DNA from: Microcaldota archaeon | GTDB taxonomy: Archaea; Micrarchaeota; Micrarchaeia; Anstonellales; Bilamarchaeaceae | NCBI GenBank assembly: GCA_030648615.1 | Contig: JAUSHJ010000034.1 | Location: 1 to 52,493 of the forward strand | Length of the DNA: 52,493 nt | Reading direction: 5' to 3' | Shown here: piece after piece, positions 1-52,493 of the stretch | How the letters are laid out: every line of letters begins with the position of its first letter | Position numbering within the stretch: position 1 is the stretch's first letter | Position numbers and translations under genes: made by a program | Notes under the pieces: generated by a model | The model's database searches: none | Told to the model about the DNA's origin: nothing | Seen by the model: only the letters and a program-made list of their open reading frames with translations

Positions 1-45
1 AATTCACTACGGACTAAAGTCCATAGATTTCTTGACATTCTTTTT
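1..45 (-). mobile_element. Possible terminal fragment of an IS200/IS605-type element
   Basis: On the minus strand the sequence TGTCAAGAA is followed by a stem CTATGGACT, a TT loop and AGTCCGTAG (plus 7-26, 9 bp with one wobble), then TGAATT. From memory, a short GTCAAGAA tract followed by such a hairpin resembles the right end of archaeal IS200/IS605 (TnpB) elements. No transposase or tnpB is visible inside the window, so this would be an end whose partner lies outside, or a small non-autonomous relic. The call is tentative because the window edge cuts it. Confidence 0.3.
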
Positions 46-90
46 GTACCGGGTCGCTTTCTTATGGGGGTGTCAGGAATCCCAGGGAAA

Positions 91-396
91 CTAGAGGGGC
101 GCTCCCCTCTGGTTGGCCTTTAAAGATTCAAATACTTGCCCTTCTAGACTAGATGCTACAGAAGCTCGTAATTCTGTTATCGGATTTACTTGATCGATTA
201 ATGGTTCTCTGGTAACTCTTTTAAGTGGCATATCTCTTAAAGAAAAAAACTTACCATCAAATTCAAAGTGTCTTCCGATGTCGAATGGCAATTCATTCGG
301 ATTTCCACCTTTAGATAAGTATCTAGATAAAGATTTTCTTAATTCTGGTGCGGCTCGTTGGTCTACACCGTAGGTAGTAATTTGTTGAATTGCCAT
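91..396 (-). CDS. Hypothetical protein, 101 aa
   Basis: I do not recognise this small soluble protein (MAIQQITTYGVDQR...). It has no membrane segment or obvious motif. A TATA-like TTTAAAT lies about 30 nt upstream, and GGGTAAT sits about 7 nt before the ATG, as for other genes here, which supports expression. The 3' end of the frame overlaps a 7-bp hairpin (93-99 with 104-110) that contains part of the stop codon. It is transcribed divergently from the 16S rRNA gene. Confidence 0.5.
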   Translation of the reverse strand: MAIQQITTYGVDQRAAPELRKSLSRYLSKGGNPNELPFDIGRHFEFDGKFFSLRDMPLKRVTREPLIDQVNPITELRASVASSLEGQVFESLKANQRGAPL

Positions 397-755
397 ATGT
401 AAATTACCCGTTCTAACTATTTAAACCTTTCTATTTTATCACTTTTAACAACAATAGACCCGCACATCAAATGAACACAGAAATTTATGCAATAATAAAG
501 AGTTTATTTCTAAACCTACGGAACCTTTATAAATAGTAACCTCACTAATTATGGTTTACCGATTAATGTAATCGTATTTTGTTTTACAGCGTTAGTGTTG
601 TTTAACTAGAAATTTACTACTGGTGAATTTGACTCATGCTTCAAGAGAAAACTAGAGATGGTGTATTAAACTCCACCGCAAATTCCAGAAATTTGGAAAC
701 TTTGCGATTAAATAATTACTTCCGTATTCGTTTAATTAGAGCGGATCAATTGTGT
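397..755 (+). other. Gene-free leader region upstream of 16S rRNA
   Basis: This stretch separates the divergent small ORF from the 16S gene. It holds a TATA box at 526-533 and about 200 nt of presumed pre-rRNA leader. The segment 731-741 can pair with 2368-2378 behind the gene and so could form a precursor processing stem. I see no other gene here. Confidence 0.5.
526..533 (+). promoter_or_regulatory. TATA box of the 16S rRNA transcript
   Basis: TTTATAAA is preceded by GGAACC, which could act as BRE. It is the best TATA match between the small divergent ORF and the 16S gene. Initiation would be expected near 555, giving a leader of roughly 200 nt. Confidence 0.5.
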
Positions 756-2292
<1,537 letters not shown>

Positions 2293-2381
2293 AATTTACT
2301 ATTTTTATAGTAAGGTTGGAATAATTTATAGCGGAAAAGTAACGTGTGGGAATCAACATTCTCTAGACTCTAATTGAAGCA

Positions 2382-2460
2382 TTGACGATTTTTTAAATCG
2401 TCAAAATTTGACATGATTCGTCATGTCAAAGCATAATGCAATTTTTTACGCATTGAAAAA
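2382..2460 (+). repeat. Tandem perfect hairpins downstream of 16S rRNA
   Basis: Two perfect 10-bp hairpins are adjacent: TTGACGATTT (2382-2391) with its complement at 2395-2404, and TTTGACATGA (2407-2416) with its complement at 2421-2430 around a TTCG loop. A weaker AATGC/GCATT pair follows (to about 2455), and T-rich sequence (about 2466-2490) lies beyond. They could end or process the 16S transcript. They also resemble the hairpin arrays at 20108, 31105, 31603, 33991, 34235 and 35888. Confidence 0.6.
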
Positions 2461-2563
2461 TGAGTTAAATTTTTCTTATTTTTTATTTTAATTGTTAGCT
2501 GTGCCGAAGGCACTTGCGACAACTAGCGTGAGCTAAATCTCAAAATTATTTTAAATAAATTTA

Positions 2564-3076
2564 TTAGTTCCGCTCAACTAAATAGTGTAACTGCAGAAGA
2601 CCACTATTGAATTTGGTTGACTTTACAAGTTTTAGATTTATTATTTTACCTATATTTTTGAACAGTGGAATCCCTTTTCCCAAAAGAATTGGATGAATTG
2701 AAATAATAATTTCATCTACTAATCCTGCATTCATTAGTATGGAGATTGCTTCACTGCCACCAATAAGCCAAATATTTTTTCCTTTTTGTTGCCTGAGTTT
2801 TTTAGTGAATGGAACTAGATCAGAAATAAACGTTATGTTTTCTTTATTTTGTTCTGAACTATGAGTAAAAACGTACCACTTCCTACCTTCTTTTGGGCTA
2901 TCTCCTAGCTTAATTGCAGTTTCGTATGTTTTTCTCCCCATTAGTGCACAGTCAGTAGATGATAGAAATTTTGTATAGCCATAATCCTGATCGGTAAAAA
3001 GCCAATCCAGTTCTCCGTTTTCCCCTGTTATGAAACCGTCTAAACTTGAAGCTATGAATAGGATTATTTTTCTCAT
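2564..3076 (-). CDS. RibD C-terminal/dihydrofolate reductase-like protein
   Basis: This 170-aa protein has the layout of the RibD-C/DHFR-like (YyaP-type) family. It opens with the first strand and the S-LDGFI motif (residues 1-16), followed by LMGRKTYE (45-52) and WLIGGSEA (103-110). Such proteins bind NADPH and a pterin-like or flavin-precursor substrate; the true substrate cannot be read from sequence. I start it at the internal ATG (3076), because the longer frame would run back into the upstream pilin gene. That gene ends 4 nt before, so the two are probably co-transcribed. The length is normal for a stand-alone member. Bacterial members are common, so lateral transfer is possible. Confidence 0.8.
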   Translation of the reverse strand: MRKIILFIASSLDGFITGENGELDWLFTDQDYGYTKFLSSTDCALMGRKTYETAIKLGDSPKEGRKWYVFTHSSEQNKENITFISDLVPFTKKLRQQKGKNIWLIGGSEAISILMNAGLVDEIIISIHPILLGKGIPLFKNIGKIINLKLVKSTKFNSGLLQLHYLVERN

Positions 3077-3080
3077 GACA

Positions 3081-3557
3081 TCACATACATCTTCCAGCGT
3101 ATGGAACATTGACTTGTTGAGAAATATTTACCAACTGACCCTTATCATAAAGAAAATAAAACTGATTAAAAGAGTAAATCTGCCCCTGACCAGGGCAGGA
3201 AGGCCAAACGCCAAATGCAATCTGTTTTCTCTGTTGCGGAAGTAATGGTACATTCATTAATGCTGCAGAATATGGACTAAATCGCATAAATTTGATAGTT
3301 ATTTTTTCGTAGTCATTATTCTTAACATAAAATGAAAGTGAACTTCCAGTCCAAGTTATAGTATCTACTGAAATAGGATATGCGGCTTCCCATGCAACCT
3401 GCCCTAATTTTTCTTTTTGATCTGATGCAATACTAGAAGAACCCATGAAAAGTAATACTACAGTAAGTGCGATCACTAATATAACTGCCAAAATAACTAA
3501 ATATTCAGTTGATGCTTGAGCACGAAACGTTCTAATCAATTTAATTTCCTTCTTCAC
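3081..3557 (-). CDS. Type IV pilin-like protein with class III signal peptide
   Basis: This is a 158-aa protein with a short basic leader (MKKEIKLIRTFRA), then QASTEYL and a hydrophobic helix (about residues 18-40). This is the class III signal peptide arrangement, cleaved by an EppA-type prepilin peptidase just before Q14. The hydrophobic helix then packs into a pilus or related surface filament. The rest is a predicted beta-rich exported domain with a few cysteines near its C terminus. No pilus ATPase or platform gene is nearby, so it is probably one of several dispersed pilins. It lies just upstream of the RibD-like gene on the same strand. Confidence 0.8.
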   Translation of the reverse strand: MKKEIKLIRTFRAQASTEYLVILAVILVIALTVVLLFMGSSSIASDQKEKLGQVAWEAAYPISVDTITWTGSSLSFYVKNNDYEKITIKFMRFSPYSAALMNVPLLPQQRKQIAFGVWPSCPGQGQIYSFNQFYFLYDKGQLVNISQQVNVPYAGRCM

Positions 3558-3611
3558 ATATTATATTCTAAACAAAATGTTTAAATTATATGACCGTACA
3601 CTTTCTATTAT

Positions 3612-4328
3612 ATGTCAGAGAAAAATCAACCGTTGATTGTAGAAATGGAGCAGGTACATAACTGCATATCAGTAGAGGTATGCGAAAAACTAAAGGATCT
3701 TAAACTAAAATGGCTCGCAACTATAAACAGTGATGAAAAAGCAGTAACGAACTTATTTGAACTTGATAGTGAAAAATTAAAAAAAGCAGTCCAAAAAATT
3801 AGAGAACATACCAATGTGAAAGACGTCAAAATAATAATTAATGGCCCTAAAAAATCTCAGATAACCATAACCACAATAAGATCAGTAGCTACTGCACCTT
3901 ACCTTGCAAAGACAGGTACGATGTGGATAGAGCCTACCTGGACAGAAGGTGGCGTTGATTATGTAACAATGCTTGCACCTAATTATAAAAGCTTGAAGCA
4001 ATTTATGGATCTAGTAAGCGAGAAAGGATATGATTTGAAGATAAAATCAAAACGGTATCTTGACCCTAAGGAAACATTATCTCTTGATACGTTCAGGACT
4101 TCTGGATTTACAAAGCTTAGGACTGCGGGCGAATTATTGACTGATAGGCAAATGGAAGTGTTTGATTTGGCTTGCCGTTACGGTTACTATGAAGAGCCAA
4201 AAAAGATTTCCATTGAGGAACTTGGTATTAAGCTGGATATTAGTCCATCTACCTGTGCTGAACTATTAAGAAAGGCTGAACGGAAATTACTGCCTATCTT
4301 GAGCGATGTTTTAAGAATTATGAGATGA
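3612..4328 (+). CDS. Bacterio-opsin-activator-type HTH transcription regulator
   Basis: This 238-aa protein has a C-terminal HTH_10 (Bat-type) domain at about residues 174-235. It starts LLTDRQMEVFDLACRYGYYE and continues with the recognition-helix region around SIEELGIKLDISPST. The N-terminal 170 residues look like the sensor or dimerisation part of archaeal Bat-like regulators; no ligand can be inferred. It is transcribed divergently from the pilin gene with a 54-nt gap, so it may control that gene, though this is only inference. It converges on the PEP-utilizing protein gene, with 6 nt between stops. Confidence 0.8.
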   Translation: MSEKNQPLIVEMEQVHNCISVEVCEKLKDLKLKWLATINSDEKAVTNLFELDSEKLKKAVQKIREHTNVKDVKIIINGPKKSQITITTIRSVATAPYLAKTGTMWIEPTWTEGGVDYVTMLAPNYKSLKQFMDLVSEKGYDLKIKSKRYLDPKETLSLDTFRTSGFTKLRTAGELLTDRQMEVFDLACRYGYYEEPKKISIEELGIKLDISPSTCAELLRKAERKLLPILSDVLRIMR

Positions 4329-4334
4329 CAGACG

Positions 4335-5834
4335 TTAGTTTCTAAGTATCCTAACTAATCCTTCATCTGCATTCAACTCTACTAAATCTCCGTTTTTCAA
4401 GACCTTTGTTGCGATCTTTGTTGCGAGAACGCATGGAATGCCCATTTCTCTTGACAGGATAGCGGCATGACTCGTTATGCCACCTTCATCTGTGATTATC
4501 CCAATAGCCTTTTTCATTGCCACTACCATTTCTGGACGAGTCATACTTGTTACTAAAATCTCTCCCTTTTGCATATATTTGAGATCTTCTTTTTTCATTA
4601 TTATCCTAACTGGACCTTCTACAAAACCTCTTGAAGCACAAACACCATCTAATTCGTCTACAGAAACATTTAGGGAAAAGATATTATGGTAAGTTTCCTG
4701 GGCGTCTTTCCCACTTACGACTTCGTAATTACCAGGAACGTTTATGATAACACAATACTCACGTCGTCTTTCCAACTCCCTACGATCATAAATACCATCG
4801 AACAGAATTCCTTTTATTTCAGGATGAATACAGTATCTTAATTCCTTTTCTGTCAAACCACTTCTCCTGGAAAATTCAACTAAAAACCTCTGAAGATAGT
4901 GACAACCTTTCAAAACGTACTTCTTCCGTTCATCCTGCATGAAAGCGAAACATTCTGCAATTTTAATCAGATTTATTACATCCTGAGATAAATTAAGTTG
5001 TCGAATTAATTCATTTTTCATTTTTATTGTTTCTGGAACTATGGAATTTATTTTATTTATTTCTGAATCTGGAACAACTCCTTCTTTTAGTTCTTCTATA
5101 ATTCTAGAAGCAAAATATCTTGAATCTAGTATAATGGTATGAGCATAATTATTTTGTATCCAGAAGTACTTTTTTGAATGAGATTCTAGATCATTTTTTA
5201 AGCTATTTAATATTCCTTCTTCAGTAGTTAGTTTCAAAATGAGAGATTTATTTGCAATCTTCATCAAATCTTTCTTCTCGGAATTGATAAATGATTCATT
5301 AATTGGAGAGAACAAAATGGCATAATATTCATGAAATTTATCTTTAGGAAGAATTTTTTCCATAACAGGAGATATGAAATTTTGGGCATCCATGGAAAAT
5401 GAATCCTGATAAATCAATGAGACATCATACTCTGCAACGTATTTCTCATAGAATTCATTGTAAAGATCGAATAATTCTTGTTTAGACAATTTAGAAATAT
5501 CAGTAATATCGATCTTATGATGAGTCTTATCCAAGTCTTTTAGAAGAACTAACCAGGAATTCTCGAGATTTTTTAGATAACTCAGATTATCGTTGACTTT
5601 GTTAATAAGAGAATTCCTTAAATTTATCATAGAAGCTCGATCATAATGAAATCGCGTAAAATCATTAGAAAAAAAAGTCATTGTAATAGAATGTGCTTCT
5701 CCACCAGTAATTTTTGCTACTCTTGTGCAGCAATCCATATAAACGTAGCTAAAGTAAGGAGTACCTGCAAGTCCTTTTTCTACCCATTCTCGTTTGTCTA
5801 GAGTAAATCTACTTATGAATTCAGTTGTTTCCAT
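4335..5834 (-). CDS. PEP-utilizing enzyme mobile (phosphohistidine) domain protein
   Basis: In this 499-aa protein the last 100 residues form the swivelling phosphohistidine domain of PEP synthase/pyruvate phosphate dikinase enzymes. The signature GGITSHAAI, with the phospho-accepting His near residue 456, is followed by GIPCVLAT. The first 380 residues are helical and do not show the ATP-grasp nucleotide domain of PPDK, nor the PEP-binding TIM barrel. It may be a partner subunit or a specialised phosphotransferase similar in layout to antibiotic-modifying relatives. The substrate is unknown. It is a single gene, divergent from metX. Confidence 0.75.
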   Translation of the reverse strand: METTEFISRFTLDKREWVEKGLAGTPYFSYVYMDCCTRVAKITGGEAHSITMTFFSNDFTRFHYDRASMINLRNSLINKVNDNLSYLKNLENSWLVLLKDLDKTHHKIDITDISKLSKQELFDLYNEFYEKYVAEYDVSLIYQDSFSMDAQNFISPVMEKILPKDKFHEYYAILFSPINESFINSEKKDLMKIANKSLILKLTTEEGILNSLKNDLESHSKKYFWIQNNYAHTIILDSRYFASRIIEELKEGVVPDSEINKINSIVPETIKMKNELIRQLNLSQDVINLIKIAECFAFMQDERKKYVLKGCHYLQRFLVEFSRRSGLTEKELRYCIHPEIKGILFDGIYDRRELERRREYCVIINVPGNYEVVSGKDAQETYHNIFSLNVSVDELDGVCASRGFVEGPVRIIMKKEDLKYMQKGEILVTSMTRPEMVVAMKKAIGIITDEGGITSHAAILSREMGIPCVLATKIATKVLKNGDLVELNADEGLVRILRN

Positions 5835-5912
5835 AGATATAAGATGTTTAGAAAAATTGTTAAAAGAATGAGTTTTTTAAGGTAAACTAAAAATAGTATA
5901 TTGGTAATAACT

Positions 5913-7010
5913 ATGACGACCTATATTGATGCTACCTATGAACAAAGAATTACCGATTTAGAAAAAATAACCATCGGTGAATTTAAACTTTCCAACGGAG
6001 ACTTTTTTGGACCTGTAGATGTGGCATATAAAACATATGGAAAATTGTCCGAAAAAAAAGATAATACAATATTTGTTTGCCACAGTATCTCCGGAGATTG
6101 TCACGTAAGTGATTTCTATCCTAATTCCACTATACCTGGATGGTGGAGCAAACTTATAGGTCCTGGGAAATATATAGATACAAATAAATTTTTTGTTATA
6201 TGCCCTAATGTTTTTGGTGGTTGTTATGGAACTACAGGTCCAAGTTCAATAAACCCAAAAACAGGGAAGCGATATGGTTCTGCATTCCCTAAATTTAGCT
6301 TAAAAGACGTTGTTACATGTCATCAAAAAGTATTGGAGTATCTTGGAATAACTAAAGTAAATGCAGTTTTAGGAGGATCGTTCGGAGGTACACAGGTGCT
6401 TGCCTGGATGGCATATTACCCCGACAGCATGAAAAAGGCAATACCGATAGCATGTTCTCCTTCTACACCAGTATCATCCGTTGCGTTTAACTCCATAGTC
6501 AAAAGAATACTTCACAATGATAAAAATTTTAACAATGGAGACTATTATGAAATCGGGCAACCGACTAACACCATTGCACTTTCCAGAGTAGCATTAGAAC
6601 TTCAGTTTGTAAGCCATCTTGAATTGCAAAAGGCGTATGGAAGAAAAATAGTAGATGGAGAATTTGCAGTATCAAAAAGCATGTGGGAAAAGAGCCTAAA
6701 ATTCGCAAAAAGATTTGATGCCAACAGTTTTCTTTTAATGCTTAATTCCATGGATAATTTTGATCTTGGCCAGAACGATGTTACATTGAAAAAATCATTA
6801 GAAAATGGAGATTATCAGATGCTTGGGATAGCTGTAAGCTCTGATACGCTTTACTCTCCAGTAGAAATGAAAAAAATAATTAACGCACGTAAGAAAAATA
6901 GCAAAACGGCCAGATACTATGAATTAAAATCATCTTTTGGTCACGATGCATTTTTTAATGAGATCGATAGTGTAGGCCCAAAAATAAAGAAATTTATAAA
7001 CGAAAAGTAA
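5913..7010 (+). CDS. metX: Homoserine O-acetyltransferase (MetX family)
   Basis: This 365-aa alpha/beta hydrolase activates homoserine by acylation for methionine synthesis. The nucleophile Ser156 sits in GGSFGG, upstream of which is the family block GGCYGTTGPSS (about 102-112). The remaining triad members are probably Asp311 (SSDTLYSP) and His344 (FGHDAFF). Acetyl versus succinyl donor use cannot be decided by eye. The ATG at 5913 is preferred over the upstream TTG because GGTAATAAC precedes it like other ribosome sites here. No other methionine gene is adjacent. A short hairpin (CTCAG/CTGAG, 7023-7037) follows the stop. Confidence 0.85.
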   Translation: MTTYIDATYEQRITDLEKITIGEFKLSNGDFFGPVDVAYKTYGKLSEKKDNTIFVCHSISGDCHVSDFYPNSTIPGWWSKLIGPGKYIDTNKFFVICPNVFGGCYGTTGPSSINPKTGKRYGSAFPKFSLKDVVTCHQKVLEYLGITKVNAVLGGSFGGTQVLAWMAYYPDSMKKAIPIACSPSTPVSSVAFNSIVKRILHNDKNFNNGDYYEIGQPTNTIALSRVALELQFVSHLELQKAYGRKIVDGEFAVSKSMWEKSLKFAKRFDANSFLLMLNSMDNFDLGQNDVTLKKSLENGDYQMLGIAVSSDTLYSPVEMKKIINARKKNSKTARYYELKSSFGHDAFFNEIDSVGPKIKKFINEK

Positions 7011-7118
7011 TGTAAAATGTTCTCAGATATTCTGAGGACTATGCGCTAATTGTATATAAATATCCATAAGAATTCGTCAATAGTCGTAAATCTACCTACC
7101 GTTGCAAAACGGCAATAG

Positions 7119-7127
7119 TTATAAATA
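7119..7127 (+). promoter_or_regulatory. TATA box for the HerA-like ATPase gene
   Basis: TTATAAATA lies about 30 nt before the ATG at 7156, the spacing expected for a leaderless archaeal transcript. Its position inside the longer open frame (which opens with TTG at 7102) argues that translation starts at 7156 or 7162 rather than 7102. Confidence 0.55.
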
Positions 7128-7155
7128 CTATGTTGCATATGATAGTACAACGTGT

Positions 7156-9423
7156 ATGATTATGGAAGTACGAGAGCTGCACCTTTACTCAGAAAAAGTA
7201 GAGGAAGATGATGTAAAGAATTTCTTAAATAGAATAGTCCGAACTGACTTCCCCATCTTAGGATTCTTTAGTCCTTCAGATATCTTGGCAATACACGCTT
7301 TTCAGTTCATAATCAAAAGAGACAATAATACGGTTAGATTTTACGTAAGAGAAAAAAATGGTCTTCAGAATGTTTCGCCACTAATTTTCCCGTTTAGATT
7401 ATGCGATCCTACTTTACTAACGCCTTCTAGCGGGTCATTCTTCCCATTTCCAAGACTTTATTTCATTAACGGAAGCCAACATGACTTACTAGATTTTGTA
7501 CTCAAGGAAAATATAGAGGAATTAACGTTAAGCATAACCAAGATACTTGGAAGTTTTCTAGCAACAGGAACCGCAATAAACAAAAATGGACATATGGGAA
7601 AGGTAATCATAAGAAATCCACAAAAATTTCTTAAGATAAATCTAGAAAAGAATCCTTCAATTTATATAGAATTACTAGAACCGTTGCCAAAGCAAATTGC
7701 AACAACATCGCAATACCCCATTTTTGAAGAACGAAACACTAGCTTAGGGATAGATAATTATGATCCTTTCCAGCATACATTAATAGCTGGCACATCAGGT
7801 TCTGGTAAAAGTAAGGCACTTTTTGTATTACTAAAGGCACTTGAAGCAAAATACGGAAATGGCATACGAATAATTATGGTTGACCCCCATGGCGAATTCA
7901 GTAAATTGATGCCGAATGCAAAAATAATTGATTTTATAGGTAATTATATTGAACCCCTAGATGTCGGAAAGGACAAAACTCCAATGCTTACACAACTAGT
8001 TTCTCAACTAATCGCATCTTCCATAGGACAGGAAAACAAATATTCTGAACGCGTGCTATTCTACGCAGTGCATTTGCTTTCTTCTATTGGAAAACTGGAA
8101 TTGAACAACATTAGTGCGCTTCTTACAGATTCTTCAGTTAAAGCAGAATTCGTGAGCCAATGCGACAATGACGAAGTAAAGAGGTTCTTTGACGAAGAGT
8201 ATAATGATATTCACATCCATCATTTCAATAATGCAATATTACCAATATTAAATTTCATAGGAGAGTATCAACTCTACTTAGGTAAAGAGAAGAAAAGAGA
8301 AAGCTTGCTCGATACTCTTCATGACAATAAAATGACTATAGTTTCGTTTGATCCTAAATTCTTTGGAAGAAGAATGATAAGCTTCCTTGCGGGTGCAATA
8401 ATCAACCAAATGTACATTCTTGCAATTACTGGGAAGTTACAGGATAAACCAACTATACTTGTTGTGGATGAATTCCCAAGAGTAGAGACCAGAGTTACCA
8501 GAGATATACTTTCAGAAACAAGGAAATTCAATTTATTTGCTTATCTGTCCTGCCAATACTTAGGACAACTAAGCAAGGATGTTCTTGACTCTATAGTGTC
8601 AAATACCAGAAATATAATAGCATTCAAAATAAACAGACAGGATGCGACAATGCTTAGCTCAATTATGGAAATTAAAGTAGAAGAGTATTTCAAGAAACAT
8701 AGATCTACAACGGAATTAGAAGAGTCAAAGAAAGAGATGTTTGTAAGACTTCATCAGAGAGAGTGTATTGTTAGACTATTTGACGGTGTAAAATATCTTT
8801 TACCAATGAAACTCAAAATAGTAGATGCAAAAAAATGGGGTCTTGTAGAAGGCGGAACCATACCAAATACTGGTCAAAAACAAATGCAGGAACAGGAAGA
8901 TACTAGCAATGGAAAAGGAGTTCCTCTGCGTTACGCAGAAGCCCACCGAGTAGAGGAAGGGCAAAAAGAGCAGGTGCAAATGCAACAGCAAGAAGTCGAA
9001 ATAAAAAAAGAAGATGAACGACCAAAAATAGAACTTCCTGATCCTATGTCTGAGACTGATCTTCTGAAAGAAACTCCAGATGTGATATATCGATTAGAAA
9101 TGGCGCAAATGGCACAAAAAGAAGAGGCAAAGCCAAAGATAAATGAAATAGCAAAGAAGGAAGTTGTAACTAATCCACTAGAGCAAATAGTAATTGCCAA
9201 TCCTCTTGAACAGGCAATTGTAGTAAATCCATTGGAACAGACAGAAGATAATGGAACTGAAAATATAGAAGAAAAAACTGAAAAGAGTTCCACAAAATCT
9301 GCAAATGGAAAATCCAAAGAGAAATCAACAAAACCTAAGAATATAAAGTCAAAAGAAAAAACCTCAAAATCTGCAATGAAAAGTCAGAAGAAGAATAAGA
9401 AATCTAGCGGGAAGAAAGGTTAA
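7156..9423 (+). CDS. HerA/VirB4-like (DUF87) ATPase with repetitive basic tail
   Basis: This is a 755-aa P-loop ATPase of the HerA-FtsK/VirB4-like group. Walker A GTSGSGKS is near residue 212 and is followed by MVDPHGEF; Walker B ILVVDEFPR is near residue 436. Such ATPases pump DNA or protein, or remodel DNA ends; no NurA nuclease neighbour is present to support the repair version. From about residue 575 the protein becomes Gln/Glu/Lys-rich. It contains a triple NPLEQ repeat (around 675-695) and ends in a Lys/Ser-rich tail of some 50 residues that could bind nucleic acid. Start chosen from the promoter spacing. The nearest gene downstream is convergent. Confidence 0.8.
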   Translation: MIMEVRELHLYSEKVEEDDVKNFLNRIVRTDFPILGFFSPSDILAIHAFQFIIKRDNNTVRFYVREKNGLQNVSPLIFPFRLCDPTLLTPSSGSFFPFPRLYFINGSQHDLLDFVLKENIEELTLSITKILGSFLATGTAINKNGHMGKVIIRNPQKFLKINLEKNPSIYIELLEPLPKQIATTSQYPIFEERNTSLGIDNYDPFQHTLIAGTSGSGKSKALFVLLKALEAKYGNGIRIIMVDPHGEFSKLMPNAKIIDFIGNYIEPLDVGKDKTPMLTQLVSQLIASSIGQENKYSERVLFYAVHLLSSIGKLELNNISALLTDSSVKAEFVSQCDNDEVKRFFDEEYNDIHIHHFNNAILPILNFIGEYQLYLGKEKKRESLLDTLHDNKMTIVSFDPKFFGRRMISFLAGAIINQMYILAITGKLQDKPTILVVDEFPRVETRVTRDILSETRKFNLFAYLSCQYLGQLSKDVLDSIVSNTRNIIAFKINRQDATMLSSIMEIKVEEYFKKHRSTTELEESKKEMFVRLHQRECIVRLFDGVKYLLPMKLKIVDAKKWGLVEGGTIPNTGQKQMQEQEDTSNGKGVPLRYAEAHRVEEGQKEQVQMQQQEVEIKKEDERPKIELPDPMSETDLLKETPDVIYRLEMAQMAQKEEAKPKINEIAKKEVVTNPLEQIVIANPLEQAIVVNPLEQTEDNGTENIEEKTEKSSTKSANGKSKEKSTKPKNIKSKEKTSKSAMKSQKKNKKSSGKKG

Positions 9424-9430
9424 AAATGCT

Positions 9431-9985
9431 TCAGTCCTTCACCAGAATTTCTTTTGTAAAATCGAAAAGTTCTCTGATGGAGATAAGTCGTTTCTTTATC
9501 GTTCTGCTATAATATTCTTTTTCGGTCTTTTTTAGTTTTTCGCCTTTCTGTATTTTGTATAGGATTTCAATTTGTCGCGGAGCAAATATGAATGAAAGGT
9601 AGTAATTCAATCCAGACCGGAATCCTTGCATTTGTGAAGCCTTAGAATACTGTTCGTAGATCTGCCTGAACTCGCTTTCATCTAAATTATTAAGTTTGAT
9701 CTTTCTTCCAGAAAGCAATTTCTTAAGTGCTGATTTTTTGCCTTTGTTTTTTATGACCTGAATTGAGATAGATAAGATTTCAAGAAGCATGTCAAGTAAT
9801 TTTTCTTTTGTAGCCATTTCTAGAAGATTTTTGTAGTTAATTTCAGCATTTTCAAGTAGTAGTGGAATTCCAAGAATATACCTGATTTCATTGTTTTTTA
9901 TTGCTTCGATTATTGCCTTTTCTATGGATGACTCTTCGAATAATGAATAACCATACTGAGAAAATATTTTCTTAAAATCATTCAT
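9431..9985 (-). CDS. Helical partner of the upstream nucleotidyltransferase
   Basis: I do not recognise this 184-aa, mostly helical, charged protein. It overlaps the 3' end of the nucleotidyltransferase gene by 8 nt, so the two are translationally coupled and probably act together. A small helical protein paired with a nucleotidyltransferase recalls toxin-antitoxin-like modules. That remains inference, because no helix-turn-helix or known antitoxin motif is visible. Confidence 0.6.
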   Translation of the reverse strand: MNDFKKIFSQYGYSLFEESSIEKAIIEAIKNNEIRYILGIPLLLENAEINYKNLLEMATKEKLLDMLLEILSISIQVIKNKGKKSALKKLLSGRKIKLNNLDESEFRQIYEQYSKASQMQGFRSGLNYYLSFIFAPRQIEILYKIQKGEKLKKTEKEYYSRTIKKRLISIRELFDFTKEILVKD

Positions 9986-10577
9986 ATGACCACGCCTCGG
10001 CTTTTTTTAATGCTAGTTCATTTGTTGGATGATAATCTTTGATTATGGAGAACAGAACGATTAAGTGGTCTTTTGCATCTCTTACCATCGAATGTTCCAT
10101 TGTCAGAATGTATCGTTCAACTAATTCGTTTTGATCTACCTTGTAGCTGGAAAGTATGTTACGAATATCTTCATCGTCTCTTTTGTTTAATCTGGCTGTT
10201 TTTGTTATTATAATATCCAAATAATCTAGAGAGTATAGATTGATTTTTTCCATTTTCCTGATTTCTATTGCTCTTGAGAGGTAATCATCTGGAAGCTGAA
10301 CTACGAAGATATAACCATTAACGTAGGTATCTATGATAATGCCATTTCCAATAAGCTGATTGGGAGATTGCTTTTTGTAACCTAGTTTTAATGCAGTATC
10401 AACAAATAGTTTCCTATCTTTTTCTTCAGGAAAACAAAAATCTACATCTTTCGTACTTGACTTTTTTCCTAAAAGAGTTAATGCAGTCCCGCCGACAGCA
10501 ACTACCTTAATGGTCCTAGTAAGGTATTTGTTAAACTCCAGAAGAAATTCGGATAATTCTTTGTTGCTGATTTCCAT
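9978..10577 (-). CDS. Nucleotidyltransferase-fold protein (DUF6036/AbiEii-like)
   Basis: In this 199-aa protein the nucleotidyltransferase signature is clear: VVAVGGTALTLLG (about 24-36), then SSTKDVDFCF, where the D-V-D pair would bind metal. The family transfers nucleotides to RNA, protein or small molecules, and many stand-alone members are toxins or their regulators. The tail (AKDHLIVLFSIIKDY) is helical. The downstream gene overlaps by 8 nt. The AT-rich upstream region (10578-10650) carries several TACA/TTTGTAC-like repeats that could be operator sites. Confidence 0.75.
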   Translation of the reverse strand: MEISNKELSEFLLEFNKYLTRTIKVVAVGGTALTLLGKKSSTKDVDFCFPEEKDRKLFVDTALKLGYKKQSPNQLIGNGIIIDTYVNGYIFVVQLPDDYLSRAIEIRKMEKINLYSLDYLDIIITKTARLNKRDDEDIRNILSSYKVDQNELVERYILTMEHSMVRDAKDHLIVLFSIIKDYHPTNELALKKAEAWSYE

Positions 10578-10652
10578 AGCTAAATAATAGTACGAAGCAT
10601 TTAAATTGTTATGTTTTATACAAAAATTGTATGTTTTTGTACAATATATGTA

Positions 10653-12227
10653 TTATTTCGTACATAAATTGAATATTGAAATCTCTAACTTCTTATTTTG
10701 TTCCAATTTCTTAATCAGTTCGCCAAGTATGCGCTGTTTTATCTCTAGGTATTTCTCCTTTGGCAGTTCTACATTTCCAATCGCGTAACGTTTTGATTTG
10801 GTGTTAAAACAAAACATGCAGTTAGTGAGATTTTCTGAGTTATGACAAAACATTGAATCGGTGCAGCTCCTGCAATTATCCATTTCAAAGCATCTTGTCA
10901 GATTAGTCGAATGATAGCACTTGAAACAGAAACTTGAATTCATAATGGAATCTACACCAAAACAATTTTGCGATGTTTTTGGCCACATACTACAGCCACA
11001 ATATTTTGCCTCGATGGTCATGGATATCTGGTAACAATCCGAGCAATCCATATAGTATGTACAATCAATCATATTACGATTCTGTCCAGATTTCATCTCA
11101 GCTTTCAAGTAAGCAATTTTTCCTATCGACCCATAGACATTTTTCAAGGTTAAGCTTTCTGCTTCGTTCTGGTCCAGTGTAAGGTTGCTGAGCTGCTCTG
11201 CTTCTTCCAGGGTGACCATTTTGTCTGCTGGCAGTGGAAGTAATGAAACACCATAAGGCACTATAAGGATTCGCTCATTGCTCACTGCTGATTTGGTCTC
11301 CTCGATTTTATGAACATGCTCAAAAAGCCATTTACTATAATTGTCTATACCAACCAGTTCTTTCCCGAAAATCAGCCTGCTCGTAGTTAAAAACTCTCGT
11401 TCAATTATCTGTTTGTTCAGCCGCTCTTTTTTGACTGCTGGAATGATTGACTGGGGCTTGGGCGACTTACTTTTCCTTACAATATCCAACAGAGAAGGTG
11501 CTGATTTTTTTGTTCGTAATTCATCAGCAATCTCTGCAAGTAGTTTTTTCTTTATGCTTTCAAATTTATCCTTGTTCAATTCAAGATTCCCTATTGTGTT
11601 CCTCTTGTTTTTCAGATTAAATGAAAAAAGGCAGTTTGAGCAGCCGTCAAGACCATAGCAATAATATGAATCCACAGTATTGGTAGCCAGCCAAGATTCA
11701 AATGAGCGCTTAGCCCAAGTTGTCTGACAACATCTTATTATGAATTCTGAACCTCCTAGTGCATGACTCCCAAAACAGTAACTGTTCTCCCTTCCCACTG
11801 TACAGAAGGCCATGTATTTTACATTAAAAAACTGGGCGGAATCATAAACACAAAATCCGTCGCTTATGCTGGAACTCTGTTCAACGTCATGACAGTTCCC
11901 CAAGTTAATGTCCCCGCAATAGGAAATTCTTTCATTTACTACTTCGAGCAAAGAATCTATGTCCTTGATTTGGTTTATGTTGAAAGGTTCGTACTTCTTT
12001 CCAAAATCAATCTCGTCGAAACTTATGAATTTGGCCTTCTTGTCGTAATCTTTTATTGCAAATGTAATCTCCTTTCCTGAAATACTTGATTTGTAATAGA
12101 CGTTAGCATCGATGATTTCCTTTAGATAGCCTTCAAAATCCTCGAGTTCGCCTACCTCCTCGCCGAATAGCACCTTGCAAGTGCTTTTCCATGCACGATT
12201 AAGAGTAATATATGTTTCACTTTCCAT
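10653..12227 (-). CDS. Cys-rich repeat protein, fused A and B modules (third pair)
   Basis: This 524-aa protein is the last gene of the five-gene array. Residues 1 to about 255 form an A module (opens TYITLNRAWKSTCKVLFGEE, ends around SIIPAVKK). Residues about 265-524 form a B module (opens EREFLTTSRLIFGKELVG, ends SIFNLCTK). The N part of each module is helical. The second half of each is cysteine-rich with about 20-residue periodicity, for example SENLTNCMFCFNTKSK, followed by a conserved NVELPKEKY-type closing helix. This suggests a short parallel-beta solenoid with cysteine ladders, or metal binding. It has no signal peptide. Its start overlaps the upstream B gene by 11 nt. Function unknown. 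Confidence 0.7.
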   Translation of the reverse strand: MESETYITLNRAWKSTCKVLFGEEVGELEDFEGYLKEIIDANVYYKSSISGKEITFAIKDYDKKAKFISFDEIDFGKKYEPFNINQIKDIDSLLEVVNERISYCGDINLGNCHDVEQSSSISDGFCVYDSAQFFNVKYMAFCTVGRENSYCFGSHALGGSEFIIRCCQTTWAKRSFESWLATNTVDSYYCYGLDGCSNCLFSFNLKNKRNTIGNLELNKDKFESIKKKLLAEIADELRTKKSAPSLLDIVRKSKSPKPQSIIPAVKKERLNKQIIEREFLTTSRLIFGKELVGIDNYSKWLFEHVHKIEETKSAVSNERILIVPYGVSLLPLPADKMVTLEEAEQLSNLTLDQNEAESLTLKNVYGSIGKIAYLKAEMKSGQNRNMIDCTYYMDCSDCYQISMTIEAKYCGCSMWPKTSQNCFGVDSIMNSSFCFKCYHSTNLTRCFEMDNCRSCTDSMFCHNSENLTNCMFCFNTKSKRYAIGNVELPKEKYLEIKQRILGELIKKLEQNKKLEISIFNLCTK

Positions 12228-12984
12228 TTTTCCTACCCAAGTTAAATATGCTCAGTCCTAAATATTTTTTCTCTTCCAGTTCCTTGTGGATATGTGCAAG
12301 CACCATTGCCTTTATCGCTTTATACTTTTCAGGTGGCAGTTCTATATTTGCTATAGCATATTTTTTAGACTTGGTATTGAAACAGAACATACAATCCTTG
12401 AGGTTTTCAGAGTTATGACAGAACATTGAATCACTACAGTTATTGCAGTCACTCATTTCGAAACAACGGATAAGGTTTTCAGAGTTATAGCATTTTATGC
12501 AGAACTGTGAGGAGAATAGATAGTAACAGCCTAAAGTATATTCAGAATACCTTGGCCAAAATGAATACAAACAACATTTTGATTTGTTCAAGGCACTTCC
12601 CCTGAAACATGTGTGGGAATCGTAATAGAGGGAAGACTCCACGACATTAGTATTTTTACCGTACTGAGTATCTAAAGTAGTGGTAGAGATATTTTGCAAT
12701 ACACTTCCTGCATTGGAAAGTGAAAGTGAAGCAAGTTCATTTTCAGATAGTTTTTTCTTCCCAAGTTCATCATAGGCTTCAGTCATGGTAACTAGTTTTG
12801 ACCTAAGATCATGGTAAAAACTAAATGTAGGAAGAAATATGAGATCTCCACTAATTTGGGATTTGACTTCTTCCTGAGTTGAAACGTTTTTACTCAGCCA
12901 GTTTTCATAATCCCTGTACCCTGTGAGCTTCTTCCCTAGCACTATGCCAGTTATCGTTTGGAATGTCTTCTCAAATTCATCCAT
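12217..12984 (-). CDS. Cys-rich repeat protein, B module (second pair)
   Basis: This 255-aa single B-type module opens MDEFEKTFQTITGIVLGKKL. The cysteine-rich half includes SSQFCIKCYNSENLIRCFEM, DCNNCSDSMFCHNSENL and DCMFCFNTKSKKYAIANIEL. The protein closes with a helix and SIFNLGRKNGK. The ATG at 12984 is chosen because GGTGATTCTG precedes it; it overlaps the upstream A gene by 8 nt (ATGGATGA). I know of similar cysteine-rich proteins of unknown function in candidate-phylum bacteria and archaea, ending in a NKQY-type helix, but cannot name the family with certainty. Confidence 0.7.
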   Translation of the reverse strand: MDEFEKTFQTITGIVLGKKLTGYRDYENWLSKNVSTQEEVKSQISGDLIFLPTFSFYHDLRSKLVTMTEAYDELGKKKLSENELASLSLSNAGSVLQNISTTTLDTQYGKNTNVVESSLYYDSHTCFRGSALNKSKCCLYSFWPRYSEYTLGCYYLFSSQFCIKCYNSENLIRCFEMSDCNNCSDSMFCHNSENLKDCMFCFNTKSKKYAIANIELPPEKYKAIKAMVLAHIHKELEEKKYLGLSIFNLGRKNGK

Positions 12985-13756
12985 CAGAATCACCACGAAT
13001 AATGTCAATAATTGAAGGTGCGGATTTGTTCTTTTTCATGTATTCTGCAATCTCAGCAACAAGTTTTTTCTTTAATTCTGCATATTTCTCTTTGTTAAGT
13101 GAAACATTACCAATAATATAATTTTTGCTTCTCTGGTTAAAAGAAAACATAGAATTTGTACAATCCTCTAAGCTTGCTGAGTAATAGCAGTCTGTTGCAA
13201 CATTGCAATGGAACAATTCCATACATCTAGTAGTTTTATAAGGATCCAGAATTTTTATACAGAATTGAATATCTCCACCTAAACAACAACCGAAAGAATT
13301 TTCCGGATTGCGTATTGAAGTAGTAAACGCCACGTATTTTCCTTCATAAACGTCCTGGCATTCTAAAGCATAATGAGTATTGATGCAGCGATGAGATAGA
13401 ATTACGTTACTGGAATTACCTAATACGACATTTCCAGCATAGTAAGCACGTTCACTTACAATTTCAAGAATAGAATCGATGTCCTTGATTTTATTTATAT
13501 CAAACGGAAGTTTTGACATTCTTTTAGCGTACTCTTCCATTTCATCATAGGCAATTACATTTGCATCTTTTGGAACTCTTTCGGAGGAAATAGTAATATC
13601 TTTATTTGATAAATGTGATTTTCTAGTTATTATAGGCTCAGTGTATCTCTTTAGATAATCTCTGAATTCCATTAGATTTCCCACATCGTCTCCTAAAAGA
13701 ACTCTGCAAGTGTTTTTCCATGATTTGTTTATTTGTTGATAGGCTACATCATCCAT
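12977..13756 (-). CDS. Cys-rich repeat protein, A module (second pair)
   Basis: This 259-aa A-type module opens MDDVAYQQINKSWKNTCRVL. The middle has INKIKDIDSILEIVSERAYY and AGNVVLGNSSNV, shared by all A modules. The cysteine-rich half includes RCMELFHCNVATDCYYSASL and DCTNSMFSFNQRSKNYIIGN, then NKEKYAELKKKL. A modules end their repeats with SFN, whereas B modules end with CFN. The start at 13756 follows GGTGATCCTG and overlaps the preceding B gene by 8 nt. The extended frame start upstream is the ribosome site itself. Function unknown. Confidence 0.7.
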   Translation of the reverse strand: MDDVAYQQINKSWKNTCRVLLGDDVGNLMEFRDYLKRYTEPIITRKSHLSNKDITISSERVPKDANVIAYDEMEEYAKRMSKLPFDINKIKDIDSILEIVSERAYYAGNVVLGNSSNVILSHRCINTHYALECQDVYEGKYVAFTTSIRNPENSFGCCLGGDIQFCIKILDPYKTTRCMELFHCNVATDCYYSASLEDCTNSMFSFNQRSKNYIIGNVSLNKEKYAELKKKLVAEIAEYMKKNKSAPSIIDIIRGDSDG

Positions 13757-14525
13757 CAGGATCACCAATATTGAAGATGTTATATCTGAGGTTTTTAGTT
13801 TCCTTGAGTTCTTTCACAATACCAGCCATAATTTTTGCTTTGATCTCTTTATAGATTTCTGGGGCCAATTGTATGTTCCCAATCGCATGTCTCAGATTCT
13901 TGGCATTGAAACAGAACATAGAATCATTAACATTCTCGCAATTGTGAGAAAAGAAAAGGTCGTGGCAGTTTGAAGAGGAATCTACCTCAAAGCATCTGGC
14001 AAGTGAAAAGGAGCGATAAACGTGAATGTTAAACTGGGAATGAGTTACTGCATAGCATCCAAACATACTTTCAGAAAATAGCGTGTAATTAGAAAACCCT
14101 ATATTTTTAACACCTAGAAATACGTCCTCACCTACGTAAACATTTCTTCCGCCCCCACCACCACTAACTTTCTCAAAATTCTCGTATGTTTGATACCTGA
14201 AATTACCGCAGAAATATGCAACTGGCTTCATAAACTTGGTCGTTAGTTCTTTCAGATTTGCAGTTTCTATCTCTTTTGCAGTAAACGGAGATGATGTAAC
14301 TTTATCCATTTCTTCCATAGATATTACTTTTGATTTATTGAATTCAATACCTAGATAATTGAGCGTTGGAGGTATCCAAACATCTGTTCCACTTACTGCT
14401 GATTTTGCAAGTGTAGGTAAAGGAACATGCCTTCCGAGCCAATCGCCATAATCATCGATTACAGTAAGCTCTGAACCCAGTAGCAATTTTGTAACTTCTC
14501 CAAATGCACTCTCAATTTCTTTCAT
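13749..14525 (-). CDS. Cys-rich repeat protein, B module (first pair)
   Basis: This 258-aa B-type module opens MKEIESAFGEVTKLLLGSEL. It is the most divergent B copy, with fewer cysteines in the repeat region (SLARCFEVDSSSNCHDLFFS, then VNDSMFCFNAKNLRHAIGNI) and a glycine run near residue 127. It closes with APEIYKEIKAKIM and YNIFNIGDPDG. It starts 4 nt after the upstream A gene stops and overlaps the next A gene by 8 nt. Loss of several repeat cysteines suggests that not every one is essential to the fold. Confidence 0.65.
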   Translation of the reverse strand: MKEIESAFGEVTKLLLGSELTVIDDYGDWLGRHVPLPTLAKSAVSGTDVWIPPTLNYLGIEFNKSKVISMEEMDKVTSSPFTAKEIETANLKELTTKFMKPVAYFCGNFRYQTYENFEKVSGGGGGRNVYVGEDVFLGVKNIGFSNYTLFSESMFGCYAVTHSQFNIHVYRSFSLARCFEVDSSSNCHDLFFSHNCENVNDSMFCFNAKNLRHAIGNIQLAPEIYKEIKAKIMAGIVKELKETKNLRYNIFNIGDPDG

Positions 14526-14529
14526 TACA

Positions 14530-15300
14530 TCACGCGTTATTCATCAGATCCATAATCGAATAATCTAGTTTCTTTTTCTTCTTAAGTTCATCTGAAATCT
14601 CTACTAATAATTTTGTTTTCAGTTTCAGGTATTGACTCTTTTCTAGCTCTACATTAGCAACATGGTATCGTTTGCCTCTTAAATTAAAAGAAAACAAGCA
14701 ATCGGTGCATTGCAATAGATTATAGCAGAAATAACTATCAGAAGTCCCTATTGTCGTGCAGCATTCGAAGCAACGTTTGAGAGTATTGTTATAAAAGCAA
14801 CGAACAATATGTGAAGACTGACCGCTGGACATTGACCCGAAATAGTTCTCGACTTCACGTGCAAGATAACCATATGCTACGTATTTACTTTTTTCTACAA
14901 TCGAAGAGTTGAGCACACCTGTACTGTCTACTACTGCATCGGAATGTTCGATATATTTTGAATTACCAAGAACTTTGTTTCCACTGTAAACGAAACGTTC
15001 TTTTAATGATTGCACAAGTGAATCAGTGTCCTTGATTTGATTGATATCTAATGGTTTGGAGGATATTTTTACGAATTCGCTGAGCTCATTCTCATAATCA
15101 AAAAATTTGGCTTTTTTCGAATAATGATCAGAGGCAACCCATGCAGGTTTTCCTGATATTGAAGATATGACTGTCTGGCCAATTGCTGCAGGCTTCAAAT
15201 AATACTCAAATTCCTTCAGCTCTCCCAGCTCCTGACCAAAAAGTATTCTGCATGTACTTCTCCATTGGACAGTGAGGATATCGTAAGCTGTGGGATTCAT
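14530..15300 (-). CDS. Cys-rich repeat protein, A module (first pair)
   Basis: This 256-aa A-type module is the first gene of the array. It opens MNPTAYDILTVQWRSTCRIL and shares DINQIKDTDSLVQSLKERFV with the other A copies. Its cysteine repeats include RCFYNNTLKRCFECCTTIGT and CYNLLQCTDCLFSFNLRGKR. The promoter of the array should lie in 15301-15393, where TTATATTCC on the minus strand is the best TATA candidate. The gene is divergent from the helical protein gene at 15394. Function unknown. Confidence 0.65.
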   Translation of the reverse strand: MNPTAYDILTVQWRSTCRILFGQELGELKEFEYYLKPAAIGQTVISSISGKPAWVASDHYSKKAKFFDYENELSEFVKISSKPLDINQIKDTDSLVQSLKERFVYSGNKVLGNSKYIEHSDAVVDSTGVLNSSIVEKSKYVAYGYLAREVENYFGSMSSGQSSHIVRCFYNNTLKRCFECCTTIGTSDSYFCYNLLQCTDCLFSFNLRGKRYHVANVELEKSQYLKLKTKLLVEISDELKKKKKLDYSIMDLMNNA

Positions 15301-15393
15301 AGGTTATTTAATGCAAAATAAGGAATATAAGGGTGATACCATTGTGGAGCGGTATAAGAAAACCTTAAAATACCAAATCTATAAATACCATTT

Positions 15394-16638
15394 ATGGCAC
15401 ACACAATTCGAGTAAGAATTATCGCACTTCAAGATGCTAGGGACATAGAAAGAAGAGAGATTTTCGCTCACGCAAGACAAAACAGGCGAGAGTTGCCAGT
15501 CAGAAGTTCAGAAGAAGCCATCAGAAAACTAAGAAGACTAAAGATATACGTTGATAATTGGTACGTCAAAGTAGGGTTCAGGCACGAGAACCCAAAAAGA
15601 CTAAGTTCAGATTGGCATAAAGTCGAAGAACGGCTGAAAGAAGGAGATGTTGCAAGGAAATTGGTAAACTTCAGTACGCATATAATATTAGCAGTAAGAG
15701 CATTCAAACATCTTAGAGAAGGGTATCAGGAAGAAATGAAACAAACTGACGGTTTGCTTAGAATACTAGATCAGATGAATTTAACACTTGCAAGCAAAAA
15801 AGGAGTTTATACTATGGCCGATATAACTGCTGTAGAAGGAATGCTTGCTTACATAGCTGGCAATGAATTAGCGAAGAAGAAAGTTGCAGTCAAAAGAATC
15901 GTTGCAAGAGCCAAACTGAATGAAACGGTGGCAAAGCTTAAGGAAGCATTGGAAAAAGAACCGGAAGAAAGAGGAGCGTTGGTAAGAGCTGCATGTGCTC
16001 AATTCACTGCTGCAAGAAATAGACTTGGAAAATGGAGAGATAGGCAAATCGCAGGAATTCTTGTTTATAATGAAGGAAGAGAAAAATTACTAAAAATAGT
16101 TAGGGATATATGGGTAAAAGAACAATTGAAAAGATTTGCAAAAGACCCAGAGATAGTTCATAGACAAATAGAATTAGACAAAAACAGGTTATTTGTATTA
16201 GATAATCTAAGAACGGCACTAAGAGATGGAGATTATACTGTAAATTATCTACTTTATTACATTAAAGAGAATAGCAAATTATTCAGAGTTCCGCAAAGAA
16301 AAAGAGAAGGTGCAGAAGAAGCTATTGCATTAAGCGAAAAAGGTGTGAGAGTAATCGGAAAAGATATTTTGATTGGGCACTATGCCTATTTATATAGATA
16401 CATTAAAGCTGGCAACAAGGAAAAAGCTAAAAGAAAGCTGGATCAACTGGAATTATTCATTAATGCAAATAAACCAAGATTCATTCTAGAGCAACTACAA
16501 GCAAGCGAAGAAACAGATTTAGAACCAGTTTTAATCAGGCTTGAAAAAGCAGTAGCTGCATTGGAACAAAAATACTTTGGAACTGCGAAAAATGAATTTG
16601 AAAAAACTCATAGAATAATGCAATCTACAAATAATTAG
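15394..16638 (+). CDS. Hypothetical helical protein, 414 aa
   Basis: I do not recognise this Arg/Lys/Glu-rich protein. It is predicted to be almost entirely alpha-helical, without membrane segments or a signal peptide, and has stretches that could form coiled coils (for example 165-210 and 330-400). A TATA-like CTATAAATACC is immediately upstream. The stop overlaps the archease gene on the other strand by 4 nt. No catalytic motif is visible. A structural or nucleic-acid-associated role is possible from its basic N terminus, but this is a guess. Confidence 0.6.
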   Translation: MAHTIRVRIIALQDARDIERREIFAHARQNRRELPVRSSEEAIRKLRRLKIYVDNWYVKVGFRHENPKRLSSDWHKVEERLKEGDVARKLVNFSTHIILAVRAFKHLREGYQEEMKQTDGLLRILDQMNLTLASKKGVYTMADITAVEGMLAYIAGNELAKKKVAVKRIVARAKLNETVAKLKEALEKEPEERGALVRAACAQFTAARNRLGKWRDRQIAGILVYNEGREKLLKIVRDIWVKEQLKRFAKDPEIVHRQIELDKNRLFVLDNLRTALRDGDYTVNYLLYYIKENSKLFRVPQRKREGAEEAIALSEKGVRVIGKDILIGHYAYLYRYIKAGNKEKAKRKLDQLELFINANKPRFILEQLQASEETDLEPVLIRLEKAVAALEQKYFGTAKNEFEKTHRIMQSTNN

Positions 16639-17066
16639 ACATCTAAAATTACAAAAGCTCTCCAGCCATCTTTCTGCTGCTCAACCTTAAACATATGCCA
16701 GCTAGCAGCTTTAACATCAACCAGCATAGTATATTTCTTCTGATTGATTATGTCTCCTCTGGCAGCAACCTGAGCTCTATACCCATCTGCAAGAGATGTG
16801 ATTCTTATTTTAAATTTGGTCAAAATAAGTCTTTTGGCATCTTTAATAAATATAATTTCTTCAAGAAAAGAATGTAGCAACTTATCTGCAGTAGCGGATT
16901 TGACCTCGAATTCAATGGATTCTGGAGTTTTTACTGCTTTTATGTCTTTTACCATGGTGTTGGTAAGACCTAACCCTGAACTTTCCAGCATTTCTGCAAG
17001 AGTTTTGCCGGTTGCTTCATAGGCAACGTCAGCCATGGCTACATTTTCATAGTATTTATAAGGCAT
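16635..17066 (-). CDS. Archease, activator of the RNA ligase RtcB
   Basis: This 143-aa protein has both ends of the archease fold: MADVAYEATGKTLAEMLES near the N terminus, and at the C terminus DVKAASWHMFKVEQQ-DGW followed by FVILDV. Archease stimulates guanylylation of RtcB and multiple turnover in tRNA exon ligation. The metal-site Asp residues appear to be present (AD at about 12-13 and the final LDV). The rtcB gene itself is about 7 kb away on the same strand. It is a single gene, convergent with the helical protein. The GGCATAATTC region before the ATG has no clear ribosome site, so the start is by homology. Confidence 0.85.
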   Translation of the reverse strand: MPYKYYENVAMADVAYEATGKTLAEMLESSGLGLTNTMVKDIKAVKTPESIEFEVKSATADKLLHSFLEEIIFIKDAKRLILTKFKIRITSLADGYRAQVAARGDIINQKKYTMLVDVKAASWHMFKVEQQKDGWRAFVILDV

Positions 17067-17178
17067 AATTCATCACTAAACAGTCATTTGTTATTTGCTA
17101 CTAGCAAAGTAAAGTATTATATACTATGTTAGAATAGGTTTTTAAACACATATAAACAAGAAGAATAACCGCTAATTT

Positions 17179-18072
17179 TCAAATTATAATCTTTTCCAGT
17201 TTCTTTAGTATCTTTTCCTTCTGTCCTAAAACATCTTTTCCAATAAACACGAATTCGGATTTGTCTTTATTTTCAAATTCCTCCATATCGTGCCTTCCTG
17301 CAACAAAACTAAAAAGATAGGTTTTATTATCCTTGCAACGAACAAATCCTTTGGCACGATAGACTTCTTTTGGTAAGAAAGATAAAAATTTAATAAATTT
17401 ATCTTTTTGGAATATCTTTTCAGTCTCATGTGAAAAATGCTCTTCTTCTATTTCGTGAGTATCATGTTTTACTACTTTATGTACTTTATTCAGTCCGAAC
17501 ATAAATTGCGGTGGAATCTTACCACGAATTGCTTTTGCAATTATTGAATCTGGATTTAATTCTCTTAGCCTTTTTTCTACATGCTGAAGTTCTTTTATAC
17601 TTACAATATCTATTTTATTCATAATGATAATATCTGCTAACTCTATTTGTTCTCTTCCAGTATGACCAAGATGAGGGAATTTTATCATTGCTGCACTGTC
17701 TACCATAGTTACTATTGCATCTAGACGAATTTCAGGTAAATTCTCTTCTATGTCACCTGCAATTGCACCCGGTTCTGCTACCCCGGTAGTTTCAATAACG
17801 ATCCATTCTGGCTTTACCTTTTCTAGGATTTCTTTTATCGCTAATTCTAGTTCACCTGTCATCGAACAGCAAACACAGCCGCCTGCAAGCTCTTTCATCT
17901 GAATATTTTTACCTTGAATTATCTCGCCGTCTATACCTAACTCCCCAAATTCATTTACTAAAATAGCAAGTTTTCTATTTGCCTTATCAATTAAATGAAG
18001 AAGAAGCGAGGTTTTACCTGATCCTAAGTAACCAGTAATTAAAGTAATTGGGATTTTTTTTTCGGATTCCAT
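17179..18072 (-). CDS. COG0523 (CobW/ZNG1-like) GTPase, metal chaperone
   Basis: This 297-aa protein has Walker A GYLGSGKT (14-21), the metal-binding GGCVCC motif (64-69), ETTGVAEPG (switch region) and NKID for guanine recognition, followed by a shorter C-terminal CobW_C domain. A His-rich patch (HDTHEIEEEHFSHE) lies between the domains. These GTPases deliver Zn or Co to client enzymes. The ATG at 18072 is used because a TATA-like element (TTATAATTC) lies about 25-30 nt before it. It is downstream of the DUF922-like lipoprotein gene, whose active site should hold zinc; the link is suggestive only. Confidence 0.85.
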   Translation of the reverse strand: MESEKKIPITLITGYLGSGKTSLLLHLIDKANRKLAILVNEFGELGIDGEIIQGKNIQMKELAGGCVCCSMTGELELAIKEILEKVKPEWIVIETTGVAEPGAIAGDIEENLPEIRLDAIVTMVDSAAMIKFPHLGHTGREQIELADIIIMNKIDIVSIKELQHVEKRLRELNPDSIIAKAIRGKIPPQFMFGLNKVHKVVKHDTHEIEEEHFSHETEKIFQKDKFIKFLSFLPKEVYRAKGFVRCKDNKTYLFSFVAGRHDMEEFENKDKSEFVFIGKDVLGQKEKILKKLEKIII

Positions 18073-18104
18073 TATTAGTAATAACAAAAAAGAATTATAA
18101 TACC

Positions 18105-19355
18105 TTAGCAGGCACCACAGTCCAAAGTAGCACCCTGAGTAGATCCGTGATCAGTAGTTGAATCGTAGTTTTCTTGCTCTTTTTCTATGTCGGATAATGC
18201 AGAAGCATATTTTTGATCGACATCTTCATCTAATTGAGTTACTGCAGGATCACAAGCTTGCTGGCAGGTTACAGCATCAACAGTAGCTGAAGCCTCACCA
18301 ATTTGAGATTTTATTGTTGCCACTCCGCTCTGATATATAGAAACGTGTCCTTCCTCATGAATTTTAAGGTCAGAAGAAAAGTCATCCCATTTTCCCTGCT
18401 GACAGGTATTACCTGCACCATAACTACTCCAGTCTGGAAAGTCAACAGAAATTTCTATTGGTATTTCTAAATTTTTAGGTTTTACAACGCAGTTGCACGT
18501 ACAGGACTTTGGATCTTGTTTAGGAGTTACATCGTATTCATAATGAAACGGATATACGACTCTGGTCTGCGCAAAATAACCACCTGCTGATGGACTATTG
18601 GCCTTTACGTATGAACAAATATCTGCATAGTCCGTAGGAACTTCATAACCTACAGGAGAAGTACCTTCTGACCAACCTTCAGCAATAGTACCTCCGTATG
18701 AAACAAGGGTCTTTCCCGGATTGGAAAAAGTCGGATACTCTGGTACAACATTATCTACAGGACAAGATCGAGCAATCGTCATTGCTTGAGAAGAAGTTTT
18801 TGCATATAGATACGATATACTAGTACCTTTCGTACCATTACCATCTTCAGCAGTCACAGTAATTTCAGTATAGTCACCATCAGGAATAGTAAATAATCTT
18901 GAATACATTCCTTCATTTGCACAAAATTCTGGGCATGTTGCTTCTAGTGAGGTAAGCTTAATGCCATCTGTGTAAACAGTAAACTTTACGAAACTATCAA
19001 ACGGCAAATTATCCTCTGCAATCATTTCATAGATTTTTCCAGCTACTAATGCCCGACCTTCAGGTTTTGAATAAGTTTCTAAATCTAATGCATAGACATG
19101 ATCGATAATTTTTATTGGAGGTGGAACAATAATTAATTCTTTCTTGACTTTTTTAGATGATTCGGGAGGATATAATTCTGAATTTATTTTGTCGGAGATA
19201 GTTTCCGTACTGACTGTTTCGGTATTTGTTGTTGGTTCGATAGTTACCTTAATCGGAAATTTGTCTACTATTTTGCTTAGTTTGTCTGTCTCAAGTGAAG
19301 TACAACCTAGGAGAATTAGAAGAATAGCAAATGCAATTACGTAAGTATATTTCAT
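18105..19355 (-). CDS. DUF922-like secreted lipoprotein, predicted zinc protease
   Basis: This 416-aa lipoprotein has a signal sequence MKYTYVIAFAILLILLGC, with the lipobox Cys at 18, followed by a low-complexity linker. The C-terminal third has KIHEEGHVSIYQ, an HExxH zinc motif near residue 333 in the setting typical of DUF922 (VVYPFHYEYDV and WDDFSSDLKIHEEGH). The family is predicted, not proven, to be a protease. Many cysteine pairs (CTCNC, CQQAC, CGAC) suggest disulfides on the cell surface. Start taken at the ATG (19355) instead of the TTG 9 nt before it. Confidence 0.7.
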   Translation of the reverse strand: MKYTYVIAFAILLILLGCTSLETDKLSKIVDKFPIKVTIEPTTNTETVSTETISDKINSELYPPESSKKVKKELIIVPPPIKIIDHVYALDLETYSKPEGRALVAGKIYEMIAEDNLPFDSFVKFTVYTDGIKLTSLEATCPEFCANEGMYSRLFTIPDGDYTEITVTAEDGNGTKGTSISYLYAKTSSQAMTIARSCPVDNVVPEYPTFSNPGKTLVSYGGTIAEGWSEGTSPVGYEVPTDYADICSYVKANSPSAGGYFAQTRVVYPFHYEYDVTPKQDPKSCTCNCVVKPKNLEIPIEISVDFPDWSSYGAGNTCQQGKWDDFSSDLKIHEEGHVSIYQSGVATIKSQIGEASATVDAVTCQQACDPAVTQLDEDVDQKYASALSDIEKEQENYDSTTDHGSTQGATLDCGAC

Positions 19356-19488
19356 ATTGGACAATAATAAAAAGATAAAATATATAAATTAAATGGTGAA
19401 ACTAAGAAAAAAATAAGACTAGATAAAAATAAAAAAAGATTAAAAAATAAGAAAAATAATAAAAAATGAATAGAAAAAAGAAAAACGA

Positions 19489-19932
19489 TTACCTTAATGT
19501 AAGGGATTTCACTTTCTTTTTGGAATCTGAACCTACAAGCATCACTACTGGCTTCTTGTTAGCTGCTCGGTTATATAATACACCGTGCCACTCAACAATA
19601 CCAAAGTGCTTATCTATCAATCCTACTAGTTCTTCTGGATCAAAGTCCTTACAAGAATAGAGATCGAAATAAAGCTCGTTGTTGGCTCCTTCTCCTTCGT
19701 CATCCCGGAAAAAGTGCAATGAGCTGTGCGACGTAGTAATCATCTGCACGAAACTTTGCCCCGGAAAATCCAAATCAACTGCGGAAGACCAATTAAGCTG
19801 TCCCAAAGGTTTCATGCCAGTTACTTTCATTAATTCATCAACGAAAGCCTGAGCCTTTTCCTTAGGTAGCTCTAAAAATTTTCGGTCTATGTGCGCGTTG
19901 ACTGTCATATGCATGTGTGTCAATTCACTCAT
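19489..19932 (-). CDS. S-adenosylmethionine decarboxylase-like protein
   Basis: This 147-aa protein follows the bacterial/archaeal AdoMetDC (SpeH/SpeD) fold. The core motif TSHSSLHFF (67-75) corresponds to the usual ESHISIHTW. Here Ser68 would become the pyruvoyl group, His73 matches the processing His, and Cys94 in LYSCKDFDPEE matches the proton donor. The Glu normally before the cleaved Ser is Thr, so self-processing may be altered. No spermidine synthase or agmatinase gene is nearby. It may be an active divergent decarboxylase or a non-catalytic relative. An A/T-only tract follows it. Confidence 0.6.
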   Translation of the reverse strand: MSELTHMHMTVNAHIDRKFLELPKEKAQAFVDELMKVTGMKPLGQLNWSSAVDLDFPGQSFVQMITTSHSSLHFFRDDEGEGANNELYFDLYSCKDFDPEELVGLIDKHFGIVEWHGVLYNRAANKKPVVMLVGSDSKKKVKSLTLR

Positions 19933-20262
19933 AGTTCATCGTTGGATACAATGTACGAGCATAATATATTTAAATATATTCCCTAACGTCAGTAGAAAAA
20001 GTTATGTACGACGTTAAATTTTGAAGAAAAAATAAGAAAAATTAAGAAAAAAATAATAAAAAATAGTAAAATAATAAACAAAAAAATAAAAATAATAAAT
20101 AAAATAAGGACAAAATTGAAAAGACAAGCTTGTCGCTCTGAGCGACAAGATGCCCATTGTCGCAAAACGACAATCGGGAGTTTTGTCCGCATTGAAAATT
20201 AGATAGAATTTACAATACAATAAAAAAAATAATAAAAGAATATAAAAAAGAACTAAAAAAAG
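19933..20262. other. Gene-free stretch with hairpin structure and A-rich DNA
   Basis: It lies between the 239-aa protein gene and the AdoMetDC-like gene, both on the minus strand. The middle holds the three-stem structure listed at 20108-20188. The rest is mostly A/T runs. Open frames here are low-complexity Phe/Ile/Leu products and do not look real. Confidence 0.5.
20108..20188 (+). repeat. Structured hairpin pair enclosed by an outer stem
   Basis: An outer stem GGACAAAA (20108-20115)/TTTTGTCC (20181-20188) encloses two perfect hairpins. The first is CTTGTCGCT (20129-20137) with its complement at 20141-20149 around CTG. The second is ATTGTCG (20156-20162) with its complement at 20168-20174. 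The second hairpin has the base CC (20154-20155)/GG (20176-20177) with C20175 bulged, the same architecture as at 31240, 34016 and 35888. It would fold as a three-way junction if transcribed from either strand. Confidence 0.65.
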
Positions 20263-20982
20263 TTATCTAATTGGTTCACCAACAAAACAAACTTGCTCGG
20301 AAATTACGTAAGCTGCCCCCAGTTGTCTGCATGCTACCCTTAGCACCTCACCAAACTCCATGGTAGCAACTAAGTCTTGCTGGTAATAGGTAATAACTCT
20401 ATCAACAACTAGACCAAATGGTAGCAAAGAGAAGTCAACTATTTGATGTGGCGTAATTCCGGTTAATTTCACAAGTCTTGAGATTATTTCTGCATCACCT
20501 GGCAAAACATCTCCGTGCCAACCAATATGGTTCTCAAACAATGGCGCATCATGAACCTGATGATAGCCTGGAAAATCAGTGGCAGCATCTACATTAGTTA
20601 AGCCTAATTGCCTTGAAGAAAGAAATCTTTCCAGCTCAAAATTAAAATGCCATGTTTGATCACCTGTTGAAAGATATTTGGAAACGATTGAAAGGCATTC
20701 TTTTATTGCTGCTAAAAGAACGGAATAATTATTTCCCTTTAGCGTTAACATCCCGTGGGGATCGTGTAAATCATGGCCAGTTGGGGTAGAACATGCAAAT
20801 TTCATAGCTGGACCTGTGGAAATCCCTCTGTCTAAATTAACAACTTTTCTAAAATAATCAAGTTCTATTGTTACTCCTTTTGCTTCTAAGGCAGCTAGAA
20901 TTTTTTTAAAATTTCTAGTTCGTGGGATTGCAATGTGCGCATCAAATGCCGGTGGCCGCATGAGCGGATGTTGTTTAATCAT
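20263..20982 (-). CDS. Hypothetical protein, 239 aa, third gene after sigma factor
   Basis: I do not recognise this soluble protein. Two stretches look alike, FDAHIAIPRTRNFKKILAAL near the N terminus and FENHIGWHGDVLPGDAEII around residues 150-170. This suggests two copies of an alpha/beta unit, each opening with a His-containing strand. Several histidines (HDLHDPH, GYHQVHD) might bind metal. It starts 5 nt after the 142-aa gene, which in turn overlaps the sigma factor gene region, so all three probably form one operon. No function can be named. Confidence 0.55.
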   Translation of the reverse strand: MIKQHPLMRPPAFDAHIAIPRTRNFKKILAALEAKGVTIELDYFRKVVNLDRGISTGPAMKFACSTPTGHDLHDPHGMLTLKGNNYSVLLAAIKECLSIVSKYLSTGDQTWHFNFELERFLSSRQLGLTNVDAATDFPGYHQVHDAPLFENHIGWHGDVLPGDAEIISRLVKLTGITPHQIVDFSLLPFGLVVDRVITYYQQDLVATMEFGEVLRVACRQLGAAYVISEQVCFVGEPIR

Positions 20983-20987
20983 AGCGA

Positions 20988-21416
20988 TTACCTGTTATAT
21001 GGCCTATATAGGCTCCCCTCTCGCATTAGATGAAAAAAATGCGAATCGACACCAATAGTTCGATATTCAGAAAAACTAGTTTGCTCACCGAAACGGTTCT
21101 CAAGAATTGCTAATGCAAACCTGGCATCTTCTAGATATTTTGACCTTAACAATTCTATTACCATTTTTTCTATAGGTTCTTTTCTACCCAATACAGCATA
21201 GGCTTGGGCAACTGCAAGAATGTATATGGTATGAGCTCCACCCCGTGCACAGACAACTCTACAATTTTCCAGTACCTTGTCCCTTAGGGTTCCTTCTTCA
21301 AGTGTAAGAAGATGTTTATACCTCTCTGCAAATTTTACTATCCTGTTTGGATGTACGTTTGCTGTTTCAATCAAACGTGGAAACGATTCATAAAAACTTC
21401 TTTTTGTTCTTGTCAT
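20988..21416 (-). CDS. Hypothetical protein, 142 aa, between sigma factor and unknown gene
   Basis: I do not recognise it. It is helical and opens MTRTKRSFYESFPRLIETAN, with repeats of helix pairs (LLTLEEGTLRDKVLENCRVV, then AHTIYILAVAQAYAVLG) reminiscent of TPR or HEAT-like packing. The ATG at 21416 is chosen because AGGTGATACAC precedes it; the longer frame would overlap the sigma gene. Its position directly behind the sigma gene makes it a candidate partner or regulator, by context only. Confidence 0.55.
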   Translation of the reverse strand: MTRTKRSFYESFPRLIETANVHPNRIVKFAERYKHLLTLEEGTLRDKVLENCRVVCARGGAHTIYILAVAQAYAVLGRKEPIEKMVIELLRSKYLEDARFALAILENRFGEQTSFSEYRTIGVDSHFFHLMREGSLYRPYNR

Positions 21417-21436
21417 GTGTATCACCTGTATTTTTA

Positions 21437-22309
21437 TCACTGATTGGCTAGTTTCAAAGCTTTAGATCTGGACGGATGGCGTAATTTTCGCATGGCTTTC
21501 GCTTCTATCTGTCTGATTCTTGTACGATCTAGTTCGATACCGATTCCTATTTCTTCCAAACTATACTCTTTTTTTTCACCGATTCCAAATCGTAACCGGG
21601 CTACACGTTCTTCCCTAGGAGTCAGTAGAGCTAACACCTCTCTTGTCTTCTTTGCCAATTCAGAAGTATGAGCATCATCCTCTGGAGTCCTTCTCATTTT
21701 CTGTTGTACATCTGCATCAAGTTCATCGATCCGCAATAACTTTTTATTACCGTCAAGATCAGAATAAATTCTGAATGTTGGACCAAGTGAGTTGAACAAA
21801 CTATCCCCATTCACTGGGTTTAAAGAACCTGCTCGTAATTCTGAAAATTTAGATAATTCAATCAATTTAGCAAGCGGAACTTCCCATTTTTCTGCAATTT
21901 TTTCAAGAGAAACCCCGGGGTATTTTTCTCTATATATATCTAATCGCTCTATTTCTGAAATCAAATTTCTAGGAAACCTAACTAATCCGGCTATTTCTTT
22001 CAAATCCTGCTTAGCCTCAGGCAAACATGCAAAAAAATAAGTTGAAAGTTTACCCTTTTCTGGATTCCAATATAATGCAGCCCGAAAAAAATGTAATGTT
22101 ATTATTGATTCTATATCATCTTCTGAAATATTTTTCACACCTTTAAAAAAGCGAATATGATGTTTTGCTTTCTTTATTAGTCCATAATTTCCTGTAACGA
22201 TAGCCCATGCTTCTTGCACTGTTCTTAACGGCAATAGTTCTAAAGCGACCTTGCCAAGAGCAGCATTTCTAACTTCAGATGGTTCAGTTAATTCGTTTGA
22301 TGTATCCAT
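21437..22309 (-). CDS. Bacterial-type sigma-70 family factor
   Basis: This 290-aa protein has the layout of a sigma-70 factor without region 1.1. Region 2 is at about 41-113 (YWNPEKGKLSTYFFACLPEA, where bacterial factors have FDPERGYKFSTYA). A region-3-like helix pair is at about 120-165 (SLEKIAEKWEVPLAKLIEL). Region 4 is at about 225-280: LTPREERVARLRFGIGEKKE, then YSLEEIGIGIELDRTRIRQI and EAKAMRKLRHPSRS. Bacterial sigma factors direct RNA polymerase to -10/-35 promoters. Archaea use TBP and TFB, so the target here is unclear: the archaeal polymerase, DNA only, or a virus or symbiont system. It is the first gene of a likely three-gene operon. Confidence 0.85.
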   Translation of the reverse strand: MDTSNELTEPSEVRNAALGKVALELLPLRTVQEAWAIVTGNYGLIKKAKHHIRFFKGVKNISEDDIESIITLHFFRAALYWNPEKGKLSTYFFACLPEAKQDLKEIAGLVRFPRNLISEIERLDIYREKYPGVSLEKIAEKWEVPLAKLIELSKFSELRAGSLNPVNGDSLFNSLGPTFRIYSDLDGNKKLLRIDELDADVQQKMRRTPEDDAHTSELAKKTREVLALLTPREERVARLRFGIGEKKEYSLEEIGIGIELDRTRIRQIEAKAMRKLRHPSRSKALKLANQ

Positions 22310-22352
22310 ATTAACACACTAGTCATCTTTGATACACAACTGACAACACACC

Positions 22353-22364
22353 TTATATTTAAAG
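22353..22364. promoter_or_regulatory. Shared TATA-like element between sigma and TrmB genes
   Basis: TTATATTTAAAG reads as a TATA element in both directions, 40-45 nt from each start codon. It could serve both divergent genes, so a regulator bound here (for example the TrmB-type protein) could affect both. Confidence 0.35.
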
Positions 22365-22402
22365 AATTGTGGTACTGTAACAACACCATTATAAACTCTA
22401 AG

Positions 22403-23170
22403 ATGCAAAAACAAATCATGGAACTATGGAAGAAAATTGGTTTTTCAGAAGGAGAAGGGAAAGTTTACGAAGCAATTCTAAGAAGTGAAACTCCCACTGT
22501 ACAAATAATCCACGAGTACACAGGAATAGAGAGAAGAAACGTCTATGACATTATAAATAAGCTGATTTCCAAGGGATTAGTTAGCTATAATCTGGAAAAT
22601 AAAAAGAAAGTATATAGAATTACTCATCCGAATAAAATTCTTGCTTACTTGAATGAAGAAGAAGAACATATAGAAGATGCAAAGAAAGAAGTTGAGAAAG
22701 AACTTCCTCAACTACTCAATATCTATCAAAGCAACAAAGAAGAAATACATGTGGAGATTTATAGAGGAAAGGAAGGTATAAAGACAATCTATGAAGACAT
22801 GCTAAACTACAAAGATAACTATTTCATAGGAGCAAATTGGGGAGTTAAAAAATATTTAGGTAATTTCTGGGATAAGTGGAATGAAAGAAGAGTAGGGAGA
22901 AAAGTTACCTGGCATGATATTCTGATTCCGCAACCACTAGATAGTTCTTCAACTCCTTCTAAAAAGGAAAAACTTAAGTATTACGAATACAAAATTCTAC
23001 CACAGGAATTCAACAGCCCGCATTTTATAGTAGTATTCGGAAATAAAGTGGCAAACTGTATTTGGGGAGAACAACCATTTGCATTTGTCCTTGAAAACAG
23101 GGAAACTGCCAAGAACTACATGGATTATTTCAATTTCCTCTGGAAGCAACTCCCTTCTGTGAAAAAATAA
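22403..23170 (+). CDS. TrmB-family transcription regulator
   Basis: This 255-aa protein has an N-terminal winged helix of the TrmB type (GEGKVYEAILRSETPTVQII, then TGIERRNVYDIINKLISKGL at about 35-55). A coiled-coil linker follows (EEEEHIEDAKKEVEKELP), then a C-terminal PLD-like sensor domain (VEIYRGKEGIKTIYEDML). TrmB proteins sense sugars or other small molecules and repress or activate nearby genes. I start at the ATG 22403 instead of the TTG at 22367. It is divergent from the sigma factor and 51 nt upstream of a membrane protein on the same strand. Confidence 0.8.
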   Translation: MQKQIMELWKKIGFSEGEGKVYEAILRSETPTVQIIHEYTGIERRNVYDIINKLISKGLVSYNLENKKKVYRITHPNKILAYLNEEEEHIEDAKKEVEKELPQLLNIYQSNKEEIHVEIYRGKEGIKTIYEDMLNYKDNYFIGANWGVKKYLGNFWDKWNERRVGRKVTWHDILIPQPLDSSSTPSKKEKLKYYEYKILPQEFNSPHFIVVFGNKVANCIWGEQPFAFVLENRETAKNYMDYFNFLWKQLPSVKK

Positions 23171-23221
23171 AAAATAGAACTGAAAACAAATGTTTAAATT
23201 AATTTATCATGATAAAAAAGG

Positions 23222-23869
23222 ATGAAGAACGAACAAAATAATCTAATCAGGAACATTTTGGCAATTGGCGGATTAATTCTCATATTTTTAGTTCCTTATT
23301 TCTATGCAAATGATACTACTAGCTTAGTACCAGCAATTCTTCTATTACTGTTCTTCATCCCTACATTCTTCTTATACTCAAGTACAGATGAAAGAAAATT
23401 CATTCTCGCAGTCTTATTCATAGCGGCAATTGCAGAAGGAATGAATGTAGGTTTTGGAGCTTACAATTATCTAGGCACCGATGAAGTTCCACAATGGGTA
23501 CTGATTGGTTGGTGCTGCACTGCCTGGTCACTTCTGAATTTGAATAAGATGATTAACCCAAATAAGGACAGGAACAAAATATTAGCAGTCATCATTGCAC
23601 TTTTTGCGATTTATGCAATTTTCATTTCACATTCACTAACCGGATTTTTATTAAATTCTATAATAGTAAGCGCAATAATGTTTGCCACTGAAACAAAGAG
23701 CTACAATATTTTCCTAATTGCAGTGGCATTTGGAATGGTAATAGAATTCTCAGGTGTTTTCCTATTTGGAGCGTGGAGCTACACTGTAGGGCCAGATTTG
23801 AGCAATCTAGGGGCAATGTACACGTTCGTGTATTTCATTGGTTCGCTAATAAGCAAGTACGAACTCTAG
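23222..23869 (+). CDS. Multi-pass membrane protein, 215 aa
   Basis: This integral membrane protein has about six or seven hydrophobic segments. A conserved-looking loop (AEGMNVGFGAYNYLGTDEVP) follows the third or fourth segment, and VIEFSGVFLFGAWSY comes near the end. The Glu/Asn-rich spots inside the membrane region suggest a transporter or small-molecule enzyme. I cannot name the family with confidence. Upstream is ACAAATGTTTAAAT (23186-23199), similar to sites beside glnA and lrp. The stop overlaps the rtcB stop by 4 nt (convergent). Confidence 0.6.
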   Translation: MKNEQNNLIRNILAIGGLILIFLVPYFYANDTTSLVPAILLLLFFIPTFFLYSSTDERKFILAVLFIAAIAEGMNVGFGAYNYLGTDEVPQWVLIGWCCTAWSLLNLNKMINPNKDRNKILAVIIALFAIYAIFISHSLTGFLLNSIIVSAIMFATETKSYNIFLIAVAFGMVIEFSGVFLFGAWSYTVGPDLSNLGAMYTFVYFIGSLISKYEL

Positions 23870-25373
23870 CCTTTCACGTTTCCAATAGGAATAAGCTTTA
23901 CAACTTTTCTGGAAATGCCAGACTTATCACAGGAATCTATGACTTCATCGATATCCTTGTAAGCTCCACCAGCTTCCTCGGCTAGGCCAGCAAATGAAAC
24001 ACTCTTAACGTAGATACCTTTAGCAAGCATATCCTTTGCCAACTGCTCTCCTTTAAACATACCTTTTGCTTTTGTTCTAGACATTGTTCTGCCAGAACCA
24101 TGAGCAGTAGTAAACCATGTGTCTGCACCTCTTTCAGTGCCAACCAACAAATACGAACCAGTTTCCATGCTTCCACCAATGATTATTGGTTGACCATCTT
24201 CCTTGTATCTTGGCATTAATTCTGGACGACCAGGACCGTATGCAGCTGTAGCACCTTTTCTATGCACTATTAGTTCTTTCCAATTTCCGTCTACCAAATG
24301 TTTCTCTACACTGGCACGATTATGTGCAACATCGTAAACCTGTTTCATCCCAAGTTTCTCTGCATCTACTTTGAATATTTCAGAGAAAACTTCTCTTAAT
24401 CTATGAAGAATCGTTTGCCTGTTTGCAAAACTCATGTTAACTGCACATTTCATTGCTGAAAAATAATCCTGCCCTTCTAGAGAACTAAAAGGTGCACATG
24501 CTAATTCACGATCAAGAATTTTTATATTGTATTTAGATTCCATTACATTTAGGAAAGTGTTAAGATAATCTGTTGCAACCTGGTGACCGAAACCTCTCGA
24601 ACCGCAGTGAAACATAATAACAATCTGATCTTCGAATAATCCCCATTTCTTTGCGAGTACTTTGTCAATCATATTCTCTGGTTTAACATGCTGGATTTCT
24701 AAGTAATGATTACCACTGCCTAAAGTGCCTATTTGATCTTTTCCTCGTTCTACTGCCTTCGTACTTACTTTCTTTTCGTCAGCACCTTCTGCTCTGCCTT
24801 TCAATTCAGTAACTTCAAGGTCATCGCTCCATCCGTAGCCGTTATTAACACACCATTCGCCGCCTTCCTCAATTACTTTTCTAAAAGTGGTCTTGTCTAG
24901 TTTTACAAATCCTTGACTACCTACACCTGCAGGAACTCGTTGAAATAGCCTATCAACTAATTGCTTCAAATGAGGTTGAACATCTTTGAATGTCAAATTT
25001 GTAGTAATAAGACGCATCCCACAATTAATATCAAAACCGATTCCACCTGGCGAAATAACTCCGCCATCATTAACGTCCATTGCTGCTACACCACCTATTG
25101 GAAAACCATACCCGGATTTGTCTTTCTTTTAAATTAATTAAAAGAAATATGACCATCGGGCATGCAATAGGAGTATTTGACTATGCCAGGCAAAGTAGCT
25201 ACATTGGTAACCTGATCGTAAACCTGGAGATCCATTTGCTTAAGTATTGCTTCGCTTGCAACGATTCTTGCTGGAACTCGCATTCCTTCCTTGAAAGAAG
25301 GGTCAATTTCCCATAGGTAATCATTGATCTTTTTGAATTCTGGTTTTTTAAAATCGAAATTTCCAAATGCCAT
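23866..25373 (-). CDS. rtcB: RNA-splicing ligase RtcB, interrupted by a 32-nt insertion
   Basis: Two frames together make a full RtcB of about 491 aa. Exon 1 (25373-25149) encodes the N terminus up to MPDGH. Exon 2 (25116-23866) resumes with SGYGFPIGGVAAMDVNDGG and carries all metal and catalytic residues: FDINCG (Cys), GSGNH, FHCGSRG, DVAHN and AHGSGR, whose His is guanylylated. RtcB joins 2',3'-cyclic phosphate and 5'-OH ends after tRNA intron excision. The 32-nt gap contains in-frame stops and shifts the frame, so the protein needs its removal. The start follows GAGGTGAATCA. The endonuclease relic ends 4 nt upstream. Confidence 0.85.
25117..25148 (-). other. Candidate 32-nt bulge-helix-bulge intron in rtcB mRNA
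   Basis: The insert splits the conserved PDGH-x-GYGFPIGG block. Its removal gives PDGHSGYGFPIGG in frame, and Ser at x is found in RtcB relatives (PDVHSGYG). On the mRNA strand it contains a perfect 10-bp hairpin: TTTCTTTTAA (25147-25138), loop TTAAT, TTAAAAGAAA (25132-25123). This is flanked by a three-base bulge AUA (25150-25148), a GUC:GAC central helix (25153-25151/25122-25120), a bulge of As, and a GAU:AUC exon helix (25157-25155/25117-25115). That is a relaxed bulge-helix-bulge. Alternatives are a disabling insertion or assembly error. Confidence 0.7.
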
Positions 25374-25377
25374 TGAT

Positions 25378-26217
25378 TCACCTCTTAATTAGTTTATTAA
25401 AAACATCTATTTTTATAGTGAGGCAATACCAAATAGATCCTTGAGGATTAGACCAAGGCCCCCTTAGATGAGATTTTATATTTAATTTTAAAAGTTTTTT
25501 ACGTAAATTTATTAGGTTACTTTTAACAATTGAAGTGAACCTAACTTGCTTTCGTTTATAGCTAATTTTAGCTTTTTGTTTTACAAATTTAATCAATAGT
25601 TTTTGATCCGACGGTACATGCCAATTATAGTCCACATATGAATTTAATGTTTTGATTAGATTTTTTTCTTTTTTGGGATGCAAAAAACCGATGTGTTTTT
25701 GAAATTTCGTTATATCGTCTCGTCCACAAATAGCTAACGCCCAGGTATTACGATTTTTTCTTTTTTTAACTGATGAAACAATACCAAAAATTTTATGAAG
25801 TGAAGCTTGAATTTGCAAAATACCTCTATGATTAATTGACTCTAACCCAACTATACGATTCTTTGCTTTTATAAAAGAAACTCACCCGTCACAATCAAAA
25901 TATGCTCTTAACCAAAATTTTAACAAAGCTTTTTTTAATTTAGGAAAATCCCAGTTAGCTGAATAATATGCATAGTCTTTAGTTAATATTTCATAGATTC
26001 TTTTGTTTTGAAGTTTTGCTCTGCCATCTTTCGTTATGATTGGGCTTACTCCAAAAAATCTGAAAAATCTCTTTTGGAAGTCTTTTAAGAGAACAGAATT
26101 TGTATTTCTTAAGCCAATGTAGTAGTACTTGTGCTTTTGACTAGGAGGATTTTTTATAACATACCCATCAGCACATAAATACGCATGAATAGCGGCTAAA
26201 TCTTCATTAAATTTCAT
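25378..26217 (-). pseudogene. LAGLIDADG homing endonuclease broken by one in-frame TGA
   Basis: The frame 26217 to 25378 would encode about 279 aa. It has two LAGLIDADG-type helices: AAIHAYLCADGYV (about 9-21) and FWLRAYFDCDG (about 101-111). A TGA at 25884-25882 follows the second. The same frame continues open with VSFIKAKNRIVGLESI to the end at 25378. The TGA sits where relatives often have Trp or another residue after DG, so a TGG-to-TGA change is the simplest reading. TGA is a genuine stop elsewhere in the window. The gene lies 4 nt upstream of rtcB on the same strand, next to the rtcB insertion. Its presence suggests a past mobile intron or intein event. Confidence 0.75.
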
Positions 26218-26311
26218 ATACTAATAAGAAGAAGAATATTCTTAACCTTAATGTCAATCAGGCAAATAATAATGGAAAATTAACTAGAGTTTATAAGAAC
26301 TGTGATTAGGG

Positions 26312-26818
26312 TTAAATGCCTAGTGTAATTTTTACTGTATCGACAAATTTAATAAAATCAAATGGTTTTTGTAAAAAAGCACTGAGAACACCTGCTCCAT
26401 AATCGGATTCTCTATGTGTCGCAGTCATTGCAATTATTTTTAATTGAGGATATCTTGCCTTTGCTTGTTTAGCAAGTTCATACCCCATTAGACCAGGCAT
26501 GAGTGTATCTGTAATTAGAAGATCTACAGGTTGATTAGATAACAAGGCCATAACTGCTGTGGAATCACCAGTAATCGTTACTTGAAAATCAACCCCTAAC
26601 ATAGTACTGACACGTTGGAGCATACGTTTAACCAAAGTTAAAATAAGCATTTCATCATCGACAACGAGAACTCGAAACATCTTCTTTACTGGACCTGCAC
26701 CACTTACGCCGTCAGCCTGTGCTGGAGAAGCGTCACTATGAAATGCTCTGAGCATGGCTAAAGCAGTTCTTGGATTAATATCTGATTTAGGGACATGTTG
26801 AGTTATTCTGGCAGTCAT
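26312..26818 (-). CDS. Orphan response regulator, receiver domain only
   Basis: This 168-aa protein has a 47-residue leader and then a CheY-like receiver: FRVLVVDDEM (acidic Asp54/55), LLITDTLMPG (phospho-acceptor Asp104), MTAT (Thr132) and FLQKPF (Lys151). No output domain or histidine kinase is present in the window. The ATG 26818 follows AAGGTAATTATT. Such single-domain regulators pass phosphate-dependent signals to partners, and two-component proteins in archaea usually derive from bacteria. The next gene on the same strand upstream is MscS, 47 nt away. Confidence 0.85.
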   Translation of the reverse strand: MTARITQHVPKSDINPRTALAMLRAFHSDASPAQADGVSGAGPVKKMFRVLVVDDEMLILTLVKRMLQRVSTMLGVDFQVTITGDSTAVMALLSNQPVDLLITDTLMPGLMGYELAKQAKARYPQLKIIAMTATHRESDYGAGVLSAFLQKPFDFIKFVDTVKITLGI

Positions 26819-26864
26819 AATAATTACCTTATTAATACATTTATGCACACACGTATTTATAAGC

Positions 26865-27932
26865 CTATTTTTTCTTCTTAAATAGAGAATTAGAATAAAT
26901 TTTTCTTACAGGGTATGATATCTCGATACTCTCAGTATCAAATTCAAACTTTAAAGCTTTGATAAATTCATGCATGAGTGGAATACGATTAGGAAAAGTA
27001 TTTGCCTTAAGAATAACCCTGAAATTAATATTAGACTCACCAAAACCTAAGTAATGAAATTCTGGAGTAAATGACGTAATAGCAAATTTTGAATTTTTCT
27101 GTATATGGTTTGCTACTTTAAATGCAACCTGCTCAACTTTTTCAAGGTCAGAACTATAGGATACCCCAGTTTCAACAATCGCACTTGTGCCCATAATTGA
27201 TATTGAGTAATTTACTACAATGGATTGGCCAAGTTTAGAATTAGGTATAATTATAAGATTTGATCCGAGTGTTCTGATAGTTGTGGCTCTCCATCCGATA
27301 TCTTCAACATAACCAGAAACATTATCTGACTTTAGTTCGATATAGTCTCCAACTTTAATTGGACTGCCAGAAACAATGTAAAGTCCGGCAAAGAAATTTG
27401 ACAAACTGTCCTGTAATGCTAAACCTACTGCAAGACCCCCTATACCTAGAGTTGCAATTATAGGGGTGATTTCAATCTTGAAATGACCAAGAATTATGAG
27501 AAATGCAATAAGATATATGATAATATTAAGCACTTTAGCTATCAATTCTGGAGATTTTTTGTGTTCTGCATGTTTTACAAAAATCCATCTTGGGATAAAA
27601 AAAGAGACTAACTGCTGAATTACCATCGCAAACCATAAAACAATTAAAACAAAGAATGACTCTTTGATTGGCTCTGAATAATTAGCGAAGTATCTAATTG
27701 AAATAAGGGCAAGATAGATACCGACCAGAACAATCAACTGTTCCAGAGGTTTTTCCACTACTCCAATAATTATATCATCTACATCAGTCTTGGTCTTTTC
27801 GGTTATTTTTTTTATGTAATTCTTAAAAACATAATGAGTTATTCTGGAAAAGATAATTGAACTTATAAGCAAGAGAAAAGATATGAAGATGTCATCTTCG
27901 ACCTGAAATCCGAATAAATTCAAAACTGACAT
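26865..27932 (-). CDS. mscS: Small-conductance mechanosensitive channel (MscS family)
   Basis: This 355-aa protein has four or five hydrophobic segments in the first 190 residues. The pore helix is GIGGLAVGLALQDSLSNFFA (about 164-183), followed by the beta domain motif GSPIKVGDYIEL, and by SGYVEDIGWRATTIRTL, PNSKL and the alpha/beta cytoplasmic domain. It opens under membrane tension to release solutes during osmotic downshock. The length is typical of the larger archaeal/bacterial YnaI-like subgroup. It lies between a small membrane protein gene and the response regulator gene. Confidence 0.9.
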   Translation of the reverse strand: MSVLNLFGFQVEDDIFISFLLLISSIIFSRITHYVFKNYIKKITEKTKTDVDDIIIGVVEKPLEQLIVLVGIYLALISIRYFANYSEPIKESFFVLIVLWFAMVIQQLVSFFIPRWIFVKHAEHKKSPELIAKVLNIIIYLIAFLIILGHFKIEITPIIATLGIGGLAVGLALQDSLSNFFAGLYIVSGSPIKVGDYIELKSDNVSGYVEDIGWRATTIRTLGSNLIIIPNSKLGQSIVVNYSISIMGTSAIVETGVSYSSDLEKVEQVAFKVANHIQKNSKFAITSFTPEFHYLGFGESNINFRVILKANTFPNRIPLMHEFIKALKFEFDTESIEISYPVRKIYSNSLFKKKK

Positions 27933-27954
27933 AGATAAACTCCAAAATATATAA

Positions 27955-28245
27955 TTACATGCACGGTTTTATAGTAACATAAAGCAATGTGGCAATACCT
28001 AGCATCTCAAGAATATTCAGAGTTAGGGGAAACTTAGAACCTTCAAATGTACAATAGTCCATAAATGTCAAATCAGAATAAATTGCAAAAACATTATGAA
28101 CTAGTAAAACAGATACGAAAAGAATAAGACCGAGGCAAAACTTAGATTTTACTGCTTTATAATTTCTAACGTATATCAAAAGCAGTGCTAGCAATAGAAT
28201 AACATTAACTATGTTTATCAATGCAGCCCAGTGTATTAAATTCAT
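27955..28245 (-). CDS. Small membrane protein paired with ArsR-type regulator
   Basis: This 96-aa protein has three predicted membrane helices (about 7-27, 37-58 and 72-92). The gene follows the winged-helix regulator with a 25-nt gap on the same strand. From memory, archaeal genomes often pair such small membrane proteins with an ArsR-type regulator, but their role is not established. No catalytic residues are visible. Confidence 0.6.
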   Translation of the reverse strand: MNLIHWAALINIVNVILLLALLLIYVRNYKAVKSKFCLGLILFVSVLLVHNVFAIYSDLTFMDYCTFEGSKFPLTLNILEMLGIATLLYVTIKPCM

Positions 28246-28270
28246 AAAATATCAACCCCTCAATGCTTTA

Positions 28271-28582
28271 TTATACTTCGCCCAAATTTTTATCTAATTT
28301 TTCCCATATCTTTTCAAATATCTTGATTCGTTCTCTGGCAAAATTTGTTAAATAGTAAAGTTCGCCATATTTTTTCTCTTTCGATACTTTTACGAGTCCA
28401 TTTTCAACCAGAATTTCTAAGTGGTGCTTAACTGTTTTGTAATCTAGCTTCAAATCTTTTGTAAGTTGGTTAGCATTACGTGGTCCTTCTGAAAGTAAAA
28501 AAAGTATTTGTAATCTGTTGGGACCACCTTTAGTACCTGCTATGAGATGCCACAGTAAATTATCTAGATCGTCAGAAGCCAC
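28271..28582 (-). CDS. ArsR-type winged-helix transcription regulator
   Basis: In this 103-aa protein the winged helix spans about 12-80: RLQILFLLSEGPRNANQLTK, then LKLDYKTVKHHLEILVENGL (recognition helix) and the wing KYGELYYLTN. It lacks the cysteine metal-binding motif of classical ArsR, so the signal is unknown. It is the first gene ahead of the small membrane protein and possibly MscS. It is divergent from the PhzF gene across 54 nt. Confidence 0.8.
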   Translation of the reverse strand: MASDDLDNLLWHLIAGTKGGPNRLQILFLLSEGPRNANQLTKDLKLDYKTVKHHLEILVENGLVKVSKEKKYGELYYLTNFARERIKIFEKIWEKLDKNLGEV

Positions 28583-28636
28583 AGTAACTATTGAAATGAT
28601 AACGTTTAAAATAAGAAGCCAGAGTCATAATTAATC

Positions 28637-29500
28637 ATGGTTAACGTAGCAATTGTCAGAGCGTTTACGAAAAATGAGGTGGGAGGAAATCTTGCCGGTG
28701 TTTGTCTTGATGCAGATTCGCTATCAGATCAACAAATGCAAAAAATAGCTAAAGCAATTGACTTGTCCGAAACAGCATTTGTTCAAAAATCTGATAACGC
28801 TAATTTTAGAGTAAGATTTTTTACAAGAGTAAGCGAGATAGCCTTGTGCGGACATGCGACCATTGCTACTTTCAGCTTGTTAGCCCAAAGAGGCATAATT
28901 AGTACTGGAAAATATACTCAGGAAACTGGTGAAGGTGTACTGAATGTTGAAATTACCTCAGATGGAGTAATATTTATGAATCAGGCTCTGCCTAGATTTA
29001 TTGGTGAAAAGAATAAAGAGGAATTGGCTTTGGCACTTGGAACGGAGAAAAATAAGATATCTGCAACCCTACCAATAAAGATTTTAAGTACCGGAGTAGC
29101 TACAATAATAGTACCTATGAATTCCCTAAGAGATATTATGGATTTGAAGCCAGATATGAATAAAATTACAGAACTGACTAAAGAATACGATGGCCTAATT
29201 TATGCATTTACAACGGAAACGATAACCCCAAATGCAACAGCACATGGGAGAATGTTTGATCCTTTGGCAGGAATCCCTGAGGAATCGGCAACGGGAACTG
29301 CAAACGGTGCATTAGCTTGCTATATGGTAAATCAAAGACTTGCTGAAGGGGACAAACCACTAGTTTTTGAACAAGGTTACGCAATGGATCTACCATCAGA
29401 GCTACTGGGAAGAATAGAAATGAAAGGAAACAAGATAGTAGGAGTAATTATAGGAGGACGAGGAGCAATAAAAGAAGAAAAAGAAATTAGTTTAGATTAG
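28637..29500 (+). CDS. PhzF-family isomerase/epimerase-like protein
   Basis: This 287-aa protein opens VNVAIVRAFTKNEVGGNLAG, followed by LSETAFV with the catalytic-type Glu45. CGHATIATF comes in the first half and AGIPEESATGTANGAL in the second, both hallmarks of the duplicated diaminopimelate-epimerase-like PhzF fold. The family catalyses isomerisations in phenazine synthesis and, mostly, unknown reactions. No phenazine genes are nearby, so the substrate is open. Its stop overlaps the end of the degraded alcohol dehydrogenase fragment. Confidence 0.85.
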   Translation: MVNVAIVRAFTKNEVGGNLAGVCLDADSLSDQQMQKIAKAIDLSETAFVQKSDNANFRVRFFTRVSEIALCGHATIATFSLLAQRGIISTGKYTQETGEGVLNVEITSDGVIFMNQALPRFIGEKNKEELALALGTEKNKISATLPIKILSTGVATIIVPMNSLRDIMDLKPDMNKITELTKEYDGLIYAFTTETITPNATAHGRMFDPLAGIPEESATGTANGALACYMVNQRLAEGDKPLVFEQGYAMDLPSELLGRIEMKGNKIVGVIIGGRGAIKEEKEISLD

Positions 29501-29565
29501 GGTTCCAGCACAACTTTCATTCCTTCTCCTTTTTCCAGAATATCAAAACCTTTTTGGATTTCGCA
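29497..29565 (-). pseudogene. C-terminal remnant of a zinc-type alcohol dehydrogenase
   Basis: The minus strand encodes EIQKGFDILEKGEGMKVVLEP before a stop, the usual end of medium-chain (zinc) alcohol dehydrogenases, where a helix with GFD-LEKGEG is followed by a short strand. Upstream, all similarity is lost within a few codons. The start and catalytic domain are absent, so this is a decayed relic sharing its stop region with the PhzF gene end. Confidence 0.45.
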
Positions 29566-29665
29566 CTTGAGAAAATAGAGAAAGCGGGGAAGGAATTGCA
29601 AATAATATAAAAAGAGAAAAAAGAGAAGAAAAATCCAAGACTCAAAACTCTGGACTTCAAAACGG

Positions 29666-30451
29666 TCAGAGAACGTATCGCTTATCTATGGAAACGTATT
29701 TCTGAATGTCAAATACTATATCTACTACGTTGAGTACATTTGCAAACACTACGTAACTTATGCTTATACCCAACGCAAAAACTAATCTTTCATAAATAAC
29801 AACTGGAATCAACGCAGTCCATGCTGCTGCAGTCATCGGAATAGACCATGCCCAGATTGCACCGCCTACAGCATGAGTAACAAATGTTGCACCGAGGCTT
29901 AACAAGAAAAGCTGCGGGTATGATTTTAACACTTTTCCTAATATGGGTATTCCTGAAAGCAAATCTCCGACCATGCTCAAAGCAAGTTTTAATGATGAAA
30001 TACTTTCAACCGCGTAATTTATCGTAATTACTGACAACGGAACCAACCAGAATAATGCAAAATACCATGCTCCTGCACCTGCTGGAGTTAACCAAAATGC
30101 TAACATAGCTAAGAGTGGAACGGTTAACATAAATTTATTATCACTAAAACTAGACTTGGCCTTACTGAAATAGTAAGCACCAAAAAGCATTGGTAAAACT
30201 CTTACAAAATTAAGAATAGTCAACTGTTTTCCATTTACAAAAAAATCAAGTAATTGTGCAACTAAAACTGTCCCTACACCTATTAGAGAACCTAAGAATC
30301 CGCCTGCTATGGGTCCCCAAAACTGGAATAGAGTAAAAAATTGATTTTCAGCTCCTACTAATTTTGAAAAATTAACTCTTAAACCTATTACTGAAAGCAC
30401 AATAAATAAAAGCGCAAAAATTAGACTTTTTCTAGATAAAAATTTATTCAT
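29666..30451 (-). CDS. Multi-pass membrane protein, possible transporter S-component
   Basis: This 261-aa integral membrane protein has about seven hydrophobic helices. The segment FQFWGPIAGGFLGSLIGVGT, followed by another helix, and an Ala/Trp-rich C-terminal half (THAVGGAIWAWSIPMTAAAW) recall ECF-type substrate-binding subunits. No energising ECF ATPase genes are adjacent, so this assignment is weak. It is a single gene between the dehydrogenase remnant and the flavodoxin-like gene, with a TATA-like stretch upstream (30485-30510). Confidence 0.55.
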   Translation of the reverse strand: MNKFLSRKSLIFALLFIVLSVIGLRVNFSKLVGAENQFFTLFQFWGPIAGGFLGSLIGVGTVLVAQLLDFFVNGKQLTILNFVRVLPMLFGAYYFSKAKSSFSDNKFMLTVPLLAMLAFWLTPAGAGAWYFALFWLVPLSVITINYAVESISSLKLALSMVGDLLSGIPILGKVLKSYPQLFLLSLGATFVTHAVGGAIWAWSIPMTAAAWTALIPVVIYERLVFALGISISYVVFANVLNVVDIVFDIQKYVSIDKRYVL

Positions 30452-30522
30452 GAATCCACCCCAAATAATTTATTTAATAGTATTAGTAATAAATCTATAT
30501 TAAAGTCAAAAACTTTAAATAC

Positions 30523-31074
30523 CTACTTTAGATATGATGCGAACTTTTTTCCAAATTCAACAGCTTCTTCAAGTGATTTATTTTTTTGTAGTATCTCCTT
30601 TTCGTAATCTGCCACCGCAGAATAAGTACCAAAAATATCTAGGCGATGATGAAATGAGAATGAACGCAGTGCTTCATCACATTTTACGATTGATTTTTCA
30701 CTTGCCCCGCCGACACAAACCAATGCAACTTTCTTTCCCAGATATCTTGGAGGTTTGCAATAGGGATTTGAACGATCCATAAAATTTTTCATTATTCCTG
30801 AGACATTATCAAAATAGACTGGTGTTGCAAGTATTACTCCATTTGCATTATCAAATTCATTAAATATCGGACTTAAATTATCTTGTACAATACAATAATT
30901 CTGATAGTAACAATCGCTCCAACCACAACATTGCTGGAATTTTAATTCCCTAAGAAAAATTAGTTTTACCTGCGCACCTTCGTTTTCACAGCCTTTGGCA
31001 ACTTGTCGCAGTATTGCATCTGTATTGCTATCACGATGGGAACCTGAAATCGCAATTATTTTTTTAGTAGTCAT
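30523..31074 (-). CDS. Flavodoxin-fold NAD(P)H oxidoreductase (iron-sulfur flavoprotein-like)
   Basis: This 183-aa protein has the FMN phosphate loop IAISGSHRDSNTD (7-19). A cysteine group CCGWSDCYYQNYC (49-61) is placed as in the iron-sulfur flavoprotein/NADPH-dependent FMN reductase family. ATPVYFDNVSG and FMDRSN, typical of the flavin site, follow. The cysteine spacing could hold an Fe-S cluster but differs from the classic Isf pattern. The family carries electrons to oxygen or quinones, or between redox proteins. It is monocistronic; downstream on the plus strand is the six-hairpin array. Confidence 0.8.
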   Translation of the reverse strand: MTTKKIIAISGSHRDSNTDAILRQVAKGCENEGAQVKLIFLRELKFQQCCGWSDCYYQNYCIVQDNLSPIFNEFDNANGVILATPVYFDNVSGIMKNFMDRSNPYCKPPRYLGKKVALVCVGGASEKSIVKCDEALRSFSFHHRLDIFGTYSAVADYEKEILQKNKSLEEAVEFGKKFASYLK

Positions 31075-31104
31075 ACTTCAACCCAGTAATCAAGACCCGA
31101 CATA

Positions 31105-31268
31105 ATTGTTGCTCTGAGCAACAATATGCAATTGACGTGAAAACACGTCGATGCGCAATTGACAACAGAAAAAGTTGTCAATGCGCATTGTTTTCTCTGG
31201 AAAACAATTGCGCATTATTTTCTGCGGAAAATAATTGTGCCCATAAATAGATATTTCTATTTATCGGG
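31105..31268 (+). repeat. Array of six consecutive hairpins
   Basis: Five stems of 9 bp, each opening ATT and closing AAT, follow one another: 31105-31113/31117-31125, 31131-31139/31144-31152 (one wobble), 31158-31166/31174-31182, 31187-31195/31200-31208 and 31214-31222/31227-31235. They are separated by ATGCA, GCGCA, GCGC or TGCGC spacers. A sixth stem, ATAAATAG/CTATTTAT, has the base CCC/GGG with one bulged C. Stem sequences differ while pairing is kept. The array sits between the flavodoxin-like gene and tRNA-Cys. Confidence 0.75.
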
Positions 31269-31293
31269 AACACAAAACTGAAAAATATTATTA

Positions 31294-31491
31294 AGCCAAG
31301 TACAGGAATCGAACCTGTCTTCTCCGCTTTCTAAAAATCGTTTGTCCTAAAGACAACATAAAAGCGAATACTGACCTACACCAATTTTATAAAATCACTA
31401 GATTTTCTTTCTTGGTGCCGCTAGATTCTTTCTTTTTCAAAGAAAGAAGGTGGCGTTGCAGGCGGGCGCATAACCTCTCTGCCAACTTGGC
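31294..31491 (-). tRNA. tRNA-Cys (GCA) with a 127-nt anticodon-loop intron
   Basis: On the minus strand, the acceptor GCCAAGT pairs with ACTTGGC. The discriminator is U, as expected for tRNA-Cys. The D arm is GCA-GAGAGGTTA-TGC, and the anticodon loop CUGCAA is split after the base 3' to the anticodon. The T arm is ACAGG-TTCGATT-CCTGT. The 3' half resumes with A and GCGGA, which pairs with CCCGC except for the last position. The intron at canonical position 37/38 is 31455-31329. No CCA is encoded; a T-rich stretch lies downstream on the minus strand. Confidence 0.85.
31329..31455 (-). other. Intron of tRNA-Cys
   Basis: This 127-nt insertion lies between anticodon-loop positions 37 and 38. It is longer than usual for archaeal tRNA introns and contains internal hairpins, including TTGTC/GACAA and TTCTTTCTTT/AAAGAAAGAA. 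I found no open frame or protein motif in it. The exact ends could shift by one or two bases. Confidence 0.7.
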
Positions 31492-31561
31492 GTATAGATA
31501 TTGTATGCCCACACATATTTTTAAATTGTTTTAATAAGAAATGAGTTACTAATTGTATGAG

Positions 31562-31570
31562 TTTTATATA
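31562..31570 (+). promoter_or_regulatory. TATA box of tRNA-Lys
   Basis: TTTTATATA lies 80-88 nt before the tRNA but about 30 nt before a second, upstream copy of the tRNA junction sequence TAATTTATTGGGC (31588-31600). This spacing suggests that the tRNA once began at 31597 and was moved downstream by 53 bp. Confidence 0.4.
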
Positions 31571-31587
31571 GTTAGTAGATATTAGTT

Positions 31588-31653
31588 TAATTTATTGGGC
31601 AATTGAATTGCGTTAATTCAATGCTCATAAATTACAACAGTAATTTATTGGGC
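31588..31653 (+). repeat. 13-bp direct repeat flanking two hairpins at the tRNA-Lys 5' end
   Basis: TAATTTATTGGGC occurs at 31588-31600 and again at 31641-31653, where the second copy supplies the tRNA's first bases. Between them are the hairpins ATTGAATT/AATTCAAT (31603-31622) and ATAAATTAC/GTAATTTAT (31627-31648, loop AACA). The second has a bulged T before GGG, like the arrays elsewhere. It looks like an insertion with target duplication, or a local template-switch duplication. Confidence 0.6.
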
Positions 31654-31666
31654 TTGTAGCTCAGCT

Positions 31667-31709
31667 AGAGTACCGAGACTCAAAATAGAGAACTCGAAAC
31701 TTCTGAAAT
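31667..31709 (+). other. Non-canonical D-loop intron of tRNA-Lys
   Basis: A bulge-helix-bulge-like fold fits: exon helix UAGC (31657-31660)/GCUA (31711-31714), 3' bulge AAUG (31707-31710), central helix UCAG (31661-31664)/CUGA (31703-31706), 5' bulge CUA (31665-31667) and intron helix GAGU/ACUU. Cutting inside the bulges yields the D loop AGCTGGCTA with G18-G19. The AAUG bulge is the same as in the 16S insertion. Confidence 0.7.
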
Positions 31710-31751
31710 GGCTAGAGCGTCGGACTTTTAATCCGCAGGTCGAGAGTTCAA

Positions 31752-31794
31752 AGGCTTTTACACTGGTAAATGAAATTCTCCAGGAAAGCAGAAA
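31752..31794 (+). other. Non-canonical T-loop intron of tRNA-Lys
   Basis: The insertion lies after A58. The T stem GAGAG/CUCUC forms the exon helix, AUU (31794-31796) the 3' bulge and UUC/GAA (31747-31749/31791-31793) a 3-bp central helix. The intron forms GCUUU/AAAGC (31754-31758/31785-31789) and CUGG/CCAG stems. Ends may shift by one base. Confidence 0.65.
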
Positions 31795-31810
31795 TTCTCT
31801 CCAAGCCCGA

Positions 31811-31829
31811 TTTTTATTTTTTCTTTATT
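31811..31829 (+). terminator. T-rich terminator after tRNA-Lys
   Basis: TTTTTATTTTTTCTTTATTT directly follows the discriminator base. This is the oligo-T type of archaeal terminator. Confidence 0.55.
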
Positions 31830-31943
31830 TCTGCTACTCTAAGTCATACCTCATGAAATAATAAAAGAAGAAAAGAAAAATTAATCGAAACGTTACACGT
31901 CAGCTTGAGCTGAGTGCTCAAATCTGTCCAAAATCTTACGATT

Positions 31944-33368
31944 TTAGACATCATGATAGAGATGGAATTCCCAAGGATGAGGTCTTAGATTGACCTGATT
32001 TATCTCATCACGTTTTCTTTCCGTCCAAATTTCGATGAAATCTTTAGTGAAAACTCCGCCTTCTAAAAGAAATGCGTGATCTGCTTCCAACTCACCTAAT
32101 GCACTCTTCAAACTACCAGGCATTTTCCTTATCTTTGCAAGTTTATCTTTAGACATCTTATAGATATTCTCAGTTACTGGTTCACCAGGATGTATTTTTC
32201 TCTTTATACCATCCAATCCAGCTAAAAGCATTGCTGAAAACGCAGTATAAGGATTGCAGCTTGGGTCCGGAGGCCTGTATTCTATTCTTCTTGATGCTGG
32301 CCCAGCACCTTCAGCAACAGGAATTCTTATTGCTGCACTCCTATTTCTATAACTGTATGCAAGATTGACTGGAGCTTCAAAACCAGGAACTAATCTCTTA
32401 TATGAGTTTGTAGTTGGATTTAATATTGCTGCCAAAGCTCTTGCATGTGTAAGCAATCCACCGATATAATATAGTGCATTTTCACTTATACCGCCATAGG
32501 CTTCACCAGCAAAAAGATTATTTCCTCCGGCCCAGATACTTTGGTGAGTGTGCATACCACTTCCGTTATCATTGAATAATGGTTTAGGCATAAATGTTGC
32601 AACTTTGCCATGTTTCTTTGCAGTATTTTTTACAATATATTTGTAAATCTGCATTTGATCTGCCGACCTAACCAAGGTATCATACTTAATACCAATTTCG
32701 CACTGACCTGCAGTGGCAACTTCATGATGATGTTTTTCAACAGTAATACCGCATTTCATCATTGTCAAAATAGCATCACTTCTTACCTCGTGCACAGCAT
32801 CGTGAGGTAAAACTGGGAAATAACCTTCCTTATGCCTTGGCTTGTATGCAAGATTGCCTACGCCGTTGGTACCTTCTTTTCCAGAATTCCAAATACCTTC
32901 TTCAGAATCTATGAAATAATAACCAGAATGTTCATTCTGAGAATACCTGAGATCATCGAAAATAAAGAATTCGGCTTCAGGACCAAAATATGCCGTATCC
33001 CCAATTCCACTTGAGTTTAGATATGCCTCTGCCTTTTTTGCCATGGTTCTTGGATCTCTGGAATACGCTTCTTTTTTTATTGGATCGTAAACATCACAGG
33101 TAACACTTATGCTTCTACTTGAGAACGGATCAACAAAAACAGTAGAATAATCCGGAATTAGATACATGTCGCTTTCATCTATTTCCTGAAATCCCCTTAT
33201 GCTTGAACCATCAAATGGCAATACATCTTTATCACTGAATTCCAGCATGGCAAGAGGCATAGTAAAATGCTGCCATTGACCGTGCATATCTACGAATTTA
33301 ACATCTACAAACTCACAATTATTCTTTTGAGCCAATTCCTTTGCCGCAGTTCCATAGTCGTTTGTCAT
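31944..33368 (-). CDS. glnA: Glutamine synthetase, type I
   Basis: This 474-aa enzyme makes glutamine from glutamate, ammonia and ATP. Visible landmarks are DGSSIRGF (near 57), PEAEFFIFD, GSGMHTHQSIW, NPTTNSYKRLVPGFEAPV (ammonium/glutamate loop) and NRSAAIRIP. The length and motifs fit GSI, which forms dodecamers. A Tyr lies in the position used for adenylylation in enteric bacteria (ENIYKMS), but no adenylyltransferase is in the window. The ATG at 33368 follows GGTGATAACT. It is divergent from an Lrp-type regulator, with related palindromic sites near both starts. Confidence 0.93.
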   Translation of the reverse strand: MTNDYGTAAKELAQKNNCEFVDVKFVDMHGQWQHFTMPLAMLEFSDKDVLPFDGSSIRGFQEIDESDMYLIPDYSTVFVDPFSSRSISVTCDVYDPIKKEAYSRDPRTMAKKAEAYLNSSGIGDTAYFGPEAEFFIFDDLRYSQNEHSGYYFIDSEEGIWNSGKEGTNGVGNLAYKPRHKEGYFPVLPHDAVHEVRSDAILTMMKCGITVEKHHHEVATAGQCEIGIKYDTLVRSADQMQIYKYIVKNTAKKHGKVATFMPKPLFNDNGSGMHTHQSIWAGGNNLFAGEAYGGISENALYYIGGLLTHARALAAILNPTTNSYKRLVPGFEAPVNLAYSYRNRSAAIRIPVAEGAGPASRRIEYRPPDPSCNPYTAFSAMLLAGLDGIKRKIHPGEPVTENIYKMSKDKLAKIRKMPGSLKSALGELEADHAFLLEGGVFTKDFIEIWTERKRDEINQVNLRPHPWEFHLYHDV

Positions 33369-33387
33369 AGTTATCACCAAATAAACT

Positions 33388-33397
33388 AAACATTTGT
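33388..33397. promoter_or_regulatory. Candidate Lrp-type operator beside glnA
   Basis: AAACATTTGT is the reverse complement of ACAAATGTTT found at 33484-33493 beside the lrp gene. Both lie in the intergenic region of the divergent pair, close to each start codon. The same core occurs at 23186-23195 upstream of a membrane protein gene. Confidence 0.4.
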
Positions 33398-33483
33398 ATT
33401 GTGTTTTTTGTAGTTACTACACATATTTATATGTTATCTGAAATTTCCTAAACGTTTGAGCTAACTATTTTAAAGCATTATGA

Positions 33484-33493
33484 ACAAATGTTT
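33484..33493. promoter_or_regulatory. Candidate Lrp-type operator beside the lrp gene
   Basis: ACAAATGTTT, extended as AACAAATGTTTGTT, is nearly palindromic. It lies about 20-30 nt before the lrp start, where bound regulator could block initiation (autoregulation). Confidence 0.4.
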
Positions 33494-33513
33494 GTTATGA
33501 TGAGGTAATTTAT

Positions 33514-33972
33514 ATGAAAACAAAACAATTGGACGATGTTGACAAGGAAATTTTAAAACAACTAAGAAAAAATTGCAGACGAAGTTATAGAGAACTAGCT
33601 AAGGTGATAAATTTAAGCCCTGCTGCACTCATAGAAAGAATAAAAAAACTTGAAGAAAGAGGAATAGTTACACAATATGTCGCCGTACTAAATTATCAAA
33701 AACTTGGGTTTGAATATATGGGAATAATTAATGTAAATATAACTAAAGGTGCACTATTAGAAGTACAAAAGAAAATTGCAGGTTTTCCAAATGTAGCTAC
33801 AGTCTATGATATAACTGGAGAATACGACTCAGCAGTAGTGACAATTTGTAAAAATAGGCATGAACTTAGTGCATTGATAAAAAAAATAAATAATATACCT
33901 CAGGTTCAGAAAACTAATACCAATGTGATATTGAATGTAATAAAGGAAATGAGAGAGTTTGATGCGGTTTAA
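33514..33972 (+). CDS. Lrp/AsnC-family transcription regulator
   Basis: This 152-aa protein has an N-terminal helix-turn-helix (LDDVDKEILKQLRKNCRRSY, then RELAKVINLSPAALIERIKK) and a C-terminal RAM ligand-binding domain (GFEYMGIINVNITKGALLEV... TGEYDSAVV). Lrp proteins sense amino acids. Divergence from glnA and the shared ACAAATGTTT sites make control of glutamine synthetase and itself likely, by inference. It ends just before a hairpin pair and tRNA-Ala. Confidence 0.88.
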   Translation: MKTKQLDDVDKEILKQLRKNCRRSYRELAKVINLSPAALIERIKKLEERGIVTQYVAVLNYQKLGFEYMGIINVNITKGALLEVQKKIAGFPNVATVYDITGEYDSAVVTICKNRHELSALIKKINNIPQVQKTNTNVILNVIKEMREFDAV

Positions 33973-33990
33973 ACTCGAGACTCAAGATCA

Positions 33991-34040
33991 ACAAATCGAT
34001 AAGACGATTTGTGATCCATAAATACAACAGTATTTATCGG
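33991..34040 (+). repeat. Tandem hairpin pair between lrp and tRNA-Ala
   Basis: ACAAATCG (33991-33998) pairs with CGATTTGT (34005-34012). Next comes ATAAATAC (34018-34025), with GTATTTAT (34030-34037) around AACA, closed by CC (34016-34017)/GG (34039-34040) with C34038 bulged. The second hairpin is nearly the same as the last stem of the 31105 array and the stem before tRNA-Lys. Confidence 0.65.
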
Positions 34041-34069
34041 ACCCGAAACACAAGACCAGAAACAAAAAA

Positions 34070-34181
34070 TGGACTCGAGGGGAGAGACGAAACACTGGAC
34101 TCGACAGTCGAGACCTTTGTTCTTTCGCACCCCTGGCCTCTCGCACGCCAAGCGAGCGCTCTACTGTTGAGCTACGAGCCC
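34070..34181 (-). tRNA. tRNA-Ala (GGC) with a 40-nt T-loop intron
   Basis: On the minus strand, the acceptor GGGCTCG pairs with CGAGTCC. This gives the G3-U70 wobble that identifies alanine tRNA, and the discriminator is A. The anticodon arm CTCGC-TTGGCGT-GCGAG has anticodon GGC. The T stem AGGGG/CCCCT is interrupted after TGCGA by 40 nt (34124-34085). The D loop is only AACAGTA, without the G18-G19 pair, and the T loop begins TGC instead of TTC, so the usual D-loop/T-loop contacts look weakened. Confidence 0.8.
34085..34124 (-). other. Non-canonical T-loop intron of tRNA-Ala
   Basis: It is inserted at the same T-loop position as the second tRNA-Lys intron. GCGAAA in the 5' exon side can pair with UUUCGU near the intron's 3' end. 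Inside is a stem CUCGA/UCGAG. The exact ends are uncertain by a few bases because the T loop is unusual. Confidence 0.6.
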
Positions 34182-34234
34182 AGTTTAGAAATATCTAAAT
34201 TCTCTTCGTTCATAAAAAAATTGCTTCAAGATCT

Positions 34235-34277
34235 CGTAACCTTTGGTTACGATCTCCCAAGTTCTTCGAACTTCAGG
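34235..34277 (+). repeat. Tandem hairpin pair at the LSm gene end
   Basis: CGTAACC/GGTTACG (34235-34241/34245-34251) is followed by AAGTTC/GAACTT (34259-34264/34268-34273). The second is framed by CCC and CAGG, like the other arrays. It overlaps the stop region of the LSm gene, so it may shape that transcript's 3' end. Confidence 0.55.
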
Positions 34278-34497
34278 ATGGAGAGATATAAGTTACGCTG
34301 TCGCCTCTCAATAGAATTGTTCCAACGCCTCGCTTTACTTCACCGTTAGCAAGTTGTTCAGCTTTCTCAAGAACTATATTCATGTGTACATCGTAAGCAG
34401 CCATTACTCCTCTAAATTCAGTACCGCCTTTTAAACCAACAATCACTGTGTTGTTCAAAGAACTGTTCAATATATCAAATGGTCTTTTTTCTGGCAT
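34273..34497 (-). CDS. LSm/Sm-like archaeal RNA-binding protein
   Basis: This 74-aa protein has Sm1 and Sm2 motifs: RPFDILNSSLNNTVIVGLKG, then GVMAAYDVHMNIVLEKAEQL, and at the end GTILLRGDSVTYIS. Archaeal Sm proteins form heptameric rings that bind U-rich RNA and tRNA. The length is normal for the single-domain form. It is the likely first gene of a transcript that reads towards tRNA-Ala. The ribosome site region reads GGAGGAATGATTTG, which supports the start. Confidence 0.93.
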   Translation of the reverse strand: MPEKRPFDILNSSLNNTVIVGLKGGTEFRGVMAAYDVHMNIVLEKAEQLANGEVKRGVGTILLRGDSVTYISPS

Positions 34498-34597
34498 TCA
34501 AATCATTCCTCCTAAAAAATAAATTCAAAGCAAATAACTTTGTTATTTACAACTATTAAAGAAATGTATTTCTTTAATATCTATTTTTATAATCATC

Positions 34598-35080
34598 CTA
34601 AGGATTTTTAATATGCTCTACTACTCCCTTTTCTTTTACGATAACGACATGATGAGCAGTATTCCTTAGTGCGGCACTAAACGCAACGTCAGTTGCAACA
34701 ATCAACGTAAGTTTACCTTTAGCTCTTGCCTTAACTAAAACAGGAAGAAAATCCGTATCGCGGGTAACAAGTGCGATGGCATCAATACCTGGATCGAGAA
34801 CATACTCCATTGCTTCGATAGCCATGGTAACATCCACATCTCCAGTCGTAATAATCGTCTCAAATCCTTGATTTCGCATTGCTTCAATTAATTTATCGGA
34901 AGCATACTGATCAAGATAAACTCTAGCAACTTTTATGTCACCGTATTTAAAAATTTCATTTTTTATGTCTGCAAGATCAACGCTAAATGCTTTTCTAAGT
35001 ATATTTGGACCGTCCACTAGCACTGCTATATTCGGCCTATCTTTTTTGAAAAGATTTAAAAGATTTTTTAGAAACGACAT
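34598..35080 (-). CDS. NYN-domain (LabA/DUF88-type) predicted ribonuclease
   Basis: This 160-aa protein has a PIN-like NYN fold with acidic residues at the expected places: AVLVDGPNI (18-26), TGDVDVTMAIEAM (about 83-95) and VTRDTDFLPVL (about 110-120). These would hold catalytic Mg ions. The family includes RNA-processing nucleases in archaea. The ATG at 35080 follows GGTTATC. It starts 16 nt after the TatD-like gene, so they are probably co-transcribed. Confidence 0.8.
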   Translation of the reverse strand: MSFLKNLLNLFKKDRPNIAVLVDGPNILRKAFSVDLADIKNEIFKYGDIKVARVYLDQYASDKLIEAMRNQGFETIITTGDVDVTMAIEAMEYVLDPGIDAIALVTRDTDFLPVLVKARAKGKLTLIVATDVAFSAALRNTAHHVVIVKEKGVVEHIKNP

Positions 35081-35096
35081 GATAACCACAAATTAA

Positions 35097-35813
35097 TTAT
35101 AGATAACTTGATAACTTAAATAATTTAATTGCATTCTTTGTAGTTTGCAAAGCAACAACATCGAATTCCAATTTCTTCAGCTCGCATATATATTCTACAG
35201 ATTTGGTTACTTCTTCCGGCAATCGTACTACGGCAGGTGCATCAGTTTCGACAAGCATATATTCTAATCCTATGGAGTTTATAACTTTTTTCCTTTCCTT
35301 GGAACGTACTGGAGGAATGGATATGTAAGAACCAATATCTATTGCATTAGAAGCTTGCTTTTCATCTCCTGCAAAAAAATGCATCATTATTCCGTTAGAA
35401 AATTTTCTTTCTTTAAGCATACGAATACAATCATCATCAGATTTTCTTGAATGGATTACAATAGGTAAATGAGTTTCTTCCGCAAGTTCAATCATTCGTT
35501 CAAATACCAATTTCTCCTTTTTCTTGTCTTCTTCATTCTTTGCCCAATGATAATCTAGACCAACTTCGCCTATGGCCACAGGTTTAACTTTACTTTGTTT
35601 GATTACTTCGATCCATTCTTCCAATTTTTCAGTTCCTTCTTTCAAAGCAGTTTGTGGTGCAATACCAAGGACTAACGGAATTTTTAATTTTTCTGCGATC
35701 AAAATATTTTTTAAATTTGCACCGTTAGAATAACCAACAGTTATAGGTAGAAATCCTGGTGACGGAACATAATCCTTGATAGATTCCAAATGACAGTGAG
35801 CATCAATTAACAT
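35097..35813 (-). CDS. TatD-family metal-dependent hydrolase
   Basis: This 238-aa TIM-barrel hydrolase has metal ligands at DAHCHLE (HxH, 5-11), GEVGLDY (Glu), IVIHSRKSD (His), MHFFAGD (His) and LVETDAP (Asp). TatD enzymes are DNases in some organisms, with unknown substrates in others. It is slightly short compared with bacterial TatD (about 260 aa). It is operonic with the downstream NYN protein, which hints at nucleic-acid turnover. Confidence 0.85.
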   Translation of the reverse strand: MLIDAHCHLESIKDYVPSPGFLPITVGYSNGANLKNILIAEKLKIPLVLGIAPQTALKEGTEKLEEWIEVIKQSKVKPVAIGEVGLDYHWAKNEEDKKKEKLVFERMIELAEETHLPIVIHSRKSDDDCIRMLKERKFSNGIMMHFFAGDEKQASNAIDIGSYISIPPVRSKERKKVINSIGLEYMLVETDAPAVVRLPEEVTKSVEYICELKKLEFDVVALQTTKNAIKLFKLSSYL

Positions 35814-36123
35814 AGTAAGAATAGAACATAGGGCAAATTTATAAAGAATTTGTCATCGAAACCAAGAAATTTACTAAAATTTGTGACCCATTTTTCGCTT
35901 CGGCAAAAAATTGGAGATTTGTTCAACAGAACAAACAAAATTAAAAAAAATATTATTATTTAACATCGATAGAATTTACAGTAAAAAACAAATAAATGAA
36001 ATATGTAACGACAAATTGAACGTCCGATAGATTAACATCACTTGGAGTAGCATTAAAAAACCTTAGCGTCTATAAGATTTAATATAATTCTACATTTAGA
36101 ATTAATTATCGATAGGTGTACTT
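35814..36123. other. Gene-free stretch before aIF5A
   Basis: It contains the hairpin pair at 35888-35935. The promoter for aIF5A is also here, with TATA candidates CTATAAGA (36070-36077) and AATATAAT (36080-36087). A ribosome site AGGTG lies about 7 nt before the ATG. I see no convincing small gene or RNA in the remainder. Confidence 0.5.
35888..35935 (+). repeat. Hairpin pair, CC/GG-based type, upstream of aIF5A
   Basis: The first stem is ATTTTT-C-GC, a TTCG loop, then GCAAAAAAT, closed by CC (35888-35889)/GG (35913-35914) with T35912 bulged. The second stem is TTTGTTC (35918-35924)/GAACAAA (35929-35935) around AACA. The base architecture matches the arrays at 20154, 31240 and 34016, although the stem sequence is different. 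Confidence 0.55.
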
Positions 36124-36516
36124 ATGAATGAAAAGATTTTTTTAACAGCCAAAGACTTAAAGGAAGGGAAATATATACTCATAGAAGACATACCGTGTCG
36201 AGTTGCAGATATTGACAAATCTAAATCTGGAAAACATGGTGCTGCTAAGATGAGAATAACTGCCATAGGAGTATTTGATGGACAGAAAAAAATTATGCTA
36301 ACTCCAGGAGATGCTGATGTTGAAGTTCCGATAATAAACAGAACCAATGTTCAAATAATGAGTGTAAGCGGAAAGACCGCACAAGTAATGGACTCTCAAA
36401 CATACGAGATATATGAAATAGAAATTCCAGAAGAAATGGTAGCCAATGCAGCTTCTGGTAAAGAAGCAGAAATTCTAGAAGCAATGGGAAGAAGAAAAAT
36501 GGAGAGAATTAAATAG
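36124..36516 (+). CDS. Translation factor aIF5A
   Basis: This 130-aa factor has the hypusination loop KSKSGKHGAAKM, in which Lys37 would be converted to hypusine or deoxyhypusine. It relieves ribosome stalling, for example at proline runs. An SH3-like N domain and an OB-fold C domain are both complete. It starts a same-strand run of translation genes (S24e 11 nt later, then S27ae). Confidence 0.95.
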   Translation: MNEKIFLTAKDLKEGKYILIEDIPCRVADIDKSKSGKHGAAKMRITAIGVFDGQKKIMLTPGDADVEVPIINRTNVQIMSVSGKTAQVMDSQTYEIYEIEIPEEMVANAASGKEAEILEAMGRRKMERIK

Positions 36517-36527
36517 AGGGATATTAC

Positions 36528-36863
36528 ATGACAACGATTGAAATAGTTTCACAAGTAGAAAATAAACTCTTGGGCAGAAAAGAATTAACTGCAAAGATTG
36601 GATTTAGCGGACCTACGCCAAATAGAAAGGACATTCGTTCTACCATTGGTGGAAAAATAGGAGCAAACCCAGAATTAATGGTACTTGGTGAAGTTAGAAA
36701 TGAATTTGGAACTACTAACTTAACAGTTACTGCTCATATATATGATAATGTTGAACTTATGAAGAAAAATGAACTCTACCACCTTATGGTAAGAGACGGA
36801 CTTGCTCCAAAAAAGGAGAAAAAGAAAAAAGTAAAAAAAGTAGCAGCACCTAAGAAACAATAA
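36528..36863 (+). CDS. rps24e: Ribosomal protein S24e
   Basis: This 111-aa protein has the core VENKLLGRKELTAKIGFSGP, then TPNRKDIRSTIGGKIGANPE, and a Lys-rich C-terminal tail, all usual for archaeal S24e of the small subunit. GAGGGATATTAC precedes the ATG as a ribosome site. It is followed 15 nt later by S27ae, the standard archaeal pair. Confidence 0.95.
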   Translation: MTTIEIVSQVENKLLGRKELTAKIGFSGPTPNRKDIRSTIGGKIGANPELMVLGEVRNEFGTTNLTVTAHIYDNVELMKKNELYHLMVRDGLAPKKEKKKKVKKVAAPKKQ

Positions 36864-36878
36864 TGAGGGATGACACTT

Positions 36879-37058
36879 ATGGCAGATGACAAGAAGAAAG
36901 ACGCACCGAAAAAAGCAGCAGCACCAGTAAAAAAAGAACGAGCTACTAAAGCATACAAGCCAGGAAAAAACTGCCTGAAGTGCGGTGCAGGTTATAGACT
37001 TGCTGAACATACTAATAGAAGAAGCTGCGGTAAATGCGGTTACTTCGAAAAAAAGTAA
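36879..37058 (+). CDS. rps27ae: Ribosomal protein S27ae
   Basis: This 59-aa small-subunit zinc protein has a basic N-terminal tail (KKKDAPKKAAAPVKKERATK) and a four-cysteine zinc site (CLKCGAGYRLAEHTNRRSCG, then KCGYF). It lacks the ubiquitin fusion, as normal in archaea. I use the ATG at 36879 because GAGGGATGACACTT precedes it; the ATG 9 nt earlier belongs to the ribosome site. Confidence 0.93.
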   Translation: MADDKKKDAPKKAAAPVKKERATKAYKPGKNCLKCGAGYRLAEHTNRRSCGKCGYFEKK

Positions 37059-37089
37059 CGTTAAATACCGATACGGAGCATCTGAAAAA

Positions 37090-37701
37090 ATGAAAAGGCT
37101 CCTTCTTATTCTATTTTTTATTTCTCTTTTATTAACAATATTTTTTATAACATCAGATAAAACAAATTATTTGTATGCCATAACATTGCATTTAGGACTA
37201 GTATTTATTTCGCTTTTTTTCCTGTTTAGAAAAGATATTAAGACCACATCCTCTGACCTTGGGATTCCATTTGACATAATGAAACTCGCCAAATATATTG
37301 TAATTGGACTCGCAGTAATATTCATAGTAAGCATAATAATCAGCCAACTAATGATGCATTTTGGATTGTGGGATCAGTCCAAGGTGAGAGAACGAATTGT
37401 AGACATGCCATGGTATATGTTAGTCCTTGCAGTAACGATCGTACCGATAAGCGAGGAACTGTTTTTCCGTGGATTGCTTGTGAATAAAATTGGAATTATA
37501 CCTGCAGGCATATTATTTTCGATTGCGCACTTTACCTATGGATCCTGGGCAGAAATATCAGTTACACTTTTCATAGGTCTTTGGTTCGGTTATCTTTATA
37601 AAAAATCAAAGAGTATACTACCTACGATGGCAATACATTTTATTTATAATCTACTTTCTATTTCAATAATAATATTGGCTACACGGGCAGGATTACTATG
37701 A
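37090..37701 (+). CDS. CPBP-family intramembrane metalloprotease
   Basis: This 203-aa membrane protein has about six or seven helices and the ABI/CAAX motifs EELFFRGLL (Glu-Glu-Arg), HFTYGSW and HFIYN. These form the intramembrane metal site of CAAX-processing and bacteriocin-processing proteases. Substrates are unknown. The ATG at 37090 is used because the longer frame runs through the S27ae gene. Its stop overlaps the kae1 start (ATGA), so translation is coupled. Confidence 0.85.
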   Translation: MKRLLLILFFISLLLTIFFITSDKTNYLYAITLHLGLVFISLFFLFRKDIKTTSSDLGIPFDIMKLAKYIVIGLAVIFIVSIIISQLMMHFGLWDQSKVRERIVDMPWYMLVLAVTIVPISEELFFRGLLVNKIGIIPAGILFSIAHFTYGSWAEISVTLFIGLWFGYLYKKSKSILPTMAIHFIYNLLSISIIILATRAGLL

Positions 37702-38675
37702 AGGTCTTAGGAATTGAATGTACGGCCCATACCTTGGGGATAGGAATCGTAGAAAATGGCAAAGTACTTTCCAATATCCACGATGTCTACAAGCCTAAGA
37801 ACGAAGGAATAATACCAAGAAAAGCAGCTGATCACCATGCAGAAGTATTTGCAAGCGTATTGAAAGCTAATCTTGATGCAGCTAAGCTTAGCATGAACGA
37901 CATTGATCTAATTGCATTTTCACAAGGCCCTGGAATTGGTGCTCCATTAAGCGTAGGAATAGCAGGAGCAAAATATCTTGCTGCTAAATTTAACAAAAAA
38001 ATGATTGGAATAAATCACCCTTACGCCCACGTAGAAATAAGCAAACACCTTACTGACTTGAAGAATCCTTTAGTTCTTTATTTGAGCGGTGGCAACAGCC
38101 AAATTCTAGTAGAAGAAAAACAAGGATACCACGTACTAGGTGAAACCCTAGACATAGGAATTGGAAATTTGTTTGATACTTTTGGCCGTGCAATAGGACT
38201 AGAGTATGCACATGGAAGTGTGCTCGAGCAACTAGCTAAGCAAGGAAAATATGTTGAATTACCCTATACAGTCAAAGGGATGAACCTGGTTTTTTCTGGA
38301 TTATTGACCCAGGCTGAAAAATTATTCAAAGAAGGAAAGAAAAGGGAGGACCTCACCTACTCAATCATGGAAACTGCATTTGCGATGAGTTGTGAAGCAA
38401 CTGAACGCGCACTATTCTTAACTAGGAAAAAGGAATTGATTATTTGTGGAGGAGTAGCACAAAATAAAAGATTGCAAGAAATGCTGAAGAGCATGTGCAA
38501 AGAAGATAATGTAAAGTTCGGTGTTGCTCCTGATGAATTCAATAGAGATAACGGTGCAATGATTGCCTATGCTGGTTCAGTTTTGTATAAAAAATATGGT
38601 GCGATGAAGCTGGATAGTTGTAAGCCGATAACGAATTATAGAATAGATACGGTTGATTATATTGCTAGAGGCTAG
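37698..38675 (+). CDS. kae1: Kae1, tRNA N6-threonylcarbamoyladenosine synthase subunit
   Basis: This 325-aa KEOPS subunit transfers threonylcarbamoyl to A37 of ANN-decoding tRNAs. It has MKVLGIECTAHTLGIGI at the N terminus, the metal-binding INHPYAHVEIS (HxxxH), ALYLSGG-like LVLYLSGGNSQ, and EFNRDNGAMIAYAG near the end. It has no fused Bud32 kinase, unlike some euryarchaeal forms, so the kinase must be elsewhere. It overlaps the protease gene by 4 nt. Confidence 0.95.
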   Translation: MKVLGIECTAHTLGIGIVENGKVLSNIHDVYKPKNEGIIPRKAADHHAEVFASVLKANLDAAKLSMNDIDLIAFSQGPGIGAPLSVGIAGAKYLAAKFNKKMIGINHPYAHVEISKHLTDLKNPLVLYLSGGNSQILVEEKQGYHVLGETLDIGIGNLFDTFGRAIGLEYAHGSVLEQLAKQGKYVELPYTVKGMNLVFSGLLTQAEKLFKEGKKREDLTYSIMETAFAMSCEATERALFLTRKKELIICGGVAQNKRLQEMLKSMCKEDNVKFGVAPDEFNRDNGAMIAYAGSVLYKKYGAMKLDSCKPITNYRIDTVDYIARG

Positions 38676-38760
38676 ATGATAGGGCATTAAGAATAACATT
38701 TTGTTTACCATAACTTTTTATGACACATTCCCCTAAGAGATAATAAACGAAGGTGCATAT

Positions 38761-38916
38761 ATGGCAAAACCAATAGAGCAGACTCCTACTTTAAGAGGAA
38801 AAAGTATCACTAAATTTTACGAAACCTTACATAGAGATCAGACTATGCCAGACCCAAAAAGAATTGAAATGATAAAAAAAGGCATAGATGTATTTTCAAG
38901 AATATCGAGGAAATAA
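38761..38916 (+). CDS. Small conserved-looking protein, 51 aa
   Basis: This short frame reads MAKPIEQTPTLRGKSITKFY and ends IDVFSRISRK. GAAGGTGCATAT lies just before the ATG as a ribosome site, and the stop is 3 nt before the YkgJ-type gene, so it is likely real and co-transcribed. Its N terminus (P-I-x-x-T-P-x-L-x-G-K) recalls small archaeal proteins of unknown or antitoxin-like role. That resemblance is from memory and uncertain. Confidence 0.55.
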   Translation: MAKPIEQTPTLRGKSITKFYETLHRDQTMPDPKRIEMIKKGIDVFSRISRK

Positions 38917-38919
38917 TAT

Positions 38920-39552
38920 ATGGTAAATCCTTGTAGCCTTTGTACTGCCAGATGCTGTAAGCAATACCTAATCACAGTAACTTCTTTTGATGTTTTGAAA
39001 ATCCATGAAAACACTAGGAAACCAATAGAGGAATTTGCAGAACTTGCAGACCCGAGAATTTTGAATATAGATAATGATACAATACTTGAGTTTTACGATA
39101 GTAACGCTAAATATCCGGACTGCAAAGTTTTAGCAATTAAATCAGGGCCGTGCCACTTTCTAACTAAAGATGACAAATGTTCTATACATGAATTTGCACC
39201 GCTTACCTGCAAAAGATATCCGTTTGGACCTGATGGCAAGATTACAGAGGGTGCAATTTGCCCTGCAATTTCAAAAGTTCTTTTCAGTTTTATGAAAGTA
39301 GAAAATGATTTGCCCATTCGGCCACCACAGCCTAAAGGCTGTGGTTTCATTAGGGCCGAAGGGCAAAGTTGTGTAAATTCGGCACTTCCTCCCAAGGTTA
39401 AAACCATGAGTTTCCGTGCCGAATTGACACATGATAAATTTAATGTGCAACTAAAAGCATACAAAGAAATAGTGAAGAAATGGAATTCTAGACGAGGAAA
39501 GTTGTCTGAATGCATGGAATTTTTAATAGAGGAAAGTAAGAAAGAAAATTAA
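38920..39552 (+). CDS. YkgJ-type CxxxCC metal-binding protein
   Basis: This 210-aa protein opens with PCSLCTARCCKQYLI, followed by C-x-F-L, CSIHEFAPLTCKRYPF and a later Cys pair. This is the zinc/iron-chelating CxxxCC family (YkgJ). Eight or so conserved cysteines would bind a metal ion or Fe-S cluster. Biological role unknown in general. It is preceded by the 51-aa gene. It is convergent with Hjc, with a 14-nt gap between stops. Confidence 0.8.
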   Translation: MVNPCSLCTARCCKQYLITVTSFDVLKIHENTRKPIEEFAELADPRILNIDNDTILEFYDSNAKYPDCKVLAIKSGPCHFLTKDDKCSIHEFAPLTCKRYPFGPDGKITEGAICPAISKVLFSFMKVENDLPIRPPQPKGCGFIRAEGQSCVNSALPPKVKTMSFRAELTHDKFNVQLKAYKEIVKKWNSRRGKLSECMEFLIEESKKEN

Positions 39553-39566
39553 TGAGGAATAAAATG

Positions 39567-39947
39567 TTATATAAACTCCTCCAATTTCTTCCCAATCAGA
39601 TCTGCTTTTTTCCAGGGAAACGAATAACTTTTTTCATTTTCTTCAAACAGATGTATGGGTATGAATCTCCAGCCTAATCTATTTCTTCTCCATGCAATAA
39701 GAGAGGTAATGCCAGTATTCTCTTGCCAGTGCCGCATGCCTTCAAACTGATCTTTCTTAATTTGCAGTGATGTTTTTTCATGAGCTTTTGATTCTATGGC
39801 ATATTGAGCACCATGTTTGAACAATAGCAAATCAGGAGATAGAGAAGAAACTCCACTGCCGGCTGCGCGTATTACCGAGTAACCCTTTTCAGAGAAGTAT
39901 TGGATTAGTTCACGTTCTGCGCGAGAGCCTTTTTGGTAAGTTGTCAT
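39567..39947 (-). CDS. hjc: Holliday junction resolvase Hjc
   Basis: This 126-aa endonuclease has catalytic residues at GSRAERELI (Glu), SPDLLLF (Asp) and YAIESKAH (Glu-x-Lys), with GIPIH-like RFIPIHLF later. Archaeal Hjc cuts four-way junctions during recombination. The length is normal. The start ATG at 39947 follows AAAGTG; a second ATG in the longer frame is not needed. It is divergent from the cysteine-repeat lipoprotein. Confidence 0.9.
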   Translation of the reverse strand: MTTYQKGSRAERELIQYFSEKGYSVIRAAGSGVSSLSPDLLLFKHGAQYAIESKAHEKTSLQIKKDQFEGMRHWQENTGITSLIAWRRNRLGWRFIPIHLFEENEKSYSFPWKKADLIGKKLEEFI

Positions 39948-40005
39948 CACTTTGACCTCTTCGAAAAGAAATATAAAGTTATCCTATGACTATCTAGTGA
40001 TTATT

Positions 40006-41580
40006 ATGAAAGCACTGATTTGTATTTGTTTATTGGCAATGTTTTTGGTTTTAGGATGCGTACAGACTCCCGTAAGTTCTCCTGATGCTAATACTAGTAT
40101 TGATGATAATGCTAATTATGCCACTATAGAGACAGACAAAACAATTCCCGATGTTACTGATGCTACAGTAGGTAAAGCAATAACTAAATTTGATCTAATT
40201 GAAGATGTTAGTGAAGTTGAAATAGAAGATGTTGAGAGAGTTGAAGCAGAAGAAACTGATGCAAATGATAATGAAACTAATGAAGTAGAAAGAAGGTTGC
40301 TCGGATCCCATAGATCAGATATGATTTGTACAGACACTGATGGTGGAAGAAATTATACGAGAAGAGGAACTACGGTTAGCTTTAATAATTCGACAAGAGT
40401 AGCAGAGACTAAAACAGATAAATGTGTTTTAGGAGGCATGCTTCTTACTGAGTACTATTGCGCTTCCGATAGAAATATAATATCTTATCTTTATCCGTGT
40501 TCTTGTTCTGATGGTGCGTGCAACCCACCGTCTCCTAGGACGTGTACAGACTCTGATAACGGCAAAAATTATAGTAGAAGAGGCACCACTATATCTTCTA
40601 ATGCAACAGAATCTATAGAAGAAACAGATTCTTGTCTTGCTGGTCGTCTTGTAGAATATTATTGTAGATTAAATAATATGACAGGATCAGAGACACATGA
40701 CTGCCCTGAAGGTTGTTCTTATGGCAAATGCAATCCAGCTGTCATAAATTCAACAATCATAACTTCAGTACCTTCACCTACAACGTGTGTAGATTCTGAT
40801 GGTGGCAATAATTCTAGTAGAAGAGGTACAACAAATGTTATGAGTGGAACTAGAATAGTAGAGACTAGAACAGATTATTGCAGTGGAAACAGAGTTGTAG
40901 AATACTTGTGCAGAAGCAGCAGCATAATATCAGTATCACTAACGTGTCGTAATGGCTGTTCCGATGGACGTTGTAATCCTGAACCAGTGGTTACATCCAC
41001 TACGGATTCTGTCGTTGTCTTTGACTCGCCTGGACAAAGACGATTACTAATTATTAATGACCTGAATCCAACAACAGAAACTTTAGCAGGCATAACTGTA
41101 ACCGTAGAGAATACTGTCGCATCCATAAGAATAGGCCAGACTCAATCGTCATTAGGTAGTTCTTCAACAGAAGTACTAGAAAGTATGGACTTTGCTTGCG
41201 TAGAATCCGGATCATTTGCTATGGTCGATACCATAGACGCAGATGGATCAAAACGTGGTATTGACCCTTCTACACTAAGTGCGTCTGGTTCAGATAATTC
41301 CTATCGTTACTTTACAATACCTAGCAGTTTAACAACACCTTATTGGTTAAGAGTGTTATACGGAGAATGGTATGTTGCTTCTAGCACTACTGCTACGTGT
41401 TTTGACAAAATATCTACCCGGGTAGTAAACTGTGCTGGTAATGGTACGGTTATTAAATATTTTGACATTCCAGTTACAAGCCACCCTAATGGCAAAACAA
41501 TAGCTCTAAAGATGAGTGGTTTCTTACCAGATGGAACATTCTATGGTGAAACATATTACTGTGGATTATATGGCGGGTAA
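40006..41580 (+). CDS. Lipoprotein with three tandem cysteine-rich repeats
   Basis: This 524-aa protein has a signal sequence MKALICICLLAMFLVLGC, with the lipobox Cys at 18, then an acidic Thr/Asp-rich stalk. Three repeats follow, each opening C-T/V-D-S/T-D-GG-N-R-RGTT and ending C-DG-CNP, with about six cysteines each (around residues 103-170, 178-245 and 258-325). The last 200 residues form a separate beta-rich domain with its own cysteines. The repeats are probably disulfide-stapled surface modules, seen in other DPANN genomes to my memory. The ATG 40006 fits a TATA (AAATATAAA) 35 nt upstream. Confidence 0.7.
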   Translation: MKALICICLLAMFLVLGCVQTPVSSPDANTSIDDNANYATIETDKTIPDVTDATVGKAITKFDLIEDVSEVEIEDVERVEAEETDANDNETNEVERRLLGSHRSDMICTDTDGGRNYTRRGTTVSFNNSTRVAETKTDKCVLGGMLLTEYYCASDRNIISYLYPCSCSDGACNPPSPRTCTDSDNGKNYSRRGTTISSNATESIEETDSCLAGRLVEYYCRLNNMTGSETHDCPEGCSYGKCNPAVINSTIITSVPSPTTCVDSDGGNNSSRRGTTNVMSGTRIVETRTDYCSGNRVVEYLCRSSSIISVSLTCRNGCSDGRCNPEPVVTSTTDSVVVFDSPGQRRLLIINDLNPTTETLAGITVTVENTVASIRIGQTQSSLGSSSTEVLESMDFACVESGSFAMVDTIDADGSKRGIDPSTLSASGSDNSYRYFTIPSSLTTPYWLRVLYGEWYVASSTTATCFDKISTRVVNCAGNGTVIKYFDIPVTSHPNGKTIALKMSGFLPDGTFYGETYYCGLYGG

Positions 41581-41691
41581 CTTCTTTCTTAAGCCTTTTC
41601 TTCCCAACTTGGCAAGGAGGTAGCTAAACCAGAAAACAACCGCTCATATTACCGATCTTGTTTATAAATATATTCGAATATTCTAATATAC

Positions 41692-42015
41692 ATGAAAAAA
41701 GAAATTTATCAGTTGCATGCGGAAATGTGCAAAGTTTTTTCTAATTCTACGAGACTTGAAATTTTAAACCTTTTACGCGATAGTGAGCTAACAGTTTCTG
41801 AATTAATAGATAAAACAAAACTGTCTCAGTCTAATGTATCCCAACATTTATCTATAATGAAAAGCAAGGGCATTCTTGTTTCTAGAAGAAAGGGAATGAA
41901 TACCTACTACACTCTCAGTAACCCCAAAATCATAAATGCCTTCGATATTATTCGTGAAATCTTGATTGAAAGACTAAAAAAGATGAAAAATTTAAGTAAA
42001 ACTGTGAGGGGATAA
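41692..42015 (+). CDS. ArsR-family regulator upstream of DsrE-like gene
   Basis: This 107-aa winged-helix protein has KVFSNSTRLEILNLLRDSEL, then VSELIDKTKLSQSNVSQHLS (recognition helix) and a wing RRKGMNTYYTL. It has one Cys near the N terminus (EMCKVF), where sulfur-sensing ArsR members often carry a Cys. The DsrE-like gene follows 1 nt after the stop, so the pair forms an operon and may respond to sulfur species. This is inference from context. Confidence 0.82.
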   Translation: MKKEIYQLHAEMCKVFSNSTRLEILNLLRDSELTVSELIDKTKLSQSNVSQHLSIMKSKGILVSRRKGMNTYYTLSNPKIINAFDIIREILIERLKKMKNLSKTVRG

Positions 42016-42016
42016 T

Positions 42017-42337
42017 ATGAAACTTGGAATTGTAATTTCGACTAGTGATATAGAAGCAACTTGGAACGCATTCAGGCTTGCAAACTTCTCAAAAAAAGAA
42101 GGCGACGAAGTAAAGGTTTTCCTTACAGGAAAAGCTGTTGACTATGAAGAAAAAGGTACAGAGCATTTTCCTGCAAAGAACGAGGCAGAAAAATTTGTTT
42201 CAGCAGGAGGCGCCATTCTTGCATGTGGTACTTGCCTAAAACTGAGGAATAAACCTGGTGACAACTTATGCCCCATGTCTTCATTGAAAGACCTTTATGC
42301 ACTGGTCAAAGAAAGCGATAAAGTTGTATGCTTCTGA
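42017..42337 (+). CDS. DsrE/DsrF-like sulfur-relay family protein
   Basis: This 106-aa protein has the DsrE fold: KLGIVISTSDIEATWNAFRL at the N terminus, and the probable active segment LACGTCLKLRN with two cysteines where family members carry sulfur-binding Cys. The C terminus ends KVVCF. Relatives shuttle sulfur in thiolation or sulfur metabolism. Ribosome site GGGGATAAT lies before the ATG. It is coupled to the ArsR gene. Confidence 0.8.
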   Translation: MKLGIVISTSDIEATWNAFRLANFSKKEGDEVKVFLTGKAVDYEEKGTEHFPAKNEAEKFVSAGGAILACGTCLKLRNKPGDNLCPMSSLKDLYALVKESDKVVCF

Positions 42338-42352
42338 CCAGATCTGGGAATT

Positions 42353-43609
42353 CTAGTTAGGATTTAGTATAATAAATCTATCGCCTTTGGAAGGTGGATG
42401 AAGCAATGAAATATCTGGATCTAAAGGAATTGTGTTAAAACTGTCATCTTCAAGACCATAAACTGCAATTTCATCTATTACTCCGGCTTTTGCAACTGAT
42501 ATGAAAGCTTGATTATTAACTTGGTCAACTCCTTCGATATAATGTGAATCGCTATCCAATTCTATGTTTAAGAGTAATTTAGTTTCACCATTTAATTTCA
42601 GTTGGTGAATCTGATATGTTGATGGCTGATCAGGAACTTTAAGCACTACATAAAATGCAGTTTCTCCCCCGTATACCCAAAGATCAGGAACATTTGGAAG
42701 TCTGTAGAATATTTCTGATACTTTACCAGTATTTATATCATGCACTCTGAATTCATATTCATTAGTATCTGGATTTAAATAAACAGAAGCCAAATTATCT
42801 CCAATTCCATAAAGCATCCCAGTATTATCAGAATCACTATAATCTAAAAGTTTTTTTGATTGTGTTGAACCAATATCTAATTTATATAAATCTCCACCAC
42901 TTGATCTAACCTCAGTGTAACCAGTTAAACTTGGTGCAGACTTGTATCCGATAGTGTTGGTATAAAATATACTATTACCAACTATTGCGATATCAGAACT
43001 TGCAGCTGGATAAATAGATAACTGATCTTTAATTTCTGGTTTTTTAGGATCAATAATTATAATATCCTTAATTTCTGTTTCTTCTGGATATCCCCAATCT
43101 CGTAAAATAAATAGTTTATTATTTTTAGTCATCAGATAAAGATAGCTTTGTGCATAACTTGGAGATGTAATCCTGTAGAAATTATAGGTTTTATTCAAGG
43201 TAGGAATAGTGCCTAGTATTGCCCTATATTCAGTATCCCAGGTTATAGGCGTACCGGTTCCAATATAGGTATACAACTCTCCTTCGCTGACATCAAAGTT
43301 AGAAACCCCACTTGTTTGTTTTCCAAGATTAGCAGAATATAGGATAAGAACAGTATTTGGCGAAATTTGTAATTGAGTTTCTTGATTCTCTGAGACATTG
43401 TCCTGGGTTTTTTGACCCTCAGTGGTTTTATCCTGATTTTTTTCAGTTTCATTTAGAATAGAAGTTTTTGAAGTTGAATCTTTAGAGGTTTCTTGAGATT
43501 TGTCAGGTTCTAGAATCGGAATCTTTTTTTGAATCTCTTTTTGAACAGTACAACCGCTAAGAAAAACCAGAAGCATTAGAAAAATAACAAGAACATGAAT
43601 TTGTTTCAT
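42353..43609 (-). CDS. Lipoprotein with beta-propeller-like repeats
   Basis: This 418-aa protein has a signal sequence MKQIHVLVIFLMLLVFLSGC (lipobox Cys at 20). A Lys/Glu/Gln/Thr-rich linker (about 21-80) follows, and then repeating strand patterns (YTYIGTGTP, LYLMTKNNKLFILRDWGY, LYKLDIGS, EFRVHDINTGK, IHQLKLNGE) that suggest a beta-propeller sensor or binding domain. The linker contains imperfect repeats of QDKT/QDNVSE type. It is anchored outside the cell; the ligand is unknown. It is convergent with DsrE and 39 nt from the phosphomevalonate kinase gene. Confidence 0.65.
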   Translation of the reverse strand: MKQIHVLVIFLMLLVFLSGCTVQKEIQKKIPILEPDKSQETSKDSTSKTSILNETEKNQDKTTEGQKTQDNVSENQETQLQISPNTVLILYSANLGKQTSGVSNFDVSEGELYTYIGTGTPITWDTEYRAILGTIPTLNKTYNFYRITSPSYAQSYLYLMTKNNKLFILRDWGYPEETEIKDIIIIDPKKPEIKDQLSIYPAASSDIAIVGNSIFYTNTIGYKSAPSLTGYTEVRSSGGDLYKLDIGSTQSKKLLDYSDSDNTGMLYGIGDNLASVYLNPDTNEYEFRVHDINTGKVSEIFYRLPNVPDLWVYGGETAFYVVLKVPDQPSTYQIHQLKLNGETKLLLNIELDSDSHYIEGVDQVNNQAFISVAKAGVIDEIAVYGLEDDSFNTIPLDPDISLLHPPSKGDRFIILNPN

Positions 43610-43648
43610 ATCTTTTTATTAGATTACTATATTTATAAATACGTCATT

Positions 43649-44722
43649 CTAGCTTCCAGTCTCTACCCTCAACCCACTACTAATTACATTAACATCTAGA
43701 ATCTTCAAACCTTTTTTCTTCCAGAATTTTTTAAGGTTTATTTTGTCTTGTTCACTTTTGCACAGTGCAACAATACTATCTCCACCACCTGCACCAGGTA
43801 ATTTACAGACAAATGCACCGTTTTGTTTGCTCTCTTCAATTAATTTAGTGTGCTCATCTGTCTCTATGCCAACTCCTGCGAGTTTACCAAGTTCCTTTGT
43901 CAATACTCTCCCTTCCTCAAAAAACTTAACAAATGAATTCAAATCTTCCATTTCTAAAGAATCGATAGCTTCTTCGTTGGCTTCATTTAATTTGTCCATA
44001 ATAGTTAGATAATTGTTCTTGTTGTTTTTCTTAAACTCCATAACTTTATTTACGGAGAAAGTAGTTGACATAGAATCTTTTGGAAAACTAGCTGCTAGAA
44101 GCTTGAAACCAGGTGGCATGTTTACACCCATAACATCGTAATCTAACTCAGTTTCAAATAATTTCCCTAAAGAATCGATAGTTAATTTCTCAGGAGAATA
44201 TCTAGAATACCCTACTGAACCAAAGCAGGAAGCTGCAACATCGAAACCACTGCCGACTTTGCCTTGTGATAATGCATGAGCATACTGAGCTAAAGTATGG
44301 AGTAAGTCAATGTCCGTAATTTTGAATAGCTTAAGTATTGCTGCCACAGTTGCTACAGTAACTGCAGCACTTGAACCTAAACCACTTTTTCCCCCTTCTA
44401 CTGAGAATTGCTTGTCACTTTGAGTTGTGATTTCAAAACCGGAAACACTGATATGTTTGAACTTGAGATAATCCAGAACAATTTTTATTGCGTTAAGAAC
44501 GAATTTAGCAGGAATGTTATTTTGAGTTCCAATTTCACTAGTTGTTGTTTCAATCGTTATTTTAAATTGAGGAATGTCAATTAGAATTTTATCATCTTTC
44601 CTTGGTTTGACAGTAGCATGAACATATGCATCTACTGCTAGAACATAGGCAAAATTTGGCCTTTCCAGTACTGAGTAACCGCCAATTAGAAGTATTTTTC
44701 CTGGTGCTGATGCTGTGATCAT
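43649..44722 (-). CDS. Phosphomevalonate kinase (GHMP family)
   Basis: This 357-aa GHMP kinase has SAPGKILLIGGYSVLE at the N terminus, KSGLGSSAAVTVA (ATP loop) mid-protein, and CKLPGAGGGDSIVAL near the end. GGYSVLE and the KSGLGSSAA form match eukaryote-type phosphomevalonate kinase better than mevalonate kinase. It phosphorylates mevalonate-5-phosphate. Diphosphomevalonate decarboxylase is also in the window (50516), so both steps of the classical mevalonate pathway appear present. Mevalonate kinase is the alternative identity. Confidence 0.75.
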   Translation of the reverse strand: MITASAPGKILLIGGYSVLERPNFAYVLAVDAYVHATVKPRKDDKILIDIPQFKITIETTTSEIGTQNNIPAKFVLNAIKIVLDYLKFKHISVSGFEITTQSDKQFSVEGGKSGLGSSAAVTVATVAAILKLFKITDIDLLHTLAQYAHALSQGKVGSGFDVAASCFGSVGYSRYSPEKLTIDSLGKLFETELDYDVMGVNMPPGFKLLAASFPKDSMSTTFSVNKVMEFKKNNKNNYLTIMDKLNEANEEAIDSLEMEDLNSFVKFFEEGRVLTKELGKLAGVGIETDEHTKLIEESKQNGAFVCKLPGAGGGDSIVALCKSEQDKINLKKFWKKKGLKILDVNVISSGLRVETGS

Positions 44723-44726
44723 AAAA

Positions 44727-44984
44727 TCATTTTTTATACAAAGTTTTTAACCACCATTGTTTGAAGAATGGAAGGGTCAAAGTAGAAAGAATAAATGCAA
44801 GAGATGGAATCAAAGCATCTAGAAAAGGATTTGGAGTTTTAATGAGATTAAATAGGAAAACTGCAATGAGATAAATAGAGATACCGATTATCGCACGTCG
44901 TGTTTTGCTGGTTTCCCATGATTTGTCTGTATCTACACGTGCATTACGTTCTTTGATTTCTCTAATTTCTTTATTTTGTGCCAT
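44727..44984 (-). CDS. Small membrane protein, 85 aa
   Basis: A charged N terminus (about 1-27) is followed by two predicted membrane helices (about 31-47 and 55-72). I do not recognise a family. The ATG at 44984 follows GAGTGATTCAA and overlaps the 3' end of the double AsnC regulator gene, so the two are coupled. It is followed 4 nt later by phosphomevalonate kinase, and all three probably form one operon. Confidence 0.6.
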   Translation of the reverse strand: MAQNKEIREIKERNARVDTDKSWETSKTRRAIIGISIYLIAVFLFNLIKTPNPFLDALIPSLAFILSTLTLPFFKQWWLKTLYKK

Positions 44985-45960
44985 TTGAATCACTCATATA
45001 TTCTCGGATTGGGTTTAACATCCTTTCTTCTATTGCTGAAACATATTTATGATTACCTATTATGTGACCAAATTTAGTTTTTATCTCTGTAATGAATCTG
45101 TGGAGTTCTAATGTATTTTCAACTATAATGTCAACTTCTATATCCCAACTACCTATGCACTTGTTTAGGAAGATAACATTATTATGCTCTAAACAGAAAT
45201 CCAAGAACTTCTTTTCTTTTTCCTGTGTCATGCCTCTGAAAGAAATTAGAATTTTATAGTATTCAAAACCTAATTTTTTAGCATCAAACCAAGCAGTGTA
45301 ACCAAGAATAAACCCTTCTTTTGTAAGGCGTTTCATACGGTAGTTCACTGCGTCTGGCGTCAGACCAACTTGCTGTGCCATGTCCACAGTAGTTGCACGC
45401 GCATCGTTATAGAGCGAAGCTAGGATTTTCATGTCAGTCATATCCAGCTTTTCCGCTGGCGCAACTTTCTCTAAAGGAAACTCAGGATGCCGTTCCCCTT
45501 CCAAAGCACGATTCCATGAAAGATAAGTCTGATAGGTCGTAGTTGCAACAGTTTTTTCTACGATGCTCTTCCCGAATTTTTCTGTTACTAAATTTATGGC
45601 ATCTTCGACTTCTAATTCGTCCCTAGCGATTATGCGCCAGAGCACGTCATATGCCCCTTCACAAACGGCGCCCCACAACGTTCGTGAATAGGATTCGAAA
45701 AGTGCAAGCACGTCTTTCTCTGTCTTTTCATCAAACACATCGAACTTCAAGTAGATTCTGTAGCCTTTGAAACCTAGTTTAGCAAGATTTACGTCTGCAA
45801 ACAGTGAGGAAATTGTTCCTGAATTCTTCAACTGCCTTAGGCGTCTTTCAACGGAGCTACTGTTCAGTTTCAACTCTTTGCCTAGCTGAGTAAAGCTCAT
45901 TCTAGAATTGAGGTAGAGCAACGTGAGTAGTTGCTTATCTTTCTTATCGAGTTTTTGCAT
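44971..45960 (-). CDS. Double Lrp/AsnC-type regulator (two-domain fusion)
   Basis: This 329-aa protein has two AsnC-type units. The first helix-turn-helix spans residues about 4-60 (KKDKQLLTLLYLNSRMSFTQ, then LGKELKLNSSSVERRLRQLK). The second spans about 175-230 (LDMTDMKILASLYNDARATT, then MAQQVGLTPDAVNYRMKRLT). Each is followed by a ligand-type domain (GFKGYRIYLKF, GFEYYKILISF). A single chain would form an internal dimer with asymmetric operator binding. Start moved to the ATG at 45960. First gene of a likely operon ending in phosphomevalonate kinase. Confidence 0.8.
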   Translation of the reverse strand: MQKLDKKDKQLLTLLYLNSRMSFTQLGKELKLNSSSVERRLRQLKNSGTISSLFADVNLAKLGFKGYRIYLKFDVFDEKTEKDVLALFESYSRTLWGAVCEGAYDVLWRIIARDELEVEDAINLVTEKFGKSIVEKTVATTTYQTYLSWNRALEGERHPEFPLEKVAPAEKLDMTDMKILASLYNDARATTVDMAQQVGLTPDAVNYRMKRLTKEGFILGYTAWFDAKKLGFEYYKILISFRGMTQEKEKKFLDFCLEHNNVIFLNKCIGSWDIEVDIIVENTLELHRFITEIKTKFGHIIGNHKYVSAIEERMLNPIREYMSDSNGTK

Positions 45961-45990
45961 GTTCAATTTTCCCCCAACACTTTTTACGAT

Positions 45991-46752
45991 TTATTTCCTT
46001 ACTTCTTCACCTAATCTTTCCAAAATTTCTTTCTTAATATCATCAAAATCAGGAACGACTTTCAAAAGTTGCCTTAAATCCTGATTCCACTTTAGCCTAA
46101 AATCATCAATCTTAACAACTATCATTTTTAATTCAAATTTTTCATCATAATAACTAAATTTTTTACCTATTAACATAGTATCTAATTTTACCTCTTTCCT
46201 CATGAGAAACCATATGTCGTAAAGATCTCTTGCAACAGTTCTGGAAATAGCAGCATGAATTTTCTCAGCGAAAAGTTCCTCTAACGATAAAACTTTTACT
46301 GATGTTTTTCCTATTAAATAACTATCGACAACCTCTTTTTCAACAGGCTCCAAAACCAAATTATTTCTAAAACTAAAATCAAATAGTATTCGTTGAGGTT
46401 GATTTAAAAGGAAAATAAATTTCAAAGATGCCCTCAAACCAGCAGTAGTCTTTTCTCCTTTTACACCTTCGAATTTTACTCCTCCAATATCTTTATTTTC
46501 AAAAATAATATTGAGTTCTTTAACAATTGTTTCTTTATCGATGTTAATAACAGTAAAATCCAAATCTTCTGAAAACCTAGCCTCAGCAAAATAAACTTTT
46601 TTGATTGCTGTCCCTCCCTTAAAGACTAAACTGTTTTTTATCTTTGATTTAGAAATTTCATTAAGTACAACTGATAAAACATAATCCTTTTCTAGCATAG
46701 CCTGAGGAATTCCTTCCTTTGCTGATTTTCTCCTTAAATCATTGATATTCAT
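45991..46752 (-). CDS. AbiEii-family nucleotidyltransferase toxin
   Basis: This 253-aa protein has LVFKGGTAIKKVYFAEARFS, followed by EDLDF (nucleotidyltransferase motif), and VLSLEELFAEKIHAAISRTV, then RDLYDIWFL, all typical of AbiEii/AbiGii toxins. These transfer nucleotides to RNA, and with AbiEi form a type IV toxin-antitoxin system that can stop phage growth or stabilise DNA. The start overlaps the antitoxin stop (ATGA-type), the usual arrangement. It is probably a mobile or acquired pair. Confidence 0.85.
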   Translation of the reverse strand: MNINDLRRKSAKEGIPQAMLEKDYVLSVVLNEISKSKIKNSLVFKGGTAIKKVYFAEARFSEDLDFTVINIDKETIVKELNIIFENKDIGGVKFEGVKGEKTTAGLRASLKFIFLLNQPQRILFDFSFRNNLVLEPVEKEVVDSYLIGKTSVKVLSLEELFAEKIHAAISRTVARDLYDIWFLMRKEVKLDTMLIGKKFSYYDEKFELKMIVVKIDDFRLKWNQDLRQLLKVVPDFDDIKKEILERLGEEVRK

Positions 46753-47561
46753 CAGTATCCTTCCATAAAATTGAGTAATTCTCTTTCACTTATATTTATT
46801 TTAAGACCCCATTTTTTCGAATAGAGTAATACTTTTTTTGAAGACGTGTGGTCTAGCCAATTAAATCCTATAAATTTTTCTTCTAAACGCTTAGAGTATT
46901 TTTTTAATTTTAGCATCTCCAGTAAATACCCCAATCTTCTTCTGACGATACTTTTCTCCATCTTGACCAAAGAAATGAATTTGTCCCAGTTTAGAGATTT
47001 TCTTGAAGAATAAATTGCACCTACCACAACTTCGATCCCAAGACAGTACTCTGGAAATAGTAACGCATCTATTATGGTTTGTTCTTTGGAAGAAATATTT
47101 ATCTGTGTTTTCTGAATTGTTTCCCTTGTCACATCTCCCAACTTGGGTTTTTTTACAAAAATAAATTTTGTTTGTACTGCTTCCAGTACTTTTTTCTGTC
47201 GTTTTAGAGCAACATAAACCGTGCGGGGAATTTGTTCTGTCATGCCCCAATAATTCATTGCACTAATAAATCCAATATAATAATTTTCGGTTTTCACCAG
47301 TGCAGGCACAATAACAAATGCATGTTCTGACCAAAGTCCTTTTTCTCCGCTTCTTAACGGAGCGAATAGATAGGTTCCCTTTTGCAAACATATTATACGG
47401 TTTTTCTTTCTTAATCTCTTAATGACGTTTTTAACTGATGCATCTGAACTCTGTAATACATTTTTTGCATCCTTAAAACTAAAAATAAAACTTTCCCGTT
47501 GTTCTAGATAGAATAGCAGCTTTAATTCCATCTCGCCGAATCTCTTTATATTTTGTATCAT
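46752..47561 (-). CDS. AbiEi-family antitoxin/transcription regulator
   Basis: This 269-aa protein has an N-terminal winged helix (FSFKDAKNVLQSSDASVKNV, then IKRLRKKNRIICLQKGTYLF) and an AbiEi-type domain (GFISAMNYWGMTEQIPRTVY; later SSKEQTIIDALLFPEYCLG). It should repress its own promoter and neutralise the toxin. Gene order is antitoxin first, as usual. Palindrome-like AT-rich DNA with ATTTATAATTTATAAAT (47589-47605) upstream holds the promoter and perhaps the operator. Confidence 0.85.
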   Translation of the reverse strand: MIQNIKRFGEMELKLLFYLEQRESFIFSFKDAKNVLQSSDASVKNVIKRLRKKNRIICLQKGTYLFAPLRSGEKGLWSEHAFVIVPALVKTENYYIGFISAMNYWGMTEQIPRTVYVALKRQKKVLEAVQTKFIFVKKPKLGDVTRETIQKTQINISSKEQTIIDALLFPEYCLGIEVVVGAIYSSRKSLNWDKFISLVKMEKSIVRRRLGYLLEMLKLKKYSKRLEEKFIGFNWLDHTSSKKVLLYSKKWGLKINISERELLNFMEGY

Positions 47562-47800
47562 AAAAGTATCACTTCAGAATACCTTTGATATTTATAATTT
47601 ATAAATCTTTCTTTGTTGCTATGACTACATACACCTATGTTAATCAACTTCAATTGCGTATTATGTTTCATATTCTACTAATTATCCTAAAATATTTAAA
47701 TATCTTTCGGTTTTCTTGTGTTTTTTATTGAAAGATATTAAATATACCGCATGAGTAGTTACAGTTAGTGTTTATACAAGAAAAACTTGAGGTGAAACCC

Positions 47801-48493
47801 ATGATAATGAAACTGAATCCTCCGAAGAATGTAATGAAGATGAATGAATGGGCAAATGTAGCCAGAGAGCTTCAGGGTGAAGACCTCAAACAAAAAATAT
47901 ATGATAATACGTTAGTAGACCTATGCGGCAACTTGAAAGGAAAACACGTTCTTGATTACGGTGCAGGCCCTGCAGTAATGGCCAATAGAATAGCAGGCCT
48001 GGGTGCAGATGTAAGTGTTTATGATATTTCTGAAGAGATGAGAAAAATTGCAGAAAACAGACTAGGAGCACAAAGAGTTTTCCAAGATGCAGCAAGCATC
48101 CCTACCAATCAATTCGACATAGTACTTTGTAATTTAGTAACTTGTATTGTTCCAGAAGACGAAGTAGCTAGAATTGCAAGAAACATACGAGTTGCGTTAA
48201 CTGACAGTGGCACAGCATACATAGGTTTCTGCAATCCGAGAATTCATGATCTGCCAGAATCATTGATAGATTTCAGAATGCCCAGTGGCAGAAAATACGA
48301 GGAAAATCATGAATACAAGAAGGTGAAGAAAGAGGGCAGTTATGAGATAATTGAGCTTCACCGGCCAATAGAATGGTATTCCAGAGTGTTTGAAGAAGCT
48401 GGGCTCAGTGTTTCAAATATTCACTTTACGCCAGGATACGATGTCAACGGAAGAACAGTAAATGATTTTGTGATATTTGAACTCAAGAAATAA
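47801..48493 (+). CDS. Class I SAM-dependent methyltransferase
   Basis: This 230-aa protein has the SAM-binding motif VLDYGAGPAVMANRIAGLGA (50-69), then ADVSVYDIS (acidic loop) and DIVLCNLVTC (motif IV). The substrate cannot be inferred. The ATG 47801 follows GAGGTGAAACCC. It leads an operon with the purine-type permease (15 nt gap) and a secreted protein. An inverted repeat, TATCTTTC/GAAAGATA (47701-47708/47730-47737), lies upstream near the TATA (ATTAAATATA) and may be an operator. Confidence 0.85.
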   Translation: MIMKLNPPKNVMKMNEWANVARELQGEDLKQKIYDNTLVDLCGNLKGKHVLDYGAGPAVMANRIAGLGADVSVYDISEEMRKIAENRLGAQRVFQDAASIPTNQFDIVLCNLVTCIVPEDEVARIARNIRVALTDSGTAYIGFCNPRIHDLPESLIDFRMPSGRKYEENHEYKKVKKEGSYEIIELHRPIEWYSRVFEEAGLSVSNIHFTPGYDVNGRTVNDFVIFELKK

Positions 48494-48508
48494 TGTGAGG
48501 TGAAAACT

Positions 48509-49831
48509 ATGACGACTAACTTACTAAACAAAATTGCAGAATATTTCGAGTTTACCAAACACAAGGCTGATTTCAAGACAGAGATACTTGCTGGAGTTTC
48601 AACATTCCTTGCACTTTCGTATATTTTTATTGTAAACCCAGCAATACTCGGACAGGGAGGTATGAATAAAGGGTTTGTTTTCTTCGCTACCGTAGTCGCT
48701 TCTTGTATTACTACACTGGCAATGGGATTGTGGGCAAAGAAACCATTAGTTTTAGCTCCAGGATTAGAAATGAATGGATATGTTGCTTTCTTCGTTGTAG
48801 GTGCATTGGGATTCACATGGCAAGGAGCTTTAGGCGCAGTATTCTGGGAAGGAGTTTTATGTATTCTATTAACGATGCATGAAATGAGGGTAAGAATAAT
48901 CAAGGCAGTCCCAAACAGCATGAAAGCAGGATTGTCTTTGAGTGTTGGTGTTTTTGTAGCCATAATTGGTTTAAAAATATCTAACATTCTACTCTATCGT
49001 GGCATTACGATCTCTGGAATCGGAGCACTTCTTTCCCATGAAGCATTGGTAGTTTACTTCGGTTTGGCAGTAATTTTATTGCTTGAACGATTCAAAATAA
49101 CTGGATCAGTTTTGATCAGCATCATTCTCGCAACTCTTTTGGCGTATCACTGGGGCTTAGGTGCCACAGCTGCAGAAGTATCAGCACTTTCTCAAGGATG
49201 GTTAGATGGCTTCCTGAAATTTGATCTCGGAGTAATTTTAGATCCTCGAATGTGGAGCGTAATACTAGCATTATTCGTAATAGATTTCTATGGAAGCATA
49301 GCAAAATTCATTGGGTTGACTAGAAACACCTCTATAGTAGATGAAAATGGCGATATGCCTCAGATAAAAGAGGCAATGCTAGTCGATGGTGCTGGCACAA
49401 TAATAGGAGCTGCAGCTGGCACTACTAGCATAATCACCTATGTGGAAAGTGCAGTAGGTATAGGTGCAGGCGGAAGGACTGGACTTACAGCCGTAGTTTG
49501 TGCATTGTTAATGCTTCCTTTCCTATTGGTACCAAATCTAGTTGGCGCAGTTCCAGTCATCGCTGCAGGTGGTGCACTATTATTTGTAGGAATAACTTTA
49601 ATGCCATCAAGAAAAGAACTTGCAAAGTATTCTATGGTGGAAATAATTTCTGTTGCAATGATGGCATTAACAGTATTGTTCACATTTGCGTTGGATAAGG
49701 CAATGCTTGTTGGTTTCGGTATTTATATCATTGGTTCAGTAGTGACGGGAAAGGCAAGACAAGTTGATATCTATCTGATTATTTCTACGATACTAATCTT
49801 AGTGGGGTTAGTATTACAACAGATGCTCTGA
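48509..49831 (+). CDS. NCS2/AzgA-type nucleobase permease
   Basis: This 440-aa membrane protein has 12-14 helices. It has GVSTFLALSYIFIVNPAIL near the N terminus, PLVLAPGLEMNGYVAF, AGTIIGAAAGTTSIITYVES and SAVGIGAGGRTGLTAVVCAL, the layout of AzgA-like (COG2252) purine permeases. It is a proton-driven importer of adenine, guanine or hypoxanthine in known members; the exact base is unknown here. The start ATG 48509 follows GAGGTGAAAACT. It is the second gene in the operon. Such a scavenger fits a reduced, host-dependent metabolism. Confidence 0.88.
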   Translation: MTTNLLNKIAEYFEFTKHKADFKTEILAGVSTFLALSYIFIVNPAILGQGGMNKGFVFFATVVASCITTLAMGLWAKKPLVLAPGLEMNGYVAFFVVGALGFTWQGALGAVFWEGVLCILLTMHEMRVRIIKAVPNSMKAGLSLSVGVFVAIIGLKISNILLYRGITISGIGALLSHEALVVYFGLAVILLLERFKITGSVLISIILATLLAYHWGLGATAAEVSALSQGWLDGFLKFDLGVILDPRMWSVILALFVIDFYGSIAKFIGLTRNTSIVDENGDMPQIKEAMLVDGAGTIIGAAAGTTSIITYVESAVGIGAGGRTGLTAVVCALLMLPFLLVPNLVGAVPVIAAGGALLFVGITLMPSRKELAKYSMVEIISVAMMALTVLFTFALDKAMLVGFGIYIIGSVVTGKARQVDIYLIISTILILVGLVLQQML

Positions 49832-49841
49832 GGTGATGATC

Positions 49842-50510
49842 ATGATAACTAAAACTGAAAATGAAAGCATAATACGAAGAACAGGAAAAATTGCAACTAG
49901 TGCATTACTAGTAGCTGGTCTAATGCTTGCACCAAAACCAGCAAAGGCAGATTCTCTAGAGCTTGCTAGCAGCACTAAAAGTGCCACTATAGACATAAAA
50001 GCATCTGCAGATTTAACCAAAAAGTTAGGAGTATTTATAAGGGCAAGACCATCTCAGGATTTCAAAACAGGCAATATTAACTCGTTTGGTCTTGTAGATA
50101 TGACAGTCAACTTGAGAAGCAATGTTGACGCTGTAGGTGAATTACAGTTTATCAGTGGAAGCACAGTTCCAAGGGCAGGTGTTCAGGGTTACACTGGATT
50201 GGGTGATGTTAATTTATACTGCATCACTACAGTTGGTCTTAATACCAAACCATATGTCGAAGTATTAACGAAGCTAGGATATACCCCACGCATATCCAAC
50301 AATATAAAACTTCTTGCTCAGATAGAAGATGTAAGCGACATTAGCAGAAATGGACATCTCTGGAGTACACAGAGATTGAGATTAGGTTTAAATTTAGATA
50401 CTTGGGGATTTGGAGCTGCAACTGATTTGACAGAAGTAGGTAACAAACCAAAATCAGCTGATGGAAGTTTTAGTTATGCTCCGGGTGCTTTTGTCCTAAA
50501 GACATTCTGA
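49842..50510 (+). CDS. Secreted hypothetical protein, beta-rich, 222 aa
   Basis: An N-terminal hydrophobic stretch (TSALLVAGLMLAPKPAKA, about 18-35) looks like a Sec signal with cleavage after AKA. The mature part has alternating strand patterns (TKKLGVFIRARP, TVNLRSNVDAVGELQF, LGYTPRISNNIKLLAQI, RLRLGLNLDTWGFGAATDLT) like a beta-barrel or extracellular sandwich. I do not recognise the family. The start follows GAGGTGATGATC. It is the third gene in the methyltransferase-permease operon, 10 nt after the permease, so it may help nucleobase uptake. This is by context only. Confidence 0.55.
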   Translation: MITKTENESIIRRTGKIATSALLVAGLMLAPKPAKADSLELASSTKSATIDIKASADLTKKLGVFIRARPSQDFKTGNINSFGLVDMTVNLRSNVDAVGELQFISGSTVPRAGVQGYTGLGDVNLYCITTVGLNTKPYVEVLTKLGYTPRISNNIKLLAQIEDVSDISRNGHLWSTQRLRLGLNLDTWGFGAATDLTEVGNKPKSADGSFSYAPGAFVLKTF

Positions 50511-50515
50511 TATGC

Positions 50516-51526
50516 TCAGAACAAATGCTTCTCTGAAAATCTTGCACCTTCGCCAATCTTAGACTCTTTCACTTCTTTTATTCCTTTTAGTTCAGCCAGA
50601 AGTTTCTTTACTTCTCCAACATATTTTGTAGTTGTATAAACGTGCGCATTTGGCCCAGCATCAAAAGTATATGCAGCAACTGGTGCATCACATTCATAGT
50701 TCAACTGATGTACAGCATAGGCAATTTCTCTAGAAACGTCATTCATGTAAAATATGGGCGGAAAGGTATCAAGCATTACAGCGTGCATGTCATTACTTTC
50801 CCGCATGATTGTTTCAGCCATGGAATGAAAATCAGTATTTGCTATTGCCTTTCTTACTAGGTTTAACCGCTCCTCAACAGTCTTCAATCTCTGTGAATAA
50901 AGCGGTGAAGTTTTTATCGTTTCTTTCATTCCTACTCGTGAACTTACTTTTTTCTCTTTTTCATCAACTATGGAAATAACATTTCTCAAATCCTTCCATT
51001 TGTCCTGTGGTGATAATTGAACTGCGTAACTGTCAGAACCGTCCTTTTTAGTTCCAGCTTGCCATTCAACCGCTCCACCAAAAACAGAACGAGTTGCAGA
51101 ACCAGAGCCAAGACGAGCTAAGAGTGATAAATCGCGAGGCTGCATACTCAATCCTGCAGCCTTACTCGCTGCAGCTGCAAGAGCAGCAAACCCACTTGCT
51201 GAGCTAGCCATACCAGTTCCTTTTGGAAATGTGTTTTTAGAAACAACTTTTGCAAACTGTTTTGTTTTAGCTCGAACTCTAACAATATTTAAAAATTTAG
51301 TAACTCGTTCGAGTTCGTTTTCGTTTCCAACTTTCCCATCTAAATTTAGTTCATCTCGTTTTAGTTTAGAATCAAATTCAACAGTAGTAGAAGTGCTAAA
51401 CTGTTCGTCCATTGTGAACGAGATACTACTATTTGTAGGCAAAATGAGTTCTTCGTCTCTCTTTCCCCAGTATTTTATGATTGCAATGTTGCTATTGGCA
51501 GTTGCCGTAAATTTTTGAAATTCCAT
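50516..51526 (-). CDS. mvaD: Diphosphomevalonate decarboxylase
   Basis: This 336-aa GHMP-fold enzyme has NSNIAIIKYWGKRDEELILP (Lys-Tyr-Trp-Gly-Lys), GMASSASGFAALAAAASKAA, LGSGSATRSVFGGAVEWQAG and TFDAGPNAHVYT (catalytic Asp). It makes isopentenyl diphosphate from mevalonate diphosphate. Phosphomevalonate decarboxylases of some archaea look similar, but the presence of a phosphomevalonate kinase-like gene (43649) favours the diphospho form. It is a single gene, convergent with the secreted protein gene. Confidence 0.85.
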   Translation of the reverse strand: MEFQKFTATANSNIAIIKYWGKRDEELILPTNSSISFTMDEQFSTSTTVEFDSKLKRDELNLDGKVGNENELERVTKFLNIVRVRAKTKQFAKVVSKNTFPKGTGMASSASGFAALAAAASKAAGLSMQPRDLSLLARLGSGSATRSVFGGAVEWQAGTKKDGSDSYAVQLSPQDKWKDLRNVISIVDEKEKKVSSRVGMKETIKTSPLYSQRLKTVEERLNLVRKAIANTDFHSMAETIMRESNDMHAVMLDTFPPIFYMNDVSREIAYAVHQLNYECDAPVAAYTFDAGPNAHVYTTTKYVGEVKKLLAELKGIKEVKESKIGEGARFSEKHLF

Positions 51527-51576
51527 AATGATTGATTTAAATGAGCAAATTTAAAAGAACAGTGAAAAGAATGCCT

Positions 51577-51584
51577 TTTTATAC
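51577..51584 (+). promoter_or_regulatory. TATA box of the terminal repeat-protein gene
   Basis: TTTTATAC lies about 25-30 nt before the ATG at 51608. This fits a leaderless transcript. Confidence 0.45.
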
Positions 51585-51607
51585 CCTTTTTAACACATAT
51601 TAAAACT

Positions 51608-52493
51608 ATGGGAAGATTAGTGTTTGGAGTATTGACAATGGCACCAGAAAGACGAATGCCAAAAATAGCGTTAGCTGAGCCCCTATTAGAGCAAGTAGAT
51701 AAAAAAGCAGAGTTCAAGAGATGGTTAGTATTATTCTTTATTCAGAGAGGGCAGTTTAAGATTACTGATAATGGATATGCTGAACTAGCGCCACAGGTGC
51801 AGAGGCAAAGTTTAGAGTTCGGAGAACCAGTTAGTAATAGAACGAGAGAACCTAGAATGGAAGAAAGAAGAGGATTGACTAAAAAAGAAATTAAAGAACT
51901 GGTGTCACGAAGAGTAGAAGAAATGCTTGCAGAAGGGAAGACTGAGGAACTATATACACGGGGATTAATAGATAGACAAAAAAAATTTGACTGGAAAGAC
52001 AAAGAAGTTAGAATGATTGTAATAAAACAATTACTAAAAATTTTAGGAAAAAAACCAGTAGATGTAGATCATGATGATTTTAAGAGCTGTGGATTAGATG
52101 GATTTTTAAAAAGTCGTTACAATGATTCGCCTTATCTAGCATTGATTGAAGCAGGTTATGCATATTCTTTGGATGAAGTAAAAGAACATGGAAAAACTGG
52201 AAAATTCAAAACTGATAGGATTTATCCTTGGGAAATAACAAAAACACCGCGTATTTATGATGATAAGGAAATCAGAATTGCAGCAACTAAGTGGCTCCTA
52301 TGGAAGCTAAAGATAGAACCTAGAAAAATAACAACTACAGTTTTTAGAAAAAACGGAGCAAGGGGAGTAACTGCATACTGTAATGGTTCACCTTACCTCG
52401 CATTAATTGAAGCAGGCTATGCATATTCTTTGGATGAAGTAAAAGAACATGGAAAAACTGGAAAATTCAAAACTGATAAGATTTATCCTTGGG
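51608..52493 (+). CDS. Repeat protein with ~87-residue units, cut by window end
   Basis: This is an open frame with no stop before the window end (295 codons seen). After a charged N-terminal 120 residues, repeats begin. Each has a helical unit of the type KEIRIAATKWLLWKLKIEPR, KIT-T-VF--G, then NGSPYLALIEAGYAYSLDEV and KEHGKTGKFKTD-IYPWE. At least two units are seen (start of the shared block near 52130 and 52390). DNA 52151-52232 and 52412-52493 differ at only two positions, a sign of recent duplication or conversion. The helical pattern with SPY-AL-EAGY suggests DNA- or nucleotide-binding repeats. Family not named. Confidence 0.65.
   Translation, partial: MGRLVFGVLTMAPERRMPKIALAEPLLEQVDKKAEFKRWLVLFFIQRGQFKITDNGYAELAPQVQRQSLEFGEPVSNRTREPRMEERRGLTKKEIKELVSRRVEEMLAEGKTEELYTRGLIDRQKKFDWKDKEVRMIVIKQLLKILGKKPVDVDHDDFKSCGLDGFLKSRYNDSPYLALIEAGYAYSLDEVKEHGKTGKFKTDRIYPWEITKTPRIYDDKEIRIAATKWLLWKLKIEPRKITTTVFRKNGARGVTAYCNGSPYLALIEAGYAYSLDEVKEHGKTGKFKTDKIYPW

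Follow-up and report, generated by a model that had tools for sequence, protein, structure and literature searches.

The window, by which we mean the whole 52,493-nt stretch of DNA analyzed here, belongs to a MAG of 1.65 Mb in 76 contigs. Its minus strand carries rtcB from 25373 to 23866, and the gene is split at PDGH^SGYG by a 32-nt insert at 25148-25117. The minus-strand letters at the site read ...CCCGATGGTCAT^ATTTCTTTTAATTAATTTAAAAGAAAGACAAA^TCCGGGTATGG..., in which the middle part ATTTCTTTTAATTAATTTAAAAGAAAGACAAA is the insert. The 5' reading frame closes as PDGHISFN-stop and the downstream portion of the gene is open in a different frame, so the frame-breaking insert described in an earlier note on this DNA is present in the letters and in the reading frames. 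Exon 1 (25149-25373, minus strand) runs from the ATG at 25373-25371 to the His of PDGH, a length of 75 codons, and covers positions 1-24 of PF01139. Exon 2 (23866-25116, minus strand) has 416 codons and a stop, and matches PF01139 with E=4e-152 and the solved RtcB PH1602 with E=8e-132. Removing the insert with cuts at AU^A and AA^U gives PDGHSGYGFPIGG, which restores DGHSGYGFPIG and, by the coordinates, adds up to the 491-aa protein that the note had expected exact removal to yield. Exon 2 is otherwise intact and aligns over about 402-404 residues to solved RtcB structures. The motifs DINC, GNH, HxGSRG, AHN and HGxGR and the C-terminal K, which have functional roles in RtcB, are all retained. 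The nearest relatives of this rtcB are from Micrarchaeota. A PF01139 search of the MAG gave two matches, which are the two halves of the same gene; a second intact rtcB, raised earlier as a finding that would count against splicing, is thus disfavored in an assembly that is 89.75% complete.

Four nucleotides upstream of rtcB on the same strand lies a free-standing LAGLIDADG homing-endonuclease gene (HEG; 25378-26217), which contains a TGA at 25884-25882. Elsewhere in the window are an archaeal 16S rRNA gene (757-2292), with an end-to-end match to Rfam RF01959, and four neighboring ORFs of 256-263 aa (12217-15300) without a Pfam match at E<=0.001. Several familiar kinds of insert were ruled out for the 32 nt: an intein by the stops and the frameshift, and a group I intron by the insert being only 32 nt and by the lack of a group I hit when the window was compared with Rfam at gathering scores. 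The location is also not that of the cbf5 introns, since the host gene is rtcB.

A 71-nt region around the insert folds at -22.5 kcal/mol, compared with a shuffled mean of -10.3 (z -5.0, with 0 of 200 shuffles as low). The computed fold contains the 10-bp hairpin, the AUA bulge and the GUC:GAC helix that had been described from the letters, and its loop is 5 nt. Within the intron (25117-25148, minus strand), the hairpin has its 5' arm at 25147-25138, the loop at 25137-25133 and the 3' arm at 25132-25123. By fold and geometry, the 5' bulge AUA lies at 25148-25150, with a predicted cut AU^A between 25149 and 25148, and the 5' strand of the central helix, GUC, at 25151-25153; at a fourth step, the G at 25154 stands unpaired against an A. 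The 3' strand, GAC (25120-25122), is supported by fold, geometry and covariation. The 3' bulge AAU lies at 25116-25118, where geometry and the restored motif place the cut AA^U between 25117 and 25116. An outer exon helix that was absent from the earlier note closes the structure, with CAUGCCCG in exon 1 (25157-25164) pairing with CGGGUAUG in exon 2 (25114-25107); both arms, the second annotated as 25107-25114, are supported by the fold and by codon bias in the flanks. Scored as a bulge-helix-bulge (BHB), the site has AU^A, GGUC/GACA with 3 of 4 pairs, and AA^U. The modeled structure is a relaxed BHB, with a central helix of 3 bp and an unpaired G/A step.

Comparison with rtcB of relatives found alleles with and without an insert at the identical position. 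Among the 39 archaeal or closely related loci listed, six hold an insert at exactly the window's site, of 33 (L008), 30 (L015), 21 (L018), 29 (L022), 30 (L025) and 23 nt (L027), and the sequences differ; two are frame-shifted and four are in frame with stops. That several genomes hold unlike inserts here also disfavors an assembly error, the other explanation that had been raised against the reading. The 32-nt insert, at a site it shares with unlike inserts elsewhere, is more than a chance occurrence.

We then have a census of 51 short inserts (16-34 nt) in the rtcB genes of 42 DPANN genomes: 8 Micrarchaeota, 19 Aenigmatarchaeota and at least 15 Nanoarchaeota, the Nanoarchaeota share being a lower bound. 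The earlier remark that introns are rare in archaeal mRNA fails for rtcB of the DPANN phyla surveyed. PF01139 found rtcB in 275 of 301 Micrarchaeota genomes, nearly all of which were viewed after re-listing in two sets (56 and 73 genomes), and in 136 of 156 Aenigmatarchaeota. Among Nanoarchaeota it was found in 350 of 371 sampled genomes, of which about 155 rows were listed and 80 of the 112 odd-looking others re-listed, so that the intron count is a minimum. All named intron-bearing records are MAGs. The inserts fall in two conserved motifs: PDGH^x (site 1, that of the window; 17), G-Y(T^AY)-G (site 2; 20), Y^G (1), G-Y/F^D (4), Y(T^AT)-D (4) and three spots within D-I-N (5). Nine genomes have two introns in their rtcB gene. 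The shortest, of 16 nt, is in G349, a genome that also has a second, intact rtcB.

The total of 51 was reached from a table of 53 rows of candidate junctions by adding G409 B and G742 B, which the search pattern had passed over, and removing four. Three of these, G435 B, G431 B and G622 B, have an intact motif (LCGFDINC or TGFDINC) and were artifacts of a narrow pattern, and G349 B, a 13-nt insert, was left out as uncertain. Other candidates were rejected as a tandem duplication (G093), a frameshift near the 3' end (G029), a run of N with frame breaks (G271) or a deletion (G745), and G309, which has downstream breaks, G332, G357, G393 and G060 were rejected after viewing. Most split rtcB genes of Micrarchaeota are intein-like, with one long frame and pieces at about 1-50 and 46-426. 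Two genomes, G281 and G284 (L140, L141), have both a site-2 BHB intron and an apparent intein at the DINC/DVNC cysteine. Three Aenigmatarchaeota genes (G366:C30, G376:C7, G346:C2) are split at about profile position 187 in one long frame, perhaps by an intein elsewhere. A sample of Thermoproteota had rtcB in 145 of 151 genomes; among the matches listed, there were no internal stops and no break at sites 1-2, the two-match genes were mostly intein-like, and the match in G917 started at position 19.

If the inserts stayed in the mRNA, nearly all of the genes would be unreadable. Insert lengths modulo 3 of 0, 1 and 2 number 19, 12 and 20. The inserts cannot be left in because 32 of the 51 are frame-shifting and all but one of the 19 others (18) hold an in-frame stop, which makes 50 of 51 unreadable; the frame and stop state of the second inserts of G493 and G742 was read separately. 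Only the site-2 insert of G409 is open in frame and could be translated.

We scored 49 introns against the canonical BHB rule, in which 3-nt bulges are cut after the second nucleotide and flank a 4-bp central helix; restoration of the motif was a condition of scoring, and two further junctions were read by eye. The central helix had at least 3 of 4 pairs in 46 of 49 introns and all 4 in 28, the inner stem scored at least 3 of 5 in 47 of 49, and 45 of 49 reached p<=0.05 against shuffled introns. The junction was the best of 1-9 motif-restoring options, meaning that the fit is partly selected, and the shuffles had similar freedom. The 5' cuts were most commonly AU^A (24/49) and AU^U (15/49). Fit was poor (p>0.05) for the second intron of G390, G316, the first of G409, and G435, and the central helix had just 2 of 4 pairs in G316, G665 and G617. 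A rigid canonical BHB scan of 27 genes placed the real site at the top in 5, and the window's site was not in the top three; the motif alone does not discriminate, because the background of such a scan is high.

Covariation was measured in 15 site-1 introns. Nine of 19 pairs changed on both sides, with 32 cells compared with 8.8 after shuffling, and the score was 0.347 compared with 0.152 shuffled and 0.148 or less when partners were slid, values that lean towards structure because the alignment was fitted to it. Three pairs of the central helix are kept in 15 of 15, the middle pair being C-G, U-A or U-G. The window's intron and four others from the same site were used to build a covariance model, which gave site-1 introns 46-90 bits and intronless genes 41 or less; its matches outside rtcB, in G247 and G070, were judged to be chance on viewing. 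In the exon flank that forms the outer helix, Pro is CCC in 15 of 17 genes with a site-1 intron and in 6 of 33 without, and Gly is GGG in 11 of 17 and 3 of 33, respectively. These exon codons fit a preference for the outer helix at site 1. One locus, L019, is an exact empty site whose near flank is the same as that of its close relative, the intron-bearing G302, and this intron-type flank lacking an intron reads as a precise loss.

As a control, we used an rpoB domain in Aenigmatarchaeota. No BHB inserts were found in 144 genomes, compared with 19 of 136 for rtcB (Fisher 5e-7); five odd genes of the 144 were viewed by eye, and the contig-end cases G454 and G426 and the short match G421 were left out. 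The oddities were a deletion with frameshift (G302, G347), a point stop (G367) and an open, longer frame (G305), and no insert was seen in G411. The breaks in G302:C3 and G347:C15, which look like small deletions, are in genomes that have rtcB introns too. Since no such insert was seen in rpoB, neither assembly noise nor a general invasion of introns is an easy explanation, as judged from this one control gene.

The MAG also encodes a candidate for the cutting enzyme. EndA is present in a 420-aa frame as the ARMAN-type, two-domain form, and its best solved match is the ARMAN-2 epsilon2 enzyme (4fz2/9w2k; E=7e-136 over 388 residues). With chain positions counted, Y236, H251, K282 and the loop residues Y160-K161 are identical in the alignment; the roles of these five residues in ARMAN-2 EndA are given in the available text of PMC12397907. 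The EndA of the MAG is a close relative with the residues of the broad-specificity loop; the substrates described in that text are pre-tRNAs and synthetic BHB RNA, whereas here the substrate would be rtcB mRNA. Of 11 intron-bearing genomes tested, 10 have EndA (G305 gave no match), as do both intronless genomes tested, and none of the matches contains a stop. A second frame of about 166 aa from the EndA catalytic family stands beside two-domain EndA in L113/L118 (G000:C32, C50), G036 and G053. These three genomes are the three site-1 Micrarchaeota, and three other Micrarchaeota tested have the long EndA alone.

Recurrence, covariation, the cut rule, frames and stops, the control gene and EndA strongly support a BHB-type mRNA intron in rtcB, and splicing of the 32-nt insert by EndA and RtcB is very probably the right reading. 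The 32 nt would be a minimal BHB intron in rtcB pre-mRNA. ARMAN-type EndA would cleave at AU^A and AA^U, and RtcB would ligate the exons to give the 491-aa ligase. If splicing is real, and if no other ligase joins the exons, RtcB would be needed to make RtcB.

The gene beside rtcB suggests how such an intron may have arrived. In the window's HEG, the TGA at 25884-25882 is a nonsense codon where L022 and L025 have Trp (FDCDGW/FDSDGW) and are open. A recoded TGA need not be invoked for it, because TGA ends 14 of the 36 open frames of at least 200 codons in the window. The HEG family adjoins rtcB in 11 of 42 intron genomes, from three phyla, compared with 0 of 48 intronless ones (Fisher 1e-4), a comparison in which the controls come partly from other phyla and the window, where the HEG was first seen, is among the 11; leaving out the window gives 10 of 41. 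The family stands with site-1 introns in G000, G303, G304, G305 (at a contig edge), G414, G420 and G515, and with site-2 introns in G316, G564, G622 and G665, being on the opposite strand in G316 and G665. Of these 11 genes, two are short, at about 196 aa, and one is truncated where its contig ends. The intronless set comprised 30 rtcB genes whose 5' flank spans 700 nt or more and 18 flanks of 2 kb, and the HEG was absent from five shorter intronless flanks too (3 of 33 and 2 of 20). It was not found beside 31 of the 42 intron-bearing rtcB genes, in about 1.8 kb of 5' flank (less than 500 nt in G312 and G465), and no HEG of this family was seen in G097, G285, G312 or G628, which have introns only at the DINC motif. 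Weak matches occur in G742, in G510 and inside an intein of G062, and a scan of viral contigs found no relative.

The window and 10 other genomes thus combine an intron without its own HEG and a free-standing HEG, although the window's HEG is no longer intact. The linkage of the HEG to rtcB, seen in 11 of the 42 intron genomes and in none of the 48 intronless ones, suggests collaborative homing, in which the intron is spread by an external nuclease whose own target it shields. Between G515 (site 1) and G564 (site 2), the HEGs are 69% and the RtcB proteins 82% identical and the introns stand 7 nt apart, as would be expected if a single nuclease target can be blocked in either of two ways. The intron is also patchy among close relatives, such as G053 compared with L004. 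On a tree of 76 rows, which has uneven sampling and leaves out the intron genomes G345, G316 and G493 and the intronless L011, the intron label changes 11 times, with at least 9 changes forced.

From this pattern, we consider it somewhat more likely than not that the intron originated by movement together with the free-standing LAGLIDADG gene. The nuclease would cleave rtcB alleles that lack the intron, within their conserved PDGHxGYGFP segment. Repair would then introduce the intron along with the exon sequence on either side and the nuclease gene, after which the intron would protect the cut site. In the window's genome, the nuclease gene carries its nonsense codon, and the spliceable intron has stayed.

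The most serious alternative is that the introns are gained frequently by splicing slips, for example reverse ligation by RtcB/EndA, and frequently lost without any homing, the HEG being a separate parasite of rtcB. The 31 intron genomes with no HEG in the examined flank would agree with this, as would the spread over several distinct positions, including the DINC motif, where the four genomes named above lack the HEG. The linkage of 11 of 42 compared with 0 of 48 stands against it, and so does the confinement of the HEG family to sites 1 and 2, both inside one plausible target; we regard such static introns as possible and yet the less likely account.

An autoregulatory function of the rtcB intron is also possible, in the sense that the intron may be kept to tie RtcB output to splicing capacity and not by mobility. 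In its favor, the gene that bears the introns encodes the splicing ligase, rtcB has acquired them repeatedly with none seen in the rpoB control, and nine genomes carry two. Against this, presence is patchy (G053 and L004; 11 changes on the 76-row tree), the loop would by our reasoning be one of positive feedback and not homeostatic, and the positions in conserved motifs and the adjacent HEG are better explained by homing. As the reason for the intron's persistence, autoregulation is improbable.

Ribosomes could in principle hop the hairpin and leave the RNA uncut, as they reportedly bypass a coding gap in T4 gene 60, and rtcB does offer a coding gap that contains a hairpin and in-frame stops and beyond which the frame is restored. 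The take-off and landing codons are unmatched at site 1 (CAY and mostly AAA, AAT, AAG or TAA), site-2 junctions and some of those at site 4 interrupt codons, the BHB cut rule fits most positions, and the exon arms pair across the gap, so that programmed bypassing is very hard to sustain. Equally implausible is a dead or misassembled gene: although the data are from MAGs and the insert brings stops and a frameshift, separate genomes hold unlike inserts at the same site, exon 2 is intact and aligns to solved RtcB, no other rtcB was found in the genome, and the structure is maintained by compensatory change.

We return to a spliced intron that probably moved with its neighboring nuclease gene. 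A fuller version of this proposal, on which we are evenly divided, is a two-part DPANN mobile element: a BHB intron of 16-34 nt, cut by EndA and sealed by RtcB, and a separate LAGLIDADG nuclease, in the one gene whose product the intron's splicing needs, with slightly different positions each shielding the conserved rtcB target. For such an element to work, the ligase would have to be present already for more to be made, as protein inherited from the mother cell.

Archaeal rRNA and tRNA BHB introns can hold internal LAGLIDADG genes. BHB excision and a LAGLIDADG partner are common to those introns and the rtcB introns, whereas the HEG of the rtcB introns is external and the RNA that hosts them is an mRNA. 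Inteins at the DINC cysteine of RtcB are likewise parasitic inserts in the conserved 5' third of rtcB; they differ from the intron in using protein splicing and in forming one long open frame, mostly of about 800-1050 aa. The F-CphI/psbA group I intron of cyanophages also pairs a free-standing homing endonuclease with an intron in a host gene, and the available text of PMC6083498 describes collaborative homing as an arrangement in which the intron prevents self-cleavage and gains a route to spread. Compared with the system in that text, the intron here is an archaeal BHB intron of 16-34 nt, the nuclease is of the LAGLIDADG type and its cleavage is putative. The cbf5 introns of Crenarchaeota are in another host gene and another phylum and, as far as the available text of PMC2738675 goes, involve a hetero-oligomeric EndA and have neither an adjacent HEG nor self-dependence of a ligase. 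The portions of PMC2738675 and PMC7714728 at hand present cbf5 as the one confirmed spliced archaeal mRNA and mention predicted introns in some further protein genes, and that of PMC7714728 adds another mRNA, in Haloferax, that EndA cleaves. The literature searched, which took in few subscription journals and preprints, yielded no account of introns in rtcB mRNA.

BHB-type introns thus appear to recur in the gene for the splicing ligase, in three phyla, at several positions and down to 16 nt, and in intron-bearing genomes rtcB is open to mis-annotation as broken. If the introns are spliced, dependence on RtcB would be inherited and would form a positive loop, unless another ligase serves. The rtcB introns would make testable the gain, movement and loss of protein-spliced introns, whether a cell can rely on an enzyme to mature that enzyme's own mRNA, and whether EndA and RtcB may form a wider mRNA-splicing path in DPANN.
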